The notes below the pieces were generated by a model. That model saw only the letters and a program-made list of their open reading frames with translations. It was not told where the DNA came from and made no database searches. A program made the position numbers and the translations under genes. This document shows, in pieces, positions 1-64,000 of a stretch of DNA of 64,000 nt (position 1 is its first letter; every line of letters begins with the position of its first letter). The stretch is from Pseudofrankia sp. DC12 (lineage in GTDB: Bacteria > Actinomycetota > Actinomycetes > Frankiales > Frankiaceae): the NCBI RefSeq assembly GCF_000966285.1, contig NZ_KQ031391.1:4418540-4482539 (forward strand), written 5' to 3'.

Positions 1-191
1 CGGCCGGCCCGGCGTTCCCGGCGGGTGCGCGGGTCGACGGGCAGGCCACGCTCGTCACCGTCCCGGCTGGTATCCGGGCGCGGCGACGGAGCGGATGTTC
101 GGCGCTGGTCGATGGCGCCGGCCGGCGGCCCGCCTTGTCCCACGGGCCGCTGCGAGGCGGCCGGGGGCGGCTGCTGGCCGGCGCCAGCGCT

Positions 192-539
192 TCAGACGCT
201 CGTCGACTCCGCGGCGGTGGTGCCCCGGCGAGCCGCACCGGTGGTGCTGGTCGTCGTCGTGGCCGAGCCGGTGCCGGTCGCCGTGGCGCCCGTCGTCGTG
301 CTGGCGGTGGCTGGGCCACCGGGCGCGTCGCTGTTCGGCACGTAACGCTGCGAGACCCAGTCGAGCGCCTCACGCCAGGACGCGCCGTAGAGGACCGAGA
401 TACGGTCCGCGGTCTGGCGCGCCAGGGCCTGGACGAACACGCGGTCGTCGCTGTCGAGATGGCGGGCGTCCCCGAAGGTCTCCCACGCCCGGAACATCAG
501 CTCCTGAAGCTTCTTGCTGTGTGGCGACTCGTCTGCCAC
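192..539 (-). CDS. Conserved hypothetical protein with Ala/Thr-rich tail
   Basis: 115 residues. I do not recognise a family. The first 70 residues are charged and likely helical (KKLQELMFRAWETFGDAR, then SWREALDWVSQRY); the last 45 are almost only Ala, Thr, Gly and Ser and probably disordered. There is no signal peptide or membrane segment. The GTG start at 539 is supported by an AGGAGG Shine-Dalgarno sequence eight bases upstream, which is the best reason to call it real. It is transcribed away from the DUF3017 gene. The 191 bases before it to the window edge hold no gene I can support. Confidence 0.7.
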   Translation of the reverse strand: MADESPHSKKLQELMFRAWETFGDARHLDSDDRVFVQALARQTADRISVLYGASWREALDWVSQRYVPNSDAPGGPATASTTTGATATGTGSATTTTSTTGAARRGTTAAESTSV

Positions 540-860
540 GTCACGCTCCTCCTGCTGTGGGACCTGACGGGGCAGTCTGCCCTAGGCCGGGTGACTGCTG
601 TGCGTCGGGGGTACTTGCCGGATTCCTTCCGGTTTCGTCGCGGCGGGTCGCCGCCGCCACGGGCAGCCGGACGACCGCCGCGCCGCCCTGGCCGCCAGAC
701 GTCCTGAGCGGCGATCGGGACGGCCGGCAGGCCCGTGTTTGCCGGGTAGATCGGGATTGCCCCGAGTGGGTGGGTGTGCCGGGGAGCCGGCTGGCTCCTT
801 ACACTGCGGGCGTGGGCCGGACTGGGCGTAGCACCATGAGCGCGGCAGCAGACAGGGCCG
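540..860. other. Intergenic, divergent promoter region
   Basis: These 321 bases separate two divergent genes. A TACACT hexamer at 800-805 fits the actinobacterial -10 pattern TANNNT for the rightward gene, but no convincing -35 box stands at the right distance. Nothing else is recognisable. Confidence 0.3.
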
Positions 861-1427
861 GTGCGTGACGCAGTGAACCCGCAGCCGCGACGGCGACCGG
901 GGCCTGTGGGCGTGCCGCGTCCGGGCACGACACCTGGCAATCCGCGCTCCGGTTACGACGAGCCGCCCCGCGACGCCGTGCCCACCGCGTTGTCGTCGTC
1001 GCGCGGCTGGCCGGAGCCGTCCGCCCGGCGGCCCAGGGCGTCCAGCGGGCCGGGACGGGAGGGCGAGGCCGGCCGGCCGGCACCGGCGGCTGGTGCTCGG
1101 GTCGGCTCGCGCGCCCAGGCGAAAGCGCGGCGGGCCGCCGAGCAGCGCCGCGGCGGGCCCTGGTTCGTGCGCGAGCTCGCGCTGACGGTGGCGCTGGCGG
1201 GGGTCGCCGTCGGGATGATCCTGGTGGTGGCGCAGAACCGGTGGCGGGTCGGGCTGTTCGGCATCGGAACCCTGCTCCTCGTCCTGGCGGCGGCGCGGCT
1301 GGTGCTCCCGGCGCGCCGGCTGGGCATGCTCGCCGTGCGCGGCCGGCTGTTCGACGCCGTCCTGCTGACCGCGTTCGGCGCCGCCGTGATCGGCCTGACC
1401 CTCACGGTGCCAATCCCGCCCTCCTAG
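861..1427 (+). CDS. DUF3017 domain membrane protein
   Basis: 188 residues. The first 90 are Pro/Arg/Gly-rich and probably disordered in the cytoplasm. The rest matches DUF3017: three hydrophobic helices at about residues 97-115, 120-140 and 160-182, separated by short basic loops (NRWRVG, PARRLG). In other actinobacteria DUF3017 genes commonly sit with folD or TCA-cycle dehydrogenase genes; here the next gene is icd. Function is unknown. The GTG at 861 has only a weak ribosome site, and GTG at 873 is an alternative. The stop codon lies inside the left arm of a perfect terminator palindrome. Confidence 0.8.
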   Translation: MRDAVNPQPRRRPGPVGVPRPGTTPGNPRSGYDEPPRDAVPTALSSSRGWPEPSARRPRASSGPGREGEAGRPAPAAGARVGSRAQAKARRAAEQRRGGPWFVRELALTVALAGVAVGMILVVAQNRWRVGLFGIGTLLLVLAAARLVLPARRLGMLAVRGRLFDAVLLTAFGAAVIGLTLTVPIPPS

Positions 1428-1454
1428 GGCGCTTCCCGCGGGAAGCGCCCTAGG
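1423..1454 (+). terminator. Perfect 32-bp palindrome at the DUF3017 stop codon
   Basis: Bases 1423-1454 are a perfect 32-bp palindrome centred between 1438 and 1439. The stop codon TAG (1425-1427) is in the left arm. No T-run follows, as is usual for actinomycete terminators. It isolates the gene from icd. Confidence 0.7.
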
Positions 1455-1780
1455 CGCGGCCGCGGACGACAGGGTGGACCCGGCGTCGCCCGATCGGTGG
1501 GTGCCGGCTGCAATCTCGGGCACACAGCGCCACCAGTCCCCGCGCGCGCGGGGTAGCCTCGCGTGCGCCGCCCATGCCGCCTGGAGACGTGGTCACCTCG
1601 CTGACCCGCCGCCAGGCCGCCGCGCGTGACGCTCGCCGGCTCGTCCGACGCCCTCTCCGGTGCCGTGGCCCGTCATCGGCTCCCGCCGGCCGGCGGAAAC
1701 GGGATGAGCGGGACATAGGTTCGACTGAGTGGGACCCACGTCCTGCTCGCGAGATGCAGCGAACGCGAAGCGGAGTAGCG
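1455..1780 (+). promoter_or_regulatory. icd upstream region with candidate promoter
   Basis: 326 bases without a gene. A TAGGTT hexamer at 1716-1721 fits a -10 box. The same stretch also reads as GGAAAC (1695-1700), an 18-base gap and GTT (1719-1721), which resembles ECF sigma promoters of the GGAA...GTT type. A TAGCCT lies at 1554-1559. None is proven. Confidence 0.3.
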
Positions 1781-4006
1781 GTGACTGATTCGACGATCAT
1801 CTATACGTTCACCGACGAGGCGCCGGCCCTGGCCACGTACTCGTTCCTGCCGGTGATCCAGGCGTACGCGGCGGCCGCGGGCGTACCCGTCGACAGCCGC
1901 GACATCTCGCTCGCCGGCCGCATCATCGCGACCTTCCCGGAATACCTTGACGAGGCGCAGCGGATCGGTGACGCGCTCGCCGAGCTCGGCGAGCTGGCCC
2001 TGCGGCCCGAGGCGAACATCATCAAGCTGCCGAACATCTCGGCCTCGATCCCGCAGCTGAAGGCCGCGGTCGCCGAGCTGCAGGCCAAGGGCTACGCGCT
2101 GCCGGACTACCCGGACGAGCCGAAGACCGACGAGGAGCGCACGGTCCGCTCCAGGTACGACTCGGTCAAGGGCAGCGCGGTGAACCCGGTGCTGCGCGAG
2201 GGCAACTCGGACCGGCGCGCGCCGGCCTCGGTGAAGAACTACGCCCGCAACCACCCGCACAGGATGGGCGCCTGGAGCGCCGACTCGAAGACGAACGTCG
2301 CGACGATGGGCCAGGACGACTTCGCCAGCACCGAGAAGTCAGCGGTGGTCGACTCCGACGGCTCGCTGCGCATCGAGCTGGCCGCGGCGAGCGGCACCAC
2401 CACGGTGCTCAAGCAGTCGGTCAAGGTCCTCGCCGGCGAGGTCGTCGACGCCGCCGTGCTGCGGGTCGGCCCGCTGCGCGCGTTCCTCACCGCCCAGATC
2501 GCCCGGGCCAAGGCCGAGGACGTGCTGTTCTCGGTGCACCTGAAGGCCACGATGATGAAGGTCTCCGACCCGATCATCTTCGGCCACATGGTCCGCGCGT
2601 TCTTCCCGACGACGTTCGCCGCCTACGGCCCCACGCTCTCGGCCGCCGGCCTCACCCCGAACGACGGCCTGGGCGCGATCCTCGCGGGCCTGGCCGCGCT
2701 GCCCGAGGGCGACGCGATCAAGGCCTCCTTCGAGGCCGAGCTCGCCGCCGGCCCGGCGCTGGCGATGGTGGACTCCGACCGTGGCATCACCAACCTGCAC
2801 GTGCCGAGCGACATCATCGTCGACGCCTCGATGCCGGCGATGATCCGCACCTCGGGCCACATGTGGGGCCCGGACGGCAAGGAGGCCGACACCCTGGCCG
2901 TCCTGCCAGACAGCAGCTACGCGGGCGTCTACCAGGTCGTTCTCGACGACTGCCGGGCCCACGGTGCGTACGACCCGGCAACCATGGGCTCGGTGCCGAA
3001 CGTCGGCCTGATGGCCCAGCAGGCCGAGGAATACGGCTCCCACGACAAGACCTTCGAGATCGCGGCCGACGGCGTCGTGCGCGTCGTCGACGCCTCCGGC
3101 GCGGTGGTTCTCGAGCAGCCGGTCGCGGCGGGCGACATCTTCCGGATGTGCCAGGCCAAGGACGCGCCGATCCGCGACTGGGTGAAGCTCGCCGTCACCC
3201 GCGCCCGGGCGACCGGCGACCCGGCGGTGTTCTGGCTCGACGAGAACCGCGCTCACGACGCCCAGCTGATCGCCAAGGTGAAGGCCTACCTGGCCGAGTA
3301 CGACACCATGGGCCTGACCATCGAGATCCTCTCGCCGGTCGAGGCGACGGCGTACTCGCTGGAGCGGATCCGCAAGGGCCTGAACACCATCTCCGTTACC
3401 GGCAACGTGCTGCGCGACTACCTGACCGACCTGTTCCCGATCCTGGAGCTGGGCACCAGCGCCAAGATGCTGTCGGTCGTGCCGCTGATGGCCGGTGGTG
3501 GCCTGTTCGAGACCGGTGCCGGCGGCTCGGCGCCGAAGCACGTCCAGCAGCTGGTCAAGGAGAACTACCTGCGGTGGGACAGCCTTGGCGAGTTCCTGGC
3601 GCTGGCGGTCAGCTTCGAGCAGTTCGCGCAGGTCACCGGAAACGCCAGCGCCAAGATCCTCGGCGAGACGCTCGACCGGGCGACCGGCACGTTCCTCAAC
3701 GAGAACAAGTCGCCGGCCCGGCGCGTCGGCGGGATCGACAACCGCGGCAGCCACTTCTTCCTGGCCCTCTACTGGGCCCAGGAGCTCGCCGCGCAGACCG
3801 CCGACGAGCAGCTGGCCGCCGCGTTCGCCGAGCTCGCCAAGGCGCTGACCGACCAGGAGGCGACGATCACCGGCGAGCTGCTGGCCGTGCAGGGCTCGCC
3901 GACCGACATCGGCGGCTACTACCAGCCCGACCCGGTCAAGGCGAGCGCCGTCATGCGCCCGTCGGCGACCTTCAACGAGGCGATCGCCTCGTTGAACGCG
4001 GTCTAG
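1781..4006 (+). CDS. icd: NADP-dependent isocitrate dehydrogenase, monomeric type
   Basis: TCA-cycle enzyme converting isocitrate to 2-oxoglutarate and CO2 with NADP+ in the cytoplasm. The 741-residue protein has the length of the large monomeric IDH family (about 740), not the 400-residue dimeric type. It has the family N-terminus ([20 protein letters not shown]) and the metal/substrate segment around [14 protein letters not shown]. The start is placed at GTG 1781, with GGAG at 1772-1775, because translation from upstream in-frame ATG codons would add an Arg-rich extension absent from the family. It stands alone; the next gene converges on it. Confidence 0.95.
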
Positions 4007-4022
4007 CGCTGTCTTCCGCACA

Positions 4023-4054
4023 TGGGGTTTCGTTGCCCCAACCGATGCCATTTT
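4023..4054 (+). terminator. Weak terminator after icd
   Basis: A five-base-pair stem (TGGGG at 4023-4027 with CCCCA at 4036-4040) is followed ten bases on by a run of five T at 4050-4054. It is weak but lies where icd and the converging BrkB-type gene need a barrier. Confidence 0.35.
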
Positions 4055-4210
4055 TAATCATGAAGTGGGGTCGCATTGACAACCCGCACCCGCTGTGATC
4101 GAACGAGTTGAATCATGTCAGATTTCACCCTCCGGACGCCCGACAGCCGGTTGGTGGGCCGACAAGAGATCACTCGTCCTGACCATAGGGTGCACGTGCG
4201 GAGAACGGGT

Positions 4211-5608
4211 CTAGCGGCTGCCCTGGCCGTCCTCGCCTCGAGTGGAGGCGGGGGCGGCCGGCGTCGCCTCGTCGTGGGGCGCCGTCCTGGCTGACGGCGG
4301 GTCCGCCGGCCGAGGGGCTCCCGCCGCCGCGCCTGGCAGCCTGGCGGGGTGCCGGGCCGTGGCGGGATGGCGCCGCAGGACGACTCCGCGGAACCGGTCG
4401 GCGAGCCAGTGCCGGTCGGCGGGCGAGTGCCGGTCGGCGGGCGAGTGCCGGTCGGCGGGCGAGTCCGCCGTGTCGTCCGGTGCCGCCGCCGTCCTGGTGG
4501 CCTCGTCGGTCCTGGCTGTTGCCGCCTCGTCGGGGGTCTCGTCTGGCTGGCCGTCCCGGGCAGCCGAGGCCGAGTCGTCCTGCTCCGAGGAGGAGCCAGG
4601 CTCCGTCGCGTCCTGCTCGGCGGTGCCGGACGGGAAGACGTCGGAGTCTCCTGGTGCGGTGACGGCCCAGGCCGCTGCGAACAGCGTCCAGCGCATCACG
4701 ATGTTGATCCAGATGAGCAGCCCGACGAGCACCGCGAAGGTGCCGTACATCGGGTTGTCGGTCGTCTTGCCGACCAGCCACGTTCCGACCAGCTTGAAGA
4801 CCTCGATGCCGACCGCCCCGAGCAGGGCGGCCCGGGCAACCGCGCGACGGCTCGTCCGCCGGGGCAGCCGCCAGAACAGGTACAGGAACACCATCAGGTC
4901 GGCGATCAGGGCCAGCAGCACGCCCAGTCCTCTGGCCGACCAGGAGGCCCAGGAGCTGCCCGCCATCCCGGTCGCCCGCAGGAGTACGCCGTTCGCGGAC
5001 GTCGCGAGGCTCGTCAGCGCCAACGAGACCGCCACCAGCAGGCCGAGCCCCGCGAGTACCCGGATGTCTCGCAACCGTCGGGTGATCAGGTTGCCGGCGT
5101 CGGTGCTCTGGTGCCACATCAGGCGGATCGCGTCCCGCAGGGCCGACACGAACGCCAACCCGGCCAACAACAGACCCACGAGGCCGAGTACGCCGATTCC
5201 GACCTTGAGCGTGCCCAAGCTGCCGATGTTCAGCTTGTCGGCCAGCCCAGGCAGGTAGCCGTTGATCTGTCGGATGATCTCGTCCTTGAGGTTTGGGTAC
5301 GAGTCGACGACGAAGCCGGTCGCCGCGAACAGCAACGCGACTAGCGGGAAGAACGACAGGAACATGTAGTACGTGGTCGAGGCCGCCAGCCGGTCGCCGC
5401 CGTTCGCTCCATAGCGGGCGTAGGCGCGGATGGCGTGGTCGAGCGGTGGGAGCGATCGCCGGGTCGTCGAGACGCCGCCGGTGACGCCCCGGCGGGCCGT
5501 GTCGATGGTGCCGCGGATGCCGTCCACGACAGGCGGAATACCCCCTGGCACGCTTGCGGAATCACCAGCACCGCCGCGGCAGCGGTGTTTCGTCCGCGAC
5601 ACCCGCAT
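4211..5608 (-). CDS. YihY/BrkB family inner-membrane protein
   Basis: 465 residues. Residues 65-320 form the YihY/BrkB domain with about six membrane helices and the conserved entry segment GGDRLAASTTYYMFLSFFPL; the late helix contains MYGTFAVLVGLLIWINIV. The molecular role of the family is unsettled, since the old annotation as a ribonuclease was wrong. Residues 320-465 are a hydrophilic Ala/Pro/Asp/Arg-rich cytoplasmic tail holding a threefold SPADRH-type repeat coded by an 18-bp DNA repeat. The ATG at 5608 lies 15 bases after the stop of the serine hydrolase, so the two are probably cotranscribed. Confidence 0.88.
   Translation of the reverse strand: MRVSRTKHRCRGGAGDSASVPGGIPPVVDGIRGTIDTARRGVTGGVSTTRRSLPPLDHAIRAYARYGANGGDRLAASTTYYMFLSFFPLVALLFAATGFVVDSYPNLKDEIIRQINGYLPGLADKLNIGSLGTLKVGIGVLGLVGLLLAGLAFVSALRDAIRLMWHQSTDAGNLITRRLRDIRVLAGLGLLVAVSLALTSLATSANGVLLRATGMAGSSWASWSARGLGVLLALIADLMVFLYLFWRLPRRTSRRAVARAALLGAVGIEVFKLVGTWLVGKTTDNPMYGTFAVLVGLLIWINIVMRWTLFAAAWAVTAPGDSDVFPSGTAEQDATEPGSSSEQDDSASAARDGQPDETPDEAATARTDEATRTAAAPDDTADSPADRHSPADRHSPADRHWLADRFRGVVLRRHPATARHPARLPGAAAGAPRPADPPSARTAPHDEATPAAPASTRGEDGQGSR
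4408..4461. repeat. 18-bp tandem repeat, three copies, in the BrkB-type gene
   Basis: Three identical 18-base units (4408-4425, 4426-4443, 4444-4461). Being a multiple of three it keeps frame and gives the repeated hexapeptide SPADRH in the disordered tail. It is probably slippage-prone and may vary between strains. Confidence 0.9.
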
Positions 5609-5623
5609 GTCGCCCGCCGTGCG

Positions 5624-6469
5624 TCAGACGTCGAGGGTGGTGGCCTCGGCCAGGACGGCGTCGGAGAAGGCGGGCCAGGCGTCGGCGGCCCAGGGGCCGA
5701 ACTCGCGGTCGGTCAGGCAGACGCAGGCCACCCCGGCGACCGGGTCCACCCACAGGAACGTCCCGAGCCGGCCGAAGTGCCCGAAAGTGGCCGGGGAGTT
5801 GGTCGCCCCCGTCCAGTGGGGTGCCTTGGTGCCCCGCAGCTCCAGGCCCAGCCCCCAGTCGTTCGGCCTCTGCATCCCGAAGCCCGGCAGCACCCCGTCG
5901 AGCCCGGGGAACGCCACCGAGGCCGCGGTGGTGAACGTCTCGGCGGCGAGCAGCGTGGGCCGCAGCAGCTCGGCGGCGAACGCGGCCACGTCGGCGGCCG
6001 TCGACGTGACGCCGTACGCCGGCGACGACTCGAGCCGGCTGGCCGTCATGCCAAGCGGGGCGAACAGCGCCTCGGCCAGGTACTCGCCGAACGCGATCCC
6101 GGTGGCCGCCTCCAGCGCCCGGCCGAGCTCCTCGATCCCGGTGTTCGAGTAGATCCGCCGGGTCCCCGGTCGGGCCAGCACACGCGGCCCGGAGAAGGCC
6201 AGCCCCGACGCGTGTGCCAGCAGGTGCGCGACGGTCGATCCGGGCGGTCCGGCCGGGTCGTCGAGGCCGAACGCGCCCTCCTCGACGGCGATCAGCGCGG
6301 CATAGGCCGACATCGTCTTCGAGACGCTTGCGAGCTGGAACGGCACCCCGAGCTCGCCGACCGCACCGGCCCGGCACACCGCCCCGTCCGCCGCACGCAC
6401 GAGCACCACCGCCGCGACATTCGAGACCGGCCACTCGGCCACCTGCTTGAGCGCCTCCACCCGTCGCAC
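5624..6469 (-). CDS. Serine hydrolase of the beta-lactamase / PBP-like family
   Basis: About 281 residues with the class C beta-lactamase/esterase fold. The catalytic SxxK is SVSK in QLASVSKTMSAY near residue 50, and the Tyr motif is YSN in IYSNTGIEELG. A lipolytic esterase or D-aminopeptidase role is likelier than true beta-lactamase. No signal peptide is visible, so it is probably cytoplasmic. The start is uncertain: GTG 6469 is used, GTG 6460 is possible. It lies 15 bases upstream of the BrkB-type gene on the same strand and diverges from the flavoprotein gene. Confidence 0.85.
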   Translation of the reverse strand: MRRVEALKQVAEWPVSNVAAVVLVRAADGAVCRAGAVGELGVPFQLASVSKTMSAYAALIAVEEGAFGLDDPAGPPGSTVAHLLAHASGLAFSGPRVLARPGTRRIYSNTGIEELGRALEAATGIAFGEYLAEALFAPLGMTASRLESSPAYGVTSTAADVAAFAAELLRPTLLAAETFTTAASVAFPGLDGVLPGFGMQRPNDWGLGLELRGTKAPHWTGATNSPATFGHFGRLGTFLWVDPVAGVACVCLTDREFGPWAADAWPAFSDAVLAEATTLDV

Positions 6470-6610
6470 TCTACGAACATCCCCACCCCATCCCCCAGAC
6501 CGCCCGAGACATGTGATCACGCATACGCCTAGGCGGCGTCCGACCCGGTTCGGCGACCGCGCCGTAGGACTTGAACGGCCGCGCCCCGCCGGGGGTGGGG
6601 CCGTGTGGCG

Positions 6611-6638
6611 GGCCTGGGCGCGGCGCCGCGCCCAGGCC
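6611..6638. repeat. Perfect 28-bp palindrome between divergent genes
   Basis: Every base of 6611-6638 pairs with its mirror across the centre at 6624/6625. Both flanking genes point away from it, so it cannot end transcription of either. It could be an operator or a dispersed palindromic element. Confidence 0.7.
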
Positions 6639-6712
6639 GGCTGCGGGGCTGCGCTGGAACCGGGTGGGGGCCGGGGGCATGCGGGTCGGGCGGCGGCTGC
6701 GAAAATGGGGCG

Positions 6713-7987
6713 ATGCGCCCCCTGGACTCCGCACCGCCCGCGGTGCCGGTCACGGACGTGGCCGAGCTGCGTGACCGGGTCGCCGACGTGCTGGTCGTCG
6801 GCGGCGGGCCGGCCGGTGCCGCCGCGGCCCTCGCGGCGCTGCGCCACCGGCCGGATGCCACAGTGGTGATCGCCGACCTGGCCTTCTTCCCGCGGGACAA
6901 GACCTGTGGCGACGGCATCGCTCCGCACGGCCTCGACGTTCTGCGGGAGCTGGGCGTACCGGACGCCGCAGCCGGCTACCGGCCGGTCGACCGGATGCGG
7001 CTGCGCACCCCGGGCGGCGCCGAGGTCGCCACGCCGTCGGCCCGGGCCACCCACGTCATCCCGCGGATGGTGTTCGACGCGCGTCTGCTCGCTGCGGCGC
7101 AGGCGCGCGGCGCCCGGGTTGTGCGCCACCGGGTTCGCGACGTCGGCGTCACGGAGGTCGGCGGCGCCCCTGCGGTCGTCATGGACGGCGGCGCGCTGGC
7201 CGCCCGGGTCGTCGTCGGCGCCGACGGCGCCAACTCGGCCGTGCGCCGGGCGCTGGGCATTCCGGTGAACCCGCCGGAGTCGCTCGCGATCGCCGTGCGT
7301 GCCTACGCGGACGCGCCCAAGGCGGACGTCCCGCCGGAGCAGTACATCGAGATGACGGACGAGGGCTGGCCGGCTTACGCCTGGTCGTTCCCGATCGGCG
7401 ACGGCCGGGCCAACATCGGCTTCGGGATGCTGCGCTCCCAGCTGAACGCCACGGCCGCCGCCCGTGGCGCGGCGGGCGCCGACGAGCGGTCCGGCCGCGC
7501 GGTGCTGCATGGCACCCTTGCGGCGATCCTTCCCGAGCAGCCGGCCTACCCGGGGACCTTGCGGGCCCACCACCTGCCGATGTCCACCGCGCGGCCGCGG
7601 CAGCCGGACGGCCGGGTGCTGCTGGCCGGTGACGCCGCGTCGCTGATCAACCCGCTGACCGGCGAGGGGATCTACTACGCGCTGCTGTCCGGTTCCCTCG
7701 CCGGTGACGCGGCGATGGCCGCCGTCGTGGCAGGCCGGCCGGACGGCGCTGGCGGTGCCTACCGGCGGGCGCTCGCCGGTGAGCTGGGCCGTCATCTGCG
7801 GCACACGACCCTGCTGGCCGGCCTCGCCGGCCGGCACCGCGCGCTGATGGACGCCGCCGTCCACGCGGCCAGCAGGCGCACCGAGCTGTACGACACGCTC
7901 GTCGAGATCGGCCTCGGCCGGGGCACGATCCCGGCGGCCTCGCTGGCCCGGATCGTGGCCCGCCGAGCGCTTCGGCTGGGCCGCTGA
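6713..7987 (+). CDS. Geranylgeranyl reductase family FAD-dependent oxidoreductase
   Basis: 424 residues. The N-terminus carries the FAD-binding dinucleotide motif [18 protein letters not shown] (about residues 23-40), followed by DKTCGDGIAPHGL, typical of the geranylgeranyl/menaquinone reductase family. A second flavin motif, GRVLLAGDAASLINPLTGEG, is near residue 305. In actinobacteria this group saturates isoprenoid chains such as the menaquinone side chain; the exact substrate cannot be read here. ATG 6713 is chosen because the preceding stretch is low-complexity, and GGGGCG precedes it. Confidence 0.88.
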   Translation: MRPLDSAPPAVPVTDVAELRDRVADVLVVGGGPAGAAAALAALRHRPDATVVIADLAFFPRDKTCGDGIAPHGLDVLRELGVPDAAAGYRPVDRMRLRTPGGAEVATPSARATHVIPRMVFDARLLAAAQARGARVVRHRVRDVGVTEVGGAPAVVMDGGALAARVVVGADGANSAVRRALGIPVNPPESLAIAVRAYADAPKADVPPEQYIEMTDEGWPAYAWSFPIGDGRANIGFGMLRSQLNATAAARGAAGADERSGRAVLHGTLAAILPEQPAYPGTLRAHHLPMSTARPRQPDGRVLLAGDAASLINPLTGEGIYYALLSGSLAGDAAMAAVVAGRPDGAGGAYRRALAGELGRHLRHTTLLAGLAGRHRALMDAAVHAASRRTELYDTLVEIGLGRGTIPAASLARIVARRALRLGR

Positions 7988-7989
7988 GC

Positions 7990-8017
7990 GCCGGGCGCCC
8001 GGCTGGCCTCCGCCAGC
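7990..8017 (+). terminator. Palindrome plus hairpin after the flavoprotein gene
   Basis: A perfect 14-bp palindrome (7990-8003) starts two bases after the stop codon and is followed at once by a second hairpin (8002-8007 with 8012-8017). The position fits a G+C-rich terminator without a U-tract. Confidence 0.5.
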
Positions 8018-8173
8018 TGGGGGCGCGCTTCCCGTGGTGGCCCGGGTCGGTGCAGGTCACGGCCGGTTTCGGACCGGCGCCGCTGGAGCGGCGTCGGGTG
8101 GCCTTCGTGGCAGCCCCGGACGTGAGGGCCCGGAATGTGCGAACCTGATCGCTCGCGGCCGAGCACATGGTCC

Positions 8174-8179
8174 TAGCCT
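8174..8179 (+). promoter_or_regulatory. Candidate -10 box TAGCCT for the GNAT gene
   Basis: TAGCCT fits the actinobacterial TANNNT -10 pattern and lies 80 bases before the GNAT start. No clear -35 box is seen. The rest of 8018-8258 holds nothing recognisable. Confidence 0.35.
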
Positions 8180-8258
8180 TTTGCCCGTGGCACAGCGCGC
8201 CCGCGCGACACCTCGCGGCATTGCCGCACCGCGCGTGCCACCGTCCTGAGAGGAGCCG

Positions 8259-8984
8259 ATGAACGCGACGGGGACGAACGTCGGCGCGGTAGCGTCGGCG
8301 CCCGCGGCCATCGCCGCGCCTGGCGGATACGTGGCGTCGCTGGATGGGGCGCCCGCCGCCCACGCCGCGAGCGAGCACACGCCGGTCGACCTGGCGACAG
8401 TCGAGCAGGGACCAGTCGAGGTCGAGATCCGCCGGATCCGAGCGGACGAGGCGTTGCTGCTGCGGTCGCTGCGGCTGCTCGCGCTCACGGACGCGCCGCG
8501 AGCCTTTTCCGGTTGCGTCGGCGACGAGCTGACGGTTGCGGCGGGCGACTGGGACCGCAGGGCGCTCGACGGCGCGACCCGCCTGGACGACTATGTGGCG
8601 ATCGTGACCCGGTACGGCACGCCGTGTGGCCTGGCCAGGGCCTACACGCCCGCGACGGCGGCTCACCGGCGGGAGCTGGCCGCGATGTGGATCGCGCCGT
8701 GGGCGCGGGGCATCGGTGCCGGCGACGCGCTCGTCGAGGCTGTGGTCGCCTGGTCCCGTCAGGTCGGCGCGCGCGAGGTCACGCTCTGGGTCAACCTGGA
8801 CAACGCCGCCGCGCGGCGGCTCTACGAGCGGCACGGGTTCGCCATCGACGGCGACCCGGGTGGCGAGCCGGGCGACGGCCGTCGCTGGCTGCGGATGACG
8901 CAGACACTGGCGGGCATCGAGCCTGTGGGCGGCGGCGCCGCTCTGGACAGCGCCCACGGCGCCGGCTCTCGCGAACGCTGGTAG
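8259..8984 (+). CDS. GNAT family N-acetyltransferase
   Basis: 241 residues. A disordered Ala-rich leader of about 50 residues precedes a GNAT domain (residues 55-215). The acetyl-CoA site is visible as RRELAAMWIAPWARGIGAGDALVEAVV, with the conserved R/Q-x-x-G-x-G/A pattern given as ARGIGAGDA. The following strand and helix, ARRLYERHGFAIDG, is the typical GNAT end. Substrate unknown. The ATG at 8259 has a strong GAGAGGAG site six bases upstream. The 20 residues after the domain have no recognisable role. Confidence 0.87.
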   Translation: MNATGTNVGAVASAPAAIAAPGGYVASLDGAPAAHAASEHTPVDLATVEQGPVEVEIRRIRADEALLLRSLRLLALTDAPRAFSGCVGDELTVAAGDWDRRALDGATRLDDYVAIVTRYGTPCGLARAYTPATAAHRRELAAMWIAPWARGIGAGDALVEAVVAWSRQVGAREVTLWVNLDNAAARRLYERHGFAIDGDPGGEPGDGRRWLRMTQTLAGIEPVGGGAALDSAHGAGSRERW

Positions 8985-9108
8985 CTCGCCCGGCCTACCT
9001 GGGACAACGCGCCGACCCGGTCAACAGGCCGGCATCCGCTGCGGCGACGGGCAAAGGAGCAATATCACGGCAGCCCCAAGTGGGGTGCAGCGGAGTCGGC
9101 CGTTATCC

Positions 9109-9138
9109 TTGACAAGAACCTATCGGATCCTCTAGCGA
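9109..9138 (+). promoter_or_regulatory. Candidate promoter upstream of the DUF1003 leader
   Basis: A perfect TTGACA at 9109-9114 is followed 18 bases later by TAGCGA at 9133-9138. The -35 is ideal and the -10 poor. A start near 9145 would make the leader begin just before its first helix. Confidence 0.35.
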
Positions 9139-9144
9139 GGACGA

Positions 9145-9485
9145 CCGCGAGGAGGTGGCCGCTGTGAGTCCTGGCGGGTGCTCTAGTTACGGCCACCTCC
9201 ACCTGACGCTCGACGGAAGGTAACGCGGCGTAACTAGCCTGGAGCCAGATCGCGGTCCGCGACCTGGCTCGGCGGGATTGAGTTCCCTGGGCGCGTTCAG
9301 GCGCCCGCGCCGCGCTGCCCGGCACCTCTGGTGCCCGGCAGCCGTCCTGTGTCCTTCCCTGGGTGGGGTTGGCCGATCTTGAGACAAGTTCGGCCCGGGC
9401 CGCCGTAGCGCGGCCTGCTCTTACGTGTGCGCCTCGACCCGACGGCGCTGCTCCGGCGGCGAGGCGCGCGGAACGGGGAACCTCC
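9145..9485 (+). promoter_or_regulatory. Structured 5' leader of the DUF1003 gene (possible cis-regulatory RNA)
   Basis: About 340 bases without a gene hold several strong helices. 9151-9161 pairs perfectly with 9190-9200 (11 bp). 9183-9191 pairs perfectly with 9229-9237 (9 bp); these two helices share 9190-9191, so they compete at one edge. Further stems are 9242-9248/9264-9270, 9289-9294/9301-9306, and 9314-9319 plus 9321-9326 with 9330-9335 plus 9337-9342 around one C-C mismatch. This looks like a folded leader or attenuator. I could not match it to the M-box, ydaO or yybP consensus as I remember them. Confidence 0.45.
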
Positions 9486-10307
9486 ATGAGCATCACGACC
9501 ACCGCCAGCCGCGTCGTGTCTCGGCGTGCCGCCGAGCGCCTTGACATCCCGGCGGCCAGCCGCACCATGCTCCTGCCGCGCGGCGTGAACCGCGAGGCCT
9601 TCAGCCGCGGCGCCGAGCGCGTCGCCCGCTTCCTCGGCACCGGTCGTTACCTCGCGATCCAGTCGGTGCTCGTCGTGGTGTGGATCGGCCTGAACGTGGC
9701 CATCCCGCTGATGCGTTGGGACCCCTACCCGTTCATCCTGCTCAACCTCGCCTTCTCGACCCAGGCCGCGTACGCGGCGCCGTTGATCCTGCTGGCACAG
9801 AACCGGCAGGACGACCGCGACCGGGCGACGCTCGCGGAGGACCGCGCCGCGGCGCTGCGGATCAGGGACGACGCCGAGTTCCTCGCCCGCGAGGTCGCCG
9901 CCCTGCGCCTGGCGCAGAGTGACGCGGCGACCCGGCAGTACCTGCGCGGCGAGCTCGCCCACCAGCTGGACGCACTGCGCGACGACCTGCGGCTGCTGGT
10001 GCTGGACGCCGTGCGCGACACCCTCACCGCGTCGCCGGGCGTCGGCTCAGGGGTGGCACCGGTGGCCGCGGGAGTCGGCATACGGGCCGTCGCCGGTGGT
10101 GAGCCCGCCTCCGACCTCGACCCGGCCCCGAACGGCGTCAGCGGCCGGCGCGCGAGCCGCTCGGCGGCGACCCGGGCGACCGGAGGGCACCGGACCAGCG
10201 GCGAGCGCCGCCGCGCGGCGTCCGGCCCGGCGGCCAGCACCGCGTCGGCGCTTCTTTCGCCCGACTGTCGACGCAGCCCAGACCTGCTGGGTGACCAGTC
10301 CGGCTAA
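9486..10307 (+). CDS. DUF1003 domain membrane protein
   Basis: 273 residues. DUF1003 spans about residues 35-155: the entry RVARFLGTGRYLAIQSVLVV, two membrane helices (about 58-78 and 84-105) and the segment AAPLILLAQNRQDDRDRATL, a hallmark of the family. A helical cytoplasmic part follows, then a disordered Ala/Arg/Ser-rich tail of about 90 residues. Function is unknown; from memory, relatives often lie near magnesium-transporter genes, which are not seen here. The ATG at 9486 is preceded by GGGGAACC. Confidence 0.88.
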   Translation: MSITTTASRVVSRRAAERLDIPAASRTMLLPRGVNREAFSRGAERVARFLGTGRYLAIQSVLVVVWIGLNVAIPLMRWDPYPFILLNLAFSTQAAYAAPLILLAQNRQDDRDRATLAEDRAAALRIRDDAEFLAREVAALRLAQSDAATRQYLRGELAHQLDALRDDLRLLVLDAVRDTLTASPGVGSGVAPVAAGVGIRAVAGGEPASDLDPAPNGVSGRRASRSAATRATGGHRTSGERRRAASGPAASTASALLSPDCRRSPDLLGDQSG

Positions 10308-10436
10308 CCGAGGCACCGGCACCGCCTGGGTCGGAGGTCCCGGAGGCTGGGATCTCCCGCCACCCGTGTCGCACCGTGTTGGTGTTACCACGTACGGTGA
10401 CACTGTGAACGCTGCTGGCTCGACCTCCCGCGTTTG

Positions 10437-11762
10437 GTGAGGCCGTTGACCGCCGCCACCGGAGCGGCCGGGCGCGCTTGGCTCGTCAGAGTCCTCGTGA
10501 CCGCCATCCTGGCGATGCTCGCCCGGGTTGTTCTCCCGATGGTGGACGTCTCGCTGACGGGAACGGCCGCCGCCGCGCCCGCGGCCGGTGGATCCTCCGA
10601 CGCCGGCTCGCCATCCGCCGGGCCGGCGCCGCCGCCCGCCCCTGCGGTCGGCCAGGGCGGCACCAGCCTGCCCGGGCGGCTGACGTCCGCGGGCTGGCTG
10701 GTCGCCGACGCGGACACCGGCCAGATCCTGGCGGCCCAGGGCGCCGACAACCGTGACCTGCCGGCGAGCACCATGAAGATCCTGACCGCGCTCGTCGTCC
10801 TTCCTGGACTCGCGCCGGACCTGCGGGTCGCGGTGGGCCGGGACGCCGGCACCGTCGACGGAACGAAGGCCGGGCTGGTCCCCGGCCAGAGCTACCTGGT
10901 CCGCGACCTCGCGACGGCGATGCTGATCGCCAGCGGGAACGACGCCACCGTCGCACTCGTCGACGCCGTCGGCGGCCGGGACGCCGTGGTCGCGCGGATG
11001 AACGCGCTGGCCGCCTCGCTCGGGGCCACCGACACCCACGCCGTCGACCCGACCGGCCTGGACGCCCCCGGCCAGCTCACCTCCGTGCGCGATCTGGCGA
11101 TCCTCGGCCGGGCCGCGATCGCGCAGCCGATGGTGAGCCGGTACCTGACCATTCCGCGGGCCGTCCTGCCCACCCCCAACGGTGGTTCCTTCGAGATCCA
11201 GAACCACAACCTGCTGCTGGGCAGGTATCCAGGCACGCTTGGTGTGAAGAACGGCTACACCCTCGCGGCCGACGCCACCTATGTCGGCGCCGCGCGCCGA
11301 GGCGGGCGGACGCTGCTCGTCGCCCTGCTGCGGGCGCCGCCCAACTACGCCGCGGATGCCCGTGCCCTGCTCGACTGGGGCTTTGCGAACGACGGGGTGG
11401 TCAAGCCGGTGGGTGTCCTGCCCGCGCTGCCGCCCGTGCCCACGGTCGGGGACGGGACGGGGCCCGTCGGCGCCGGCCACGCCGGTCTCGCCGCCGGTGC
11501 GGCCCAGCCGGCCAGCGCCGACCGGCGCCACCAGGGCGCCGGTCCCGGCTGGATCACCTGGCTCGCGCTCGGTGCCACGGTCCTCGCCGGCCTGCTGGCC
11601 GCGGCCGGACACCGTCGGCGGCGGGTGCAGGCGCGCCGCCGCGCGCACCGGGCCCGGCACCTCGCGGCCGTACGGCCGCTGCCGGCGCCCCGTCCGGGGA
11701 CCGGCCCACGCGGCCGCCGGCGGCAGCGTGACCTGTCCGGTTCCGGCCGCGGCGGGCGATGA
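10437..11762 (+). CDS. D-alanyl-D-alanine carboxypeptidase (peptidase S11)
   Basis: About 441 residues. Secreted or membrane-bound enzyme that trims the terminal D-Ala from peptidoglycan stem peptides. A hydrophobic signal segment lies in the first 45 residues, then a Pro/Ala linker. The S11 motifs are present: SxxK as STMKIL near residue 117, SxN as SGN near 165, and the third motif as KNG (GVKNGYT) where KTG is usual. The last 100 residues include a transmembrane helix and a basic tail, so it is anchored at both ends. GTG 10437 or TTG 10434 may start it; neither has a good ribosome site. It pairs with the next gene as in Streptomyces. Confidence 0.9.
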   Translation: MRPLTAATGAAGRAWLVRVLVTAILAMLARVVLPMVDVSLTGTAAAAPAAGGSSDAGSPSAGPAPPPAPAVGQGGTSLPGRLTSAGWLVADADTGQILAAQGADNRDLPASTMKILTALVVLPGLAPDLRVAVGRDAGTVDGTKAGLVPGQSYLVRDLATAMLIASGNDATVALVDAVGGRDAVVARMNALAASLGATDTHAVDPTGLDAPGQLTSVRDLAILGRAAIAQPMVSRYLTIPRAVLPTPNGGSFEIQNHNLLLGRYPGTLGVKNGYTLAADATYVGAARRGGRTLLVALLRAPPNYAADARALLDWGFANDGVVKPVGVLPALPPVPTVGDGTGPVGAGHAGLAAGAAQPASADRRHQGAGPGWITWLALGATVLAGLLAAAGHRRRRVQARRRAHRARHLAAVRPLPAPRPGTGPRGRRRQRDLSGSGRGGR

Positions 11763-11856
11763 CGTCGGCCGCGGCCCGTGCGGGCCGCGACGCCAGTCGC
11801 CCGGTGTGACGCGGACACCTTGGCCGTCCGGGCGGACCGGCTGCGATGGTGGGGGA

Positions 11857-12141
11857 GTGACTCTGTCAAAGCGGGCTGCCTGGTTCCTGGTTCTGGTGGG
11901 CGTCTGGTCGTGGGTGATCTGGCCTACCTTCCTGCGCAACATCTGGAAGGACCCGCGCTCGTGGCAGGACGGCCCGACTGGCTTCTTCCTGGTCCATCTG
12001 GTACTGACGGTCGTCTCGCTGGTTGTCGGGACAGCCGTCGCCTGGCTCGGCGCGCGCGGGCTCCTGCGCGCCCGTAGGGGGGCTCGCGGCCCGATGCCCA
12101 CCGGTGAGCCGGATCGCGACCTGGTTGACTCCGCCCGCTGA
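11857..12141 (+). CDS. SCO4848-family small membrane protein
   Basis: 94 residues with two membrane helices (about residues 7-24 and 43-66) and the family pattern WFLVLVGVWSWVIWPTFLRN followed by IWKD. In Streptomyces the SCO4848 protein is encoded beside a D-Ala-D-Ala carboxypeptidase, and the same order here supports the call. Function unknown. The GTG start at 11857 follows directly on a GGGGGA tract. Confidence 0.85.
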   Translation: MTLSKRAAWFLVLVGVWSWVIWPTFLRNIWKDPRSWQDGPTGFFLVHLVLTVVSLVVGTAVAWLGARGLLRARRGARGPMPTGEPDRDLVDSAR

Positions 12142-12278
12142 GCAGGCCCGGTCGGCCCACGCCCGCCGGGCTCGGTCGTGGACTGTCGCAGGGGTGGGAT
12201 AGACAGGGCGGCGGCGGTCGAAGGCAGCGGGCAGGCCTTCGTCGCGCACAGCTCCTTCGGACAAGTGCGGACAGGGTG

Positions 12279-14759
12279 ATGGCGGTGGACGCGAGCAGGC
12301 TGGCGCCGGAGGTGGCCGCCGCCACGGGCTCCGTAGGCGCGGCGGCGATGGACACCCGCGAGCGGGCGCAGCAGCTGCTGCGGCAGCTGGCTGGCCCGCA
12401 CGCCCGGCTGCGTGAGGACCAGTGGCAGGCGATCGACGCGCTGGTGAACGGCCGTCGCCGGGTGCTGCTTGTCCAACGGACGGGCTGGGGCAAGTCGGCC
12501 GTCTACTTCCTCGCGACGGCGCTGCTGCGCGAGCGCGGGGCGCTGCCGACCGGCACCTCGGGGCCCGCCGTGACCACGGCGGACTGGCGCGACGAGCCCT
12601 GGCCGGTCGAGCCGCCGGACGATGGAGACGGCTACGCGGACTTCGGCCACGGGCCCGACGACGACCGGTTCGAGCCGACGGACTACGACGAGGCGTCAGT
12701 GCCGCAGGCGCCCGACGACGTGCTCGCGGGCTGGGCCGAGCCCGGCGTGCCGCGGGCCACCCGGCCCGCCTGGAACGCCGCGGCGCGTAACAAGGTCGGC
12801 CCGACCGTCATCGTCTCGCCGCTGCTCGCCCTGATCCGCAACCAGGCCCAGGCAGCGGCCCGGCTGGGCATCCGGGCTGGGGAGATCCACTCGGGCAACG
12901 TCACCGAGTGGGACGAGGTCTACGCGGCGCTGCGGTCCGGTGACCTCGATGTGCTGCTCGTCGGGCCGGAGCGGCTGAACAACCCCGCCTTCCGGGACGA
13001 CTACCTGCCGGAGCTGGCGGCCTCCGCGGGCCTGCTCGTGATCGACGAGGCGCACTGCATCTCCGACTGGGGCCATGACTTCCGGCCCGACTACCGGCGG
13101 CTGCGAACGCTGGTCGTGGGTCTTGGCCCGGACGTCCCGGTGCTCGCCACCACCGCGACCGCGAACAGCCGGGTCGTCGACGACATCGCGGAGCAGCTCG
13201 GCGCCGGCAGCCGCGACGGCGCCCCCGGCGGGAACGGAACCCCCGACGCAACGGGGGAGGCCGCCGGGACGCTCGTGCTGCGCGGCGCGCTGGACCGGGA
13301 AAGCCTTCGCCTGGCCGTCGTCACGCTGCCGTCGGCCGAGGCGCGGTTCGGCTGGCTCGCCGAGCATCTCGACCGGCTGCCCGGGTCGGGCATCGTCTAC
13401 ACGCTGACCAAACCGGCGGCGGAGGAACTGACCGGATTCCTGCGGGCGCAGGGGCACCCCGTCGCCGTGTACCACGGCGGCACCGAGCCCGCCGAGCGGA
13501 TCGCCGCCGAGGAGGACCTGCTCGCGAACCGGGTCAAGGCGCTGGTCGCGACATCGGCGCTCGGTATGGGCTTCGACAAGCCCGACCTGGGCTTCGTGGT
13601 GCACGTAGGTGCGCCCAGCTCGCCGATCAGCTACTACCAGCAGATCGGCCGGGCCGGCCGCGGTGTCGAACGGGCCGAGGTGGTGCTGCTCCCGGCCGCG
13701 GAGGACCGGGACATCTGGAAGTACTTCGCGGACACCTCGTTCCCGCCCGAGGCGGTCGTCCGGGACGTCCTCGGCGCGCTGGCCGGCACCGGGCGGGCGA
13801 TGTCGACCCAGGCCCTGCTGGCGGCGGTCAACATCGGTTCCGGCCGGCTGGAGTCGATGCTCAAGGTGCTCGACGTCGATGGCGCGGTCCGCCGGGTTCG
13901 CGGCGGCTGGGAGTCGACCGGCCGGCCGTGGCACTACGAGGCCGAGCGGTATGCGCGGCTCGCTGCGGCGCGGGCCGCCGAGCAGCAGGCGATGCTCGAC
14001 TACCTCGCCACCGAGGGCTGCCGGATGGAGTTCCTGCGCCGGCAGCTCGACGACCCGTACGCGGCCACCTGCGGCCGCTGCGACCGTTGCACCGGTCAGA
14101 GCTGGGACGCGGACGTCTCGGACTCGGCTCGGGATCGGGCCAGGGCCGAGCTGCGCCGCCCCGGGGTCGTCCTCGAGCCGCGCAAGCTGTGGCCGACCGG
14201 GATGAAGACCCTCGGGGTGAGCCTGTCGGGGCGGATCCCGGCCGGCGCGGGCGCCCAGCCGGGCCGCGTGCTCGCACGGCTCAACGATGTGGGCTGGGGA
14301 AACCGGCTGCGCCCGATGCTCGCGCCGGGCGCCCCCGACCAGCCGGTGCCGGATGACCTGGTCGACGCGATCGTCGAGACGCTGAAGGCCTGGGACTGGA
14401 AGCAGCGCCCGGCGGCCGTCGTCGCGCTGCCGTCGCGGTCCCGGCCGCGGTTGGTCGCGAGCGTTGCCGGCCGGATCGCCGCGATCGGCAGGCTGCCGCT
14501 GCTCGGCGCGCTCGACCGGGTCGCCGACGGGCCGTCCGCCGGCGCCTCGCACAACAGCGCCTACCGGCTGGCCGGCCTGGCCGACGCGTTCGCCGTCCCG
14601 TCGGCGGTGTCCGCCGGGATCGCGGCGGCCGACGGCCCGGTGCTGCTGGTGGACGACGTGGTCCTGACGGGCTGGACGATGACGGTCGCCGCGCGCCTGC
14701 TGCGGGAGGCCGGTGCCCCGGCCGTCCTCCCGTTCGCGCTGGCCGTCGAGACCGGCTGA
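12279..14759 (+). CDS. recQ: RecQ-family DNA helicase with C-terminal phosphoribosyltransferase-like domain
   Basis: 826 residues. ATP-dependent 3'-5' helicase by motifs: Walker A TGWGKS (about residue 68), DEAH in VIDEAHCISDWGHDFRPDYRR (about 256), TATAN, and motif VI SYYQQIGRAGRG (about 452). An acidic insertion (about 90-170) separates the first two motifs. A CGRCDRC cluster (about 598) suggests the RecQ zinc site. The last 150 residues resemble a PRTase, with LVDDVVLTGWTMT (about 790) as the PRPP-loop pattern. I infer a role in repair or recombination; what the tail does is unclear. ATG 12279 is used; ATG 12348 is an alternative. Confidence 0.88.
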   Translation: MAVDASRLAPEVAAATGSVGAAAMDTRERAQQLLRQLAGPHARLREDQWQAIDALVNGRRRVLLVQRTGWGKSAVYFLATALLRERGALPTGTSGPAVTTADWRDEPWPVEPPDDGDGYADFGHGPDDDRFEPTDYDEASVPQAPDDVLAGWAEPGVPRATRPAWNAAARNKVGPTVIVSPLLALIRNQAQAAARLGIRAGEIHSGNVTEWDEVYAALRSGDLDVLLVGPERLNNPAFRDDYLPELAASAGLLVIDEAHCISDWGHDFRPDYRRLRTLVVGLGPDVPVLATTATANSRVVDDIAEQLGAGSRDGAPGGNGTPDATGEAAGTLVLRGALDRESLRLAVVTLPSAEARFGWLAEHLDRLPGSGIVYTLTKPAAEELTGFLRAQGHPVAVYHGGTEPAERIAAEEDLLANRVKALVATSALGMGFDKPDLGFVVHVGAPSSPISYYQQIGRAGRGVERAEVVLLPAAEDRDIWKYFADTSFPPEAVVRDVLGALAGTGRAMSTQALLAAVNIGSGRLESMLKVLDVDGAVRRVRGGWESTGRPWHYEAERYARLAAARAAEQQAMLDYLATEGCRMEFLRRQLDDPYAATCGRCDRCTGQSWDADVSDSARDRARAELRRPGVVLEPRKLWPTGMKTLGVSLSGRIPAGAGAQPGRVLARLNDVGWGNRLRPMLAPGAPDQPVPDDLVDAIVETLKAWDWKQRPAAVVALPSRSRPRLVASVAGRIAAIGRLPLLGALDRVADGPSAGASHNSAYRLAGLADAFAVPSAVSAGIAAADGPVLLVDDVVLTGWTMTVAARLLREAGAPAVLPFALAVETG

Positions 14760-14882
14760 GCCGGCGGTCCACGCGGCCGTTCACACCGGTCTGAACCCGC
14801 CTGGTCGCGGTGCGCGGGACCGGGCAGGAGCGGCCGAGCCAGGCCCGCATTCCTGGCGAGGCGGGACAATGGGGTGGTGGGC

Positions 14883-15377
14883 ATGGAGCTGCTGATCCGA
14901 CCGGCGGTGGAGGACGACTGGCCCGGGCTCTGGCCGTTGTGGCACACGGTCATCGCGGCTGGCGACACCTACCCGTACGACCCGGCCATGTCCAGCGAGG
15001 CCGGGAAGGCGATGTGGCTCGCCCCGCCGCCGGCCTGGACCTGGGTCGCGCTGGACTCGGCCGGCGGGATCGTCGGCACCTACCAGCTCAAGCCGAACCA
15101 GCTGACTCTCGGCAACCATGTCGCGAACGCCGGCTTCATGGTCGCGCCGCACACCAGGGGCCGCGGCGTCGGGCGCCAGCTGGGGCTGCACTGCCTGGCG
15201 TCCGCCCGGGAACTCGGCTACCGGGCGATGCAGTTCAACGCTGTGGTGACCACCAACGTCGCCTCGCTGAACCTGTGGCGGTCGCTCGGTTTCATCATCG
15301 TCGGCACGGTGCCGCGCGGGTTCCGGCACGCCGTCCACGGCGAGGTCGACATGCACATCATGCACCGGTTCCTCTGA
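14883..15377 (+). CDS. GNAT family N-acetyltransferase
   Basis: 164 residues, nearly all one GNAT domain. The acetyl-CoA motif is GFMVAPHTRGRGVGRQLGLH (about residues 84-103), with the R-G-R-G-V-G loop. NVASLNLWRSLGFIIVGTVP is the typical C-terminal strand-helix of the family. It resembles phosphinothricin-type and other small-molecule acetyltransferases, but the substrate cannot be told. ATG 14883 is chosen over upstream GTG 14874 and 14877 for its spacing from the GGGGTGG site. Confidence 0.88.
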   Translation: MELLIRPAVEDDWPGLWPLWHTVIAAGDTYPYDPAMSSEAGKAMWLAPPPAWTWVALDSAGGIVGTYQLKPNQLTLGNHVANAGFMVAPHTRGRGVGRQLGLHCLASARELGYRAMQFNAVVTTNVASLNLWRSLGFIIVGTVPRGFRHAVHGEVDMHIMHRFL

Positions 15378-15453
15378 CCCAGGTGTCACGCTGGGTCACG
15401 GCGCTCGCGGTCGCCGGGCCACTTCCCAACGGCTTCGCGCGGGCCCGGCTTTT
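15376..15453 (+). terminator. Double hairpin terminator after the GNAT gene
   Basis: A seven-base stem (15376-15382 with 15391-15397) overlaps the stop codon. A second eight-base stem (15413-15420 with 15442-15449) is followed by TTTT at 15450-15453, the form of an intrinsic terminator. Confidence 0.6.
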
Positions 15454-15869
15454 GTGTGCGCTATAACTATGCCGCTTGAAGCGGGCCTTCCGTGGGGGCT
15501 ATATGTCTTTCTCGGAGACAAGGTCGCGCCTATTGTTGGACGGCATGCGCCCAGGGTGGTATGCGTCACATTCTTTGGGTGTCGTTCATCATCCGCGATC
15601 GACGCGATCATCGGAACGGTGTCTGAGAATGGTCCCGACGTTGTCACCTCCTGGTCCGGGATTCGGTGCCGAGCGTACCCGGGCGCCTGCAGTCGGCTAG
15701 AAATTCCCTTGTGCAGAAGCAAGTTCATGACCAGCATCGCCGCATCGGCCGTCTTGTGTATCGGCGTTGTGAACTCAATGCCGGAACCATGGACATCTGG
15801 CTGAAAGCCCCTAGCCTGGTTACACGGCTTCTTCTGACTGGCGGACAGCGAAGGCGGTGACGGGCCGGG
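15454..15869. other. Lower-G+C stretch with no supported gene
   Basis: About 415 bases with more A/T than the surroundings. Open frames exist on both strands (15454-15804 forward, 15396-15938 reverse) but lack recognisable domains, good starts or normal third-position G/C bias. TATAAC at about 15462 and TAGCCT at 15812-15817 are possible -10 boxes. It may be a decayed insertion. Confidence 0.4.
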
Positions 15870-16238
15870 ATGGTGTGGGAAGAGGACGACCGCTGCACGG
15901 CGATGGTCATGGGCGGAGGTCGAGGGTATGTCGCACACCGGTGTAGCAAGAAGGCGTTGCCTCGCGACCCCGACGGGCTATGCCGAGCGCATCGGCTTGA
16001 GCGGGAAGGCAGCGCGGAGACCGACGTCGACGCCGAGCGCCGGTGGCGAGACCAGAAGGCGGCCGAGCGCCGGCTCTGGGAGCTGTGCCGCCACCTCGCC
16101 GACTTCTACAGCCTGCCAGCCGACCTCCAGTACGACGAGGCCGACTCGACCCACCCGCCGACCGGCCGCCTGATCATCGACCCCGAGGATCTGCTCCGCG
16201 TGCTGCGAGCCACGGATCTGATGCCGCGCGCGAGCTGA
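15870..16238 (+). CDS. Small hypothetical protein with Cys/His cluster
   Basis: 122 residues, not recognised. The first 45 hold three Cys and two His in a possible zinc-knuckle arrangement (DRCTAMV, AHRCSKKAL, GLCRAHRLER). The middle is a charged helix (AERRWRDQKAAERRLWELCRHLADFY), and the end (GRLIIDPEDLLRVLRATDL) looks folded. It may be a DNA- or protein-binding accessory protein. It is isolated: a lower-G+C stretch lies before it and a strong convergent terminator after. The ATG at 15870 follows a GGGCCGGG tract; GTG 15873 is an alternative. Confidence 0.65.
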   Translation: MVWEEDDRCTAMVMGGGRGYVAHRCSKKALPRDPDGLCRAHRLEREGSAETDVDAERRWRDQKAAERRLWELCRHLADFYSLPADLQYDEADSTHPPTGRLIIDPEDLLRVLRATDLMPRAS

Positions 16239-16290
16239 CCGTCCGGTCAGGAGACGCGCGACGAACGACACACCCCGAGACCTGAGCACC

Positions 16291-16352
16291 ACAGACCTGA
16301 GCCCTCTAGGACAGCCCACGCAAGGGGCCTGTCCTAGAGGGCTCAGGTCTGT
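16291..16352. terminator. Bidirectional terminator, 24-bp perfect arms
   Basis: Bases 16291-16314 are the exact reverse complement of 16329-16352, with a 14-base loop. It lies between two converging genes and is the strongest hairpin in the window, so it very likely stops transcription both ways. Confidence 0.85.
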
Positions 16353-16409
16353 CTGGCGGCCGGATCTCACCGCGCGCCGCCAAGGAGCATGGCGGGCGCG
16401 GCCCAGGCG

Positions 16410-17960
16410 TCAGGTGTGGCAGGGCGTGAAGAAACAGGTGGGGCTCGCGCTGCCGGATGGCGACCGGGGCGGGGTCGTCGCCGGTGGCGGGGTCGTCGCC
16501 GGTGGCGGGGTCGTCGTCGGCGGTGGGGTCGGTGTGGACGTGATGACTGGCGGCGTCGTGACCTGCGTCGGCGCCGACGTGTGCGACAGCGACGGGTGGT
16601 GCGACGGCTCGGTCACTGACGCCACCGACGTTGGGATGTCGATCGGCTGCAGCCCGCCCGGCGTCGAGGCCGAGCCAGTCGGGGCGCTCGGCGCACCGGT
16701 CGCCGAGGTCGACTGCTGAGGGTTCCCGCCGCCGTGGTGCGTCAGCAGCAGGCTGACCGCGACGGCCGCTCCCAGCACCAGCAGCGCGGCGACCGCCGCG
16801 AACACCAACGGCCGCCGGTCGGTCTGCCGACGCAGGGTGTCCTGGCGCGGTCGCGGGAACGGCCCACTGGAGACCGACTCCAAACCGGACAGCTCGTCGG
16901 AGCTGGTGCTGGAGAGCTCGTCCTCGATCGCCCGCATCGCGGCGGCCTTCGCGAACCGGGAGCCCGCGTCCTCGTCGGCGTCCGGGGCGGGGAAGCCAGA
17001 ACCGTCGCTGACCTTCTCGAGCCCGTCGTCGATAGCGGTCGCCGCGTCGATGCCGGGGCCGTTGATCACAAAGAGCGGAACCGGCTCGCTGCCGCGGGCG
17101 ATCGGCGTCAGTCGCTGCCGGACCTCGTCGGCGTCCGGTCGCTCTTCGGCCGGCTTGTCGAGAAGATCGCCGAGCAGGCTGCGGAGGGGGCCCGCGTTGC
17201 GGAACGCCCGCCGTCGGCCCTCGACGACCGCGGACAGCACGGCGTACGTCTCGGGGCCCTCATAAGGTGGGGTCCCCTCGACGGCGGAGTACAGCGTCGC
17301 GGCCAGGCCCCACAGGTCACTGGACGGCGTCCCGGACGAGCCGCGGATCCGTTCCGGCGCGATGTAGGCCGGCGAGCCGACGAGAGCGCCGGTGCCGGTC
17401 AGGGTCATGTCGCCCTCGGTCGCCGCGATGCCGAAGTCGGTCAGGCGGACCCGGCCGTCCCGCCCCAGCAGCACGTTGCCCGGCTTCACGTCCCGGTGCA
17501 GCACGCCCTTCTGATGCGCGGCGCCGAGCGCGTGGATGAGCTCCAGCCCGATCGCCGCGACCTGGTCGGGCGGCAGCGGGCCGTTGTTGCGGATGACATC
17601 GCCGAGGCTCTCCGCGTCGACGAGCTCCATGATGATCCAGTGACGCTCGGACTCCTCGACCACGTCGTGGACGGCGACGATCGAGGGGCTGTTCAGCCGC
17701 GCGAGAGCGCGCGCCTCGCGCAGCACCCGCGCGCGGATCGCGTCCCGCTCGTTCTGGGCGCCCGCGAGCGGGACGAGGATCTCCTTGATCGCAACGCGAC
17801 GTTGGAGGACCTCGTCCTCACCGCTCCAGACGACGCCGGCGCCGCCTCGACCGATTGGTGCGTCGAGGCGGTATCGTCCGGCGACGATGTTTGGGGTGCC
17901 GTTCCGGGAGGTCTCCCCGTTCCGGGAGGTCTCCGGCGGCACACTTGCCGATCTGGCCAT
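16410..17960 (-). CDS. Membrane serine/threonine protein kinase (PknB type)
   Basis: About 516 residues. The cytoplasmic kinase domain (about 30-290) has all key motifs: GRGGAGVVW glycine loop, VAIKEI lysine, HRDVKPGN catalytic loop, DFGIA, and GSPAYIAPER. A juxtamembrane Ser/Asp/Glu-rich linker follows, then one helix (about 395-415) and an outer Pro/Thr/Ser-rich tail of 100 residues with TTPPP repeats and two Cys near the end; no PASTA domains. ATG 17960 is chosen, but a hairpin (17962-17967/17972-17977) sits where the ribosome site should be. ATG 18053 would add 31 residues. An 18-bp duplication at 17900-17935 repeats TSRNGE. Confidence 0.88.
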   Translation of the reverse strand: MARSASVPPETSRNGETSRNGTPNIVAGRYRLDAPIGRGGAGVVWSGEDEVLQRRVAIKEILVPLAGAQNERDAIRARVLREARALARLNSPSIVAVHDVVEESERHWIIMELVDAESLGDVIRNNGPLPPDQVAAIGLELIHALGAAHQKGVLHRDVKPGNVLLGRDGRVRLTDFGIAATEGDMTLTGTGALVGSPAYIAPERIRGSSGTPSSDLWGLAATLYSAVEGTPPYEGPETYAVLSAVVEGRRRAFRNAGPLRSLLGDLLDKPAEERPDADEVRQRLTPIARGSEPVPLFVINGPGIDAATAIDDGLEKVSDGSGFPAPDADEDAGSRFAKAAAMRAIEDELSSTSSDELSGLESVSSGPFPRPRQDTLRRQTDRRPLVFAAVAALLVLGAAVAVSLLLTHHGGGNPQQSTSATGAPSAPTGSASTPGGLQPIDIPTSVASVTEPSHHPSLSHTSAPTQVTTPPVITSTPTPPPTTTPPPATTPPPATTPPRSPSGSASPTCFFTPCHT

Positions 17961-17961
17961 C

Positions 17962-17977
17962 CTGTCAAGTCTGACAG
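17962..17977 (-). promoter_or_regulatory. Inverted repeat abutting the kinase start codon
   Basis: Six-base arms (17962-17967, 17972-17977) with a four-base loop lie directly before ATG 17960. It could be an operator or a hairpin hiding the ribosome site. If the longer start at 18053 is right it is only coding sequence. Confidence 0.3.
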
Positions 17978-18104
17978 ATCGGGCGGCCAACGTGCGCGCC
18001 ACCCTCGGATGGTCCCGCCGCGCCACCGGCCCGGCTGGCGGCGACGAGGCCATCAGCCAGCCACGGGTGGGGACCCTGCCGGTGCGCGCCGGGCGCGGCG
18101 GCCG

Positions 18105-20435
18105 TCACGGGGCTGGGCGGAAGGTCGCGAACAGCTGCCGCCTCAGTGCCTGGTCGCTGGCCCACTGCTGTTCCCCGGTCCGCCAGGAGAGCAGGTAGCC
18201 GTGGCCGCCCCGGTCGGCGCCGCGCGAGAGCACATGCACCTTGCCTCCGTCCATGCTGTACGTGTACTCCCAGTCGGCCTCGGTCGATCCGTCGCCCGTG
18301 CCGACCGGGGCGAGCCGCAGGCGCTGGTAGTCCGCCAGCCCCATCGGCCCGCTGTGTGAGGCCGTGTCGAAGTTCGTCAGCCAGTCCCGCAGGACCGACG
18401 CCGGTGCCTGCCCCGCGCTTCCAACGCGCAGAACCGTACCAGTGGTCGGATTGGTGAAGTCGACCGTTCCGGCGCCCCCGGCGCCCGCCGCGCGCTTCCA
18501 GCTCGACGGGTACGCGAGCGACCAGCCGGCCGGGTCGGTGTAGGAGACCCAGCCGCGTGGCGGGGGCACGGGGGAGGTGGCGGCGGCCAGCGGGCCGTCC
18601 GGGACGGCGCTCGGGGGAGCGCTCGAGGCAAGGTCGGATGTGGCCGCGGCGGGGGTGCTCGCCTGCCGGTCGTCCTTGCCGTCGTCGGCGGACAGGCGGA
18701 CCACGAGCAGCGCGACCGCGAGCACCACGACGAGCACGGCCAGCACGATCATCGCGCGGCGTTCCGCCTGGGACCGGGGCGGGGTGTCCTCGCCGGGGCG
18801 CCTGGGGCGTGGCGGCCGGGGCGGGTCGTCGGACGGGCTGGCCTCGTCCGCGCTGGCCGGGCCGTCGCTGGCCGGGCCGGTGGGCCGGCTGGTCGCCCAG
18901 GCGGACCCCGAGTCCCAGTAGTCGGCGAGATCGTCGAGCTCGGCCGCGTCACCGCGCGGGCGCGGGACCTCGGTCGCGCCCGGCGTCGGCTGGTTGACCG
19001 CCGGGTCACCCACCAAAGTGCTTGTTGACGCGGGCAGGTCCGCGCCTTGGCCAGGCCCGTCCCCAACCGTGTCGTCGGCCAGCGCGCCCTTCATGATCAC
19101 TGTGGTCGGGACCTGGGCCTCGACGGGGCCGGTGGTGACGGGGCCGGCTTCCTTCTCGGCACCCTCGGCCTCGGTTCGCGGATCCGGGGATGCCGGGCTG
19201 ACGGGCGCCTCGGCGAAGACCCGGGTCGGTCCCGCCACCGCCGTGGCGTCGGCGGCCGGCGCGGGGCCCTGCCTGGGCGTGGCCGGTTCGGCCGGGCGCG
19301 GCGTGGCTGGCGTGACGGGATCGGGCGCGGCCGGTCCGGCCGGGCGGGGTGTCGCCGGCGTGACCGGGCGGGGTGTGACCGGCGTCGGTCGCGCCGTGGC
19401 GGGCCGCGGCGTGGCTGCCCGTGGCGTGGATGGTGTGGCCGCGCGTGGCGGCACCGGCGGGGAGGCGGAGGAACGGCCGGCTGACGAGGCCGCTGGCCGC
19501 GCGGGCGGTGGGCTGGTCGGCCGGGGGGCCGCCCGGGTCTGGCCGGTCGCCGACGGCCGCCCTGGCGTCTCGCCCGCCAGGTCGCGCAGCCGGGTCCGCA
19601 CGTTGGTGAGCGTCGGGCGCTCCAGCTCCCGCTGGGAGAGCATCCCCTCCAGGAGGGGCCCGAGCCTGCCCGCGTGCCGGGCCGGCCGGATCAGGCCTTC
19701 GACGACGGAGGTCAGGATGTCGAGCGGGGTGGCGCCGCCGAACGGTGGCTCGCCCTCGGCGGCCGCGTACAGGGTGGCGCCGAGTCCCCAGACGTCGCAC
19801 TCCGGCCCGCCAGGCTCGCCGTGCGCCCGCTCCGGGGCCAGGTAGGCCGGCGATCCCACGACCTCGCCTGTCCGGGTCAGCCGCGGGTCGCCGTCGCTGA
19901 CCGCGATCCCGAAGTCGGTGAGCCTGGCCTGTCCGTCCCGGTTGAGCAGGACGTTGCTGGGCTTGACGTCGCGATGCACGACGCCGAGGCGGTGCGCGGC
20001 GTCCAGCGCGTAGGCCAGCGAGATCCCGATCTGGGCGACCTGGTCGACCGGCAGGCCGCCCTCGCGCTCGATCCTGGCCGACAGCGGCTCGCCCTCGACG
20101 AGCTCCATCACGATCCACGGCAGCTCGCCGTCGTCAATGACGTCCAGCACACCGACCGCGCCCGGATGGTGGATTCGGCCGGCGGAACGGGCCTCGCGCA
20201 GCACCCGCTCCCGGGCGTCCGCGTTCGCGGCCGGACTGCCGGTCGGCATCCGCACTTCCTTGACGGCGACGGTCCGCCGCATGATCTGGTCCGTGGCGCG
20301 GTGTACCACGCCCATGCCGCCGACGCCGATGACCGCGTCGAGCCGGTAGCGCCGGCCGACGATCGTGCCCGGGGCATGCCCCGAGGAGCCCGCTGGCAGG
20401 CCGGATCCCATCGCTGACCGGCCTTCGCCTGCCAT
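18105..20435 (-). CDS. Membrane serine/threonine protein kinase with secreted sensor domain
   Basis: 776 residues. The kinase domain (about 28-290) is intact: GVGGMGVVH, VAVKEV, HRDVKPSN, DFGIA, GSPAYLAPER. A long Pro/Thr/Ala-rich linker (about 295-570) contains TPRP-type repeats and probably carries phosphosites. One membrane helix follows (about 576-598), then an outer domain of about 130 residues (GWVSYTDPAGWSLAYPSSWK... to ATFRPAP) of a PsbP-like look seen in other actinobacterial kinases. The ATG at 20435 has GAGAGAGG upstream. It is separated by about 145 bases from the next kinase gene on the same strand, so the two may be cotranscribed. Confidence 0.9.
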   Translation of the reverse strand: MAGEGRSAMGSGLPAGSSGHAPGTIVGRRYRLDAVIGVGGMGVVHRATDQIMRRTVAVKEVRMPTGSPAANADARERVLREARSAGRIHHPGAVGVLDVIDDGELPWIVMELVEGEPLSARIEREGGLPVDQVAQIGISLAYALDAAHRLGVVHRDVKPSNVLLNRDGQARLTDFGIAVSDGDPRLTRTGEVVGSPAYLAPERAHGEPGGPECDVWGLGATLYAAAEGEPPFGGATPLDILTSVVEGLIRPARHAGRLGPLLEGMLSQRELERPTLTNVRTRLRDLAGETPGRPSATGQTRAAPRPTSPPPARPAASSAGRSSASPPVPPRAATPSTPRAATPRPATARPTPVTPRPVTPATPRPAGPAAPDPVTPATPRPAEPATPRQGPAPAADATAVAGPTRVFAEAPVSPASPDPRTEAEGAEKEAGPVTTGPVEAQVPTTVIMKGALADDTVGDGPGQGADLPASTSTLVGDPAVNQPTPGATEVPRPRGDAAELDDLADYWDSGSAWATSRPTGPASDGPASADEASPSDDPPRPPRPRRPGEDTPPRSQAERRAMIVLAVLVVVLAVALLVVRLSADDGKDDRQASTPAAATSDLASSAPPSAVPDGPLAAATSPVPPPRGWVSYTDPAGWSLAYPSSWKRAAGAGGAGTVDFTNPTTGTVLRVGSAGQAPASVLRDWLTNFDTASHSGPMGLADYQRLRLAPVGTGDGSTEADWEYTYSMDGGKVHVLSRGADRGGHGYLLSWRTGEQQWASDQALRRQLFATFRPAP

Positions 20436-20741
20436 CTCGTGGTACCTCTCTCGCTCGTCCCCCGGCTACCGCCCGAGCCGGCCCGGTCCTGCCCACCCAC
20501 TCGACCGGGCCTGATCACCCGGCGTCCGGGGAGTCGTGCTCCCCGGCCGTCGCCGTACGCCGTCCTGATTGTCCGACTGTCGCGTTCCGGGCGCGTCGGC
20601 GGATCGGCCGCTCGGATTGTCAGTCCTGTGCCCTAGCCTCGAACCGACGGCGACGGGAGATCCAGAGCCGGCCCGAGGGAGCCGGTCCGGGGCAGGCGCC
20701 CCGGCGAGGTCGGGAACTGGCAGGGGGATGGGGAGGTGGCG
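20436..20741. promoter_or_regulatory. Divergent promoter region, kinase / ada
   Basis: 306 bases between two divergent genes. A TAGCCT at 20634-20639 is a candidate -10 for ada; the nearest TTGTCA (20617-20622) is only 11 bases upstream, too close for a normal -35. Nothing else is seen. Confidence 0.3.
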
Positions 20742-21866
20742 ATGGCATCGCCGACGTTGGACCAGATCCGGCTCGCGCCGAAGGTGCTTCTGCACGATCA
20801 TCTGGATGGCGGGCTGCGGCCGTCGACGGTGGTGGAGCTGGCCGACGAGTGCGGGTACACCGCGCTGCCGACCACCGACGTCACCAAGCTCGGCGGCTGG
20901 TTCCGTGGCGGCGCGCACGACCTGCCGGATCGGCTTCGCCGATCCGGCAGGAGCCCCGGCGGTTCACTGGTGCGCTACCTGGAGACGTTCAGTCACACCG
21001 TCGCGGTCATGCAGACACCCGAGGCGCTGGCCCGCGTCGCCCGCGAGTGCGCCGAGGACCTGGCCGCCGACGGCATCGTCTACGCCGAGATCCGGTTCGC
21101 CCCGGAGCTGCATACCGAGAACGGGCTGTCGCTGGACGCGACCGTCGAGGCGGTGCTCGACGGGCTGCGCGCGGGCTCCCAGGGCACCGGCCTGCACGCC
21201 CGGGTGCTGTGCACCGCGATGCGTCACCAGGCCCGCTCGCTGGAGATCGCGGAACTGGCGGTCCGCTGGCGCGACCAGGGCGTCGTCGGCTTTGACATCG
21301 CCGGCGCCGAGGCGGGCAACCCGCCCACCCGCCACCTGGACGCGTTCCAGTACATCCAGCGCGCCAACGGCCACTTCACGATCCACGCCGGCGAGGCGTT
21401 CGGCCTGCCGTCTATCTGGGAGGCCGTGCAGTGGTGCAACGCGGACCGGCTCGGCCACGGGGTCCGCATCGTCGATGACATCTCCGTCGATCTGGAGGGC
21501 CAGGTGTCATTGGGCCTGCTGGCGAACTACGTCCGCGACACCCGCGTCCCGCTGGAGATGTGCCCGTCGTCGAACGTCCACACCGGTGCGGCGCGCAGCA
21601 TCGAGACACACCCGATCGGCGTGCTGCGTGACCTGCGCTTCCGGGTCACGGTGAACACCGACAACCGGTTGATGAGCGACGTCACCCTCTCCAGCGAGTT
21701 CGCGACGCTGGTGGAGACGTTCGGCTACGGCTGGCCGGACATCCGCTGGTTCACCCTCAACGCGATGAAGTCCGCCTTCCTCCCGTTCGACCAGCGCCTC
21801 GACCTGATCGACAACGTCATCAAGCCCGGCTTCGACGCGCTGGCCGGGAGCCCGTCCAGTGCCTGA
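20742..21866 (+). CDS. ada: Adenosine deaminase
   Basis: 374 residues. Zinc enzyme converting (deoxy)adenosine to (deoxy)inosine in purine salvage. Metal and catalytic motifs are present: [10 protein letters not shown] near residue 20, HAGEAFG near 214, SSNVHTGA near 275 and [10 protein letters not shown] near 305. A stretch of about 13 residues ([13 protein letters not shown]) near residue 61 looks inserted relative to Streptomyces enzymes as I remember them, and is coded by a perfect hairpin. ATG 20742 is chosen for its spacing from GGGGAGG. It belongs with deoC, upp, the phosphomutase and punA as a nucleoside salvage neighbourhood. Confidence 0.95.
20922..20950. repeat. Perfect hairpin (13-bp arms) inside ada
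   Basis: 20922-20934 is the exact reverse complement of 20938-20950, with a three-base loop. It codes for the apparently inserted peptide in ada, so it may be a small palindromic element that landed in frame. Confidence 0.7.
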
Positions 21867-22157
21867 ACGCCGTCATCGGCGCGGGCCCGGAGACCCGCCC
21901 GCCCCAGCCCAAGATCCTCGGCTGCGCCGAGAGCGACGTCAGCGGGCCTCGCTTCGAGCCTTCGCGAACGCGCCGATCTTCCTCGCGGCAAGCGGTTTAT
22001 CTGTTTAGTCACACACCGGTACTACCTGGCGGCCATCTGGTTCGGGGTCTGCGGTGCGTCTCTCGTCGGGCTGGCCGTCACCTGGGCCGTTCGACGGACA
22101 CGACAGCACAACGGGCCTAGTGAACACAACGGGCCTGGCGAAGAGGTGACGCGATGA
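21859..22157 (+). other. Possible small membrane-protein gene, start unresolved
   Basis: The frame ending at 22157 reads YYLAAIWFGVCGASLVGLAV then TWAVRRTRQ, a convincing single membrane helix with a basic end. Its stop overlaps the tag start by four bases (ATGA), as in coupled genes. Yet this frame has no ATG, GTG or TTG start after the stop at 21864. A GTG at 21859 opens another frame that runs to 22008, so a frameshift near 21970-22008 would join them. It may be a broken gene or a sequence error. Confidence 0.3.
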
Positions 22158-22783
22158 CGGAGACGCTGCCCGCCCCGGCGACGGCCGCGAAGGAGACTGG
22201 GCCGGGCGGGCCGGTTGCCGGGCCGGATGGGCTGATGCGGTGCCCTTGGGGGGTGTCGACGGCCGACTACCTCGCGTACCACGACGACGAGTGGGGCCGG
22301 CCGGTCCGGGACACCGTCGGGCTGTTCGAGCGGCTCAGCCTGGAGGCGTTCCAGTCGGGCCTGTCGTGGCTGACGATCTTGCGCAAACGGGACGGCTTCC
22401 GGCGGGCGTTCGCGGGCTTCGACCCGGTCGTGGTCGCCGAGTTCGGCCCGGACGACGAGGTCCGGCTGCTCGGCGATGCCTCGATCGTCCGTAACCGGCG
22501 CAAGATCGAGGCCACCATCGCCAACGCCCGCGCGATCCTGGCCCTTGATGAGCCGCTGGAGAACCTGGTCTGGTCATTCCAGCCCGACCCGGCCGCCAGG
22601 CCGGCCCCGCGCGCGATGGCTGACCTCACCCCTACGACCGCGGAGTCCATCGCCCTGGCGAAGGCGTTGCGCAAGCGGGGCTTCGTCTTCGTCGGCCCGA
22701 CCACGGCCTACGCGATGATGCAGGCCTGCGGCCTGGTGAACGACCACCTCGCCGACTGCGTCGCCCGCGATCCCGTGCCCTGA
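22154..22783 (+). CDS. tag: DNA-3-methyladenine glycosylase I
   Basis: 209 residues. Base-excision repair enzyme removing 3-methyladenine from DNA. It matches the Tag family throughout: RCPWGVSTADYLAYHDDEWG at the N-terminus (with the zinc-site Cys), LFERLSLEAFQSGLSWLTIL, the segment VRNRRKIEATIANARA, and the C-terminal GFVFVGPTTAYAMMQACGLVNDH with the His and Cys expected for zinc. A 25-residue disordered leader precedes the domain. The ATG overlaps the preceding small open frame by four bases. Confidence 0.93.
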   Translation: MTETLPAPATAAKETGPGGPVAGPDGLMRCPWGVSTADYLAYHDDEWGRPVRDTVGLFERLSLEAFQSGLSWLTILRKRDGFRRAFAGFDPVVVAEFGPDDEVRLLGDASIVRNRRKIEATIANARAILALDEPLENLVWSFQPDPAARPAPRAMADLTPTTAESIALAKALRKRGFVFVGPTTAYAMMQACGLVNDHLADCVARDPVP

Positions 22784-22808
22784 CCGGCCGCAGCCGGCGC
22801 CCCGGAGG

Positions 22809-23681
22809 TCAGGGCGCGTCGCGCGGCATCTCGGCGAGGACGTCAGCGGTGCCGGACAGGCCGAGGCGGGTGGCGCCGGCCTGGATGAAGGCCAGGGCCT
22901 GCGCCGCGGTCCTGATACCGCCCGAGGCCTTGATGCCGAGGCGCCCACCGACGGCGGCGTGCATCGCCCGGATGGCGCGAAGGCTGGCGCCGCCGCCCGG
23001 ATGAAAGCCCGTCGAGGTCTTGACGAACTCGGCGCCCCCGGCGAGCGCCGCTCGGCAGGCCGAGCGAATCGTCGCGTCCGGCAGGATCGTCGTCTCCAGG
23101 ATGACCTTGAGCACCGCGTCGGACGGCATCGCGAGCCGTACCTCGTGGATCTCGGTCTCGATCGCGACCCAGTTCTCGTCCATCGCGTTCGCGAGGTCGA
23201 TCACCATGTCGATCTCGGTGGCGCCGTCGGCCACCGCCCGCCTGGTCTCCTCGACCTTGACCGCCGTCAGGTGGTTGCCGTGCGGGAAGCCGATCACTGA
23301 GGCGACCGCGTAGGCGGGCACCAGGTCTGCGGCCCGGTCGCGGTCGGTCGATCCGATCCCGGCGATCCGGCCGTTCCCGCCCTGGCGCGCGCTGGCGGCG
23401 GCCAGGAAGACGTGCGTCGGCGCAACGCACACGGCGGCGACACCGAACCTCGCCGCGTCCGCGCAGGCCTTGAGCACGTCGTCGGACGTCGCCTCCGGGC
23501 GCAACAGGGTGTGGTCGATCATCGCGGCCAGCTCGGCCCGGGTGGCCGGCACCGGCGGCAGCGGCGGGCTCACCGGCGCGGGCGGGTACTCCCGCCTGCC
23601 GGAGGCGTCCGCCTCGCCACCGGGCTGACGTGGTTCTCTGCCGCTGGCGGGCTGGTCGGGTCCGTCGGCTGCCGTCGTCAT
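22809..23681 (-). CDS. deoC: Deoxyribose-phosphate aldolase
   Basis: 290 residues. Splits 2-deoxyribose-5-phosphate into glyceraldehyde-3-phosphate and acetaldehyde, completing deoxynucleoside breakdown. The TIM-barrel motifs are clear: [11 protein letters not shown] near residue 55, the Schiff-base lysine in FVKTSTGF near 205, and [10 protein letters not shown] near 240. The first 45 residues are a Pro/Gly-rich extension. ATG 23681 has GGAG directly upstream. It diverges from upp, so a shared control region (23682-23832) may serve both salvage genes. Confidence 0.94.
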
Positions 23682-23832
23682 GGCTCCATCTTTACGCGTG
23701 GTTCGGCCCCGGACGAGGCCCCTGTGCACCCACGTCCCCGGACGCGGTGGTACACGTGCAATGCGGCCCGCGGTGTGCGCGGTCCCGCGGCCTCGCGGCC
23801 AGCGCGGCGCATTCTCCAAGGAGCGGTTTCTC

Positions 23833-24456
23833 GTGCAGGTAGATGTCCTCGACCACCCGCTCGCCGCGGTCGCCCTCACCACCCTGCGCGACGAGCGCAC
23901 GCCTCGGCCGGCCTTCCGCGCGGCTCTCCACGACCTCGCCATGATGCTCGTCTACGAGGCCGCCAGGACCCTCCCGACCGAGCCGGTCGCCGTGCGCACC
24001 CCGCTGGCCGAGACCACCGGGGCGAGGCTCGCCGGCGAGCCGGTCGTGGTGCCCGTGCTGCGCGCGGGCCTCGGCATGCTGCCGGCCGCGCACGCCTTCA
24101 TCCCGGACGCGGTGAGCGCCTTCATCGGCCTCGCCCGCGACGAGGAGACCCTCCAGCCGACCGTCTACCTGGAGTCCGTGCCCACGGACCTGTCCGGCCG
24201 CCCGGTGCTGCTGCTCGACCCGATGCTCGCGACCGGGGGCTCCGCGTTGCACGCGCTGCGCCTGCTCGCCGGCCACGGGGCACGCGGCATCATCGTCGTC
24301 TCGGTCGTCTCCGCTCCGGAGGGAATCGCCGCTCTGGAGGCCAGCGGCCTCGAGCTGCGCCTCGTCACCGGCGTCGTCGACGCCGGCCTCAACGACACCG
24401 CCTACATCGTCCCCGGCCTCGGCGACGCCGGCGACCGCCTCTTCGGCGCCGTCTGA
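23833..24456 (+). CDS. upp: Uracil phosphoribosyltransferase
   Basis: 207 residues, the normal length. Converts uracil and PRPP to UMP. Diagnostic motifs are [10 protein letters not shown] near residue 75 and the PRPP loop [13 protein letters not shown] near 130, with GVVDAGLND and [11 protein letters not shown] in the uracil-binding C-terminus. GTG 23833 is preceded by AAGGAG at 23818-23823. A longer start from 23680 would add an Arg-rich extension unlike the family. It converges on the phosphomutase gene. Confidence 0.95.
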
Positions 24457-24457
24457 C

Positions 24458-24476
24458 GTCATCGCATCGAGATGAC
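24458..24476. terminator. Weak hairpin between upp and the phosphomutase gene
   Basis: A six-base stem (24458-24463 with 24471-24476) lies in the 35-base gap of two converging genes. It is short and has no T-run. Confidence 0.35.
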
Positions 24477-24491
24477 CCAGGAGGAGCGGCG

Positions 24492-26231
24492 CTAGGCCTC
24501 GGAGAGGGTTCGGGCCCAGCTGACCAGTCGGGCGAGCTGGGAGGTGGCGGTCGCGCGCGCGGTGGTGAGGTCCGCTGCGCCCGCGGCGACGGGCGCGCCT
24601 GCTTCCAGGTAGATCTTGAGTTTGGGCTCGGTGCCGCTTGGGCGGACCACGGCGCGGGCGCCCTCGGCGAGGGTGATGATCAGGACGTCGGACGGTGGCA
24701 GGGTGGTGGCCGGGTGCAGCAGGTCCCGGACCGCCTCGACGCGCAGGCCGCCGATCGCCGCCGGTGGCGCGGCCCGCAGCCGGTCGGTCAGAGCGGTGCT
24801 CGCGGCCAGGTCGGGGACCCGGATCGAGACCTGGGCCGTCACCGTGACACCGAGCTCGCGGGACAGGTCGTCCAGCCGGTCGAGCAGGGTGCGGCCCCGG
24901 GCCGCCTCGGCGGCGGCCATCCGGGCGACCACGACGGCCGCGGTGATGCCGTCCTTGTCGCGGACCAGGTCGGGACGGACCGCGTAGCCGAGGGCTTCCT
25001 CGTAGCCGAAGGTCAGATCGCCAGTTGCCCGCACGATCCACTTGAACCCAGTGAGGGTCTCGGCGTAGCGGACACCACGACGCGCGGCGAGCGCGCGCAG
25101 CGCCGTCGCGCTGACCACCGTCGTCGCGACCGGCCCGGAGGAGGTCCGCAGTACCTCGTCGGCGAGCAACAGGCCGAGCTCGTCGCCGGTCAGGACCCGT
25201 GCGGAGTCAGGCCCGGCGTCGCCGGGCCGAGGGGGGACGGGCCTGACGGCGACCGCGAGGCGGTCGGCGTCCGGGTCGTTCGCGAGCATCAGGTCCGCGC
25301 TGGTCTCCCGGCCCAGCGCGAGCACGAGGTCCAGGACGCCCGGCTCCTCCGGGTTCGGGAACGGCGCCGTCGGGAAGTCCGGGTCGGGCTGGGCCTGCGC
25401 GGCGGCGACGAGCGGCTCCGGCAGCCCCGCCGCCGCGAACACCCGGCGCAGCACATCCAGCCCGACCCCGTGCAGCGGCGTGTAGGCGATCAGCGGGGCC
25501 GGCCCCGGGGGCGGGCCCGCGCCGGCCGGCGTGTCGGCCGCGGCGGCGACGTACGCGGCCACGATCTCGTCGCCGAGCTGAGTCCACGTGTCGGCCAGCG
25601 GGATCGCCGTGGCGGGAGGGGCGGCGGCGATGGCGGCCTCGATCTGCTCGTCCGCCGGGGCGACGAGCTGTGCGCCGCGCTCGGGAGCGCCGACCGGCCC
25701 GCCGAGATAGACCTTGTAGCCGTTGTCGGTCGCCGGATTGTGGCTGGCCGTCACCATGACGCCTGCGTCCGCCGCGAGCTGCCGGACGGCGAACGCCAGC
25801 ACGGGCGTCGGCACCGGCCCGGGCAGCACCAGGGCACGCAGCCCGGCCCCCGCGAACACCTGGGCGCTGTCGCGGGCGAAGGCCGCGCTGCGGTGCCGTG
25901 CGTCGAACCCGACGACCACCGTCTTCGGGCCGCTGCCCGCCGCGTTCAGCCAGGCGGCGAGGCCGGCGGCGGCGCGGCGCACGACGGCCGTGTTCATGCC
26001 GTTCGGCCCGGCTCGCAGCGGGCCGCGCAGCCCGGCGGTGCCGAAGGTCAACGACCCCGCGAACCGGTCCGCGAGCTCGGCCCGTGCGGCCGCGCCGGTT
26101 GGCCCGCCACCGGCCGCGGCGAGCAGGCCCTCGATCTCGGCCCGGTCCGTCTCGTCGGGGTCGTGGGCGAGCCAGGCCTGGGCCGCCTGGTCAACCCGCG
26201 TCTGGTCCTGGCCCGTGTCCCTTCCCCTCAC
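24492..26231 (-). CDS. manB: Phospho-sugar mutase (phosphomannomutase/phosphoglucomutase family)
   Basis: 579 residues, alpha-D-phosphohexomutase superfamily. The catalytic serine loop is TASHNPATDNGYKVYLGG near residue 170, the metal loop DPDADRLAVAV near 325, the sugar loop GYEEALGYAVRPD near 405, and the phosphate site RPSGTEPKLKIYL near 535. The entry FGTAGLRGPLRAGPNGMN is typical of the actinobacterial/PGM2-like group, which includes phosphopentomutases; between punA and deoC that reaction is plausible. The GTG at 26231 is overlapped by the IS607 tnpB remnant, which now supplies its GAGG ribosome site, so the native leader was replaced. Confidence 0.9.
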   Translation of the reverse strand: MRGRDTGQDQTRVDQAAQAWLAHDPDETDRAEIEGLLAAAGGGPTGAAARAELADRFAGSLTFGTAGLRGPLRAGPNGMNTAVVRRAAAGLAAWLNAAGSGPKTVVVGFDARHRSAAFARDSAQVFAGAGLRALVLPGPVPTPVLAFAVRQLAADAGVMVTASHNPATDNGYKVYLGGPVGAPERGAQLVAPADEQIEAAIAAAPPATAIPLADTWTQLGDEIVAAYVAAAADTPAGAGPPPGPAPLIAYTPLHGVGLDVLRRVFAAAGLPEPLVAAAQAQPDPDFPTAPFPNPEEPGVLDLVLALGRETSADLMLANDPDADRLAVAVRPVPPRPGDAGPDSARVLTGDELGLLLADEVLRTSSGPVATTVVSATALRALAARRGVRYAETLTGFKWIVRATGDLTFGYEEALGYAVRPDLVRDKDGITAAVVVARMAAAEAARGRTLLDRLDDLSRELGVTVTAQVSIRVPDLAASTALTDRLRAAPPAAIGGLRVEAVRDLLHPATTLPPSDVLIITLAEGARAVVRPSGTEPKLKIYLEAGAPVAAGAADLTTARATATSQLARLVSWARTLSEA

Positions 26232-26266
26232 GTCTGCCTCACCCGGTACGCCAGCATGGTCTTCAC
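26228..26266 (-). pseudogene. Remnant of IS607 tnpB (first 12 codons)
   Basis: A GTG at 26266 overlaps the tnpA stop by four bases (GTGA), the usual tnpA-tnpB junction of IS607, and reads VKTMLAYRVRQT before a stop. AYRVR is like the opening strand of TnpB. All the rest of tnpB is missing; the stop lies in the start codon of the phosphomutase gene. Confidence 0.55.
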
Positions 26267-26838
26267 GCCGGGCCGTCCCTCGTCGCCTCGGCGACCGCGC
26301 GGGCGGCCCGGTTCGCGGCGGCTCGGCGGCCGTACAGGCGGGCGCACATCGACGTCAGGATCTCGGTGATGTCCCGGACCAGATCGTCATCGACCTCTGC
26401 CGGGTCCACCACCAGCAGGCGACGGCCCTGCGCGGCCAGCGCGGCCTCGACGTACTCGGCGCCGAACCGGGCGAACCTGTCCCGGTGCTCGACGACGATG
26501 ACGGTCACCACCGGGTCCCGCAGCAGCGCGAGAAACTTCTGCCGGTGGCCGTTCAGCGCCGAACCGACCTCGGTCACGACCCGGCCAACAGCCAGACCCT
26601 GCCCAGCCGCCCAGGCAGTCACCCGGGCGACCTGCCGGTCAAGGTCAGCCTCCTGGCCGGCGGACGACACCCGGGCATACACCGCCGTCATCCCCACCGG
26701 GACCGGCCTGGCTGGCTCGTCCACGAGGATCAGCCCGCCAACCTTGCGCGCAGTAACCGGCAGCTTGCCCTCAAGGAACCACTGCCGGGCAGTCGAGTAC
26801 CCCACGCCGTTCGCGGCAGCCCAGTCCTTGAGGTTCAC
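26263..26838 (-). CDS. tnpA: IS607-family serine recombinase TnpA
   Basis: 191 residues, full family length. Residues 1-45 form a MerR-like helix-turn-helix (MNLKDWAAANGVGYSTARQW). The serine resolvase core starts with AVYARVSSAGQEADLDRQVA, which contains the nucleophilic serine, and continues with EVGSALNGHRQKFLALL and VVEHRDRFARFG. The C-terminal helix (LTSMCARLYGRRAAANRA) is typical of IS607. The protein looks active, but its partner TnpB is gone. It may still act on related elements elsewhere in the genome. Confidence 0.93.
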   Translation of the reverse strand: MNLKDWAAANGVGYSTARQWFLEGKLPVTARKVGGLILVDEPARPVPVGMTAVYARVSSAGQEADLDRQVARVTAWAAGQGLAVGRVVTEVGSALNGHRQKFLALLRDPVVTVIVVEHRDRFARFGAEYVEAALAAQGRRLLVVDPAEVDDDLVRDITEILTSMCARLYGRRAAANRAARAVAEATRDGPA

Positions 26839-26911
26839 GAACTCATCGTACAGCGCTAGCTGGCGCTACCCGGCGCACTCACGGCAGTAGATTTCACCCC
26901 CGTCGGCTGGC

Positions 26912-27721
26912 CTACAGGCGGGAGACGACCTCGGCGAGAAGCGCGCCCATCCGGGTCGCCGCGGCCTCTCCGGCGGCCAGGACCTCCAGGTGGTTCAGCG
27001 GCTCACCGGTCATCCCGGCGGCGAGGTTGGTCACCAGCGAGATCGCCAGCACCTCGGCGCCGGCGTTGCGGGCGGCGATGGTCTCGTGCACGGTCGACAT
27101 GCCGACCAGGTCCGCCCCGAGCGTGCGCAGCATCCGGATCTCGGCCGGCGTCTCGAAGTGCGGGCCCGGCAGCGCGGCGTAGACGCCCTCGGCCAGGGAC
27201 GGGTCGACCTCGCGGGCCAGCGCGCGCAGCTTCGGCGTGTAGACGTCGGTGAGGTCGGTGAAGGCCGGCCCGACGAGCGGTGAGCGGCCGGTCAGGTTCA
27301 GGTGGTCGCTGACCAGCACGGGCTGCCCGACGGACATGTCCGCCCGCAGCCCGCCGGCCGCGTTGGTGAGCACCACCGTCTTGACGCCCGCCGCGCAGGC
27401 CGTCCGCACCCCGTGCACGACGTAGGCCAGGTCGTGGCCCTCGTAGGCGTGCACCCGGCCCAGGAAGAGCAGCAGCCGCCGGCCGCCGACCTCGACCGAG
27501 CGGACCGAGGGCACGTGCCCGGGCACCGTCGTCGCCGGGAACCCGCCCAGCTCGGCGAAGGACACCTCGGCGAGCAGCTTCCCGCGGGTGGCCAGGGTCT
27601 CGGCGGCCGGTTTCCAGCCGGATCCGAGCACCACCGCCACGTCGTGCCGGTCGACGCCGGTCGCGGCGGCGAGACGGGCGGCGGACGCCGTGGCGTCCGG
27701 TTTGTCTCCGAGCTGGGTCAC
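26912..27721 (-). CDS. punA: Purine-nucleoside phosphorylase, trimeric type
   Basis: 269 residues, matching the trimeric PNP family. Cleaves inosine and guanosine with phosphate. Motifs: [14 protein letters not shown] near residue 32 (phosphate loop), [31 protein letters not shown] near 117, [13 protein letters not shown] near 190 and [13 protein letters not shown] near 215. GTG 27721 begins just before the domain; no clear ribosome site is present, so it may be leaderless. The IS607 remnant now separates it from the phosphomutase gene, with which it was probably cotranscribed. Confidence 0.94.
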
Positions 27722-27943
27722 GGGCCGACTGTAGCGAGAAGGCCCACCGGTGACGAAGGCGACGCGGCCGGCGTCACGGCCGCCCCAGCGCGCGAGGCTG
27801 GGCGGGTACCCGTCCGGAACAGCGGGGCCTACGCGGCTTCGGGCGGGGCTGCGGGCCGCGCCCCGGGACGACGCGGCGGGCCGCGGCGTCGGCGCCCCGG
27901 GGTTGAGCGGCGTTCGGCGGCCCCGGTGGAGCAGACTGGCGGC

Positions 27944-28330
27944 GTGGCCATCCCGCGCCGGACTCGACTGCCCGAGGTGCCGCTGGAGCCCGGGGAGCTC
28001 ACCGAGGTCGTCCTGCGCGGCCGGCTCACCGACCCGGCCGGCGGCGGCCGGATCACCGCCAAGGCCGAACGGTTCATCGGCCACCGGCTCGGCCTGTCTC
28101 GCTGGATCGTGCTGACCAGCCGCCGGCTGCTTGTTCTGGCGCCGTTTCCGCGCGAGGGCGACTGGTTCGACGTCAGCTGGGACCGGCGCGAGGTCAAGGC
28201 CTCCCAGGGCGTCAAGCACGGCGACGTCATCCGCGTCCAGCTCGCCACCCCGAGCGGCCCCCAGGTCCTGCGTGTCCCGGCCCGCATCCGCCCCGAGGTA
28301 AGCCGCTTCATCAAGGCCCTGCGCCGCTAG
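27944..28330 (+). CDS. Conserved hypothetical protein, possibly PH-like
   Basis: 128 residues, not confidently assigned. A strand-rich pattern runs through [33 protein letters not shown] and [20 protein letters not shown], ending in a helix ([13 protein letters not shown]). That order (strands then a final helix) recalls PH/GRAM-like domains such as bPH. No membrane segment is seen. GTG 27944 is chosen because upstream sequence is Arg-rich low complexity. It diverges from punA. Confidence 0.65.
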
Positions 28331-28855
28331 CCCGGGCTCTGGGAGCGCTTCGGTGGCGCGCTGACGCCAGCTTGCCTACCCAAACGGAGATCTTCGGCCG
28401 ATCCCGGCAAGGTGGCCAGCCATGATCGCCAACTGGGTTGGGATAAATGGTGCGAATCGGGGCGCTGGACGCCAGTTCCCCCTGTCCAGTTCTCGATCAT
28501 CGCTTAGGGCGGCCTGGAGAACCGGTCGTGATCGCCGATTGCGTAGGGGAATCGGCGTAGGAGCGATGATCTAGGCCTCGGATCAGCCGGAACCTGGCTG
28601 GACAGCCCGGGGGAGGAGCGTCTCCGCGCATCCCTGCCCCGAGACAAGCCGCTCACCAAGGCCCGCCGCCGCCCCCTGTTGCAGCCAACAGCCCGGTCGC
28701 CGTGGTGCGGAGCGTGCGGGTGGGGAGGCGTACCGGCACCGGTAGGGTCGTCCTGGCATGGTGTCTTGGCCACACCATGCGAAAAACTAGATCGTTCCGT
28801 GCCCGCTCGATGGGCGGGTGCGCGTTCGGGACGAAGACGACGAGGCGGCAGGGCG
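28331..28855. other. Intergenic region before aspS with imperfect repeats
   Basis: 525 bases without a supported gene. The sequence CCATGATCGCCAACTGG at about 28420 recurs inverted and degenerate at about 28484-28502, and GATCGCC and GATGATC variants appear at about 28529 and 28565. This looks like a decayed repeat cluster. No tRNA or other RNA is recognised; the aspS promoter is not identified. Confidence 0.4.
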
Positions 28856-30649
28856 ATGGTGACGGCAGACGGGCACAGCGCGCCGGGGTCGGTTCAGGTG
28901 CGGCAGACCGCGATGCGGTCGCACCGGTGCGGGGATCCGCGGCTCGCCGATGCCGGGGAGACCGTGACGGTGTGCGGCTGGGTGGCGCACCGGCGCCAGC
29001 ACGGCCAGTCGCTGCAGTTCATCGACCTGCGGGACTACTCCGGCGTCGTCCAGTGCGTGGTCGACGGGACGGTCGACGTCCGCTCGGAGTACGTCCTGAA
29101 GATCACTGGCATCGTGACGGAGCGGCCGGAAGGCACCGTCAACGAGGCGCTCGCGACCGGGCAGGTCGAGCTGCGGGACTGCAAGGTCGAGGTGCTCTCG
29201 GTCGCCAAGCCGCCGCCCTTCCCGCTCGACGACCGCGCGGACAACGTCGACGAGTCGACCCGGCTGGCCTTCCGCTACCTGGACCTGCGCCGCGAGCGGA
29301 TGCAGCGCAACCTGCGCATCCGTTCGGCCGTGCTGGCCGAGATCCGCGCCGCGCTGGCCCCGCTGGGGTTCGTCGAGGTGGAGACGCCGCTGCTGATGCC
29401 GTCGACGCCGGAGGGCGCGCGCGAGTTCATCGTGCCGTCCCGGCAGTTCCCGGGCAGCTTCTACGCGCTGCCGCAGTCGCCCCAGCTGTTCAAGCAGCTG
29501 CTGATGGTCGGCGGCGCGGACCGGTACTTCCAGTTCGCCCGCTGCCTGCGCGACGAGGACCTGCGCGCCGACCGGCAGTACGAGTTCACCCAGCTCGACC
29601 TGGAGATGAGCTTCGTCGACCAGCAGGACGTGCTGGATGTCATCACCACCGCGGTGCTCGCCGCGGCCGAGGCGGTCACCGGCGGCCCGGTGCCCCCGGT
29701 CGAGACGATGACCTGGCAGCACGCGATGGACCGGTACGGCGTCGACAAGCCCGACCTGCGCTTCGGCATGGAGCTCGTCGAGCTGACCGAGGTGTTCGCC
29801 GGCAGCGGCTTCAAGGCCTTCGCCGGCGCCGGGGCGGTCAAGGGCATCCGGGTGCCGGGCGGCTCGGCGTCACACAACCGCAAGGCGCTGGACACGCTGA
29901 CCGACACCGCGAAGAAGCTCGGCGCCAAGGGCCTGGTCTGGATGCGGGTCGGCCCGGCGGGTGCGCTCGAGTCGCCGGTGGCCAAGTTCCTCTCGGCCGC
30001 GGAGCTGGCCGGCATCGTCGAGAAGACCGAGGCGGTCGAGGGCGACCTGCTGCTGCTGGTCGCCGACGAGTGGACGACCGCCTGCGAGGTCCTCGGCCAG
30101 CTGCGCAACTCGTTCGGACGCCCGCCGGCCGGCGATGGTGGCTTCCGCTTCGTCTGGGTCGTCGACTTCCCGCAGTTCGTCGGTGTCGACAAGGAGACGG
30201 GCCGTCCCAAGCCGGGCCACCACCCGTTCACCCGGCCGCACCCGGACGACCTCGACAAGCTGGAGAGCGACCCGCTGGCTGTCCGCAGCCGGGCGTACGA
30301 CCTGGTGCTCAACGGCTGGGAGCTTGGCTCCGGCTCGATCCGGATCCACGAGCCCGAGCTGCAGCAGCGGATCTTCGACCTGATCGGGATCAGCCGGGAG
30401 GAGGCGGACCGCCGGTTTGGCTTCTTCCTGACGCCGTTCGGCTACGGCGCCCCGCCGCACGGTGGTTTCGCGTTCGGGATCGACCGGCTCGTCGCGAGCC
30501 TGGCCGGCGAGGAGAACATTCGCGAGGTCATCGCGTTCCCGAAGACCCAGTCGGGCCTGGACCCGCTGACGGGAGCCCCGACCCGCGTCGACGAGCGGCA
30601 GCTCAAGGAGCTGGGCGTCCGCGTCGTCGCGGCACCGCCTCCGGCCTGA
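28856..30649 (+). CDS. aspS: Aspartyl-tRNA synthetase, probably non-discriminating
   Basis: 597 residues, bacterial-type class II enzyme: N-terminal OB-fold (about 20-130), motif 2 in FQFARCLRDEDLRADRQYEFTQLD split across two lines, a GAD insertion (about 310-420), and motif 3 GFAFGIDRLVASL near 543. Two specificity residues can be read: His49 (RRQHGQS) and Gly93 (RPEGTVN). These match the His/Gly pair of enzymes that charge both tRNA-Asp and tRNA-Asn; discriminating ones have Leu and Lys. If so the cell makes Asn-tRNA with GatCAB. ATG 28856 is preceded by GGCAGGG. Confidence 0.94.
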   Translation: MVTADGHSAPGSVQVRQTAMRSHRCGDPRLADAGETVTVCGWVAHRRQHGQSLQFIDLRDYSGVVQCVVDGTVDVRSEYVLKITGIVTERPEGTVNEALATGQVELRDCKVEVLSVAKPPPFPLDDRADNVDESTRLAFRYLDLRRERMQRNLRIRSAVLAEIRAALAPLGFVEVETPLLMPSTPEGAREFIVPSRQFPGSFYALPQSPQLFKQLLMVGGADRYFQFARCLRDEDLRADRQYEFTQLDLEMSFVDQQDVLDVITTAVLAAAEAVTGGPVPPVETMTWQHAMDRYGVDKPDLRFGMELVELTEVFAGSGFKAFAGAGAVKGIRVPGGSASHNRKALDTLTDTAKKLGAKGLVWMRVGPAGALESPVAKFLSAAELAGIVEKTEAVEGDLLLLVADEWTTACEVLGQLRNSFGRPPAGDGGFRFVWVVDFPQFVGVDKETGRPKPGHHPFTRPHPDDLDKLESDPLAVRSRAYDLVLNGWELGSGSIRIHEPELQQRIFDLIGISREEADRRFGFFLTPFGYGAPPHGGFAFGIDRLVASLAGEENIREVIAFPKTQSGLDPLTGAPTRVDERQLKELGVRVVAAPPPA

Positions 30650-30694
30650 CCGACGGCTTCGCCGCAGGCTCGTCGTCGACCCCGGGAGGTGGCT

Positions 30695-31085
30695 TTGAGC
30701 TGGGACGATCGTCTGGACCAGTGGGACGTCGAGCGGGAACTCGCTTCCCGACTGGAGGACTCCGACTGGGTGACCCCCTTCAGGAGGCGTCCTCCCACAC
30801 GGGCGTGTCCCGCGCGGCGCTGCGGACCTGGTACCGCGCGCGGACCTCATCCCGTCCCGCCTGGTCGACGGCCCGCACGGCCCGCAGCGCCTGGTGCCGC
30901 TGGCGATGGTCGCGGCGCGGGCGGCGGAGTCCCCGCGGCTGCGCCGGAGCTGGGAGCGCCGCCTCGGCGCGGAGGCGCAGGTGGAGCTGCTCCAGCATCG
31001 GATTGACGAGCTCGAGGCCCGGGTAGCGGCTCTGGAGAAGGGAGCCGCCGCGGGCGGCGATCCCACGAGAGGCCTGGCGGGTTAG
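30695..31085 (+). pseudogene. MerR-like HTH gene with two frameshifts
   Basis: Three successive frames give one coherent protein of about 130 residues. Frame 1 from TTG 30695 (GGGAGG at 30684-30689) reads SWDDRLDQWDVERELASRL; near the C-run 30774-30778 the sense moves to a second frame with LQEASSHTGVSRAALRTWYR, a MerR/HTH_17-like recognition helix; near the CG-run 30835-30842 it moves again to DLIPSRLVDGPHGPQRLVPL and ends in a coiled coil (EAQVELLQHRIDELEARVAAL). Each shift is what a single-base deletion would cause. Either a pseudogene or sequencing error; a DNA-binding protein is the likely ancestor. Confidence 0.6.
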
Positions 31086-31384
31086 CCGGGAGCCGGCTGC
31101 CCCCGGACATTGCGCGCGTTCGGCGAAATCGCCACGAACGGTGGCCGAACCGACCTACCGTTGGATCCTCGGGTTCGTCTGACCGTCGTGACGCGTATTC
31201 ACGTTGGGCGGGTGGTCCGCCGGCAGGGCGGAGTGGTCTCGCCTGCCGTTGACGCGTGTCGGCCGGTCCGCGGGTGGGCAGATGTCCGGCCGGGACCTGG
31301 ATTGGGCATTGGGCCCCGGATGGGGAACGTCGCCCCTCCGCCGCCGGGACCTGCCGGCCCGCCGACACCGCTGGAGGAGCCAGG
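31086..31384. other. Intergenic region before the YbdK gene
   Basis: 299 bases. A TACCGT hexamer at about 31158 fits a -10 box for the downstream gene. No other feature is recognised. Confidence 0.25.
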
Positions 31385-32533
31385 GTGCACATTCCCTTCT
31401 CGTCGTCGCCACGCACCAGCCTTGGCATCGAGTGGGAGCTGGAGCTGGTCGACCTCCAGACCCGCCAGCTGCGCGGTGCCTCGACCGAGATCCTCGAGGA
31501 GTTCGCCGCCAAGGTCGGCGACGAGGATGCCGAAAAGGCCAAGCATGAGCTGTTCGAGTCGACGATCGAGGTGATCACCGGGGTCTGCGGCACCGTCCCG
31601 GAGGCGCTCGCGGATCTCAACGGGACCGTCGATGTCCTGCGGGGCCTCGCGGAGAGACGCGGAATCGGGTTGATGTGCAGTGGCACCCATCCGATCAGCG
31701 AGTACAACACTCAGGAGATCAGCACCAACGACCGCTACTTCCGGCTCGTCGATCAGATGCAGTGGCTCGCGCATCGGCTACTGATCTTTGGCGTTCATGT
31801 GCACGTCGGCGTCCGGTCGCAAGAAAAGGCTTTCCCGATTGTCAACGCGCTGACGGCGTATATCCCACACTTTCTGGCGTTGTCCGCGTCGTCGCCGTTC
31901 TGGCTCGGCCGGGACACCGGGCTCGCCTCGAGCCGGTCGAAGGTCTTCGAGAGCCTTCCGACGGCCGGCCTTCCGCAGCAACTCGCGGACTGGCGCCAGT
32001 TCGAGCGCTTTATGGAGACGCTCATCACATCGGGCACAATCGAGACCATCCGCGAGGTCTGGTGGGACATTCGTCCTCATCCCAACTTCGGCACCGTCGA
32101 GCTGCGGATCTGTGACGGACTTCCCACGCTGCACGAGGTCGGCGCCGTTGCGGCGCTGGCGCAGTGCCTCGTCGACCGGATGAACACCCAGCTCGACCGT
32201 GGCTACACGCTGCCGGTGCCGCGGCGCTGGGTGGTCCAGGAGAACAAGTGGCGGGCGGCCCGGTACGGCCTCGACGCGGAGATCCTGGTCGACGACCGGG
32301 GCACCACCCGCGCGGTCCGCGACGAGGTGACGGACGTGGTCGACGATCTGCTGCCCGTGGCCAGGCGGCTCGGCTGCGCGACGGAGCTGACCTCGATCCA
32401 GGACATCCTGTCCGTCGGCGCCAGCTACGACCGCCAGCGGGCCGCCGCGCGGCGGGCCGACGGCGATCTCAGCCACGTCGTCGATACTCTGCTGAGAGAG
32501 ATGAACATCGGTCGACCGGCCAGTGACTCATGA
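31385..32533 (+). CDS. YbdK-family carboxylate-amine ligase (glutamate-cysteine ligase 2 type)
   Basis: 382 residues, COG2170 family. Related E. coli YbdK has weak gamma-glutamyl-cysteine ligase activity; in actinomycetes members join carboxylates to amines, substrate often unknown. The N-terminal SLGIEWELELVD carries the metal-binding Glu residues, GTHPISEYNTQEIS and IFGVHVHVGV follow, and EVWWDIRPHPNFGTVELRICD is a hallmark. GTG 31385 has a GGAGG site upstream. It ends six bases before a GTG that could start the next gene, so the two may be cotranscribed. Confidence 0.88.
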   Translation: MHIPFSSSPRTSLGIEWELELVDLQTRQLRGASTEILEEFAAKVGDEDAEKAKHELFESTIEVITGVCGTVPEALADLNGTVDVLRGLAERRGIGLMCSGTHPISEYNTQEISTNDRYFRLVDQMQWLAHRLLIFGVHVHVGVRSQEKAFPIVNALTAYIPHFLALSASSPFWLGRDTGLASSRSKVFESLPTAGLPQQLADWRQFERFMETLITSGTIETIREVWWDIRPHPNFGTVELRICDGLPTLHEVGAVAALAQCLVDRMNTQLDRGYTLPVPRRWVVQENKWRAARYGLDAEILVDDRGTTRAVRDEVTDVVDDLLPVARRLGCATELTSIQDILSVGASYDRQRAAARRADGDLSHVVDTLLREMNIGRPASDS

Positions 32534-32537
32534 GCTG

Positions 32538-32549
32538 AGTGAGCTCACT
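32538..32549. promoter_or_regulatory. 12-bp palindrome between the ligase and M20 genes
   Basis: Bases 32538-32549 are a perfect 12-bp palindrome just after the ligase stop. It may be an operator; nothing further supports this. Confidence 0.3.
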
Positions 32550-32655
32550 AGTTGACCCCACCGCGGCGGTGATCCCGCTGCTCGGCCTCGTGGGCCATCC
32601 CGGTGTTCGGTGTCGAACAGATTCGGGTACGCCGGGGAAGGTCGAAGTTTTCGTG

Positions 32656-34020
32656 ATGTCGGACAACGTGAGCGCGCAGGCTGCGGTGGCGACCGACGGG
32701 GAGGGGCCCCCGCTGGATGCCGACGGGGCGTCAGGAGGCGTGCTCCCCGCCAGTTCGACACCGGCCAGTGCACGGCCCAGTGGTGGCGCCACGGCCGGCT
32801 GGGGCGCCGCGCGGGCCAGCTCGTTCGTCCGGGACTGGTTCGCCCAGCACGAGAGCGAGCTCGTCGAGTTCCGGCGTGACCTGCACATGCACCCCGAGCT
32901 CGGCCGTCAGGAGCACCGCACGGCCGGGCGGATCGTGGACCGGCTCACCGCCGCCGGGCTGCGGCCGCAGCGGCTGGCCGACATCCCGGGCATCTGGTGC
33001 GACATCGCCACCGGCGGCCCGGCTGACGCCGCCGACCTCGAAGGCCCGGTCGTCATGCTGCGGGCCGACATGGACGCACTGCCGATACAGGACGCCAAGG
33101 ATGTGCCGTACGCGTCCACCGTCCCGGGCGTCTGCCACGCCTGCGGCCACGACGTGCACACGACCGTCGTCCTCGGAGCCGGGCTCGCGCTCGCCGAGTA
33201 CGCCCGGCACAGCCCGCTGCCCGGGACCGTGCGGCTGCTCTTCCAGCCCGCAGAGGAGACCATGCCCGGCGGCGCCCTGGAGGTCATCGACGCCGGGGTC
33301 CTCAAACCCGTCCGCGCGGCGCTGACGGTGCACTGCGACCCGGCGCTGGATGTGGGCACCATCGGGCTGCGCCCCGGCCCGATCACGTCGGCCGCCGACC
33401 TGGTGGAGATCACCCTGGCTGGCCCGGGCGGGCACACCTCCCGGCCGCAGAACACCGTCGACCTGGTCTACGCGCTCGGCGCGCTGATCACCCAGCTGCC
33501 GGCGGCGTTGAGCCGGCGGATCGACCCGCGTTCGGCGCTCGCCCTGGTCTGGGGCCAGGTGCAGGCCGGCACGGTGCCGAACGCGATCCCGCGGGCCGCG
33601 CAGGTACGCGGGACGGTGCGCACGCTGTCCCGGGACACCTGGGAGACGGCCCCCGAGCTGATCGAGCAGCTCGCCCACCAGATCGTGGCGCCGTTCGGTG
33701 CCGACATCGTCGTGGACTACCGGCAGGGCGTGCCGCCGGTGGTGAACTCGGCCGAGTTCGTCGACGCATTCGACACCGCCGTGACGGCCGCCTTCGGGCA
33801 CGGCGCGGCCGCCACGGTCGCCCAGTCACTCGGCGGCGAGGACTTCGGCTGGTACCTCACCCACGTCCCGGGCGCGCTCGCCCGCCTGGGCACCCGCACC
33901 CCGGGCGGCGAGACGTACGACCTGCACCAGGGCGACTACCTCGTTGACGAACGCGCCATCGGCATCGGCGTCCGCCTCCTCGCCGGCGCCGCCCTGGAGT
34001 CCTTCAGCCGCCTGGGCTGA
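32656..34020 (+). CDS. M20-family amidohydrolase / peptidase
   Basis: About 454 residues. Cytoplasmic metal-dependent amidohydrolase of the IAA-amino-acid hydrolase/aminoacylase branch. Motifs: RRDLHMHPELGRQEHRTA near residue 75, MLRADMDALPI near 135, the metal site CHACGHDVHTTV near 160, FQPAEETMPGGA near 198, and SLGGEDFGWYL near 400. The dimerisation domain lies about 225-330. The first 55 residues are disordered. The start is uncertain: ATG 32656 is used, GTG 32539 would add 39 residues. Substrate not known. Confidence 0.88.
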   Translation: MSDNVSAQAAVATDGEGPPLDADGASGGVLPASSTPASARPSGGATAGWGAARASSFVRDWFAQHESELVEFRRDLHMHPELGRQEHRTAGRIVDRLTAAGLRPQRLADIPGIWCDIATGGPADAADLEGPVVMLRADMDALPIQDAKDVPYASTVPGVCHACGHDVHTTVVLGAGLALAEYARHSPLPGTVRLLFQPAEETMPGGALEVIDAGVLKPVRAALTVHCDPALDVGTIGLRPGPITSAADLVEITLAGPGGHTSRPQNTVDLVYALGALITQLPAALSRRIDPRSALALVWGQVQAGTVPNAIPRAAQVRGTVRTLSRDTWETAPELIEQLAHQIVAPFGADIVVDYRQGVPPVVNSAEFVDAFDTAVTAAFGHGAAATVAQSLGGEDFGWYLTHVPGALARLGTRTPGGETYDLHQGDYLVDERAIGIGVRLLAGAALESFSRLG

Positions 34021-34026
34021 CGAGGG

Positions 34027-34419
34027 TCAGGCCGGCGGTGCGGCGAGCCGCCTGGCGAGCGAGAGCTCGTCCGTACGTGGCTCGACCGGTCCGGAGCGGA
34101 GCAGGGTCCACTGGCTGAGCCCGTCCGGACCGACCAATTCGCCGCACGCCAGTGCGTCCGCTATGAGCCGCGAGACGTGAATCCGTTCGGTAGACGGGCT
34201 GACCGCGACAACGCGCACGGTCAGCCGGTCGTCAGCCCGGCTGGCCGTGGTCCGGTGCGGCCATCGGCAGGGCCCCGCATGCTCCCAGGCCTGGTCCTGG
34301 CCGGGCACCAGATGGCCGCACAGCGCCTGCGTCACGGCCCCGCCCGGCGCCCGCTCGTCGCCACCAGCCGCCAGCGCCACGACGGCCTCAACCGCGATGG
34401 TCTCGGCATTGTCTGTCAC
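34027..34419 (-). CDS. Hypothetical actinobacterial protein
   Basis: 130 residues, not recognised. It includes GAVTQALCGHLVPGQDQAWEH, a strand-rich middle (DRLTVRVVAVSPSTERIHVS), and a helix-loop (RLIADALACGELVGPDGLSQW). Normal G/C codon bias argues it is coding. GTG 34419 is chosen because upstream residues lose the bias and run into the lower-G+C cassette. Its ribosome site is weak. Confidence 0.6.
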   Translation of the reverse strand: MTDNAETIAVEAVVALAAGGDERAPGGAVTQALCGHLVPGQDQAWEHAGPCRWPHRTTASRADDRLTVRVVAVSPSTERIHVSRLIADALACGELVGPDGLSQWTLLRSGPVEPRTDELSLARRLAAPPA

Positions 34420-34546
34420 GGCAGCATCATCACAGTCCGGCGCAGGACGATGCAGCGAGGACGGAATGTGCCCGTCGGCGACAAGCCGATCGCCCATACA
34501 AGGCTCGTCCCCCGGGCGCCCCGTCGAATATTTAAGACCGCCGAGG

Positions 34547-35218
34547 TCAGTTGGCTTGCTGTGCAAATGGTCTGCGGTAGCTTCCTTGTCGTACGGCTGC
34601 GAGGACAAGGTCACGGACGTCTTCGATCATCTCCATGACCTCGGCATGTAGGTCGTTGAACGACCCCGCGGCCGGATACATGTTGCGGCCGTGTGCAATT
34701 GTGTTCCGACCGTCGCAAAGCGTGCGGTCGATGAGCTTGTCGCGTGTCGCGAAGTTCGTCGCTGGAAAACCGACGGCGCCCATGATCTCGGCGAGTACCG
34801 CATACCGGAGATTCGACTTCGTATCGACGATCGTGTTCTTCGGGATCCGGGCCCGCGCCTGAGTCGGCCGCATCACAGCCTCTATGAGGGCCAGCGTGCT
34901 GCCTTCGTCACCGGCGACCGTGCGTTTACCCAGTGATAGCAGCACTGTGCGGACCAGTTCTTCGTTAAGCTCGTCCAGTCGGAGCCTGCGTCTAGCCACA
35001 AAGTCGACATACGCCTGACAGGCCTCCTTGACAAAGCCCTCCCAATGAGCATAAAGCATCGTCACGCCGCTACGCGCGAGAGCTCTTGCGAGCGGTGCGT
35101 CAGGGGCGGTTCTCTCCGCGTCGGCAATTGCTGCGCGAAGCGCCTGAAGCTCCACCCTCCGCCACGATAGCGCGTTGTCGAGCGTGTCCTCAACCTCGCC
35201 AATAGTTCTCGGCGCCAT
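34547..35218 (-). CDS. HEPN-domain nuclease, MAE_28990/MAE_18760 family
   Basis: 223 residues. The helical domain and the family entry SGVTMLYAHWEGFVKEACQAY are recognisable, and the RX4H catalytic motif is RNTIAH at residues 171-176 (GRNTIAHGRN), the RNA-cleaving signature of HEPN toxins and antiphage effectors. Its ATG lies three bases after the DUF262 stop, so the two are one operon. G+C is clearly lower than neighbours (35 of 60 in 34681-34740 versus 45 of 60 in 33481-33540), pointing to transfer. I infer an RNase effector controlled by the DUF262 partner; cell target unknown. Confidence 0.88.
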   Translation of the reverse strand: MAPRTIGEVEDTLDNALSWRRVELQALRAAIADAERTAPDAPLARALARSGVTMLYAHWEGFVKEACQAYVDFVARRRLRLDELNEELVRTVLLSLGKRTVAGDEGSTLALIEAVMRPTQARARIPKNTIVDTKSNLRYAVLAEIMGAVGFPATNFATRDKLIDRTLCDGRNTIAHGRNMYPAAGSFNDLHAEVMEMIEDVRDLVLAAVRQGSYRRPFAQQAN

Positions 35219-35221
35219 CGG

Positions 35222-36322
35222 TCAGCGGCCGAAGTAGTCGCGCGCGCGGACGACTAGCCGAGGAAAGCGTCGCCGCGCGCTTATTCCGCTTCCGGAGGTG
35301 TCGCGGAACTGCGGCGCCGTCCAGATCCCCCGTACGCGGTCGGCGAGTTCTGCCTCTGCGCGCTGCTCCCACAGGTCGATGTTCGCGCACAAGCCTGACG
35401 TGACGAACTCGAAACAGGCAATCGAGAAAGGGCCGAGATGTCGGTTGCCGTCCCATCGGCGCATCGTGTCGTCGCCGAGGCTCGCCGCGAGGAGGCGGAA
35501 GGTCCTGTCGAAGAGTGACGAGTCAATCTTCGATGCCGGGCTGCCAAACTCCTTGGCCGCTTCTCGCATCCATTCGGTCACGTACTTGCCGAACTCACGG
35601 GGAAGCTCGGACGCTCCTCCGCTGTAGTCTGCCTGACAGAAGAAGCGCAGCACCAACTCCTGGTAGTACGCCTGGCTTTCCTTTTGATCGGAGATCTGGC
35701 ATACAGAACGGAAGTCAGTTGCCTCGGAAAGTCGGGTGGTCTCCGTATACATTTCTCGGTTAAGCATCACGAGCAGGCAATTTCGTGCCTCCTGCTCTGA
35801 GAGGCGGGTCCCTGCGTTGAGTCGTTGGAACATGTCATACTTCGCGTTGGCATCCGACTCCTTGCGGATGATCCTGAACTCGAGCTTGGCGCGTTTGAAG
35901 TCGCGACGCATCGCGTCGGAGAAAGTGTGGCCCCCAGGTGCATTGACCTCCCATCGGTGACCGGCGAGATCTGGAAGGTACTCCGTGCTGGAAAGGGTCA
36001 ACGGCTCAGTCAGGTCGCCGGATTCGTCCCGGTACACGCCGACGAACTGCAGAACGGTCGAGAGACGTTGGACCCCATCAATGACATCCCACACCCCGTC
36101 TGCGCGCTGCGACACGAAGATTGGCGGGACCGGGATGCCGAGGAGGATCGACTCAATCAGCCCGGATTTCTGCTCGTTGTCCCAGCGAAAGATCCGCTGG
36201 AACTCGGGGTGTATCTCGATGTCGCCGTCGCGGTATAGGGATAGCACCTCGCCAATAGACATCGGGTATCCATCGGTGTGAATCTCCTTCGCCTTCGTGG
36301 CGATTTGCTCCTCTAGGGCCAC
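35222..36322 (-). CDS. DUF262 (GmrS-like ParB-fold) protein
   Basis: 366 residues. DUF262 proteins share the ParB/sulfiredoxin fold and bind or hydrolyse nucleotides in GmrSD, BrxU and SspE defence proteins. Seen here: IEIHPEFQRIFRWDNEQKS (residues 36-53), ESILLGIPVPPIFV (57-70), the DGQQR-type motif as DGVQR (82-86, Gln to Val at the third position), and DMFQRLNAGTRLSEQEARNC. No HNH/DUF1524 nuclease follows, as it would in SspE or GmrSD; the end SGSGISARRRFPRLVVRARD is typical of HEPN-linked forms. GTG 36322 starts nine bases after TAGGAT, so translation may be leaderless. Confidence 0.88.
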   Translation of the reverse strand: MALEEQIATKAKEIHTDGYPMSIGEVLSLYRDGDIEIHPEFQRIFRWDNEQKSGLIESILLGIPVPPIFVSQRADGVWDVIDGVQRLSTVLQFVGVYRDESGDLTEPLTLSSTEYLPDLAGHRWEVNAPGGHTFSDAMRRDFKRAKLEFRIIRKESDANAKYDMFQRLNAGTRLSEQEARNCLLVMLNREMYTETTRLSEATDFRSVCQISDQKESQAYYQELVLRFFCQADYSGGASELPREFGKYVTEWMREAAKEFGSPASKIDSSLFDRTFRLLAASLGDDTMRRWDGNRHLGPFSIACFEFVTSGLCANIDLWEQRAEAELADRVRGIWTAPQFRDTSGSGISARRRFPRLVVRARDYFGR

Positions 36323-36331
36323 GAGTCGCGC

Positions 36332-36337
36332 ATCCTA
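36332..36337 (-). promoter_or_regulatory. -10 box TAGGAT for the DUF262-HEPN operon
   Basis: On the minus strand TAGGAT (36337 to 36332) ends nine bases before GTG 36322. That spacing puts the transcript start at or next to the start codon, the arrangement of leaderless actinobacterial mRNAs. The upstream DNA is A/T-richer than usual. The rest of 36338-36596 shows nothing more. Confidence 0.5.
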
Positions 36338-36596
36338 TCTTTTCGCATGTCGGTCCACGGTGTCGCGGGGCGGGTCAAATATACCCCCACGAGTACCTGC
36401 GTGCGCGAGGCCTCCGGGCAACTGCGATGGCCTATGCTGCGGCGCGAACCCTCTGGAATTCCGCGATCGGTCGCTATCTGTCTGGTCGAGCCGCGGGACT
36501 ACTGGATGGACCCCTACCGTCGAGAGTGGCCTACCCGAACCGCGTTCGGGAGGGATCCCGGCGCCCGAACATCCCGGCGCCGTGTCCAGGATCGCC

Positions 36597-38045
36597 TTAG
36601 ATGGTTTCGTCGAAGGCGGCGAAGAGGTCTTCGGAGCGCATCATCCGGGCTACCTCGGTGATCGAGCCAGACAGCGACGGGTAGATCGAGAAGGTGTTCG
36701 CCAGCTGCTCGGCGGTCAGGCCGTTGGCGACCGCGAGGGAGATCGAGAGGATCAGCTCCGAGGCCCGCGGCGCGACCACCACGCCGCCGAGCACGCTGCC
36801 GCTGCCGGGCCGGCAGAACAGCTTCACGAAGCCGTCCGAGATGCCGAGCATCTTCGCCCGCGGGTTGCGCGCCAGCGGCAGCGTGACCACCTCGGCGGCG
36901 ATCGCGCCGGAGTCCTTCATCCGCTGGGTGACGCCGACCGTGGCGATCTCCGGGTCGGTGAAGATGTTCGACGACACGGTGCCCAGCCGCAGCGGCGTCA
37001 CGGACTCACCGAGCGCGTGCCGCATCGCGATCCGCCCCTGCATCGCCGCGACGGAGGCCAGCGGCAGCACGCCGGTGCAGTCACCGGCGGCATAGACCCC
37101 GGGGACCGACGTGCGTGACATCCGGTCCACGACGACATGCCCGCCCGAGCCGAGCCGGATGCCGACCTCGGTGAGCCCGATGCCCTTCGTCCGCGGCACT
37201 GACCCGACGGCCATCAGTGCGTGCGAGCCGGTGACCGTCCGCCCGTCGGACAGCTCGACCAGCACCCCGTCGCCGATCCGGCGCACCGACGCCGCGCGGG
37301 ACCGGTTGAGCACCTCGATGCCGCGGCCGCGGAACACGTCCTCGATCACCATCGCGGCGTCCGGGTCCTCGCCCGGCAGCACCCGCTCGCGCGAGGACAC
37401 CAGCGTCACCGCGGCGCCCAGCGCCCGGTAGGCGCCGGCGAACTCGGCGCCGGTGACGCCGGAGCCGATCACCACCAGGTGCTCGGGTATCTCCGACAGC
37501 TCGTAGAGCTGCTGCCAGGTCAGGATCCGCTCGCCGTCCGGCTCGGCCGTGGGCAGCACCCGCGGCGCGGCGCCGGTGGCGATGAGCACCACGTCGCCGA
37601 TGAAGACGTCGCCCTGGTCGGTCTCGACCGCCTGCGGCCCGACCAGGCGGCCCTTGCCGTGGACGACGGTGACCTTCTCCCGCCGCAGCCGGGTCTCGAT
37701 GTCGTTGGACTGCGCGTGCGCGAGTTCGCGGACCCGGTTGTTGACCCGCTTCGCCTCGATGCTGAGCACCTCGGGCGGCGTCAGGTGCGGCTCGCTGCCC
37801 TCCCAGGTGCCGGCTGGGCGCGCGGGGACGCCCCGGCCGGCCAGGCCCAGCGCCGGGGCCGCGGCCACCGAGGTCATCGTCTCCGAGGTGGCGATGAGCG
37901 TCTTGGACGGCACGCAGTCTGTCAGGACGCACGCGCCGCCGATGCCGTCCGAGTCGACCAGCGTGGTAGCGGCCCCGAGCGACGCGGCCACCAGCGCCGC
38001 CTCATAGCCGCCTGGCCCCCCGCCGAGGATGACGATCCGGCTCAC
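36597..38045 (-). CDS. lpdA: LpdA-type NAD(P)H quinone dehydrogenase
   Basis: 482 residues, flavoprotein disulfide reductase family. FAD motif IVILGGGPGGYEAALVA at the start, redox Cys pair in GGACVLTDCVPSKT near residue 40, NAD motif VVIGSGVTGAEFAG near 185, second FAD motif GVYAAGDCTGVLPLA near 315. The C-terminus reads FSIYPSLSGSITEVAR, without the His-Glu pair of true lipoamide dehydrogenases, as in M. tuberculosis LpdA (Rv3303c), a quinone reductase. GTG 38045 has a perfect AAGGAGGG site. The next gene, diverging, is a gamma-glutamylcyclotransferase, as in mycobacteria. Confidence 0.93.
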   Translation of the reverse strand: MSRIVILGGGPGGYEAALVAASLGAATTLVDSDGIGGACVLTDCVPSKTLIATSETMTSVAAAPALGLAGRGVPARPAGTWEGSEPHLTPPEVLSIEAKRVNNRVRELAHAQSNDIETRLRREKVTVVHGKGRLVGPQAVETDQGDVFIGDVVLIATGAAPRVLPTAEPDGERILTWQQLYELSEIPEHLVVIGSGVTGAEFAGAYRALGAAVTLVSSRERVLPGEDPDAAMVIEDVFRGRGIEVLNRSRAASVRRIGDGVLVELSDGRTVTGSHALMAVGSVPRTKGIGLTEVGIRLGSGGHVVVDRMSRTSVPGVYAAGDCTGVLPLASVAAMQGRIAMRHALGESVTPLRLGTVSSNIFTDPEIATVGVTQRMKDSGAIAAEVVTLPLARNPRAKMLGISDGFVKLFCRPGSGSVLGGVVVAPRASELILSISLAVANGLTAEQLANTFSIYPSLSGSITEVARMMRSEDLFAAFDETI

Positions 38046-38692
38046 GGCCCCCTCCTTGCCATTCCTGCTGCCAGCCACGCCGCCATCCCTGCCCTGTCCG
38101 CGCGGTCCCCGGGCGCGTTCTGGCTGCTCGGTCGCCGCTCTTCTCGATTGCTGCTCGCCGTCGCGCCGGTTCGCCGTCGCACCGGGTTCGCTGTCCCGCC
38201 GGGTTCGCTGTCCCGCCGGTTCGCAGTGTCGCCCTGGTCGACGCCGATGTCGTTGCCGTCGTTGCCGTCGTTGTTCGCTAGTGCCGCTCGGTCCCCATCC
38301 TGCCCGCACGGGCCGCACCGTCCGTCGGCGCGGCACCTCCGGTGGGCCAGCGCACAGTGCCGGCGTCAGCCCGCGTCCCCGCGGACGACCCGGCCGGGCG
38401 GCCCGCCGGCGAGCGGCGCGGCGCCGCGCCCCGGGGGGAGTGCTTCCGGCGGACGGGCGGCGAACAGCCGGCCAGCGGGACTCCACCCGCCCATTCCCCG
38501 TGATGGCCACGCTTAGCCAATGTGGCCAGCGTCTACGGAATGGCCGGTGTGATCAAGCGGGCCGCCGGTCGCATAATGGCGAGGCGAACGGGCCTCGCCG
38601 TCACGCCCCCATGCGTGCTTACGCCGCTCGCGACCCGGCCGACACCGGCCGCCGGGCCAGACTGGCCCGGGTGATGGGATGAGAGAGCCGAC
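38046..38692. other. Long intergenic region with degenerate repeats
   Basis: 647 bases between divergent genes, no supported gene. A 17-base unit repeats imperfectly over 38165-38230 (best copies 38182-38198 and 38199-38215), and a GTCGTTGCC nonamer repeats at about 38250-38275. The remainder is Arg-coding-like low-complexity DNA. No promoter stands out. Confidence 0.45.
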
Positions 38693-39133
38693 ATGAACCT
38701 GTACGCAGCGTATGCCAGCAACCTTGACCCGGCGAAGATGAAGGAGCGCGCTCCGCATTCGCCGGTGACCGGGACCGGCTGGCTCAGCGGCTGGCGGCTT
38801 ACGTTTGGCGGGGAACAGCTCGGCGTCGATGGCGCGATCGCCACCATCGTCCCGTATGTGGCCGGCCGGGTTTACGTGATGCTCTTTGACCTTGACCGCT
38901 ACGACCTGGACCGGCTAGACGTCTGGGAAGGCGCGGACACCGGGCTCTACACCCGCATCCGAGTACGCGTGGAGACCCTCGACGGCGACATGCTCGCCTG
39001 GACCTACGTGCTCGACGCCTACGAGGGCGGACTGCCATCCGCCGAGCACCTGGCCGCGATCGCCGATGGCGCCGAGAAGGCCGGCGCCCCGGACGACTAC
39101 GTCGCCGAACTGCGCTCCCGCCCGACCGCCTGA
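38693..39133 (+). CDS. Gamma-glutamylcyclotransferase-like protein
   Basis: 146 residues, GGCT/BtrG fold. MNLYAAYASNLDPAKMKERA holds the YaaYGSN-type substrate loop (Tyr-Ala-Ser-Asn), and LDVWEGADTGLYTRIRV carries the catalytic Glu region. The family releases 5-oxoproline from gamma-glutamyl compounds. The pairing with lpdA matches the mycobacterial neighbour of Rv3303c. The ATG at 38693 has GATGAGAG upstream. Confidence 0.88.
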   Translation: MNLYAAYASNLDPAKMKERAPHSPVTGTGWLSGWRLTFGGEQLGVDGAIATIVPYVAGRVYVMLFDLDRYDLDRLDVWEGADTGLYTRIRVRVETLDGDMLAWTYVLDAYEGGLPSAEHLAAIADGAEKAGAPDDYVAELRSRPTA

Positions 39134-39136
39134 CCC

Positions 39137-39730
39137 TCAGGCGTTGATGCCCTCGGGGTCCGCCGGATCGTAGCCGCCCCCGCCGGCAGGAGGTCCGGCT
39201 GGCGTCGTGACATCGGCCCCGGTGCCCGCGTCGGCGCCCTTGGGAGTCGCCACTGGCGCCTCCAGGGCCGGCGTCGCCTCCGGTTCGTCCTCGTCCTCCT
39301 CGGGCCGGACGATCGGCGGGAAGCCGTTCTGGACGAGCCGCCGGTTGCGGAAGCTGCCGGCCAGGATCAGGCCCATTGACGCGGCGGCCACCAGCAGGAA
39401 CCCGGCCAGCATGCCCCGGGTACCGGGCGGCCCCGGCAGCACCGCGAGAATGACCGCGAACGGCAGCATCATCAGCACCGACCGCAGCGCCTGCCGCCAC
39501 CGCCAGCCCGGCGCGGTCAGGTCCTGGAAGACCCACCCGGAGTACTGCGTCGGCATCCGCCCGCTGAACACGTACGAGACGCGTCCCGCGAACGGCGGCC
39601 GCGTCACCGCCTCACCGCCCGCCTGCGGCGTCGTGCTGGTGTCCGCCGCCGTCGTGCTCGCGTCCGCCGTCGCGTCCGCCGTCATCGTCGCGGCGCCATC
39701 GGCCGTCGCGGCGTCCCTGCCACCGTCCAT
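39137..39730 (-). CDS. DUF5313-like membrane protein
   Basis: 197 residues. After a 45-residue Thr/Ala-rich leader comes RVSYVFSGRMPTQYSGWVFQ, then DLTAPGWRWRQALRSVLMM and two membrane helices (about 85-103 and 107-130), then an acidic Pro/Ala-rich tail of 65 residues. The YVFSGRMP...WV..DLT pattern is like DUF5313 of mycobacteria as I remember it. Function unknown. It converges with the cyclotransferase gene, three bases apart. Confidence 0.7.
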   Translation of the reverse strand: MDGGRDAATADGAATMTADATADASTTAADTSTTPQAGGEAVTRPPFAGRVSYVFSGRMPTQYSGWVFQDLTAPGWRWRQALRSVLMMLPFAVILAVLPGPPGTRGMLAGFLLVAAASMGLILAGSFRNRRLVQNGFPPIVRPEEDEDEPEATPALEAPVATPKGADAGTGADVTTPAGPPAGGGGYDPADPEGINA

Positions 39731-40039
39731 GCCCTGAGCCTACGGACCCTTGTGGCCGCTGGAACCGTGCGCCCCAGCACTCCCTGCCCCGGCGTCAGCC
39801 ACCGCCAATGACGGCGCCATCCGCACGAGACGCGCCCCCGCCCGGTCCGGCGGCGTGGCTCCCCCGCTGTTGATCGCCGTCTTGGCCCCTATGGCGATCA
39901 AGGCTCGAAGGTGGCGGCCTGCCGGCCAGACCCGATCCAGGGAAGGCGCCGGCAGCGTTCCGCCCGGGCAACGCGAAGCCCCGGCCCGCCGCGATGGCGG
40001 AGCCGGGGCTTCGTGGTGTGCTCCGGGCCCTGACCGGTG
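39731..40039. other. Intergenic region containing the accA terminator
   Basis: 309 bases downstream of the carboxylase alpha gene and upstream of the DUF5313-like gene, both on the minus strand. Apart from the terminator hairpin at 39974-40013 I see nothing. Confidence 0.5.
39974..40013 (-). terminator. Terminator of the acyl-CoA carboxylase alpha gene
   Basis: 12-bp perfect arms (39974-39985 with 40002-40013) enclose a further five-base stem (39986-39990 with 39996-40000). It lies 26 bases past the stop codon. Confidence 0.75.
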
Positions 40040-41809
40040 TCAGTCCTTGATCTCGCAGAGGACGGTGCCGCTGGGGACCACGGCGCCGACGGCGGCGGTC
40101 AGGCCGGTGACAGTTCCGGCCCGGTGCGCGGTAATCGGCTGCTCCATCTTCATCGCCTCGAGGACGACGATCAGGTCGCCTTCTGCCACGATGTCGCCGT
40201 CCGCCACGCCCACTTTGACGATGGTCCCCTGCATCGGGCTGGTCAGCGAGTTGCCGGTGGCGGCGCCGGCCTTCTTGCCGCTGGCCTTGCGCTTCGGCGC
40301 CGGGCCACGCCCGCCGCCACCCGAGCCGCCCGCCGACGCGCCGAGGCCCGCCGGGAGCACGACCTCCAGCCGCTTGCCACCGACCTCGACGACAACCGTC
40401 TCGCGGGCGCCGGCCTCGGCGTCCTCGCCGTCGGCGCCGCCGGCGAAGGCCGGGATGGTGTTGATGAACTCGGTCTCGATCCAGCGGTTGTGGATCGTGA
40501 ACGGCTCGTCGGTCGCGACCGGCGCGAAGGCCTCGTCCCGGACGACCGCGCGGTGGAACGGCAGCGCCGTCGCCATGCCCTCGACGACCAGCTCGTCCAG
40601 CGCCCGGCGGGCCCGCTCGATCGCCTGCTGGCGAGTCGCACCGGTGACGATCAGCTTGGCCAGCAGGGAGTCGAACGCCCCGCCGATGACGCTGCCGCTC
40701 TCGATGCCGGCGTCGACCCGCACCCCGGGTCCGGTCGGCAGCACGAGCTTGGTCACGGTGCCCGGCGCGGGCAGGAACTTGCGGCCCGGGTCCTCGCCGT
40801 TGATCCGGAACTCGATCGAGTGGCCGCGCGCCGGCGGGTCGGTGAAGCCGAGAACCTCGCCCTCGGCGATGCGGAACTGCTCGCGCACCAGGTCGATGCC
40901 GGTCGTCTCCTCGGTCACCGGGTGCTCGACCTGCAGCCGGGTGTTGACCTCGAGGAAGCTGATCAGCCCGTCCTTGGCGACCAGGAACTCGCAGGTGCCG
41001 GCGCCGATGTAGCCGGCCTCCTTGGCGATCTTCTTGGACGCCTCGTACAGCGACGCGCGCTGGGCGTCGGTGAGGAACGGGGCGGGCGCCTCCTCGACCA
41101 GCTTCTGGTAGCGCCGCTGCAGGGAGCAGTCCCGGGTGCCGACGACGACCACGTTGCCGTGGGTGTCGGCGAGGATCTGGGTCTCGACGTGGCGGGGCTG
41201 GTCGAGGTAGCGCTCGACGAAGCACTCGCCCCGGCCGAACGCTGCGACCGCCTCGCGGACCGCGCTCTCGAACAGCTCGGGCAGCTCGTCCTGCGTCCAC
41301 GCGACCTTCAGACCGCGGCCACCGCCACCGAACGCCGCCTTGATGGCGACGGGCAGGCCGTACTCGTCGGCGAAGGCGACGACCTCGTCGACACCGGCGA
41401 CCGGGTCGGCCGTACCCGGCGCGAGCGGGGCGCCGACGGCCAGCGCGATGTGCCGGGCCTGGGTCTTGTCGCCGAGCCGGCGGATCGCGTCCGGCGACGG
41501 GCCGATCCAGGTCAGCCCGTCGGCGATGACGGCCTCGGCGAAGTCGGCGTTCTCCGAGAGGAAGCCGTAGCCGGGATGGACCGCGTCCGCGCCCGACTTC
41601 ACGATCGCGTCGAGGATCTTGTCGATCCGCAGGTACGAGTCGCCGGGGGTCGAGCCGCCGAGTGCGTACGCCTCATCGGCGACGCGAACGTGCAGGGCGT
41701 CGATGTCAGGCTCCGCATAGACCGCGACGCTGGCGTAGCCGGCGTCCTTGCAGGCCCGCGCCACCCGAACGGCGATCTCGCCGCGGTTGGCGATGAGGAT
41801 CTTGCGCAC
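40040..41809 (-). CDS. accA: Acyl-CoA carboxylase alpha subunit (biotin carboxylase + biotin carrier)
   Basis: 589 residues. Biotin carboxylase domain about 1-450: [37 protein letters not shown], the ATP loop [14 protein letters not shown] near 160, and [18 protein letters not shown] near 285. An Ala/Gly/Lys linker leads to the carrier domain (about 520-589) with biotinyl Lys554 in EAMKMEQ, 35 residues from the C-terminus as usual. It supplies carboxybiotin to the beta subunit to form malonyl- or methylmalonyl-CoA. GTG 41809 has GGGAG upstream. The 171-base gap from accE holds two hairpins, so alpha may also have its own transcript. Confidence 0.95.
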
Positions 41810-41855
41810 GTTTCTCCCGTCCTCGTTCGGCCTGCCCGAGTCTAGGGCGACCAGA

Positions 41856-41933
41856 CCGCGGGGTGCCTCCCCGCGGATTCGGCGGCCGCCGCACCCGCGG
41901 GACCCCGCGCTCTATCCCGGTCGAAAAGACCGG
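41856..41933 (-). promoter_or_regulatory. Two hairpins between accE and the alpha-subunit gene
   Basis: An eight-base stem (41856-41863 with 41869-41876) and a six-base stem (41917-41922 with 41928-41933, loop GAAAA) lie in the gap. The latter, nearer accE, could be a partial terminator. Confidence 0.4.
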
Positions 41934-41980
41934 CTGGTGACGCTTGGAAAATGAGATGCCTTGCTATTGGGTGAGGAAAC

Positions 41981-42229
41981 TCACGTGGTCCGCATGCTGG
42001 CGACCCGGCTTGCGCGGTGCCAGCCACCGGTGCCTGGGCCGGTGGTGACCCGCATCGCGTAGCCCCGGTCGGCCCAGACCGACCGGGGTGGCCGCGGCGC
42101 CGGCACGGCACTCGCGGCGGCGTGGGCCGCCAGCACCGCGACGATGGCCGCGATCTCCTCCGGGGTCGCGTCGCCGCGGACCAGCTTCAGCAGCGGCCGG
42201 CGCTGCTCGACCGGTTCGCTCTGCGCCAC
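41981..42229 (-). CDS. accE: Acyl-CoA carboxylase epsilon subunit
   Basis: 82 residues. Small actinobacterial subunit that bridges alpha and beta chains. The conserved core LLKLVRGDATPEEIAAIVAVLAAH is present, then a variable Pro/Ala stretch and SVWADRGYAMR near the end. GTG 42229 is chosen because AAGGAGG sits five bases upstream; GTG 42235 would overlap that site. It follows the beta gene by 37 bases. Its presence shows the enzyme is of the actinobacterial alpha-beta-epsilon type. Confidence 0.9.
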   Translation of the reverse strand: MAQSEPVEQRRPLLKLVRGDATPEEIAAIVAVLAAHAAASAVPAPRPPRSVWADRGYAMRVTTGPGTGGWHRASRVASMRTT

Positions 42230-42266
42230 GAACACCTCCTTGAAGATCTCTGCTGTCCCCGGTTCG

Positions 42267-43862
42267 TCACAGCGGGATGTTGCCGTGCTTCTTCGGCGGC
42301 AGGGTCTGGCGCTTGTTGCGCAGCAGCCGCAGCGCGCGGATGACCTCGCGCCGGGTCACCGACGGCTGGATCACCGCGTCCAGGTAGCCGCGCTCGGCCG
42401 CGATGTACGGCGTCGCGAAGTGCTCGTTGTAGTCGTCGATCAGCTCGGCGCGCCGGGAGTCCGGGTTCTCGGACCCGCTCAGCTCACGCCTGTAGATGAT
42501 GTTGACGGCGCCCCGGGCGCCCATGACGGCGATCTCGGCCGTCGGCCAAGCGAGGTTGATGTCCGCGCCGAGGTGCTTGGAGCCCATGACGTCATAGGCG
42601 CCGCCGTAGGCCTTGCGCGTGATGACCGTGACCTTCGGGACGGTGGCCTCGGCGTAGGCGTAGATCAGCTTCGCGCCGCGGCGGATGATGCCGGTCCACT
42701 CCTGTGACGTGCCCGGCAGGAAGCCAGGGACGTCGACGAACGTCAGCACCGGGATGTTGAACGCGTCACAGGTCCGCACGAACCGGGCGGCCTTCTCGGA
42801 GGCGTCGATGTCCAGCGTGCCGGCGAACTGCATCGGCTGGTTCGCGACGATGCCGACCGAGCGCCCGTCGACCCGGCCGAAGCCGACGATGATGTTCATC
42901 GCGAACTGGGCGTGCACCTCGAGGAAGTCCCCGTCGTCGAGGATCTTCTCGATCACCTTGTGCATGTCGTACGGGGTGTTGGCCGAGTCCGGGATGAACG
43001 TGTCGAGGTCGGCGTCGATCTCGGCGTCGAGGTCGGCGACCTCGTCGTAGACCGGCGCCTCGTCCATGTTGTTCGGCGGCAGGTACGACAGCAGCGCCTT
43101 CGCGAGCTCGAAGCACTCGGTCTCGTCGGTGGCCTGGAAGTGCGCGACACCGCTCTTCGAGTTGTGCGTGTGCGCGCCGCCGAGCTCCTCCATGCCGACG
43201 TCCTCGCCGGTGACTTCCTTGATGACGTCCGGCCCGGTGATGAACATGTGGCTGGTCTTGTCGACCATGAGGGTGAAGTCGGTGATCGCCGGTGAGTACA
43301 CGGCACCGCCGGCGCACGGGCCCATGATCAGCGAAAGCTGCGGGACGACCCCGCTGGCCAGCACGTTCCGGTAGAAGATCTCGCCGTACAGGCCGAGCGC
43401 GACGACGCCCTCCTGGATACGGGCGCCGCCGGAGTCGTTGATGCCGATGACCGGGCAGCCGGTCCGCACGGCCAGGTCCATGACCTTGACGATCTTCTCG
43501 CCGAAGACCTCGCCGAGGCTGCCGCCGAAGACGGTGGCGTCCTGGCTGAACACGCACACCTGGCGCCCGTCGACGGTCCCATAGCCGGTGACCACGCCGT
43601 CGCCGTAGGGCCGGTTCTTGTCGACCCCGAAGTCGCGCGCGCGGTGGCGCATGAACGCGTCGGTCTCGACGAACGAGCCCGGGTCCAGGAAGGCGTCGAT
43701 CCGCTCGCGGGCCGTCATCTTGCCCTTGGCGTGCTGCGCGTCGACCGCGCGCTGCGAGCCGGCGTGGACGGCATCGTCGTTCACCCGATGAAGCTGCGCG
43801 AGCTTGCCCGCGGTGGTGTGCGGGTCGGGCGTGGGATCAGTCGAGGGCGCCGCAAGTGCCAT
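42267..43862 (-). CDS. pccB: Acyl-CoA (propionyl-CoA) carboxylase beta subunit
   Basis: 531 residues, carboxyltransferase. Family motifs: [19 protein letters not shown] near residue 46, [23 protein letters not shown] near 142, [17 protein letters not shown] near 180, [15 protein letters not shown] near 390 and [20 protein letters not shown] near 430. The Asp in GADIN is probably the residue that favours propionyl-CoA in Streptomyces PccB, so methylmalonyl-CoA is the likelier product; this is inference. ATG 43862 is seven bases from a TACGCT -10 box, suggesting a leaderless mRNA. Confidence 0.93.
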
Positions 43863-44212
43863 GCGCGGCAGCGTACGGCCAGGCCGGGTACGGGTGCGAG
43901 CAACAGTGCACTCCGTCTCACGGCGCGCGGCCCGGACGGGCGCGGAGCGCCCGCGGGCCGCGCCGCCTGCTTCGGGCGCTTCGCGCCCTCGCCACCGTGA
44001 TTCTGGGCTTGGGATGAAGTGCGGAGGCGGGCGCTCGTCCAGGGTCGCGATCTTGGCTGGGCTGGGCGGGTTGTTTCTTGGGTGAGGCTGGGTGGTGCTG
44101 GTTGCCGGTTTCTTGATTCGGCTCGCCGGTCTCGCTGAGTCCGGGGGAGCGGGCTGCCGGGGAACGGGAGTGGGGAGGCGGTGCTTTGGGGCGGTGGTGG
44201 CAGGCTGGGGTT
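43863..44212. promoter_or_regulatory. Divergent promoter region, carboxylase / birA
   Basis: 350 bases between divergent, functionally linked genes. On the minus strand TACGCT (43875 to 43870) ends seven bases before the beta-subunit ATG, fitting a leaderless promoter. A 31-base stretch at 44026-44056 is nearly repeated at 56831-56861. No birA promoter is identified. Confidence 0.45.
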
Positions 44213-45079
44213 GTGAGTGGTGGTGAGGATCTGCTGGATGGTGTGCGGCTGGCTGTGGCCGGTGCGGCCGTCGGCCTGCGGGTTGAGGTCGTCGCCGAGA
44301 CCGGGTCCACCAACGCTGACGTGGCCGTGCGGGCGCGGGCCGGGGAGGCCGCGGGGCTGGTCGTCGCCGCCGAGCGGCAGCGGGCCGGGCGTGGTCGGCT
44401 GGACCGGACGTGGGAGTCGCCGGCGGGCCGCGGGCTGACCGTCTCGCTGCTGGCGCGCCCGGCGACCGGTGCCTGGCCCAATCCGGCGTCGATGCTGGGC
44501 TGGGTGCCGATGGTCGCGGGGACGGCGCTCGTCGGCACGTTGCGCTCCCGGTACGGGGTGCCGGCGTGGCTCAAGTGGCCGAACGACGTGCAGGCCGACG
44601 GCGCGAAGCTGGCGGGCATCCTCGTCGAGCTGGTGCCGAGCCCGCCTGGGCCGCCGGGACTGGTCATCGGCTTCGGCCTGAACGTCCACACCGCCGCGGC
44701 CGACCTCCCGCCGGGGGCCACCAGCCTCGCCGTCCTCGCCGGCGCCGGGATCGGGTCCTGGGGCACGGGCGGCGCCCTGGTCGCGAGCCGCACGGAGCTG
44801 CTGGCCTCGCTGCTGACCGACCTGGCGCGGGCGCTGACGGCTTTCGAGCAGGACCCGGGCGCCGCCCGCCCGGCCTACCGAGCGGTGTGCGCGACGCTCG
44901 GCCGCGACGTCCGGGTCGAACTGCCCGGCGGCGAGAGCGTCGTGGGCGTGGCGGGCGACGTCGACGGGTCCGGCCGGCTGGTCGTGAACGGCCGCGCGTT
45001 CAGCGCCGCCGACGTCGTGCACCTGCGCCCGGCGGCGACGGGCGCGGGGATGACGGCACCCGCCCGGACCGAGCCGTAG
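44213..45079 (+). CDS. birA: Biotin-[acyl-CoA carboxylase] ligase
   Basis: 288 residues. Joins biotin to the carrier lysine of the carboxylase alpha subunit encoded next door. Motifs: [17 protein letters not shown] near residue 30, the biotinyl-AMP loop [12 protein letters not shown] near 57, [19 protein letters not shown] near 120 and [10 protein letters not shown] near 152. The C-terminal domain reads [19 protein letters not shown]-like sequence. There is no N-terminal DNA-binding domain, so it is a group I enzyme and not a repressor. GTG 44213 lies just before the domain. Confidence 0.94.
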
Positions 45080-45157
45080 GCAAACGGCCGACGGCCCCCG
45101 GAATGACGCGCGGCGGCCCATGCCCGGTCGCTTCGCCGCAAGTGCGAACATCGGTCC

Positions 45158-45661
45158 GTGGGCTTTCCCGAGGACATCCTGACCGACGACGAGATCGTCG
45201 TGCTGGACCTGCATCCGCACTGGGTCCGGCTGGTGGGGCCGCTGGCCAGCGCGGCGCTGGTACTTCTGCTCGCGGTGCTCGGGGTGTTCTTCGCGCCGAG
45301 CGGCTCGGTGCAGAAGCCGCTCCAGTACCTGGTTCTGATCGTCGCCGTGGCCGCGCTGTCCTACCTCAGCGTCCGGCCGTGGCTGCGCTGGGTCACCACC
45401 CGCTATGTGATCACCACAGAGCGGGTGCTGCTGCGGCACGGCATCCTGACCAGGACCGGCCACGACATCCCGCTGGTCCGGATCAACGACATCGGCTTCA
45501 ACCAGACCCTGTTCGAGCGGATGTTCAGCTCGGGCACGCTGACGATTGAGAGCGCCGGCGAGCGCGGCCAGCTGAGCCTGGCCAGCGTCCCGAACGTCGA
45601 GCAGGTGCACCTGCGCCTCTACGAGCTCGGTGAGGACCTGCGCGGGCGCGAGAGTGCCTGA
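45158..45661 (+). CDS. PH domain-containing membrane protein (bPH2/DUF304)
   Basis: 167 residues. Two membrane helices (about 24-46 and 52-72) followed by a bPH2 domain: TTRYVITTERVLLRHGILTR, then IPLVRINDIGFNQTLFERMF and GTLTIESAGERGQLSLASVP, the usual pattern. Membrane-associated, function unknown; the order birA then PH protein is common in actinobacteria. The GTG at 45158 lacks a clear ribosome site. Confidence 0.88.
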   Translation: MGFPEDILTDDEIVVLDLHPHWVRLVGPLASAALVLLLAVLGVFFAPSGSVQKPLQYLVLIVAVAALSYLSVRPWLRWVTTRYVITTERVLLRHGILTRTGHDIPLVRINDIGFNQTLFERMFSSGTLTIESAGERGQLSLASVPNVEQVHLRLYELGEDLRGRESA

Positions 45662-45678
45662 CTCCTGGTGGATTCGCC

Positions 45679-46329
45679 CTACGGCGCGGTGAAGCCGCGC
45701 CACCACGCGATCAGGCCTGCCGCGTCGGTGCCGCTGGCCGTCAGCGCGGTCTGGTCGGCGGTCACGGTCCAGAAGATGGCGAAGGTGCCGGCGGGCGTCC
45801 CGGCCGGGACGTGGTCGCACAGGAAGACGCCCAGCTGCCTGGTCGAGCGGCCCCAGGTCTCCGTGCTCGGCTGGCCGGCCGAGCAGCTGCCGACGTCGTC
45901 GATCGCGGCGGCCCGCCGGTCGGCGTCGGCCTTCAGTGCGGCCGCGTCCCGGTAGTGCCGGGCGACGAGCTCGGCCGGCCCCGGCTCACCGGCCAGCACG
46001 TTCGTCGCGCAACGGACCGCCGCGTCGACGCCCTGGCCGAGGCCGAGCCCCGGGCCGGGCGGCTCGGTGACCCGCTCCGCGGGTGCCGGCGCGCAGTCGT
46101 GCACCTTCAGCGGCCCGAGTGTCCCGGCGAGCGCCCGCTGGGCCGGCGTGAGGCCGTCTGGCGGCGATGTGAAGCCGACGGGCGGGGCGGCCTGGGTGGC
46201 GGAGTCGGCCGGCCGGGTGCCACCGGCGGCCGACCCGCCGCCGGTGGTGAGGAGCACGGTGATGGTCACTGCGGCGGCGACCACCAGCGCCCCGCCGGCC
46301 GCCACCGCAGCGACAGTCCCACGCCGCAT
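45679..46329 (-). CDS. Secreted/anchored four-cysteine domain protein (paralogue A)
   Basis: 216 residues. An N-terminal helix (about 6-28) acts as signal or anchor, without a lipobox Cys. The outer domain (about 55-216) shares with the two next genes the pattern LTPAQRALAGTLGPL...HDC.P, AAVRCATN, GSCSAG, LGVFLCD and the terminal LIAWWRGF. Four cysteines align with B and C, so two disulfides are likely. I do not recognise the domain. ATG 46329 has GGAGGGG upstream. It lacks the Pro-rich cytoplasmic part that B and C have. Confidence 0.78.
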   Translation of the reverse strand: MRRGTVAAVAAGGALVVAAAVTITVLLTTGGGSAAGGTRPADSATQAAPPVGFTSPPDGLTPAQRALAGTLGPLKVHDCAPAPAERVTEPPGPGLGLGQGVDAAVRCATNVLAGEPGPAELVARHYRDAAALKADADRRAAAIDDVGSCSAGQPSTETWGRSTRQLGVFLCDHVPAGTPAGTFAIFWTVTADQTALTASGTDAAGLIAWWRGFTAP

Positions 46330-46479
46330 CGGGTCCCCTCCCGTTCGGCCGCCGCCCAGGATGGGCGTACCGGTACGTTCCCGGTCGGTGCGACGCCCAC
46401 CGGCCGCGGTTCGTTGCCGCCGGCGGACCTGGCGAGCGCCGGGTCTCACGGCCACCTGCTCCGCCCGAGGGGCCGTCGG

Positions 46480-47580
46480 TCAGGCCGGGCGGGCCGTCGA
46501 GGCGGATGGGTCCGTCGAGTCCGGGAAGGGCTGGAACGACTCCCACCAGTCGAACAGTGCCCGAGGGTCGCTTCCGTAGCCGAGGAACGAGACCAGGTCC
46601 GCGTCCGCGGTCCAGAACAGGAAGTGCTGGCCGGCGCGGGTGTCGCAGATGACCGTGCCGCCGGTCTGGGTGCGGGGGCCGGTGTCCCAGGTGAAGATCT
46701 CGCTCCCGCCGTCCTCACACCGGCCGTCGCCGGCCACGCCGTCGGCCCGGGCCGCGACGTCGGCGGTCAGGCTGGCGTCGTCGCGGTAGCCGAAGACGGC
46801 GATCTGCTGGTGGGTGTCGGTGGCCGAGCAGAACAGCGCGGCCGTCACCCCGGCGCCGGCTGGGGCCGGGTTCGGCCGGCAGTCGCTGACCGCGGCCGGG
46901 TCCAGCCGGGCCGCGAGGGCCCGCTGCGCCTCGGTCCAGGCCAGCTCCGGTGTCGCGGCCGGCGCGGCTGCTGGGGACGCGGCGGCCCCGCCGGACCTCG
47001 TCGCGACCGCGAACAGGCCACCGACGACGGCTGCGAGCATCACCACCCCTGCGGTCACGACCAGCGCGACCACCAACGGTCGGGACTGACGGTGCTGACC
47101 GGCGCCGGGGAACGGGGTCATGGCCACCGGCATCGTGCCGGGACCACGGACACCCGGACCGGGCGGCATTCCCGGCCAGGAGGCTGGCGGTGCCGGCGGC
47201 CACGGCGGGCGAGGGGCCTGAGGCGGGCCCGGCGGGCCGGCCCAGCCTGGCGGAGGCGGTATCCGGCCCGGTGCACCCGCCTGCGGCGCGGACGCGGTCG
47301 GCGGGAAGGGGGCCGGCGGCGGCGCCGGCCGGCCCGGCGGCGGTAGGACCGGCACGGGACGGCCAGGCTGCGGCATCGGACGGCCAGGCTGCGGCATCGG
47401 ACGGCCGGGCTGCGGCGCGGGCGGCGCCGGTCGTGGCGACGCCTGGGCCGGCGGCGCGCCTGGACCTTCCCGGAGCGGCAGCGGGGTGACGTCCGCCCAG
47501 CTGGCGAGCGACGTCCAGGGACCGTCGTCGCGCGCGGTGCCGTCAGGTCGAGGCGGCACGTTGTCGGGCGGGCTCGCCAC
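46480..47580 (-). CDS. Membrane protein with Pro-rich cytoplasmic part and four-cysteine outer domain (paralogue B)
   Basis: 366 residues. Residues 1-165 are Pro/Gly-rich with QPGRPMP repeats, one helix lies at about 170-195, and the outer domain runs about 213-350: EAQRALAARLDPAAVSDCRP, AALFCSATD, DGRCEDGG, GTVICDTRAG, ALFDWWESF. The four Cys and the WW..F ending match A and C. Function unknown; a sensor or scaffold at the membrane is a guess. GTG 47580 has GGGAGGAAC directly upstream. Confidence 0.8.
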   Translation of the reverse strand: MASPPDNVPPRPDGTARDDGPWTSLASWADVTPLPLREGPGAPPAQASPRPAPPAPQPGRPMPQPGRPMPQPGRPVPVLPPPGRPAPPPAPFPPTASAPQAGAPGRIPPPPGWAGPPGPPQAPRPPWPPAPPASWPGMPPGPGVRGPGTMPVAMTPFPGAGQHRQSRPLVVALVVTAGVVMLAAVVGGLFAVATRSGGAAASPAAAPAATPELAWTEAQRALAARLDPAAVSDCRPNPAPAGAGVTAALFCSATDTHQQIAVFGYRDDASLTADVAARADGVAGDGRCEDGGSEIFTWDTGPRTQTGGTVICDTRAGQHFLFWTADADLVSFLGYGSDPRALFDWWESFQPFPDSTDPSASTARPA

Positions 47581-47798
47581 CGTTCCTCCCGGGAGTCCGC
47601 CCGCGGCCGCATGGTCGTGGACAGGTTGTTAGCTGGGACAGGGCCCGACGACGGACCACCGACGTGGGCGGCCACCAGCCTGGTTCAGCCGGCCACCTGC
47701 CTGGCGGCGGGCCGGTCCGGGCTATCAGCGCCTCCAGCGGGTGCCGCCGCCCGGACGGTCGGTCCGGGCGGCGGTTGGTCACCGTGAGGCAGCATTCA

Positions 47799-48950
47799 TT
47801 ACTGAACGGCTTCGAAGTTACGCCACCACGTGTAGAGGGCGGCTCCGTCCTTGTCCGTGGCGAAGAATCCGAGCAGCTTGTCGTCGTAGTACCAGCGAAT
47901 GTAGGCGGAGCCGTCGCTGGTGTGGCCGCACAGCAGCGCACCCTCGTCGGTCTCCCGGTTCTCATAGTTCCAGGTGCTGACCTGGTCCTTGCCATCCTTG
48001 CAGTCGCCGGTGTCGGTGATCGCGTCGCTGTAGAACTTCGTGTCGTGCTGAAGACCGGAGTCGTTGACGTAGCTGAACGCGTAGACGCCGCGCCCGTCGT
48101 CACCGGATGAGCACAGCACGGCCGCCTGGATGTCGTCGTTCTCCTGGTCGGGCGCCGGGTCGCAGTTCGTCATTGAGGACGGGTCGAGCTGGTCGACCAG
48201 TGCCTGCTCGTCCGAGCTCAGCCCGGTCGGCGTCGGTGTCGGTGCCTGCGTCGTCGGTGCCGTCGTGGGGACGGCGGTCGACGGCGCGACAGTGACGGTC
48301 GGCGAGGACGTCGGGCGGGGCGTCGGCTTGTTGCCGCCGCCGGACAGGGTGACCGCCAGGACCACGATCAGGATGACCACGACGACACCGGCCGCGACCC
48401 CGCCGATGATCAGGTTGCGGCGGTTGTTGTCGCGCGGCGGCCGCGGGGCACCCGGGTAGCCGGGCCCGTAGCCGGGCGGCTGGCCGTAGCCAGGCTGCTG
48501 GCTGTAGCCAGGCTGCTGGCTGTAGTCGTAGCCCGGCGCGGGGGTGCCGTAACCGGGCTGCTGCGGCGTGTACCCGGGGTACCCCGGCTGCTGGGCCTGG
48601 CCGTAGTCATAACCGGGCTGCTGGGCCTGCTGGCCGTAGTCGTAGCCCGGCGCGGGGGTGCCGTAACCGGGCTGCTGCTGCGGATAGCCCTGGGCGGGGT
48701 AGCCGGGCGGGGCCGGGTACTGCTGCTGCGGGTCGTACGCGCCCGGCGCCGGGGTCTGGGGTGCCGGATAGCCGGGCGGGTACGCGGTGGTCGGTGGATA
48801 GGGCTGCTGGCCGGCCGGAGGTGGCGGCGTCTGGCCTGCGCCTCCGCCAGCCGAGCCCGGTGGATAGGGCGGCTGGGCCGGCGTCGCGGCGCCGCCGACG
48901 AGCTGGGTCTCGGCGTCCGAGTTGTCCGGCTCGTAGTCCGATGGCTGCAT
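47799..48950 (-). CDS. Membrane protein with QQPGY repeats and four-cysteine outer domain (paralogue C)
   Basis: 383 residues. Residues 1-170 are Gly/Pro/Gln/Tyr-rich with many QQPGY-type repeats. One helix (about 181-203) follows, a Thr/Pro linker, and an outer domain (about 245-383): EQALVDQLDPSSMTNCDPAP, AAVLCSSGD, TGDCKDGK, GALLCGHTSD, ALYTWWRNF. It is the most complete of the three tandem paralogues. The Tyr/Gln-rich part may form condensates or bind partners; that is a guess. ATG 48950 is preceded by GGGAGGGG. Confidence 0.82.
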   Translation of the reverse strand: MQPSDYEPDNSDAETQLVGGAATPAQPPYPPGSAGGGAGQTPPPPAGQQPYPPTTAYPPGYPAPQTPAPGAYDPQQQYPAPPGYPAQGYPQQQPGYGTPAPGYDYGQQAQQPGYDYGQAQQPGYPGYTPQQPGYGTPAPGYDYSQQPGYSQQPGYGQPPGYGPGYPGAPRPPRDNNRRNLIIGGVAAGVVVVILIVVLAVTLSGGGNKPTPRPTSSPTVTVAPSTAVPTTAPTTQAPTPTPTGLSSDEQALVDQLDPSSMTNCDPAPDQENDDIQAAVLCSSGDDGRGVYAFSYVNDSGLQHDTKFYSDAITDTGDCKDGKDQVSTWNYENRETDEGALLCGHTSDGSAYIRWYYDDKLLGFFATDKDGAALYTWWRNFEAVQ

Positions 48951-49277
48951 GGTTGTGGTTCCCCTCCCGGAACGGTCCCCGGGGACCCCGATTGCTCAAA
49001 CCCCGGACCGGTGTCCGATGTTAGGAGGTCGCCCCGGCTGGGGCATCTTCCGGTCGCTTGTCGGACATGGGACGTCGCAGGTCCGACAGGCTTCCGTTGT
49101 TTCCGCCGCGCCGCATTCCGGCCCTGGGCAAGCAGCGGCGCCGGCCGGCTGGTCCGGTCGGCGCCGTTATCCGCGGGCATGGGTGAATGCCGTGCTGTGC
49201 CGTCGACTCTCAGGGCCCGACGGCGGGACTGGCTCCGACGCGCCTCCCCGCGGCGGTCGTGCGCGCGGGGGAAGGGC
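48951..49277 (-). promoter_or_regulatory. Upstream region of paralogue C with inverted repeats
   Basis: 327 bases. A perfect 14-bp palindrome (48974-48987) lies just upstream of the ribosome site, and eight-base arms (49059-49066 with 49081-49088) stand farther out. Either could be an operator. The rest to 49277 shows no gene. Confidence 0.35.
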
Positions 49278-49778
49278 TCAGCGGCCGGCTGGCTCCGGGA
49301 CGCGGGCGGCGGGCGTGGTGTCCGGGCCGGCGACCGCGCGCGGGTGGTCCGGGTGCAGGAAGACCCAGCGCTTGTACGCCCAGAAACGGAACACCGTGCC
49401 CAGCCCGGTTCCCAACACGTTGCCAAACACGTTGAAGGCGAGAGCGCCCTTCAGGTGCAGCACATACTCGCCGAAGCCGAGGCAGCCGAGCGCGATGCCG
49501 AGGCCGATCACATTGAGAACGAAGAAGAGCGTGTACTCACGGCGAACGCCGCTGCGCGCGCGGTGGGCGAAGGACCACTTACGGTTCCCGATGTACGCGA
49601 CGGTCGCCGCTATGACCGTGGAAATCGTCTTCGCCAGCAGCCAGTCCATGTGGAACTGGACGTGACACACGTTCGACGCGACGAAGTCGACGACATATGC
49701 GACGGCACCTACGACGCCGAACTTGCCGACCTCACGGATGAGCAGCTGGACCCGGGAGGGCCGTGCCCGATGCTTCAC
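49278..49778 (-). CDS. GtrA family membrane protein
   Basis: 166 residues, four membrane helices. GtrA proteins are thought to move undecaprenyl-phosphate sugars across the membrane for polysaccharide glycosylation. The entry IREVGKFGVVGAVAYVVDF and the later AYIGNRKWSFAHR and GTVFRFWAYKRWVFLHP are family hallmarks. GTG 49778 has GAGG upstream; ATG 49841 would add 21 disordered residues. It fits the envelope-sugar neighbourhood that follows. Confidence 0.88.
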   Translation of the reverse strand: MKHRARPSRVQLLIREVGKFGVVGAVAYVVDFVASNVCHVQFHMDWLLAKTISTVIAATVAYIGNRKWSFAHRARSGVRREYTLFFVLNVIGLGIALGCLGFGEYVLHLKGALAFNVFGNVLGTGLGTVFRFWAYKRWVFLHPDHPRAVAGPDTTPAARVPEPAGR

Positions 49779-50211
49779 GACAGGCAACCTCGGTTGATTT
49801 CTGCCACCTGCCGAGACTACCGACGTCTCCTGGCGGTCCATCGACTGCCCCCGGCGGCCTACTGGCGCACCCGCTCTGGTCGACACGGAGACGATCGGAT
49901 CAACGACGGGAGGCAACAGTTCTCCTTGGAGGATGACGGGTTGTATTGACGGATGGTGTGCCCTCAGGCGCGCGTCGTGACACGGTCCTCCGGTCGTCGG
50001 CGGCGCAGTCGAGCGCCCCGGGACCTTCGACCACGCACCTCATCGGCCCTCATCGGCCCTCATCGGCCCTCATCGGCCGAATCCACTCCAACGTGACAAT
50101 AAGCATTCCGGGTCACAACCGGGGCGCTGCCCATGTGGAATCCGCGGGGCTCCCACGCCGGTGCCAGACACACGTGGGCCTCGGGCCAGCTCAGAGGGCC
50201 GCTTCCGCGGC
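49779..50211. other. Intergenic region, GtrA to ugd
   Basis: 433 bases without a supported gene, containing four tandem 10-base units at 50039-50078. No clear promoter for the GtrA gene is seen. Confidence 0.4.
50039..50078. repeat. 10-bp tandem repeat, four copies
   Basis: CTCATCGGCC is repeated exactly four times head to tail (50039, 50049, 50059, 50069). It is noncoding and could vary in copy number. Confidence 0.9.
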
Positions 50212-51654
50212 TCAGGCCGCGGCCTCGTCGTCGCGGAGCTCGCCCTCGCCCGCCGGGCTGGCGGGCTGACTCGGCCGGCCCAGGCTGTGGTACTCCCAGC
50301 CCGCGTCGCGCCAGCGCTGCTCGTCGAGGGCGTGCCGGCCGTCGACGACCACGGCGCCGGCGACGTGGGGCAGCAGCGCCGCCGGGTCCAGCGAACGGAA
50401 CTCGGCCCACTCGGTGAGCACCAGCACCGCGTCCGCGGCCGTCACCGCCTCCCGTACCGACGCGGCGTACTCCAGTGACGGGTAGCGCAGCCGCGCGTTC
50501 GGGACCGCCGCCGGGTCGTAGACGCTGACCCGCGCGCCCTCGGCGGCGAGCGCGGCGGCGATGTCGAGCGCCGGCGAGTCACGGATGTCATCGGAGTTCG
50601 GCTTGAACGCGGCGCCGAGCACGCCGAGCCGCCGGCCGGCGACCGTGCCACCCAGCGCCGCGCGGGTCAGCGTCACCGCCCGCTGCCTGGCTCGCAGGTT
50701 CACCGCGTCGATCTCGGCCAGGAACGCCAGTGACGACCCGGCGCCCAGCTCGGTCGCCCTGGCCTGGAATGCGCGGATGTCCTTGGGCAGGCAGCCGCCG
50801 CCGAAGCCGATGCCGGGGCGCAGGAAACGGTTGCCGATCCGGGCGTCGTAGCCGATCGCGGTGGCCAGCTCCAGCACGTCGGCGCCGGCCACGTCGCAGA
50901 TCTCCGCCATCGCGTTGATGAACGAGATCTTGGTGGCGAGGAACGCGTTCGCGGCGACCTTGACCAGTTCGGCGGTGGCGTAGTCGGTGACGACCACCGG
51001 CGTGCCCGCCTCGATCGTCGCCGCGTACACCGCGCGCAGCCGCACCTCGGCGGCACCGCCCGGCCTGACGCCGAACACCAGCCGGTCGGGCCGCAGGGTG
51101 TCCTCGACGGCGAAGCCCTCGCGCAGGAACTCCGGGTTCCAGGCGAGCTCGACATCGGGCGCCGCGGTGCTGATCCGGGCCGCGAGGCCGGCGGCCGTGC
51201 CCGCCGGGACGGTCGACTTGCCGACGATCAGCGCGCCCGGGGCCAGGCCGGCCGCGATCAGCTGGTCCACGGCGGCGTCGACGTAGCGCAGGTCCGCGCC
51301 GCCGTCACCGGCCCGCTGCGGCGTGCCGACGCAGACGAAGTGCACGTCGGCCCAGCCGGCGATGCCGTCGATGTCGGTGGTGAAGGACAGCCGGCCGGAC
51401 TCGAGGTTCTTGCGGAGCAGCTCCTCGAGGCCCGGCTCGAAGATCGGCACCTCGCCGGCGGCGAGGCGCTCCACCTTGGTCGCGTCGACGTCGTAGCCGA
51501 CCACGGTGAAGCCCAGCTCCGCCATGCAGACGGCGTGGGTGGCGCCCAGGTAGCCGGTGCCGAGCACCGCGATCCGCGGTCCCGTCCCGGCGGCGGGAGT
51601 CGGCACGGCGGGCCGATCGCCCGAGCTCGACCTGCTCGCGCTGGACCTGGTCAC
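50212..51654 (-). CDS. ugd: UDP-glucose 6-dehydrogenase
   Basis: 480 residues. Oxidises UDP-glucose to UDP-glucuronate with NAD for envelope polysaccharides. Domain order is typical: NAD domain with IAVLGTGYLGATHAVCMAEL near residue 28, central domain with NPEFLREGFAVEDTLRPDR and KVAANAFLATKISFINAMAE, the catalytic Cys in GIGFGGGCLPKD near 285, and the C-terminal UDP-binding domain with AFKPNSDDIRDSPAL near 345. GTG 51654 is preceded by GGGGAACAAG. A 335-base gap to the TIGR03089 gene shows no feature. Confidence 0.93.
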   Translation of the reverse strand: MTRSSASRSSSGDRPAVPTPAAGTGPRIAVLGTGYLGATHAVCMAELGFTVVGYDVDATKVERLAAGEVPIFEPGLEELLRKNLESGRLSFTTDIDGIAGWADVHFVCVGTPQRAGDGGADLRYVDAAVDQLIAAGLAPGALIVGKSTVPAGTAAGLAARISTAAPDVELAWNPEFLREGFAVEDTLRPDRLVFGVRPGGAAEVRLRAVYAATIEAGTPVVVTDYATAELVKVAANAFLATKISFINAMAEICDVAGADVLELATAIGYDARIGNRFLRPGIGFGGGCLPKDIRAFQARATELGAGSSLAFLAEIDAVNLRARQRAVTLTRAALGGTVAGRRLGVLGAAFKPNSDDIRDSPALDIAAALAAEGARVSVYDPAAVPNARLRYPSLEYAASVREAVTAADAVLVLTEWAEFRSLDPAALLPHVAGAVVVDGRHALDEQRWRDAGWEYHSLGRPSQPASPAGEGELRDDEAAA

Positions 51655-51989
51655 GCTTGTTCCCCGCCTCTCCGCCTCGGCTGCCGTTCTGGGCCAGCCG
51701 CCCTGTAGCCTGCCACGCTCGGTCGGCGCTTCCGTGCCGGCCGCCGACGCTGGCCGATACCGCCCCTTATCGACCGTAACCGGGCTGGGGCCGCGGGGGA
51801 CGGCCTGGTCGCCGCCGTCCCCCGAGCCGTCCACGGCCGTCAACCGCGCGTTGCGACACCGTTCGTCGGATCGCTCGATGCTGGCCTGAACCGGGGCGGA
51901 CTCGGGCGTGATGGCTGTCCAGTTGTCACGCTGTGAAGTACCCGGCGGACGTCGCCGTGCACCCTCTTGTCGGTGCTCGCGGACGCGGG
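51655..51989. other. Intergenic region upstream of ugd
   Basis: 335 bases between the end of the TIGR03089 gene and the ugd start, both on the minus strand. It should hold the ugd promoter, but I see no convincing boxes or hairpins. Confidence 0.3.
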
Positions 51990-52907
51990 TCAGGCGGTCG
52001 GCGCGGGGCGGGCGGCGTCGGGCAGCTGGAGCCGCCGGACGCCCGCGGGCACGGGCCGGACGGTGCCGCAGACCATGGTCACCTTCTCCTGGGCGATCCG
52101 CCGGGCGAGCGCCGCGTCGTCCAGGTTGGCGTCCAGATGGCGGCACAGCACCACCGAGGCCCCCGCCACCAGCGGCGCGAGCACGGTGCCCAGCAGGCCC
52201 TCCGCGCTCGCCGGGCCGGCGGTCGAGAGCACCCGGTCACCCGCGCCGAGCCCGGTGGCGGCCGCGACCTCGCCTGCGCGGGCCAGCAGCGTGGCCTGGT
52301 CGGACGGTGGCGGGGGGGCGGCGAACCGGTCGCCATGAGCCGGCACCTCGGCGGCGAAGTCGAGCACGCCGGCGACCGGATGCGCCATCCGGGCGCCGAA
52401 CGGCCGCAGCGACAGCGCGACGACCTCGTCCGCGCCCAGCCCGAGCGCCGCGTCCACCCGGCTCTCCGCGACGAAGAGCGCCTGGACGTCGCCGGTCGCC
52501 TCGTCGTCCGGGTCGTCCTCCGCCGCGCCCTCCGGCTCGCCGCCGTCCTGCTCCGGCCCGAGGTTGACGAGCACATCGCAGCCGGCGGACCAGGCGGCCA
52601 GCAGGATCACGACGGTCAGCCAGTGCGCCGGCAGGTCCACACCGACCCGGTCGCCGGGCGCGAGGCCGAGCGTGTCGACCAGCAGGTTCGCCGTCTTCGC
52701 CACCCAGTTGTCCAGCGTGATCCCGGACAGCTCGACCCGTTCGCCGGTGGCGTCGTCGTAGAACGTCACCAGTGGGCTGGTGCCGTCGGCGCGCAGCCTG
52801 GCCGCCAACGCCGCGGCGACCCCGGGATAGGCGGGGCGCCCGCCGGCCGGGCCGTCGAGGCCGAGCACCGTGACGACCGGCGTCAGCCGGGGAGCGCCGT
52901 CCGTCAC
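51990..52907 (-). CDS. TIGR03089 family protein (truncated AMP-binding-like)
   Basis: 305 residues. Actinobacterial family resembling the N-terminal part of acyl-adenylating enzymes but lacking their ATP-binding signature and C-terminal lid, so it is probably not a working ligase. Recognisable: PLVTFYDDATGERVELSGIT, NWVAKTANLLVDTLGLAPGDRVGVDLP and DRVLSTAGPASAEG. These genes commonly sit beside LCP genes, as here. GTG 52907 overlaps the LCP stop by four bases (GTGA), implying coupled translation; GTG 52916 is an alternative. Confidence 0.88.
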   Translation of the reverse strand: MTDGAPRLTPVVTVLGLDGPAGGRPAYPGVAAALAARLRADGTSPLVTFYDDATGERVELSGITLDNWVAKTANLLVDTLGLAPGDRVGVDLPAHWLTVVILLAAWSAGCDVLVNLGPEQDGGEPEGAAEDDPDDEATGDVQALFVAESRVDAALGLGADEVVALSLRPFGARMAHPVAGVLDFAAEVPAHGDRFAAPPPPSDQATLLARAGEVAAATGLGAGDRVLSTAGPASAEGLLGTVLAPLVAGASVVLCRHLDANLDDAALARRIAQEKVTMVCGTVRPVPAGVRRLQLPDAARPAPTA

Positions 52908-54433
52908 GGCGTGCACGCGGTGTTGGCCGGAACGCCCCCGGTGCCCGGCGCAGGGGTGGCCGGGGCGACGGTCACCGGTCCGCCCGCCGTGGCACCGGGA
53001 GCCGCCGCCCCGGCCGTGCCCGTGGCGGCCGACGGGGCGGTGACGCCAGTGAACGTCGAGCCGAGGACGACCGTGACCCCGGTCGTGGCCAGCGTCGCGT
53101 CGACGACGGCCTGCGCTCCGGGGATCTTCGCCACGAGCGCCTTGGCGCCACCCTCCTGGCCCGCCGGGTAGCGGACCTCGGTCGAGGCCTGGCTCGTGGC
53201 GGCGGTGCTGGCGGTCATCAGCCCGCCGAAGCCGAGCGCGGTCAGGCTGGTCTTCGTCTCGCCGGCCAGGCCGTTGCGGCCGGACGCGTTGACGATCCGG
53301 GCGACCGTCACCTGGCTGGGCAGGACCGCCGGCGCCGACGCGAGGGCCGCGCTCTGCGGCGGCGCCGGCCGCAGCGGCGCGAGGATCTGCTGCATCTCGG
53401 CGGCGTTCACCAGCAGCACGTCGCCGTGGTAGCCCATCGCGCCCTGGTCGTCGCGCGCGCCCTCGCTGGGCAGCGGCACGTGCGTCGGGATGGTGATGAA
53501 CCTGACCTTGCCGGAGCCGAGCTTGCTGGCGCGGTCGGCGAGCTCGACCAGGTTCAGGCCGCTGTCGGTGGTCAGCGCGCCGCCGACGGCGCCGAGCAGC
53601 TGCGTGACCGTGACCGGGTTGGTCAGCGTGCCGGCGGTGGTGGTCTTGGCGAGCAGCTTGGACAGGAACTGCTGCTGGCGCAGGATCCGGAGCCGTTCGT
53701 CACCCAGCGCGTGGCGGGTCCGGACGAAGGCCAGCGCCTGGTCACCGTTCAGCGTGTTCTCCCCTAGGTGACCGTGCCACTGCGAATAGTTGTCGTTCAG
53801 GTTGCTCGTGCTGCCATCCGGCATTGTAGTGACACAGACCGTAACACCGCGGACGGCATCCACGACCTGCTTGAAGCCGGCGAGGTCGATGACGATGTAG
53901 TGGTCGATGTGCAGGCCGGTCAGGCTCTCCAGCGTCGACGTCAGCCCTGACACGCCAGCGTAGGTGAGGATGTTCGTCAGCTTGTCCTTGCCGTCCGCGG
54001 GTGTGCCCCTGACCCGCGGGACCACCGGGATCAGCTCGTCACGCGGGAACGACAGCAGCGTCGCGGTGCCGTCCTTGTCGAAGTGGGCGATGATCGTCGT
54101 GTCCGACCGGATGCCCTCGACCTGCTTGCCGCCGTACTCGTTGCCGGTGCCGTCCCGGCTGTCGTCCCCGAGCAGCAGGATGTTCTCGTCGCCGGCGACC
54201 TCGGCCGGGCGGTTCCCGGCCGGGTGCCAGCTCGAGTCGTGGGTGACCTTGCTGCTGAACTGGTTGTAGAGGAACCACCCGCCGGCACTGACGGCCAGCA
54301 CGAGGACCGACAGCAGCGCGCAACCGACCAGCGAGAGCCGGCGCAGCGGCGAACGGCGCCGAAGGGGACCCCGCGGGCTGAGCTCCGGCGGCAGACGCTC
54401 GGTTGGCCGAGGTGGTGCGGTCATGTTGCTCAC
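52904..54433 (-). CDS. LCP (LytR-CpsA-Psr) family cell-wall polymer ligase
   Basis: 509 residues. LCP proteins transfer lipid-linked glycopolymers onto peptidoglycan outside the membrane. A helix at about 35-57 anchors it. The LCP domain (about 85-260) has LLLGDDSRDGTG, GIRSDTTIIAHF and SFPRDELIPV, with the conserved Asp and Arg residues, and LNGDQALAFVRTRHAL. A LytR_C domain (about 370-460; TVARIVNASGRNGLAGETK) follows, then an Ala/Pro tail. Start GTG 54433 is uncertain; ATG 54424 is possible. Same architecture as the two LCP genes nearby. Confidence 0.92.
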   Translation of the reverse strand: MSNMTAPPRPTERLPPELSPRGPLRRRSPLRRLSLVGCALLSVLVLAVSAGGWFLYNQFSSKVTHDSSWHPAGNRPAEVAGDENILLLGDDSRDGTGNEYGGKQVEGIRSDTTIIAHFDKDGTATLLSFPRDELIPVVPRVRGTPADGKDKLTNILTYAGVSGLTSTLESLTGLHIDHYIVIDLAGFKQVVDAVRGVTVCVTTMPDGSTSNLNDNYSQWHGHLGENTLNGDQALAFVRTRHALGDERLRILRQQQFLSKLLAKTTTAGTLTNPVTVTQLLGAVGGALTTDSGLNLVELADRASKLGSGKVRFITIPTHVPLPSEGARDDQGAMGYHGDVLLVNAAEMQQILAPLRPAPPQSAALASAPAVLPSQVTVARIVNASGRNGLAGETKTSLTALGFGGLMTASTAATSQASTEVRYPAGQEGGAKALVAKIPGAQAVVDATLATTGVTVVLGSTFTGVTAPSAATGTAGAAAPGATAGGPVTVAPATPAPGTGGVPANTACTP

Positions 54434-55093
54434 CGGCGGTGCGGCCCTCCTCAGCGGGTCGTCCGCTCGGCGCGGCCCTCGGGTACCGGGCTCGCCGAGA
54501 TCGTCGCGTCGATCTCCGTTGATCGAGATTGCCTGGCGCCACCGGCGCGTTCCCTACGGGTGGATGCGCGGAAGGCCGCGCCCAGTCTGGATCTCGTCGT
54601 CCAGGACGCTCCGCGCTGGTTGGACGTTGTCGCCCGCCGCGGCACGCCTCTTCACAACAGACGCATGTCCCGTTGTTGGTACCCAACGTTACGTCGTTGA
54701 CGCCCCGGTGGAATCCACCCTGCTCCACCCCGTCCCGGGGCACGTGTGCGCAGGTCAACGGGGGAGAGCGGGGGTGTCGCCCGCGGCCGGCCGGCTGGGC
54801 GGGCTGGGGCCGTGCCGCCGCTGGTAGGAGCTTCGGGCACCAGCCCGCCGTCCAGGCCACATGTCTTGTTGTTACCGTCTGGTCAGCTGCCCGACGGATA
54901 GTCGCAATCATGTGTTTGCGGTGTGTATAGAGATACAAGGCGGTGGTAGCGGCCGGGATGGCAAGATCGGTCGACTTGCCGCCGCGACGGCCCTGGTTGC
55001 CGGCCCCCTGGACCACGCCGTCGCACATCGGCCGGATGCCGGCACCTATCATCATTTTCTGCCCAGTAGCGCCCGAGAGGGGAGACCGGGGAC
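54434..55093. promoter_or_regulatory. Divergent promoter region between two LCP genes
   Basis: 660 bases with no supported gene. TATAGA at about 54926 in an A/T-rich patch is a candidate -10 for the rightward gene. A short inverted repeat (GGTGGAATCCACC, about 54704-54716) lies nearer the middle. The large size suggests both LCP genes are regulated from here. Confidence 0.4.
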
Positions 55094-56647
55094 GTGTCGT
55101 ACCAGACAACGCTTCCGCCCCATCTCAGTCCCAGGGAGGACGGCGACCGAGGTCGCCGCGGGCGCGGCGGCGGCCAGCGGGCGGTACGGCTCGCTCTGGG
55201 CGTCGTGTCGGTACTCGTCCTGCTGATCAGCGTCGGTGGCTGGGCCCAGTACACCTACGCCAACGGCAACGTGCACCACATCTCGCTGAACCTGGGCGGC
55301 AACCGGCCGGACAAGACGTTCGGGGTGCAGAACTACCTGCTCGTCGGCACCGACAGCCGCGCCGGCACCGGTGACGCGTACGGCGGGTCCGAGGTGCTGG
55401 GCCAGCGGTCGGACACGACGATCCTGATCCACCTGGCGAAGGACGGGTCCACGACGATGGTCTCGTTCCCACGCGACACCCTCGTGACGATCCCCGCGTA
55501 CACCGACGCGCAGGGCAGGCACCACGGGGCGCACAAGGACAAGTTCAACTCGGCGATCTCCGACGGCGGGCCCACGCTGCTCGTGAGCCTGGTCGAGAGC
55601 CTGACCGGGATGCGGGTCGACCACTACGTGTCGATGGACCTCGAGGGCTTCAAACAGATCACCAACGCGATCGGCGGCGTCGAGGTGTGCGTCCTGCCGT
55701 CGACCTTCCGCGAGTACGTCGAAGAGGACCACAAGTACAGCACCAACACGAACGACCCGATGAGCGGCTGGCTCGGCGGCCCGGGGACCGTCCACGTCAA
55801 CGGCGACCAGGCGCTGGCGTTCGTGCGGCAGCGCCACGGCCTGTCGACGCAGGGGGACATCGACCGCATCCACCGCCAGCAGCAGTTCATCGGCGCGGTG
55901 TTCCGCAAGGCCACCAGCAGCGACATCCTGACCAACCCGATCAAGCTGGAGGGGCTGATCTCGGCGGCGACCTCCGCGTTGACCCTCGACGACAACACCA
56001 GCGTCACCGACCTGCAGGGCCTGGCGCTGTCGATGAAGGGCATGGCGTCGGGCTCCATGCACGTCGAGACCCTGCCGACCCACCCGCCCACGGTCGCGGA
56101 GGGCGGGAACCCGAAGGACGGGACGCTCGCCCCGTACGGTGCGGTGCAGATCTACAGCCCGGTCGACCTCGCGAAGATCGTCACCCCCCTCGGCGGCCAC
56201 GTGGACGGCGTCACCCTCGACGACACGGCCGCGCCGGCGACGCCCGACCCAGGCGCCACGCCCGGCCCGGTGACTGTCCCGCCCGCGCAGATCAGCGTCG
56301 CGGTCTACAACGGGTCGACGACGAAGGGCCTGGCGTCCAAGGTGACGACCGCGCTCGCCGGCAAGGGCTTCAAGGCGACGACCGCCGGTAACGCCGACGC
56401 GCTCACCTACACAACTTCGCGGGTGATCTACGGGCCCGGCCAGCAGCAGGCAGCCTGGACGGTGCAGGCGGCGGTCCCCGGCTCGGTCGCCCGTGCGGAC
56501 CCGACCATCACCGGCATCCACCTGATCCTCGGCGCGCAGTACACCGGCGTCGTCACCCCAGCCGCCGCCGGCAGCACCGCCACCGCCGCCGCGCCGACGA
56601 CCCAGGCCCCCCAGGGCCCCCCGCCGCCGCCGAACTGCACCATCTAG
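55094..56647 (+). CDS. LCP (LytR-CpsA-Psr) family cell-wall polymer ligase
   Basis: 517 residues. Anchor helix at about 33-55, LCP domain about 75-265 with YLLVGTDSRAGTG, QRSDTTILIHLA, SFPRDTLVTIP and NGDQALAFVRQRHGL, then LytR_C at about 395-490 (ISVAVYNGSTTKGLASKV). It includes an insertion REYVEEDHKYSTNTNDPMSG in the domain, absent from its two neighbours. Predicted to act outside the membrane. GTG 55094 has GAGGGGAGA at a workable distance. It converges with the third LCP gene. Confidence 0.92.
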   Translation: MSYQTTLPPHLSPREDGDRGRRGRGGGQRAVRLALGVVSVLVLLISVGGWAQYTYANGNVHHISLNLGGNRPDKTFGVQNYLLVGTDSRAGTGDAYGGSEVLGQRSDTTILIHLAKDGSTTMVSFPRDTLVTIPAYTDAQGRHHGAHKDKFNSAISDGGPTLLVSLVESLTGMRVDHYVSMDLEGFKQITNAIGGVEVCVLPSTFREYVEEDHKYSTNTNDPMSGWLGGPGTVHVNGDQALAFVRQRHGLSTQGDIDRIHRQQQFIGAVFRKATSSDILTNPIKLEGLISAATSALTLDDNTSVTDLQGLALSMKGMASGSMHVETLPTHPPTVAEGGNPKDGTLAPYGAVQIYSPVDLAKIVTPLGGHVDGVTLDDTAAPATPDPGATPGPVTVPPAQISVAVYNGSTTKGLASKVTTALAGKGFKATTAGNADALTYTTSRVIYGPGQQQAAWTVQAAVPGSVARADPTITGIHLILGAQYTGVVTPAAAGSTATAAAPTTQAPQGPPPPPNCTI

Positions 56648-56777
56648 GGCCAGCGGCCGGAGACGCCGCTCCGCGCCTCTGCAGACCTCCCAGACCGTCG
56701 ACCTCCCCAGATCGATTCCGTCGATCCGTCCGGAACCTGTCGCCGATCCGGCAGGGACCCCGGCTTCTGCCTGGGCC

Positions 56778-56792
56778 GGGCGCTGAGCGCCC
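56778..56792. terminator. Short hairpin between converging LCP genes
   Basis: Six-base arms (56778-56783 with 56787-56792) around a three-base loop, in the 234-base gap of two converging genes. No T-run. Confidence 0.4.
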
Positions 56793-56881
56793 GTTACCAA
56801 CGTGAGCCGGGGACAGGGAGAACTACGGTGGGTGGGCGCTTGTCCAGGGTCGGGATCTGGGTTGCGTTTCGGCCCAGTCGG

Positions 56882-58414
56882 TTAGTAGGTGCAGCCGCCG
56901 GTCAGTTGGGCGGCGGTGGTGGCCGGGGCTGGGCGGGCCGGGGTGGCCTGGGCCGTGGGCTGGCTGGTTGACGCGGCCGAGGTGGTGAGGCCGGTGAAAC
57001 CGTCGCCCAGGACCAGCGACACGGTGCCGGTCGTGAGGGTCGGGTCCACCGAGAAGCTCGCCCCGGGCACCACGGTCGCCAGCGCCCGGGCGTCGTCCTC
57101 CTGACCAGGCGGGTAGCGGACCTGGGTCGTCGCGGGCGCCTTGCCGGACCAGGTCTGCGCGGTCCCGACGACGAAGCCGGCGGTCGCCAGCGAGCTGGCC
57201 GTCCTGCCCGCGGTCCCTTCGAGGCCGGTCGCGTTGTAGACGTCCACCTTGAAGTCCGACCGCGGCGAGACCGAGCCGGCGCTGATGCCCTGGCCGGTCG
57301 GCGCCGCGGCCTGGGAGCTGGCCGGGCTGGGGATGCCGCGCAGTGGAGCGAGGAAGGCGTTCAGGGTCCGCTGGTCGTAGAGCTGGACCGAGCCGTAGAC
57401 GGGGAGCTCGCCGAGCGCGTTGGCCCCTTCCTCGGGCGTCGGCGGCCGGACCGGAATCGTCTCGAACCGCAGCTGGTTGGGCCGCAGCCCGTGCATCCGC
57501 GTCGCCAGCTTCTGCAGGTCGTCGATCGTCGTCGAGTCGTCGACCGTCAGGGAGCGGAACGCGGCCTGCAGCAGCGACTCCAGCTTGACCGGGTTGGCCA
57601 GGACGCCGGTGCTGGTCGCTTTCGTGAACACCGCGCTGATGAACTGCTGCTGACGGCGGATCCGGTCGAAGTCGCCGTCCGGCAGGCCATGGCGCTCACG
57701 GACGAACGCCAGCGCCCGCTCGCCGTCGAGGTGGTTGGCCCCGACGACCCCGTTCCACTGCGACCACGGGTCGAGCAGGTTCGAGGTGCTGCCGTCGGGC
57801 AGCGCGCGCACGCAGACCGTCACCCCGCCGATCGCGTCGGTGATCTGGCGGAAGCCGGCAAGATCGACCTGGACGTAGTGGTCGATCCGGAGCTGGGTCA
57901 GCCGTTCGATGGTCCTGATCAGCAGCGACGGGCCGCCGGTGGTGATCGCCGAGTTCAGCTTCCCCTTGCCGTGGCCCGGGATCGCCACCAGCGTGTCTCG
58001 TGGGAAGGAGACCAGCGTCGTCGTCCCGTCCGGCGCGAGGTGGGCGACGATCGTCGTGTCCGAGCGCTCGCCGTCGACGGCGCCCCCGCTCTCGAACTCC
58101 GTGCCGGTGCCGGCCCTGCTGTCGGAGCCGACGATGAGGAAGTTGACGGCCCCGCCAGCGCCGGGAGCCGGCCGGTCAGTACCCAGGTTCAGCTTGATCC
58201 GGGCGATCTGGCCGTCGAAGTACCGGTACACGGTGTAGCCGCCGATGGAGACGACGAAGACGAGGGCGGACAGCGTCGCGGCGATAATCATCAACGCGCG
58301 GCTCGCTGTGCCCCTGGTGCTGCCGCGACCGCGACCGGGCGGTGGACCGTGGGGGTCGAGCTCCGCGGGCAACGCCAGGGTGGACACCAGAGGCTTTGGC
58401 GGTGCTTCTGTCAC
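56882..58414 (-). CDS. LCP (LytR-CpsA-Psr) family cell-wall polymer ligase
   Basis: 510 residues. Anchor helix at about 40-62; LCP domain about 85-265 with FLIVGSDSRAGTG, GERSDTTIVAHLA, SFPRDTLVAIPG and LDGERALAFVRERHGL; LytR_C at about 365-465 (FKVDVYNATGLEGTAGRT). Like its neighbours it ends in an Ala/Thr/Pro tail and a Cys three residues from the C-terminus (GGCTY). GTG 58414 has GGAGGTG upstream. The 289 bases to the next gene hold nothing recognisable. Confidence 0.92.
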   Translation of the reverse strand: MTEAPPKPLVSTLALPAELDPHGPPPGRGRGSTRGTASRALMIIAATLSALVFVVSIGGYTVYRYFDGQIARIKLNLGTDRPAPGAGGAVNFLIVGSDSRAGTGTEFESGGAVDGERSDTTIVAHLAPDGTTTLVSFPRDTLVAIPGHGKGKLNSAITTGGPSLLIRTIERLTQLRIDHYVQVDLAGFRQITDAIGGVTVCVRALPDGSTSNLLDPWSQWNGVVGANHLDGERALAFVRERHGLPDGDFDRIRRQQQFISAVFTKATSTGVLANPVKLESLLQAAFRSLTVDDSTTIDDLQKLATRMHGLRPNQLRFETIPVRPPTPEEGANALGELPVYGSVQLYDQRTLNAFLAPLRGIPSPASSQAAAPTGQGISAGSVSPRSDFKVDVYNATGLEGTAGRTASSLATAGFVVGTAQTWSGKAPATTQVRYPPGQEDDARALATVVPGASFSVDPTLTTGTVSLVLGDGFTGLTTSAASTSQPTAQATPARPAPATTAAQLTGGCTY

Positions 58415-58703
58415 CGTCTGAGCACCTCCCGCTCCTGAACGGATGATTGACCGGCAGGATTGTTGCCCTCCGAACCCATGTTGACACTCAAGGTACCCGC
58501 TCGTAGCCGCGCGTACCCGACACCCGTGCGCAGGTGTTCTTGCCCTGTGAGCCTGCTGTGAGGCCCGTGGCGGGCCGGCGGGACGCAACAGCCGCTAGGC
58601 CTGTCCTCCGCACATCACCCGCGCCGACCTGTGGCGATCATCGACAGTCGCGATAGCTGCAACGCTCTGACCAGCAGCGATGCGGCATGTGCGGAAAACG
58701 GGG

Positions 58704-60905
58704 CTAGGCGGCGAGCGGTGCCCGGTCTGGATGCGGCCCGGTGGCGCCCGAGGACGGGGGCGACGTACGACGGCCGCCGCCGGCGGTCGGCGGTGGCGAC
58801 GACGGCCGGTCCCGCAGCACCGAGCGCGCGACACAGGCCAGCGTGACGAGGGCGAGCGCCGCCGTCAGGGCGAGGATCGCGAACGTCACCCCGGACGGGA
58901 ACGGCGCCCAGCGCGCGATCGCGGCCGCCACGCTGGGCACCCGCGCCGGGCTGAAACGCACCCCACGGCCCAGCCAGTAGTAGCTGCAGATCGCCAGCAG
59001 CGCGAAGGCCTGCATGAGCAGCGCTCCGACGAGCATCACGACCGGCGTCCACCGGTCCCGGCGGCCGAGCAACCGGGCGAGCCCGGCAGCGATGACCACG
59101 CCGGCGCCGACGAGGCCGAGATAGAGGTACCGCCCCTGGACGGCGATGCCGCGGGTGTACAGCTCGTACTCGGCCCAGCTGCGCTGGGCGACCGTCACGT
59201 AGGCGAGGGCGACTGGCAGCAGCAGCACGGCCGGGGTGGCCGCTCGGGCCAGCCGGTCCCGCCACGCCCGCCGGTCCAGCAGCCGCCGTCCGGTCGGGCG
59301 GTCGGTCCCGCTACGAATCGCACCGTCCTGGGCCTGTTCGTCCTGGTCCTGTTCGTCCTGGGCCTGTTCGTCCTGGTCCTGTGCGCGGCCGCCGTCCGGC
59401 TGGGCCGGGATCGCGACGGCCCGTCGGGCCGCCTGGCCGAGACCGCTGACCAGGCACGTGACCGCGACGATCCCGACGACCACCGTCGCCGTCACGATCG
59501 CCACCGGCGTGAGCTGCGGCGGCTCGAACATCCCAAGGCCGCCCCAGAACCGGCTGATCATCGTCCGGATGAAGTACCACAGCCAGGTCCAGAACGAGTC
59601 CGGCAACAACAGCGACTCGCGGCGTGGCGGATCGGCGTCCCAGCCGTTCGGCTGGACCGCGCCGTAGAGGACGTAGTTGCGGACCCACCACCAGCCGCCG
59701 AGCCCGAGGCCGATGGCGATTGCCGCGATCGCGGGCCACCACGGCAGCGAGCCGACCAGCGCCCGCACCCGCCGACCCGGCCGGGCCTCGACGTCGGCCG
59801 CTTGCGCCGACCTGGTGTTCCACCAGCCCACCAGGTACGCCGCGACGACCATCAGCGGAAGCAGCAGCGCCAAACCCTTCGACAGGAAGGTGAGCGCGAG
59901 CCACACCCCGGCCCAGACCGCGGTGCGCATCCGCCGGTCACCGCGCAGCACGCCGGCCAGCACGAACGTCAGCACACCCGTGGTGAGGATCAGCACACCG
60001 TCGTTGTTGAATGTCGCCCCGACCCGGTCGAACCCGGGGACCGCGAGTGGCAGCACCGCCGCGCCCCGGGCCACCGCCTCGGACAGCCGCAGCCGTCGGG
60101 CCGTCGCCCACGCCAGCAGTGGCAGCGGCGCGACCAGCAGGATGTTCAGCAGCCGCAGGACGTAGACCTGCTCGTCATAGGCCCAGTTCGTCGCCGGCAG
60201 CGCCCCGAGCACCGCCGCGCCGACCGCGTAGACCATCGGCGGGTGCTGCACCATCTGGTTGGACAACCGGCCGTCGGTCACCGGGGCTGGCCCCCCGAGC
60301 GCGTCGAACGAGCCGCGGTCGGCCCGTGGCGTCGGGGTGATCTCGGCGAACGAGGGCGACCGGCGCTTCTTACCTCCGGACTGGAACATGTCGGCGTAGG
60401 CGCCCCGGTCGAAGTCGTCCGACGTGGCGGCGACCCCCTGGGAGATCATTTTCTGGCCGGGGGCTGGCCAGCCGTCACCGTGCAGCAGCCCGTAGACCAT
60501 GTCCACGTGCTGGGCCTCGTCGTAGCCGGTCCAGGTCGGGTACACCACCGAGTACGTGGCGAGCAGGGCCAGGTGCAGCGCGGTGATCACCAGCACAACC
60601 GTCGGCACGAGCCGGGCCCGCCGCCAGGTCGCCCGCAGCGGGCGGGCAAGCCGTTGGCCTGGTCTGTCCTCGGCCGGTCCGGCCCCGTCGTCGGCGAGGT
60701 CCGCGAGTGGCCGGTCGCCCGGGTAGGCGGGCAGGGTGGCGGCGGCGACCGCGTCGCCCCTGGCGTCGAACGCCGCGGTCCCGTCGTCGTCGTGCGGCTT
60801 CGTGGTGGCGAGGGCCGCGTCTGTGACGTCGCCCGCCGGGGTCGCTGTGTCCGTGCGCTCGCTGATCGTCGGCTCCGTGGTCCGTGGAGTTCCGTGCGGG
60901 CGCAC
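58704..60905 (-). CDS. DUF2142 multi-pass membrane protein
   Basis: About 733 residues. After a 90-residue disordered cytoplasmic leader there are about twelve membrane helices. The segment YPTWTGYDEAQHVDMVYGLL carries the acidic pair in the first outer loop typical of GT-C glycosyltransferase-like proteins, and NQMVQHPPMVYAVGAAVLGALP is a DUF2142 hallmark. A polar linker QDQDEQAQDEQDQDEQ comes from a DNA repeat at 59328-59384. A polysaccharide or lipid-linked sugar role is likely but unproven. GTG 60905 is chosen; 61028 would add 41 Cys/Arg-rich residues. Confidence 0.82.
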   Translation of the reverse strand: MRPHGTPRTTEPTISERTDTATPAGDVTDAALATTKPHDDDGTAAFDARGDAVAAATLPAYPGDRPLADLADDGAGPAEDRPGQRLARPLRATWRRARLVPTVVLVITALHLALLATYSVVYPTWTGYDEAQHVDMVYGLLHGDGWPAPGQKMISQGVAATSDDFDRGAYADMFQSGGKKRRSPSFAEITPTPRADRGSFDALGGPAPVTDGRLSNQMVQHPPMVYAVGAAVLGALPATNWAYDEQVYVLRLLNILLVAPLPLLAWATARRLRLSEAVARGAAVLPLAVPGFDRVGATFNNDGVLILTTGVLTFVLAGVLRGDRRMRTAVWAGVWLALTFLSKGLALLLPLMVVAAYLVGWWNTRSAQAADVEARPGRRVRALVGSLPWWPAIAAIAIGLGLGGWWWVRNYVLYGAVQPNGWDADPPRRESLLLPDSFWTWLWYFIRTMISRFWGGLGMFEPPQLTPVAIVTATVVVGIVAVTCLVSGLGQAARRAVAIPAQPDGGRAQDQDEQAQDEQDQDEQAQDGAIRSGTDRPTGRRLLDRRAWRDRLARAATPAVLLLPVALAYVTVAQRSWAEYELYTRGIAVQGRYLYLGLVGAGVVIAAGLARLLGRRDRWTPVVMLVGALLMQAFALLAICSYYWLGRGVRFSPARVPSVAAAIARWAPFPSGVTFAILALTAALALVTLACVARSVLRDRPSSPPPTAGGGRRTSPPSSGATGPHPDRAPLAA
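59328..59384. repeat. 30-bp tandem repeat in the DUF2142 gene
   Basis: A 30-base unit (59328-59357) is repeated almost completely (59358-59384). It keeps frame and codes for the acidic Gln/Asp/Glu linker. Confidence 0.8.
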
Positions 60906-61057
60906 CGTGACGCGCCCGGTGCCGGGCCTGTGCAACGCCCGGCCTCGTCGGCGGTCGCCCTGGCCCCGATGGCCGGGGCCCGGCGCAACGCAACCACACT
61001 TACCTGTGTCTGACCTGTGGATTTCCACCGGCTCTGGTGGTGGCCGCCCCGCTGCCC

Positions 61058-61101
61058 GAGGACCTGACGTAGGTGTCAGGTCCTCACAGTCTGCCAGACT
61101 G
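61058..61101 (+). promoter_or_regulatory. Two inverted repeats upstream of rmlD
   Basis: Perfect 11-base arms (61058-61068 with 61075-61085, six-base spacer) are followed at once by six-base arms (61087-61092 with 61096-61101). They end six bases before the rmlD GTG, in a divergent intergenic region, so an operator or translation-control hairpin is likelier than a terminator. Confidence 0.5.
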
Positions 61102-61107
61102 CGAGCT

Positions 61108-61998
61108 GTGCGCGTACTCGTGATCGGTTCCGCTGGTCAGGTCGGCTCCGACCTGTGCCGGCTGCTGGCCCTCGACCCGCGACTGCCGGCGACCGCTGGG
61201 CTGACCAGGGCGGAATGCGACATCACCGACCCGGCCAGGGTTCGCGCAGTGATCCGCGACCAGGCCCGGCCGGCCAAGGTCCAGGGTGGGCTGACCGTCA
61301 TCAACACGGCCGCCTGGACCGACGTCGACGGCGCCGAGACGGACGAGGCCGGCGCCTACGCGGTCAACGCCACCGGTCCCGCGCATCTGGCCGCCGCCTG
61401 CGCGGAGGCCGGCGCGACCCTGATCCATCTCTCGACCGACTACGTCTTCGACGGTCTGGCCGGCAAGCCGTACGAGGTCGACGACCAGACCGCCCCGACC
61501 TCCGCCTACGGGCACACGAAGCTGGCTGGCGAGCAGGCCGTGCTCGCGCTGTGCCCGGCGTCGTACGTCGTGCGCACCGCCTGGGTGTACGGCGCGGTCG
61601 GGAAGAACTTCGTCAAGACGATGGCGCGGCTCGCGCGTGAGCGCGACACTCTGACCGTCGTCAACGACCAGCACGGCTCACCGACCTGGTCGGCGGACCT
61701 CGCCGCGGGCCTGATCGAGCTGCTCCTCGCGGGTCCCTCGTTCGGCCCCTACCACTTCACCAACGCCGGCGACACGACCTGGTACGACTTCGCCCGGGCG
61801 ATCATGGAGGAGATTCGCGTCGACCCGGCGAAGGTGCTGCCGACGACGACGGACGCCTTCCCGCGTCCCGCGCCCCGGCCCGCCTACTCGGTGCTGTCGC
61901 ACCGCAGCTGGCTCGACGCGGGCCTCACCGCCCCGCGCCCATGGCGGGACGCGCTGAGCGCCGCCTTCGCCGCCTACCCGGCCGAACTGCGGGGATAG
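61108..61998 (+). CDS. rmlD: dTDP-4-dehydrorhamnose reductase
   Basis: 296 residues, extended short-chain dehydrogenase. Last step of dTDP-L-rhamnose synthesis for wall polysaccharides. The NAD(P) motif is VLVIGSAGQVGSDLC, the active site is STDYVFDG (Ser/Thr) with YGHTKLAGE (Tyr-x3-Lys) near residue 133, and TWSADLAAGLIELL and PRPAYSVLSHRSW are family-specific. GTG 61108 has no ribosome site; an inverted repeat fills that position. The other rml genes are not in the window. Confidence 0.93.
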   Translation: MRVLVIGSAGQVGSDLCRLLALDPRLPATAGLTRAECDITDPARVRAVIRDQARPAKVQGGLTVINTAAWTDVDGAETDEAGAYAVNATGPAHLAAACAEAGATLIHLSTDYVFDGLAGKPYEVDDQTAPTSAYGHTKLAGEQAVLALCPASYVVRTAWVYGAVGKNFVKTMARLARERDTLTVVNDQHGSPTWSADLAAGLIELLLAGPSFGPYHFTNAGDTTWYDFARAIMEEIRVDPAKVLPTTTDAFPRPAPRPAYSVLSHRSWLDAGLTAPRPWRDALSAAFAAYPAELRG

Positions 61999-62076
61999 GG
62001 CGAGGACGATCGGCCCGCGGCTGAGCCGCCGTCGCGGTGGGAAACCGGTTTGCTCCTGCCGGGTAACGTGAAGCAC

Positions 62077-63792
62077 GTGACCGCGCAGATCAACTCGTCC
62101 AGCTCGCCGGGGGCCGGCGACGTGCCCGGGGGACGCCCGACCCTGGTGGCGGTCGCCTGGCCCTACGCCAATGGCGCCCCGCATCTCGGACACATCGCCG
62201 GCGCCTACCTGCCGGCCGACATCTTCGCGCGGTACCAGCGGATGGCCGGAAACCGTGTGCTGATGGTGTCCGGTTCGGACGCCCACGGCACGCCCATCAC
62301 GGTCCGCGCCGAAGAAGAGGGGATCACCCCTCAGGAGGTCGTCGACCGGTATCACCCGATCTTCCTGGACATCTGGGAGCGGCTCGGGATCTCGTTCGAC
62401 CTGTTCACGTCGACCCGGACGGACAACCACACCGCCGTCACGCAGGACGTGTTCACCAGGCTGCGCGCGGCCGGCTACATCTCCGTCCAGGAGACGACGC
62501 AGTTCTACGACCCGCAGGCCGGACGGTTCCTGCCGGACCGCTACGTCGTGGGGACCTGCCCGCACTGCGCGTACCCGAGCGCGCGCGGCGACCAGTGCGA
62601 GAACTGCGGGCGCACCCTCGACCCCGACCAGCTGATCGAGCCGCGCAGCAAGATGACGGGCGCCGTTCCCGAGCAGCGGCGGACGTCGCACTTCTTCCTG
62701 GACCTCTCCAAGCTCGAGGAACCGCTGCTGGCCTGGCTGGAGACCCGCAAGGGCTGGCGCCGGCATGTGATCAACTGGTCGCTCCAGTTCGTCAAGGACG
62801 GCCTGCACGACCGGGCGATCACCCGGGACCTCGACTGGGGCGTCCCGCTGCCCACCGACGAGCTCGGCCCCGGCAAGCGGATCTACGTGTGGTTCGAGGC
62901 CGTGATCGGCTACCTGTCGGCCAGCAAGGAGTGGGCGGCGACGATCGCCGGCGCCCCGGAAGCCTGGCGTGACTGGTGGGAGAACCCCGACGCCGCGGCC
63001 TACTACTTCGTGGGCAAGGACAACATCCCGTTCCACACCGTGATCTGGCCGGCGATGCTGCTCGGCTACGGCGGCCTCGACCTGCCGACCGACGTGCCGG
63101 CCAACCAGTACGTGACGTTCGGCGGCGCCAAGGCCTCCAAGTCGGCCGGGATCGGGCGCTCGGTTCCGGAGTACCTGGAGGTGCTGCAACCGGACGCGCT
63201 GCGCTACGCGCTGGCCACGGTGCTGCCCGAGCAGAACGACACCGAGATCTCCGACGCCGACATCATCCGCCGGGTCAACGACGAGCTGATCGCCAACTGG
63301 GGCAACCTCGTCAACCGGGTGATGGCCCAGATCAACAAGTTCTTCGACGGTGTCCTGCCCGACGTCCCGTCGCCCGCGGAGCTGGGCGGCACCCACGCTG
63401 ACCTGCTGGCCAAGGTCGACGAGGGCCTCGCCAGGACCGCTGAGCTGCTGGAGAAGGTGGAGCTGCGGGCTGCGCTGCGGGCCGCGATGGAGGCCTCGGC
63501 CGAGGTCAACCAGTACCTCTACCGCGAGGAGCCGTGGAAGGCCGTAAAGGTCGACCGCGACGCCGCCGCCCGCAGCCTGGCCACCTCCATCCAGGCCATC
63601 GCGGGTATCGCCGTCGCGCTCGCTCCGTTCCTGCCGTTCTCGACCGAGCGGCTCCAGGACGTGCTCGGCGTCGACCTGACCGTCTGGCACCGCCAGGAGG
63701 TCCCCGCCGGCCGCCGTCTCGACTGGTCCGCCGGCGGCCTGTTCGTCAAGCTCGACCCCAAGGCGCTGGACCGGGCGGAGACCAGCGCCTAG
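62077..63792 (+). CDS. metG: Methionyl-tRNA synthetase
   Basis: About 571 residues. Class I synthetase: WPYANGAPHLGHIAGAYLPA holds the HIGH box (HLGH), a zinc knuckle is seen as CPHC...CENC near residues 160-175, and the KMSKS loop reads KASKS (63130-63144), with Ala in place of Met. The anticodon-binding helical domain fills the rest; there is no C-terminal EMAP-like tRNA-binding domain. It looks like the archaeal/E. coli-type branch. GTG 62077 is used; GTG 62068 is an alternative and neither has a good ribosome site. Confidence 0.92.
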   Translation: MTAQINSSSSPGAGDVPGGRPTLVAVAWPYANGAPHLGHIAGAYLPADIFARYQRMAGNRVLMVSGSDAHGTPITVRAEEEGITPQEVVDRYHPIFLDIWERLGISFDLFTSTRTDNHTAVTQDVFTRLRAAGYISVQETTQFYDPQAGRFLPDRYVVGTCPHCAYPSARGDQCENCGRTLDPDQLIEPRSKMTGAVPEQRRTSHFFLDLSKLEEPLLAWLETRKGWRRHVINWSLQFVKDGLHDRAITRDLDWGVPLPTDELGPGKRIYVWFEAVIGYLSASKEWAATIAGAPEAWRDWWENPDAAAYYFVGKDNIPFHTVIWPAMLLGYGGLDLPTDVPANQYVTFGGAKASKSAGIGRSVPEYLEVLQPDALRYALATVLPEQNDTEISDADIIRRVNDELIANWGNLVNRVMAQINKFFDGVLPDVPSPAELGGTHADLLAKVDEGLARTAELLEKVELRAALRAAMEASAEVNQYLYREEPWKAVKVDRDAAARSLATSIQAIAGIAVALAPFLPFSTERLQDVLGVDLTVWHRQEVPAGRRLDWSAGGLFVKLDPKALDRAETSA

Positions 63793-64000
63793 CTCGATCC
63801 AGGTCGGTGCCCCGCACTGTTCCGCGGGACGTGGAGATCGACTGTTCCGCGGGACGTGGAGATCGACTGTTCCGCGGGACGTGGAGATCGACTGTTCCGC
63901 GGGACGCTCCTCGGGCGCTTGCGCGCCCTCGGCGCGCGCGACCCGTTCCCGGCGAGGCCGGGCCACCCGATGTGGATCTTCATTCCGAGCACATCTGCCG
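63793..64000. other. Window end, intergenic, with tandem repeat
   Basis: 208 bases after metG. It holds the 25-bp repeat and a G/C hairpin-like stretch at about 63914-63925 that resembles one near 43973-43990. No gene can be supported before the window ends. Confidence 0.4.
63816..63906. repeat. 25-bp tandem repeat, 3.6 copies
   Basis: Identical 25-base units start at 63816, 63841, 63866 and 63891 (last one partial). Each contains a near-palindrome around CCGCGG. There are no spacers, so it is not a CRISPR array. Confidence 0.9.

What the first reader, a model, noticed from the sequence alone, without database searches (positions are those of the whole stretch)
45679..48950. Three tandem paralogues sharing an undescribed four-cysteine outer domain
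All three have one membrane helix and a C-terminal domain of about 130-160 residues with four aligned Cys (DC.P, AA..C, G.C..G, CD/CG), and a WW..F ending; two carry long Pro/Tyr/Gln-rich cytoplasmic parts. Divergent in sequence but constant in plan, they look like an old local expansion of a surface sensor or binding domain I cannot name.
Basis: seen in the sequence. Interest (0 to 1): 0.6.

Follow-up and report, generated by a model that had tools for sequence, protein, structure and literature searches.

The report
Unnamed four-cysteine receptor outer domain
Three neighbouring genes in a Frankia-type soil bacterium carry the same outer domain with four fixed cysteines, which in other actinobacteria, many mycobacteria among them, also forms the outside end of signalling kinases, so it is probably a sensing or binding module that the family libraries do not yet name.

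Summary
Three tandem minus-strand genes share a 138-157-residue C-terminal domain with four aligned cysteines (28-35% identity) behind one membrane helix. Correction: only the third gene's tail is Gln/Tyr-rich; the second's is Pro/Ala/Gly-rich.

No Pfam, NCBIfam or PDB sequence matches the domain significantly. AlphaFold models of two of the domains (pLDDT 92, 87) share one order of elements; their best PDB matches look Mog1/PsbP-like, including the PknH sensor, LpqN and TiME (Z 5-8, not proof). Profile comparison with PknH_C showed no homology.

The domain occurs in 32 of 35 genomes of the family and 49 of 60 of a mycobacterial genus; 181 of 181 distinct full-length copies keep the four cysteines. 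It is fused to Ser/Thr kinases, Hsp70-like domains and EAD1. At mycobacterial embR loci, neighbouring PknH-type kinases (69-85% identical) carry either PknH_C or this domain, in two cases in the gene order of the published RD900 locus, whose PknH2 has a 'different' sensor.

Best reading: an undescribed sensory ectodomain; the Frankia genes are kinase-less receptor-like proteins, and a conserved D-A-E-T-Q/R-x-V site in the third tail suggests kinase/FHA coupling. Ligand unknown.

The parts
45679..46329 (-). Gene A: 216 aa, short N-terminus, one membrane helix, four-Cys domain
   Evidence: start codon chosen by eye (in-frame ATG before the hydrophobic segment)
45682..46158 (-). Four-Cys domain of gene A (with an insertion between Cys1 and Cys2)
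   Evidence: AlphaFold model pLDDT 86.6, pTM 0.84
46249..46305 (-). Membrane helix of gene A (residues 9-27), or signal anchor
   Evidence: Kyte-Doolittle window 2.39
46480..47580 (-). Gene B: 366 aa, Pro/Ala/Gly-rich N-terminal tail, one membrane helix, four-Cys domain
46513..46944 (-). Four-Cys domain of gene B (not modelled)
47020..47076 (-). Membrane helix of gene B (residues 169-187)
   Evidence: Kyte-Doolittle window 2.77
47799..48950 (-). Gene C: 383 aa, Pro/Gly/Gln/Tyr-rich N-terminal tail, one membrane helix, four-Cys domain
47802..48227 (-). Four-Cys domain of gene C
   Evidence: AlphaFold model pLDDT 92.3, pTM 0.88
48357..48413 (-). Membrane helix of gene C (residues 180-198), preceded by Arg residues (RDNNRRN)
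   Evidence: Kyte-Doolittle window 3.22
48897..48917 (-). Conserved tail site DAETQLV (residues 12-18), candidate kinase/FHA site
   Evidence: 20 of 21 array tails of the X/C type carry such a site, 0.03 tails expected from shuffles; gene B and its orthologues were not in this count
49278..49916 (-). Syntenic neighbour: GtrA-type membrane protein
   Evidence: PF04138 E 4.6e-22; conserved neighbour
45158..45661 (+). Syntenic neighbour: bacterial PH-domain membrane protein
   Evidence: PF03703 E 5.4e-21; conserved neighbour

Best explanation
The shared domain is an undescribed actinobacterial receptor ectodomain: an extracytoplasmic, disulfide-type module of Mog1/PsbP-like appearance that binds a ligand outside the membrane and passes the signal through one helix to exchangeable cytoplasmic parts. 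In many mycobacteria and some Frankia genomes that part is a Ser/Thr kinase, so the domain probably does what the PknH_C sensor does for PknH: ligand-dependent clustering that switches the kinase. The window's three genes are a kinase-less branch. Gene C and its array counterparts carry a conserved threonine site (D-A-E-T-Q/R-x-V) near the start of a disordered tail, which a partner kinase would phosphorylate and an FHA-domain protein would then bind. Shown here: one-helix layout by sequence, four invariant Cys, kinase and Hsp70 fusions, exchange of ectodomain beside PknH, the conserved tail site. Inferred: disulfide bonding, ligand binding, clustering, tail phosphorylation. Ligand: unknown; an envelope glycolipid or polymer is my guess (about 0.25), from the envelope genes around the Frankia array and the exporters beside mycobacterial kinases.
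For: Kinase fusions: 31 of 180 domain-bearing reading frames match a kinase model made from own-genome kinases and 6 an Hsp70 model (a picked sample, not a census; four of the six Hsp70 frames were used to build that model). Pfam confirms the kinase in L066, L070, L090, L095 and L180, L234, L237, L240, and HSP70 in L053, L089, L073, L075. Three Frankia-genus kinases (L066-L068) fall inside gene C's clade of 11 rows (97/93), and their membrane segment resembles gene C's by eye. Exchange: 7 of 7 four-Cys kinases from five embR-type loci match the domain model and not PknH_C, and 3 of 3 complete PknH neighbours match PknH_C and not the domain, with identities of 69-85% between kinase-side halves in the same locus. 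Outside location: signal-peptide-like starts on the small mycobacterial copies, by eye; Arg before the helix; kinases on the other end. Four Cys and one Gly kept in 181 of 181 distinct full-length domains. Models resemble the PknH ectodomain 4esq (Z 5.6 and 7.2), TiME and DcrB, and gene A also LpqN. Tail site in 20 of 21 against 0.03 expected; Rv2623's pTRVV site is reported to bind the FHA I domain of Rv1747 (PMC5549992, passages). FHA genes lie beside four-Cys kinases in 5 of 6 loci looked at (FHA plus ABC by Pfam in L235, L244, L245, L256; in L246 FHA by eye, the frame cut by the locus end; none in L180).
Against: No ligand, no phosphorylation data and no experiment. Gene A has almost no cytoplasmic part, and gene B's tail lacks the site although B belongs to the same lineage as C, so the relay proposed for C cannot hold for A and is not shown for B. 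Most sampled copies (143 of 180 frames) have no kinase or Hsp70 domain, and many mycobacterial copies look simply secreted. Structural Z values (5-8) are in the range the tool warns may be a common arrangement, and the same lists hold unrelated rows (kinase lobes, START domains) at Z 4-5; Foldseek finds nothing at or below 1e-3 for either model. hhalign against PknH_C: probability 1.9%, E 0.026. Single-sequence tblastn with gene C finds no plasmid copy although a mycobacterial query finds 20: Frankia and mycobacterial copies are linked by profile only (E 3e-14 to 1e-11 with A3). No kinase lies next to the Frankia array; the nearest is about 25 kb away.
Confidence: 0.6

Rival explanations
1. 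Envelope structure or transport part, not a sensor: like TiME (rings and tubes in the mycobacterial envelope) or LpqN (envelope biogenesis), the domain assembles or carries envelope material, and kinases borrow it to report on that assembly.
For: Best Foldseek match of gene A is TiME 7cu9_A, E 2.6e-3, probability 0.93; LpqN 6e5d Z 6.2 for gene A. TiME has an N-terminal helix plus a soluble part and forms rings (PMC11434571, passages). Array neighbours are envelope genes: LytR-CpsA-Psr, UDP-glucose dehydrogenase, GtrA. Many copies are kinase-less or look secreted.
Against: TiME (Rv3705c) is itself described as having a PknH-like sensor domain (PMC4118811, passages), so the two readings overlap. 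Fusion to kinases, Hsp70 and EAD1 fits a sensing module better. No oligomer evidence.
Confidence: 0.25
2. Thiol redox sensor: the four cysteines switch between reduced and oxidised forms.
For: Four Cys kept in 181 of 181 distinct full-length domains; extracytoplasmic position.
Against: Strict keeping of all four together with Trp and Gly columns looks structural; the four conserved Cys form no CxxC pair. The PknH sensor also has two disulfides (PMC3601408, passages).
Confidence: 0.06
3. Conflict or defence surface module: the domain recognises rivals or phage and triggers effectors.
For: One copy is fused to EAD1 (PF19955, E 1.8e-13), an adaptor of conflict systems (PMC7159879, passages).
Against: One case seen; the array is a fixed syntenic locus in 21 loci plus the window, unlike mobile defence islands; gene C's domain finds no phage match.
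Confidence: 0.05

Closest known systems
PknH extracellular sensor domain, Pfam PF14032 (PknH_C), structure 4ESQ
   Same: Outer end of PknH-type kinases after a Pro-rich linker and one helix; four conserved Cys; VIA-align Z 5.6 (gene C) and 7.2 (gene A).
   Different: No Pfam match of the domain to PF14032; hhalign probability 1.9%; about 140 instead of 187 positions; different Cys spacing; no PF14032 match in the window's genome.
PknH2 of the RD900 locus (embR, pknH2, tbd2, pknH1)
   Same: The order embR, four-Cys kinase, FHA-ABC exporter, PknH is found in L235 and L244; the paper reports pknH1 and pknH2 with alike kinase but different sensor domains, flanking the ABC gene tbd2 (PMC7785237, passages). 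That pknH2 is the one next to embR is my inference from those passages.
   Different: No RD900-positive tubercle-complex genome was searched here, so identity of the PknH2 sensor with this domain rests on gene order only.
TiME (Rv3705c / MSMEG_6251), 7CU8 / 7CU9
   Same: Foldseek E 2.6e-3 to gene A, VIA-align Z 6.9 (gene C) and 7.7 (gene A).
   Different: About 190 residues; identity 5-12%; ring assembly not testable here.
Mog1/PsbP-like proteins (grouping recalled): DcrB 6E8A, TM1622 1VR8, LpqN 6E5D, Mtc28 4PWS, PsbP, Mog1
   Same: DcrB, TM1622 and TiME take the first three places for both models; Z up to 8.2.
   Different: Identity 4-14%; none shown here to share the four-Cys pattern; Z under about 8 may be a common arrangement.

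Membership tests
PknH_C (PF14032) | Match to the Pfam profile above its cut-off | tested here: not met
   No PF14032 hit for genes A-C at E<=10 nor for the relatives scanned at E<=0.1 or 0.01; 7 of 7 four-Cys PknH-type kinases have no hit at E<=10 to a PknH_C model built from A6
PknH_C (PF14032) | Profile-profile homology | tested here: not met
   hhalign A5 against A6: probability 1.9%, E 0.026, 23 columns
PknH_C (PF14032) | Two intramolecular disulfides from four conserved Cys | tested here: inconclusive
   Four Cys invariant here, but spacing differs from PknH_C and pairing could not be read, as model coordinates are not given
PknH_C (PF14032) | Fold of 4ESQ | tested here: inconclusive
   VIA-align Z 5.6, rmsd 5.0, 123 aligned (gene C); Z 7.2, rmsd 4.5, 136 aligned (gene A)
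Mog1/PsbP-like fold | Structural match over most of the domain | tested here: inconclusive
   DcrB Z 8.2 / 7.3, TM1622 Z 7.5 / 8.2 (gene C / gene A); the tool warns that Z under 8 may be a common arrangement
Receptor Ser/Thr kinase | Kinase domain in the same protein | tested here: not met
   Genes A-C have no kinase domain; kinases occur in relatives only
TiME tube protein | Ring and tube assembly | not testable with these tools
   Needs purified protein and microscopy
RD900 PknH2 sensor domain | Presence of the four-Cys domain in PknH2 itself | not tested
   No RD900-positive genome was searched; synteny only

The most novel reading that the evidence does not exclude
One undescribed ectodomain family is plugged into at least four cytoplasmic outputs (Ser/Thr kinase, Hsp70-like actin fold, EAD1, phospho-site tail) across actinobacteria; it is the unexplained 'different' sensor of PknH2, which modern tubercle lineages have lost, and the conserved Frankia array is a kinase-less set of co-receptors for the same class of envelope ligand.
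Probability: 0.4. Interest if true: 0.7.

Novelty: new variant of a known kind. Interest (0 to 1): 0.55.

Why it matters
The outer halves of actinobacterial receptor kinases are poorly known; of 20 plasmid records with this domain, 13 are annotated by the kinase half alone and the other 7 as hypothetical or not at all. A single profile now recognises that outer half in 49 of 60 genomes of a mycobacterial genus and ties it to a conserved Frankia locus. That gives a defined, small, expressible domain with invariant residues, on which ligand searches can be done in harmless organisms, and it offers a testable answer to what the second PknH sensor is.

Tried and rejected
Known family: Pfam and NCBIfam scans of genes A-C at E up to 10 gave only matches far under their cut-offs; the lowest E, GltJ 3.9e-6 at 26 bits against a cut-off of 450, lies on the tail, helix and linker of gene C and reaches the first residues of its domain; DUF3242 (E 0.25) is the one inside that domain. 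Mycobacterial relatives gave Rv0361_Cterm, CwsA, CU044_5270 and anti-sigma matches, all under cut-off and on or around the membrane segment. PDB sequence search: best E 0.053. Homology with PknH_C by profile: not found. Foldseek of gene C: no match at or under 1e-3. Cys pairing from joint losses: impossible, because no full-length member found lacks any of the four. Plasmid and phage searches with gene C itself: no match. About 4 kb between A and the PH gene in L047-L049 reads in L049, by eye and recall, as tyrosine/homogentisate breakdown genes, unrelated. Papers: searches were listings; passages were read in eight papers and one passage of a ninth; one search gave nothing on threonine motifs. 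None of these searches was by the domain's letters, so absence of the domain from print is not established.

Limits: the first looks were capped; at most 10, 26 and 27 candidates per genome were scored (70 and 67), so counts are lower bounds. The architecture count comes from loci chosen partly for long frames. The tree holds 87 domains, none mycobacterial; few columns support many rows, the root is a midpoint, and long branches (L045, L064, L070, L071) are unsure. The tail pattern was written after looking at the tails; gene B and its orthologues, which lack it where looked at (five), were not in the count of 21. In one search the fourth own-genome copy was part of the query alignment, so its E there is flattered; (E 1e-9) is the fair figure.
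Full report
What is in the window. The window lies in a 6,884,336-base single-contig genome. Three genes stand head to tail on the minus strand: C (47799-48950), B (46480-47580) and A (45679-46329), with gaps of 218 and 150 bases. Each has one hydrophobic segment. The C-terminal domains of 157, 138 and 140 residues are related far beyond chance: blastp E 4e-13 to 4e-26, and no shuffle of 1000 reaches the observed score in any of the three pairs. Tail composition was misread in part: C is Pro/Gly/Gln/Tyr-rich, B is Pro/Ala/Gly-rich, A has 8 residues before its helix.

No known family by sequence. Pfam, NCBIfam and PDB sequence searches find nothing significant for the domain, whether started from the window or from relatives.

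Structure. AlphaFold models of gene C's domain (pLDDT 92.3, pTM 0.88) and gene A's domain (86.6, 0.84), each from an alignment of 12 sequences, show the same order: helix, three strands, helix, four strands, helix; gene A has one extra short helix. Gene B was not modelled. Both VIA-align lists are led by proteins that I recall as Mog1/PsbP-like: DcrB (Z 8.2 for C, 7.3 for A), TM1622 (7.5, 8.2), TiME (6.9, 7.7); the PknH ectodomain follows (5.6, 7.2), and LpqN is listed for A (6.2). Lower rows include unrelated kinase lobes and START domains at Z 4-5. Foldseek ranks TiME first for gene A (E 2.6e-3, probability 0.93) and finds nothing convincing for gene C. I read this as a probable Mog1/PsbP-like fold, not as proof; identities are 4-14%, and hhalign against a PknH_C profile gives 1.9%.

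Distribution. Among relatives, 34 of 58 genomes have the domain: 32 of 35 of the window's family and 2 of 23 others. Of complete genomes of the order, all of that family, 27 of 29. Wide samples give 20 of 148 for the class, 13 of the 20 being of the window's family, and 14 of 396 and 8 of 149 for the phylum, the window's genome included; all are lower bounds, because few candidates per genome were scored. The link from Frankia-side copies to mycobacterial ones is by profile (A3, E 3e-14 to 1e-11), not by single-sequence search. The window's own genome has a fourth, divergent copy at 6678311-6678706 (E 1e-9). Among 181 distinct full-length domains in the fetched loci, 181 keep all four Cys and one Gly; three Trp columns of the C-terminal half hold in 171-175. 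The model that found them favours these columns, so the figure is somewhat flattered, but no single loss was seen.

The Frankia array is old and fixed in place. In 21 fetched loci plus the window the domain gene or genes lie between gtrA and the PH/birA/accD5 genes; 8 further loci are cut by contig ends and show one flank. The tree of 87 domains shows an A lineage (99/91), a Y lineage (100/99) and an X lineage (92/94) that holds both B and C. Two sister genera carry X, Y and A in order; the window's genus carries C, B and A. One of its members keeps Y far from the array (L069); in another (L062) Y lies at a contig end, so its place is unclear. In a further genus the same spot holds a single copy whose inner half is Hsp70-like: L053, L073 and L075 by Pfam, L077 by a home-made model; the fifth, L082, is cut by a contig end. 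So the outer half is constant at this locus while the inner half differs.

Fusions. Of 180 reading frames with the domain, 31 match a kinase model, 6 an Hsp70 model and 143 neither (sample chosen in part for long frames). One Frankia-genus kinase has three tandem copies (L070); one protein has EAD1 (L071). Three Frankia-genus kinases (L066-L068) sit inside gene C's clade (97/93), and their membrane segment resembles gene C's by eye.

The PknH connection. In a mycobacterial genome (L180) the order is embR, a kinase with the four-Cys domain, a methyltransferase-like frame (by eye), PknH with PknH_C; the two kinases align at 69.7% over 383 residues and the outer domains do not align. In L235 and L244 the order is embR, four-Cys kinase, an ABC exporter with two FHA domains, PknH (embR by Pfam in L235, by eye elsewhere). 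Over five such loci 7 of 7 four-Cys kinases match the domain model and not PknH_C; 3 of 3 complete PknH proteins do the reverse; a fourth PknH (L235) is split between frames and was not counted. This is the published RD900 arrangement, where pknH1 and pknH2 flank tbd2 beside embR and are said to share kinase domains but differ in sensor domains (PMC7785237, passages read). That pknH2 is the copy next to embR I infer from the paper's account of the deletion. I infer, by gene order only, that the PknH2 sensor is this domain. Plasmids hold 20 matching records, 13 annotated as protein kinases, among them ones of M. avium, M. gilvum, M. adipatum and Rhodococcus jostii; the Rhodococcus kinase also lies beside an FHA-ABC exporter.

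Tail of gene C. In 20 of 21 array tails of the X/C type there is at least one site D-x(1,2)-T-[QR]-[LIVMR]-[VLIA], in 19 of these at residue 12, up to four per tail; shuffles of the same tails give 0.03 tails expected. The pattern was chosen after looking at the tails, so the exact expectation is optimistic, but its fixed place and repetition across genera are not chance. Gene B and its orthologues were left out of the count; the five looked at lack it. The site resembles the pTRVV site by which Rv2623 is reported to bind the FHA I domain of Rv1747 (PMC5549992, passages). Phosphorylation of the Frankia site is inference.

How it most likely works. Shown: one-helix proteins, an outer domain with four invariant Cys, repeated joining to kinases, and exchange with a known sensor domain on neighbouring kinases. 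Inferred: ligand binding outside, clustering, kinase switching; and for gene C, phosphorylation of the tail and FHA docking. The PknH sensor is described as having two disulfides and a cleft thought to bind a small molecule, ligand unknown (PMC3601408, passages). The Frankia neighbours (LytR-CpsA-Psr, UDP-glucose dehydrogenase, GtrA) and the FHA-ABC exporters beside mycobacterial copies point to the envelope, hence my guess of an envelope glycolipid or polymer as ligand.

Standing. What it works like: a PknH-type sensor domain. Whether it is a member of PknH_C: no, the profile tests fail. Whether it belongs to the Mog1/PsbP-like fold: probable, not settled. It is a new variant of a known kind, receptor ectodomains of actinobacterial signalling proteins, and unnamed in the libraries searched.

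Noticed in passing
G000:C1:6678311-6678706, minus (L175 3309-3926): A fourth, divergent copy in the window's genome: about 200 aa, lipoprotein-like start by eye, all four Cys.
   Followed up: partly
L053, L073, L075, L077 (array spot between gtrA and PH): In one sister genus the array is represented by a single gene whose inner half is Hsp70-like; the cytoplasmic half differs at a fixed locus.
   Followed up: partly
L070 5215-8160, minus: A kinase with three tandem, divergent copies of the domain as its outer part.
   Followed up: no
L071 5586-6707, minus: EAD1 (PF19955) joined to a hydrophobic segment and the domain; a possible link to conflict systems.
   Followed up: no
L234 1579-3474, minus: Domain-bearing mycobacterial kinase whose catalytic loop reads HRG instead of HRD; perhaps a pseudokinase.
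   Followed up: no
L091, L093, L186, L188 and others: Two or three small copies in tandem in several mycobacterial genomes, signal-peptide-like start plus domain only.
   Followed up: no
L235 1683-3907, minus: PknH in this genome is split between two frames; real or an assembly error.
   Followed up: no
L047, L048, L049, between gene A and the PH gene: About 4 kb inserted in three relatives; in L049 it reads by eye as tyrosine/homogentisate breakdown genes.
   Followed up: partly
window 17118-17873 and 19602-20348, minus: Two of the genome's 53 matches to the kinase family lie in the window.
   Followed up: no
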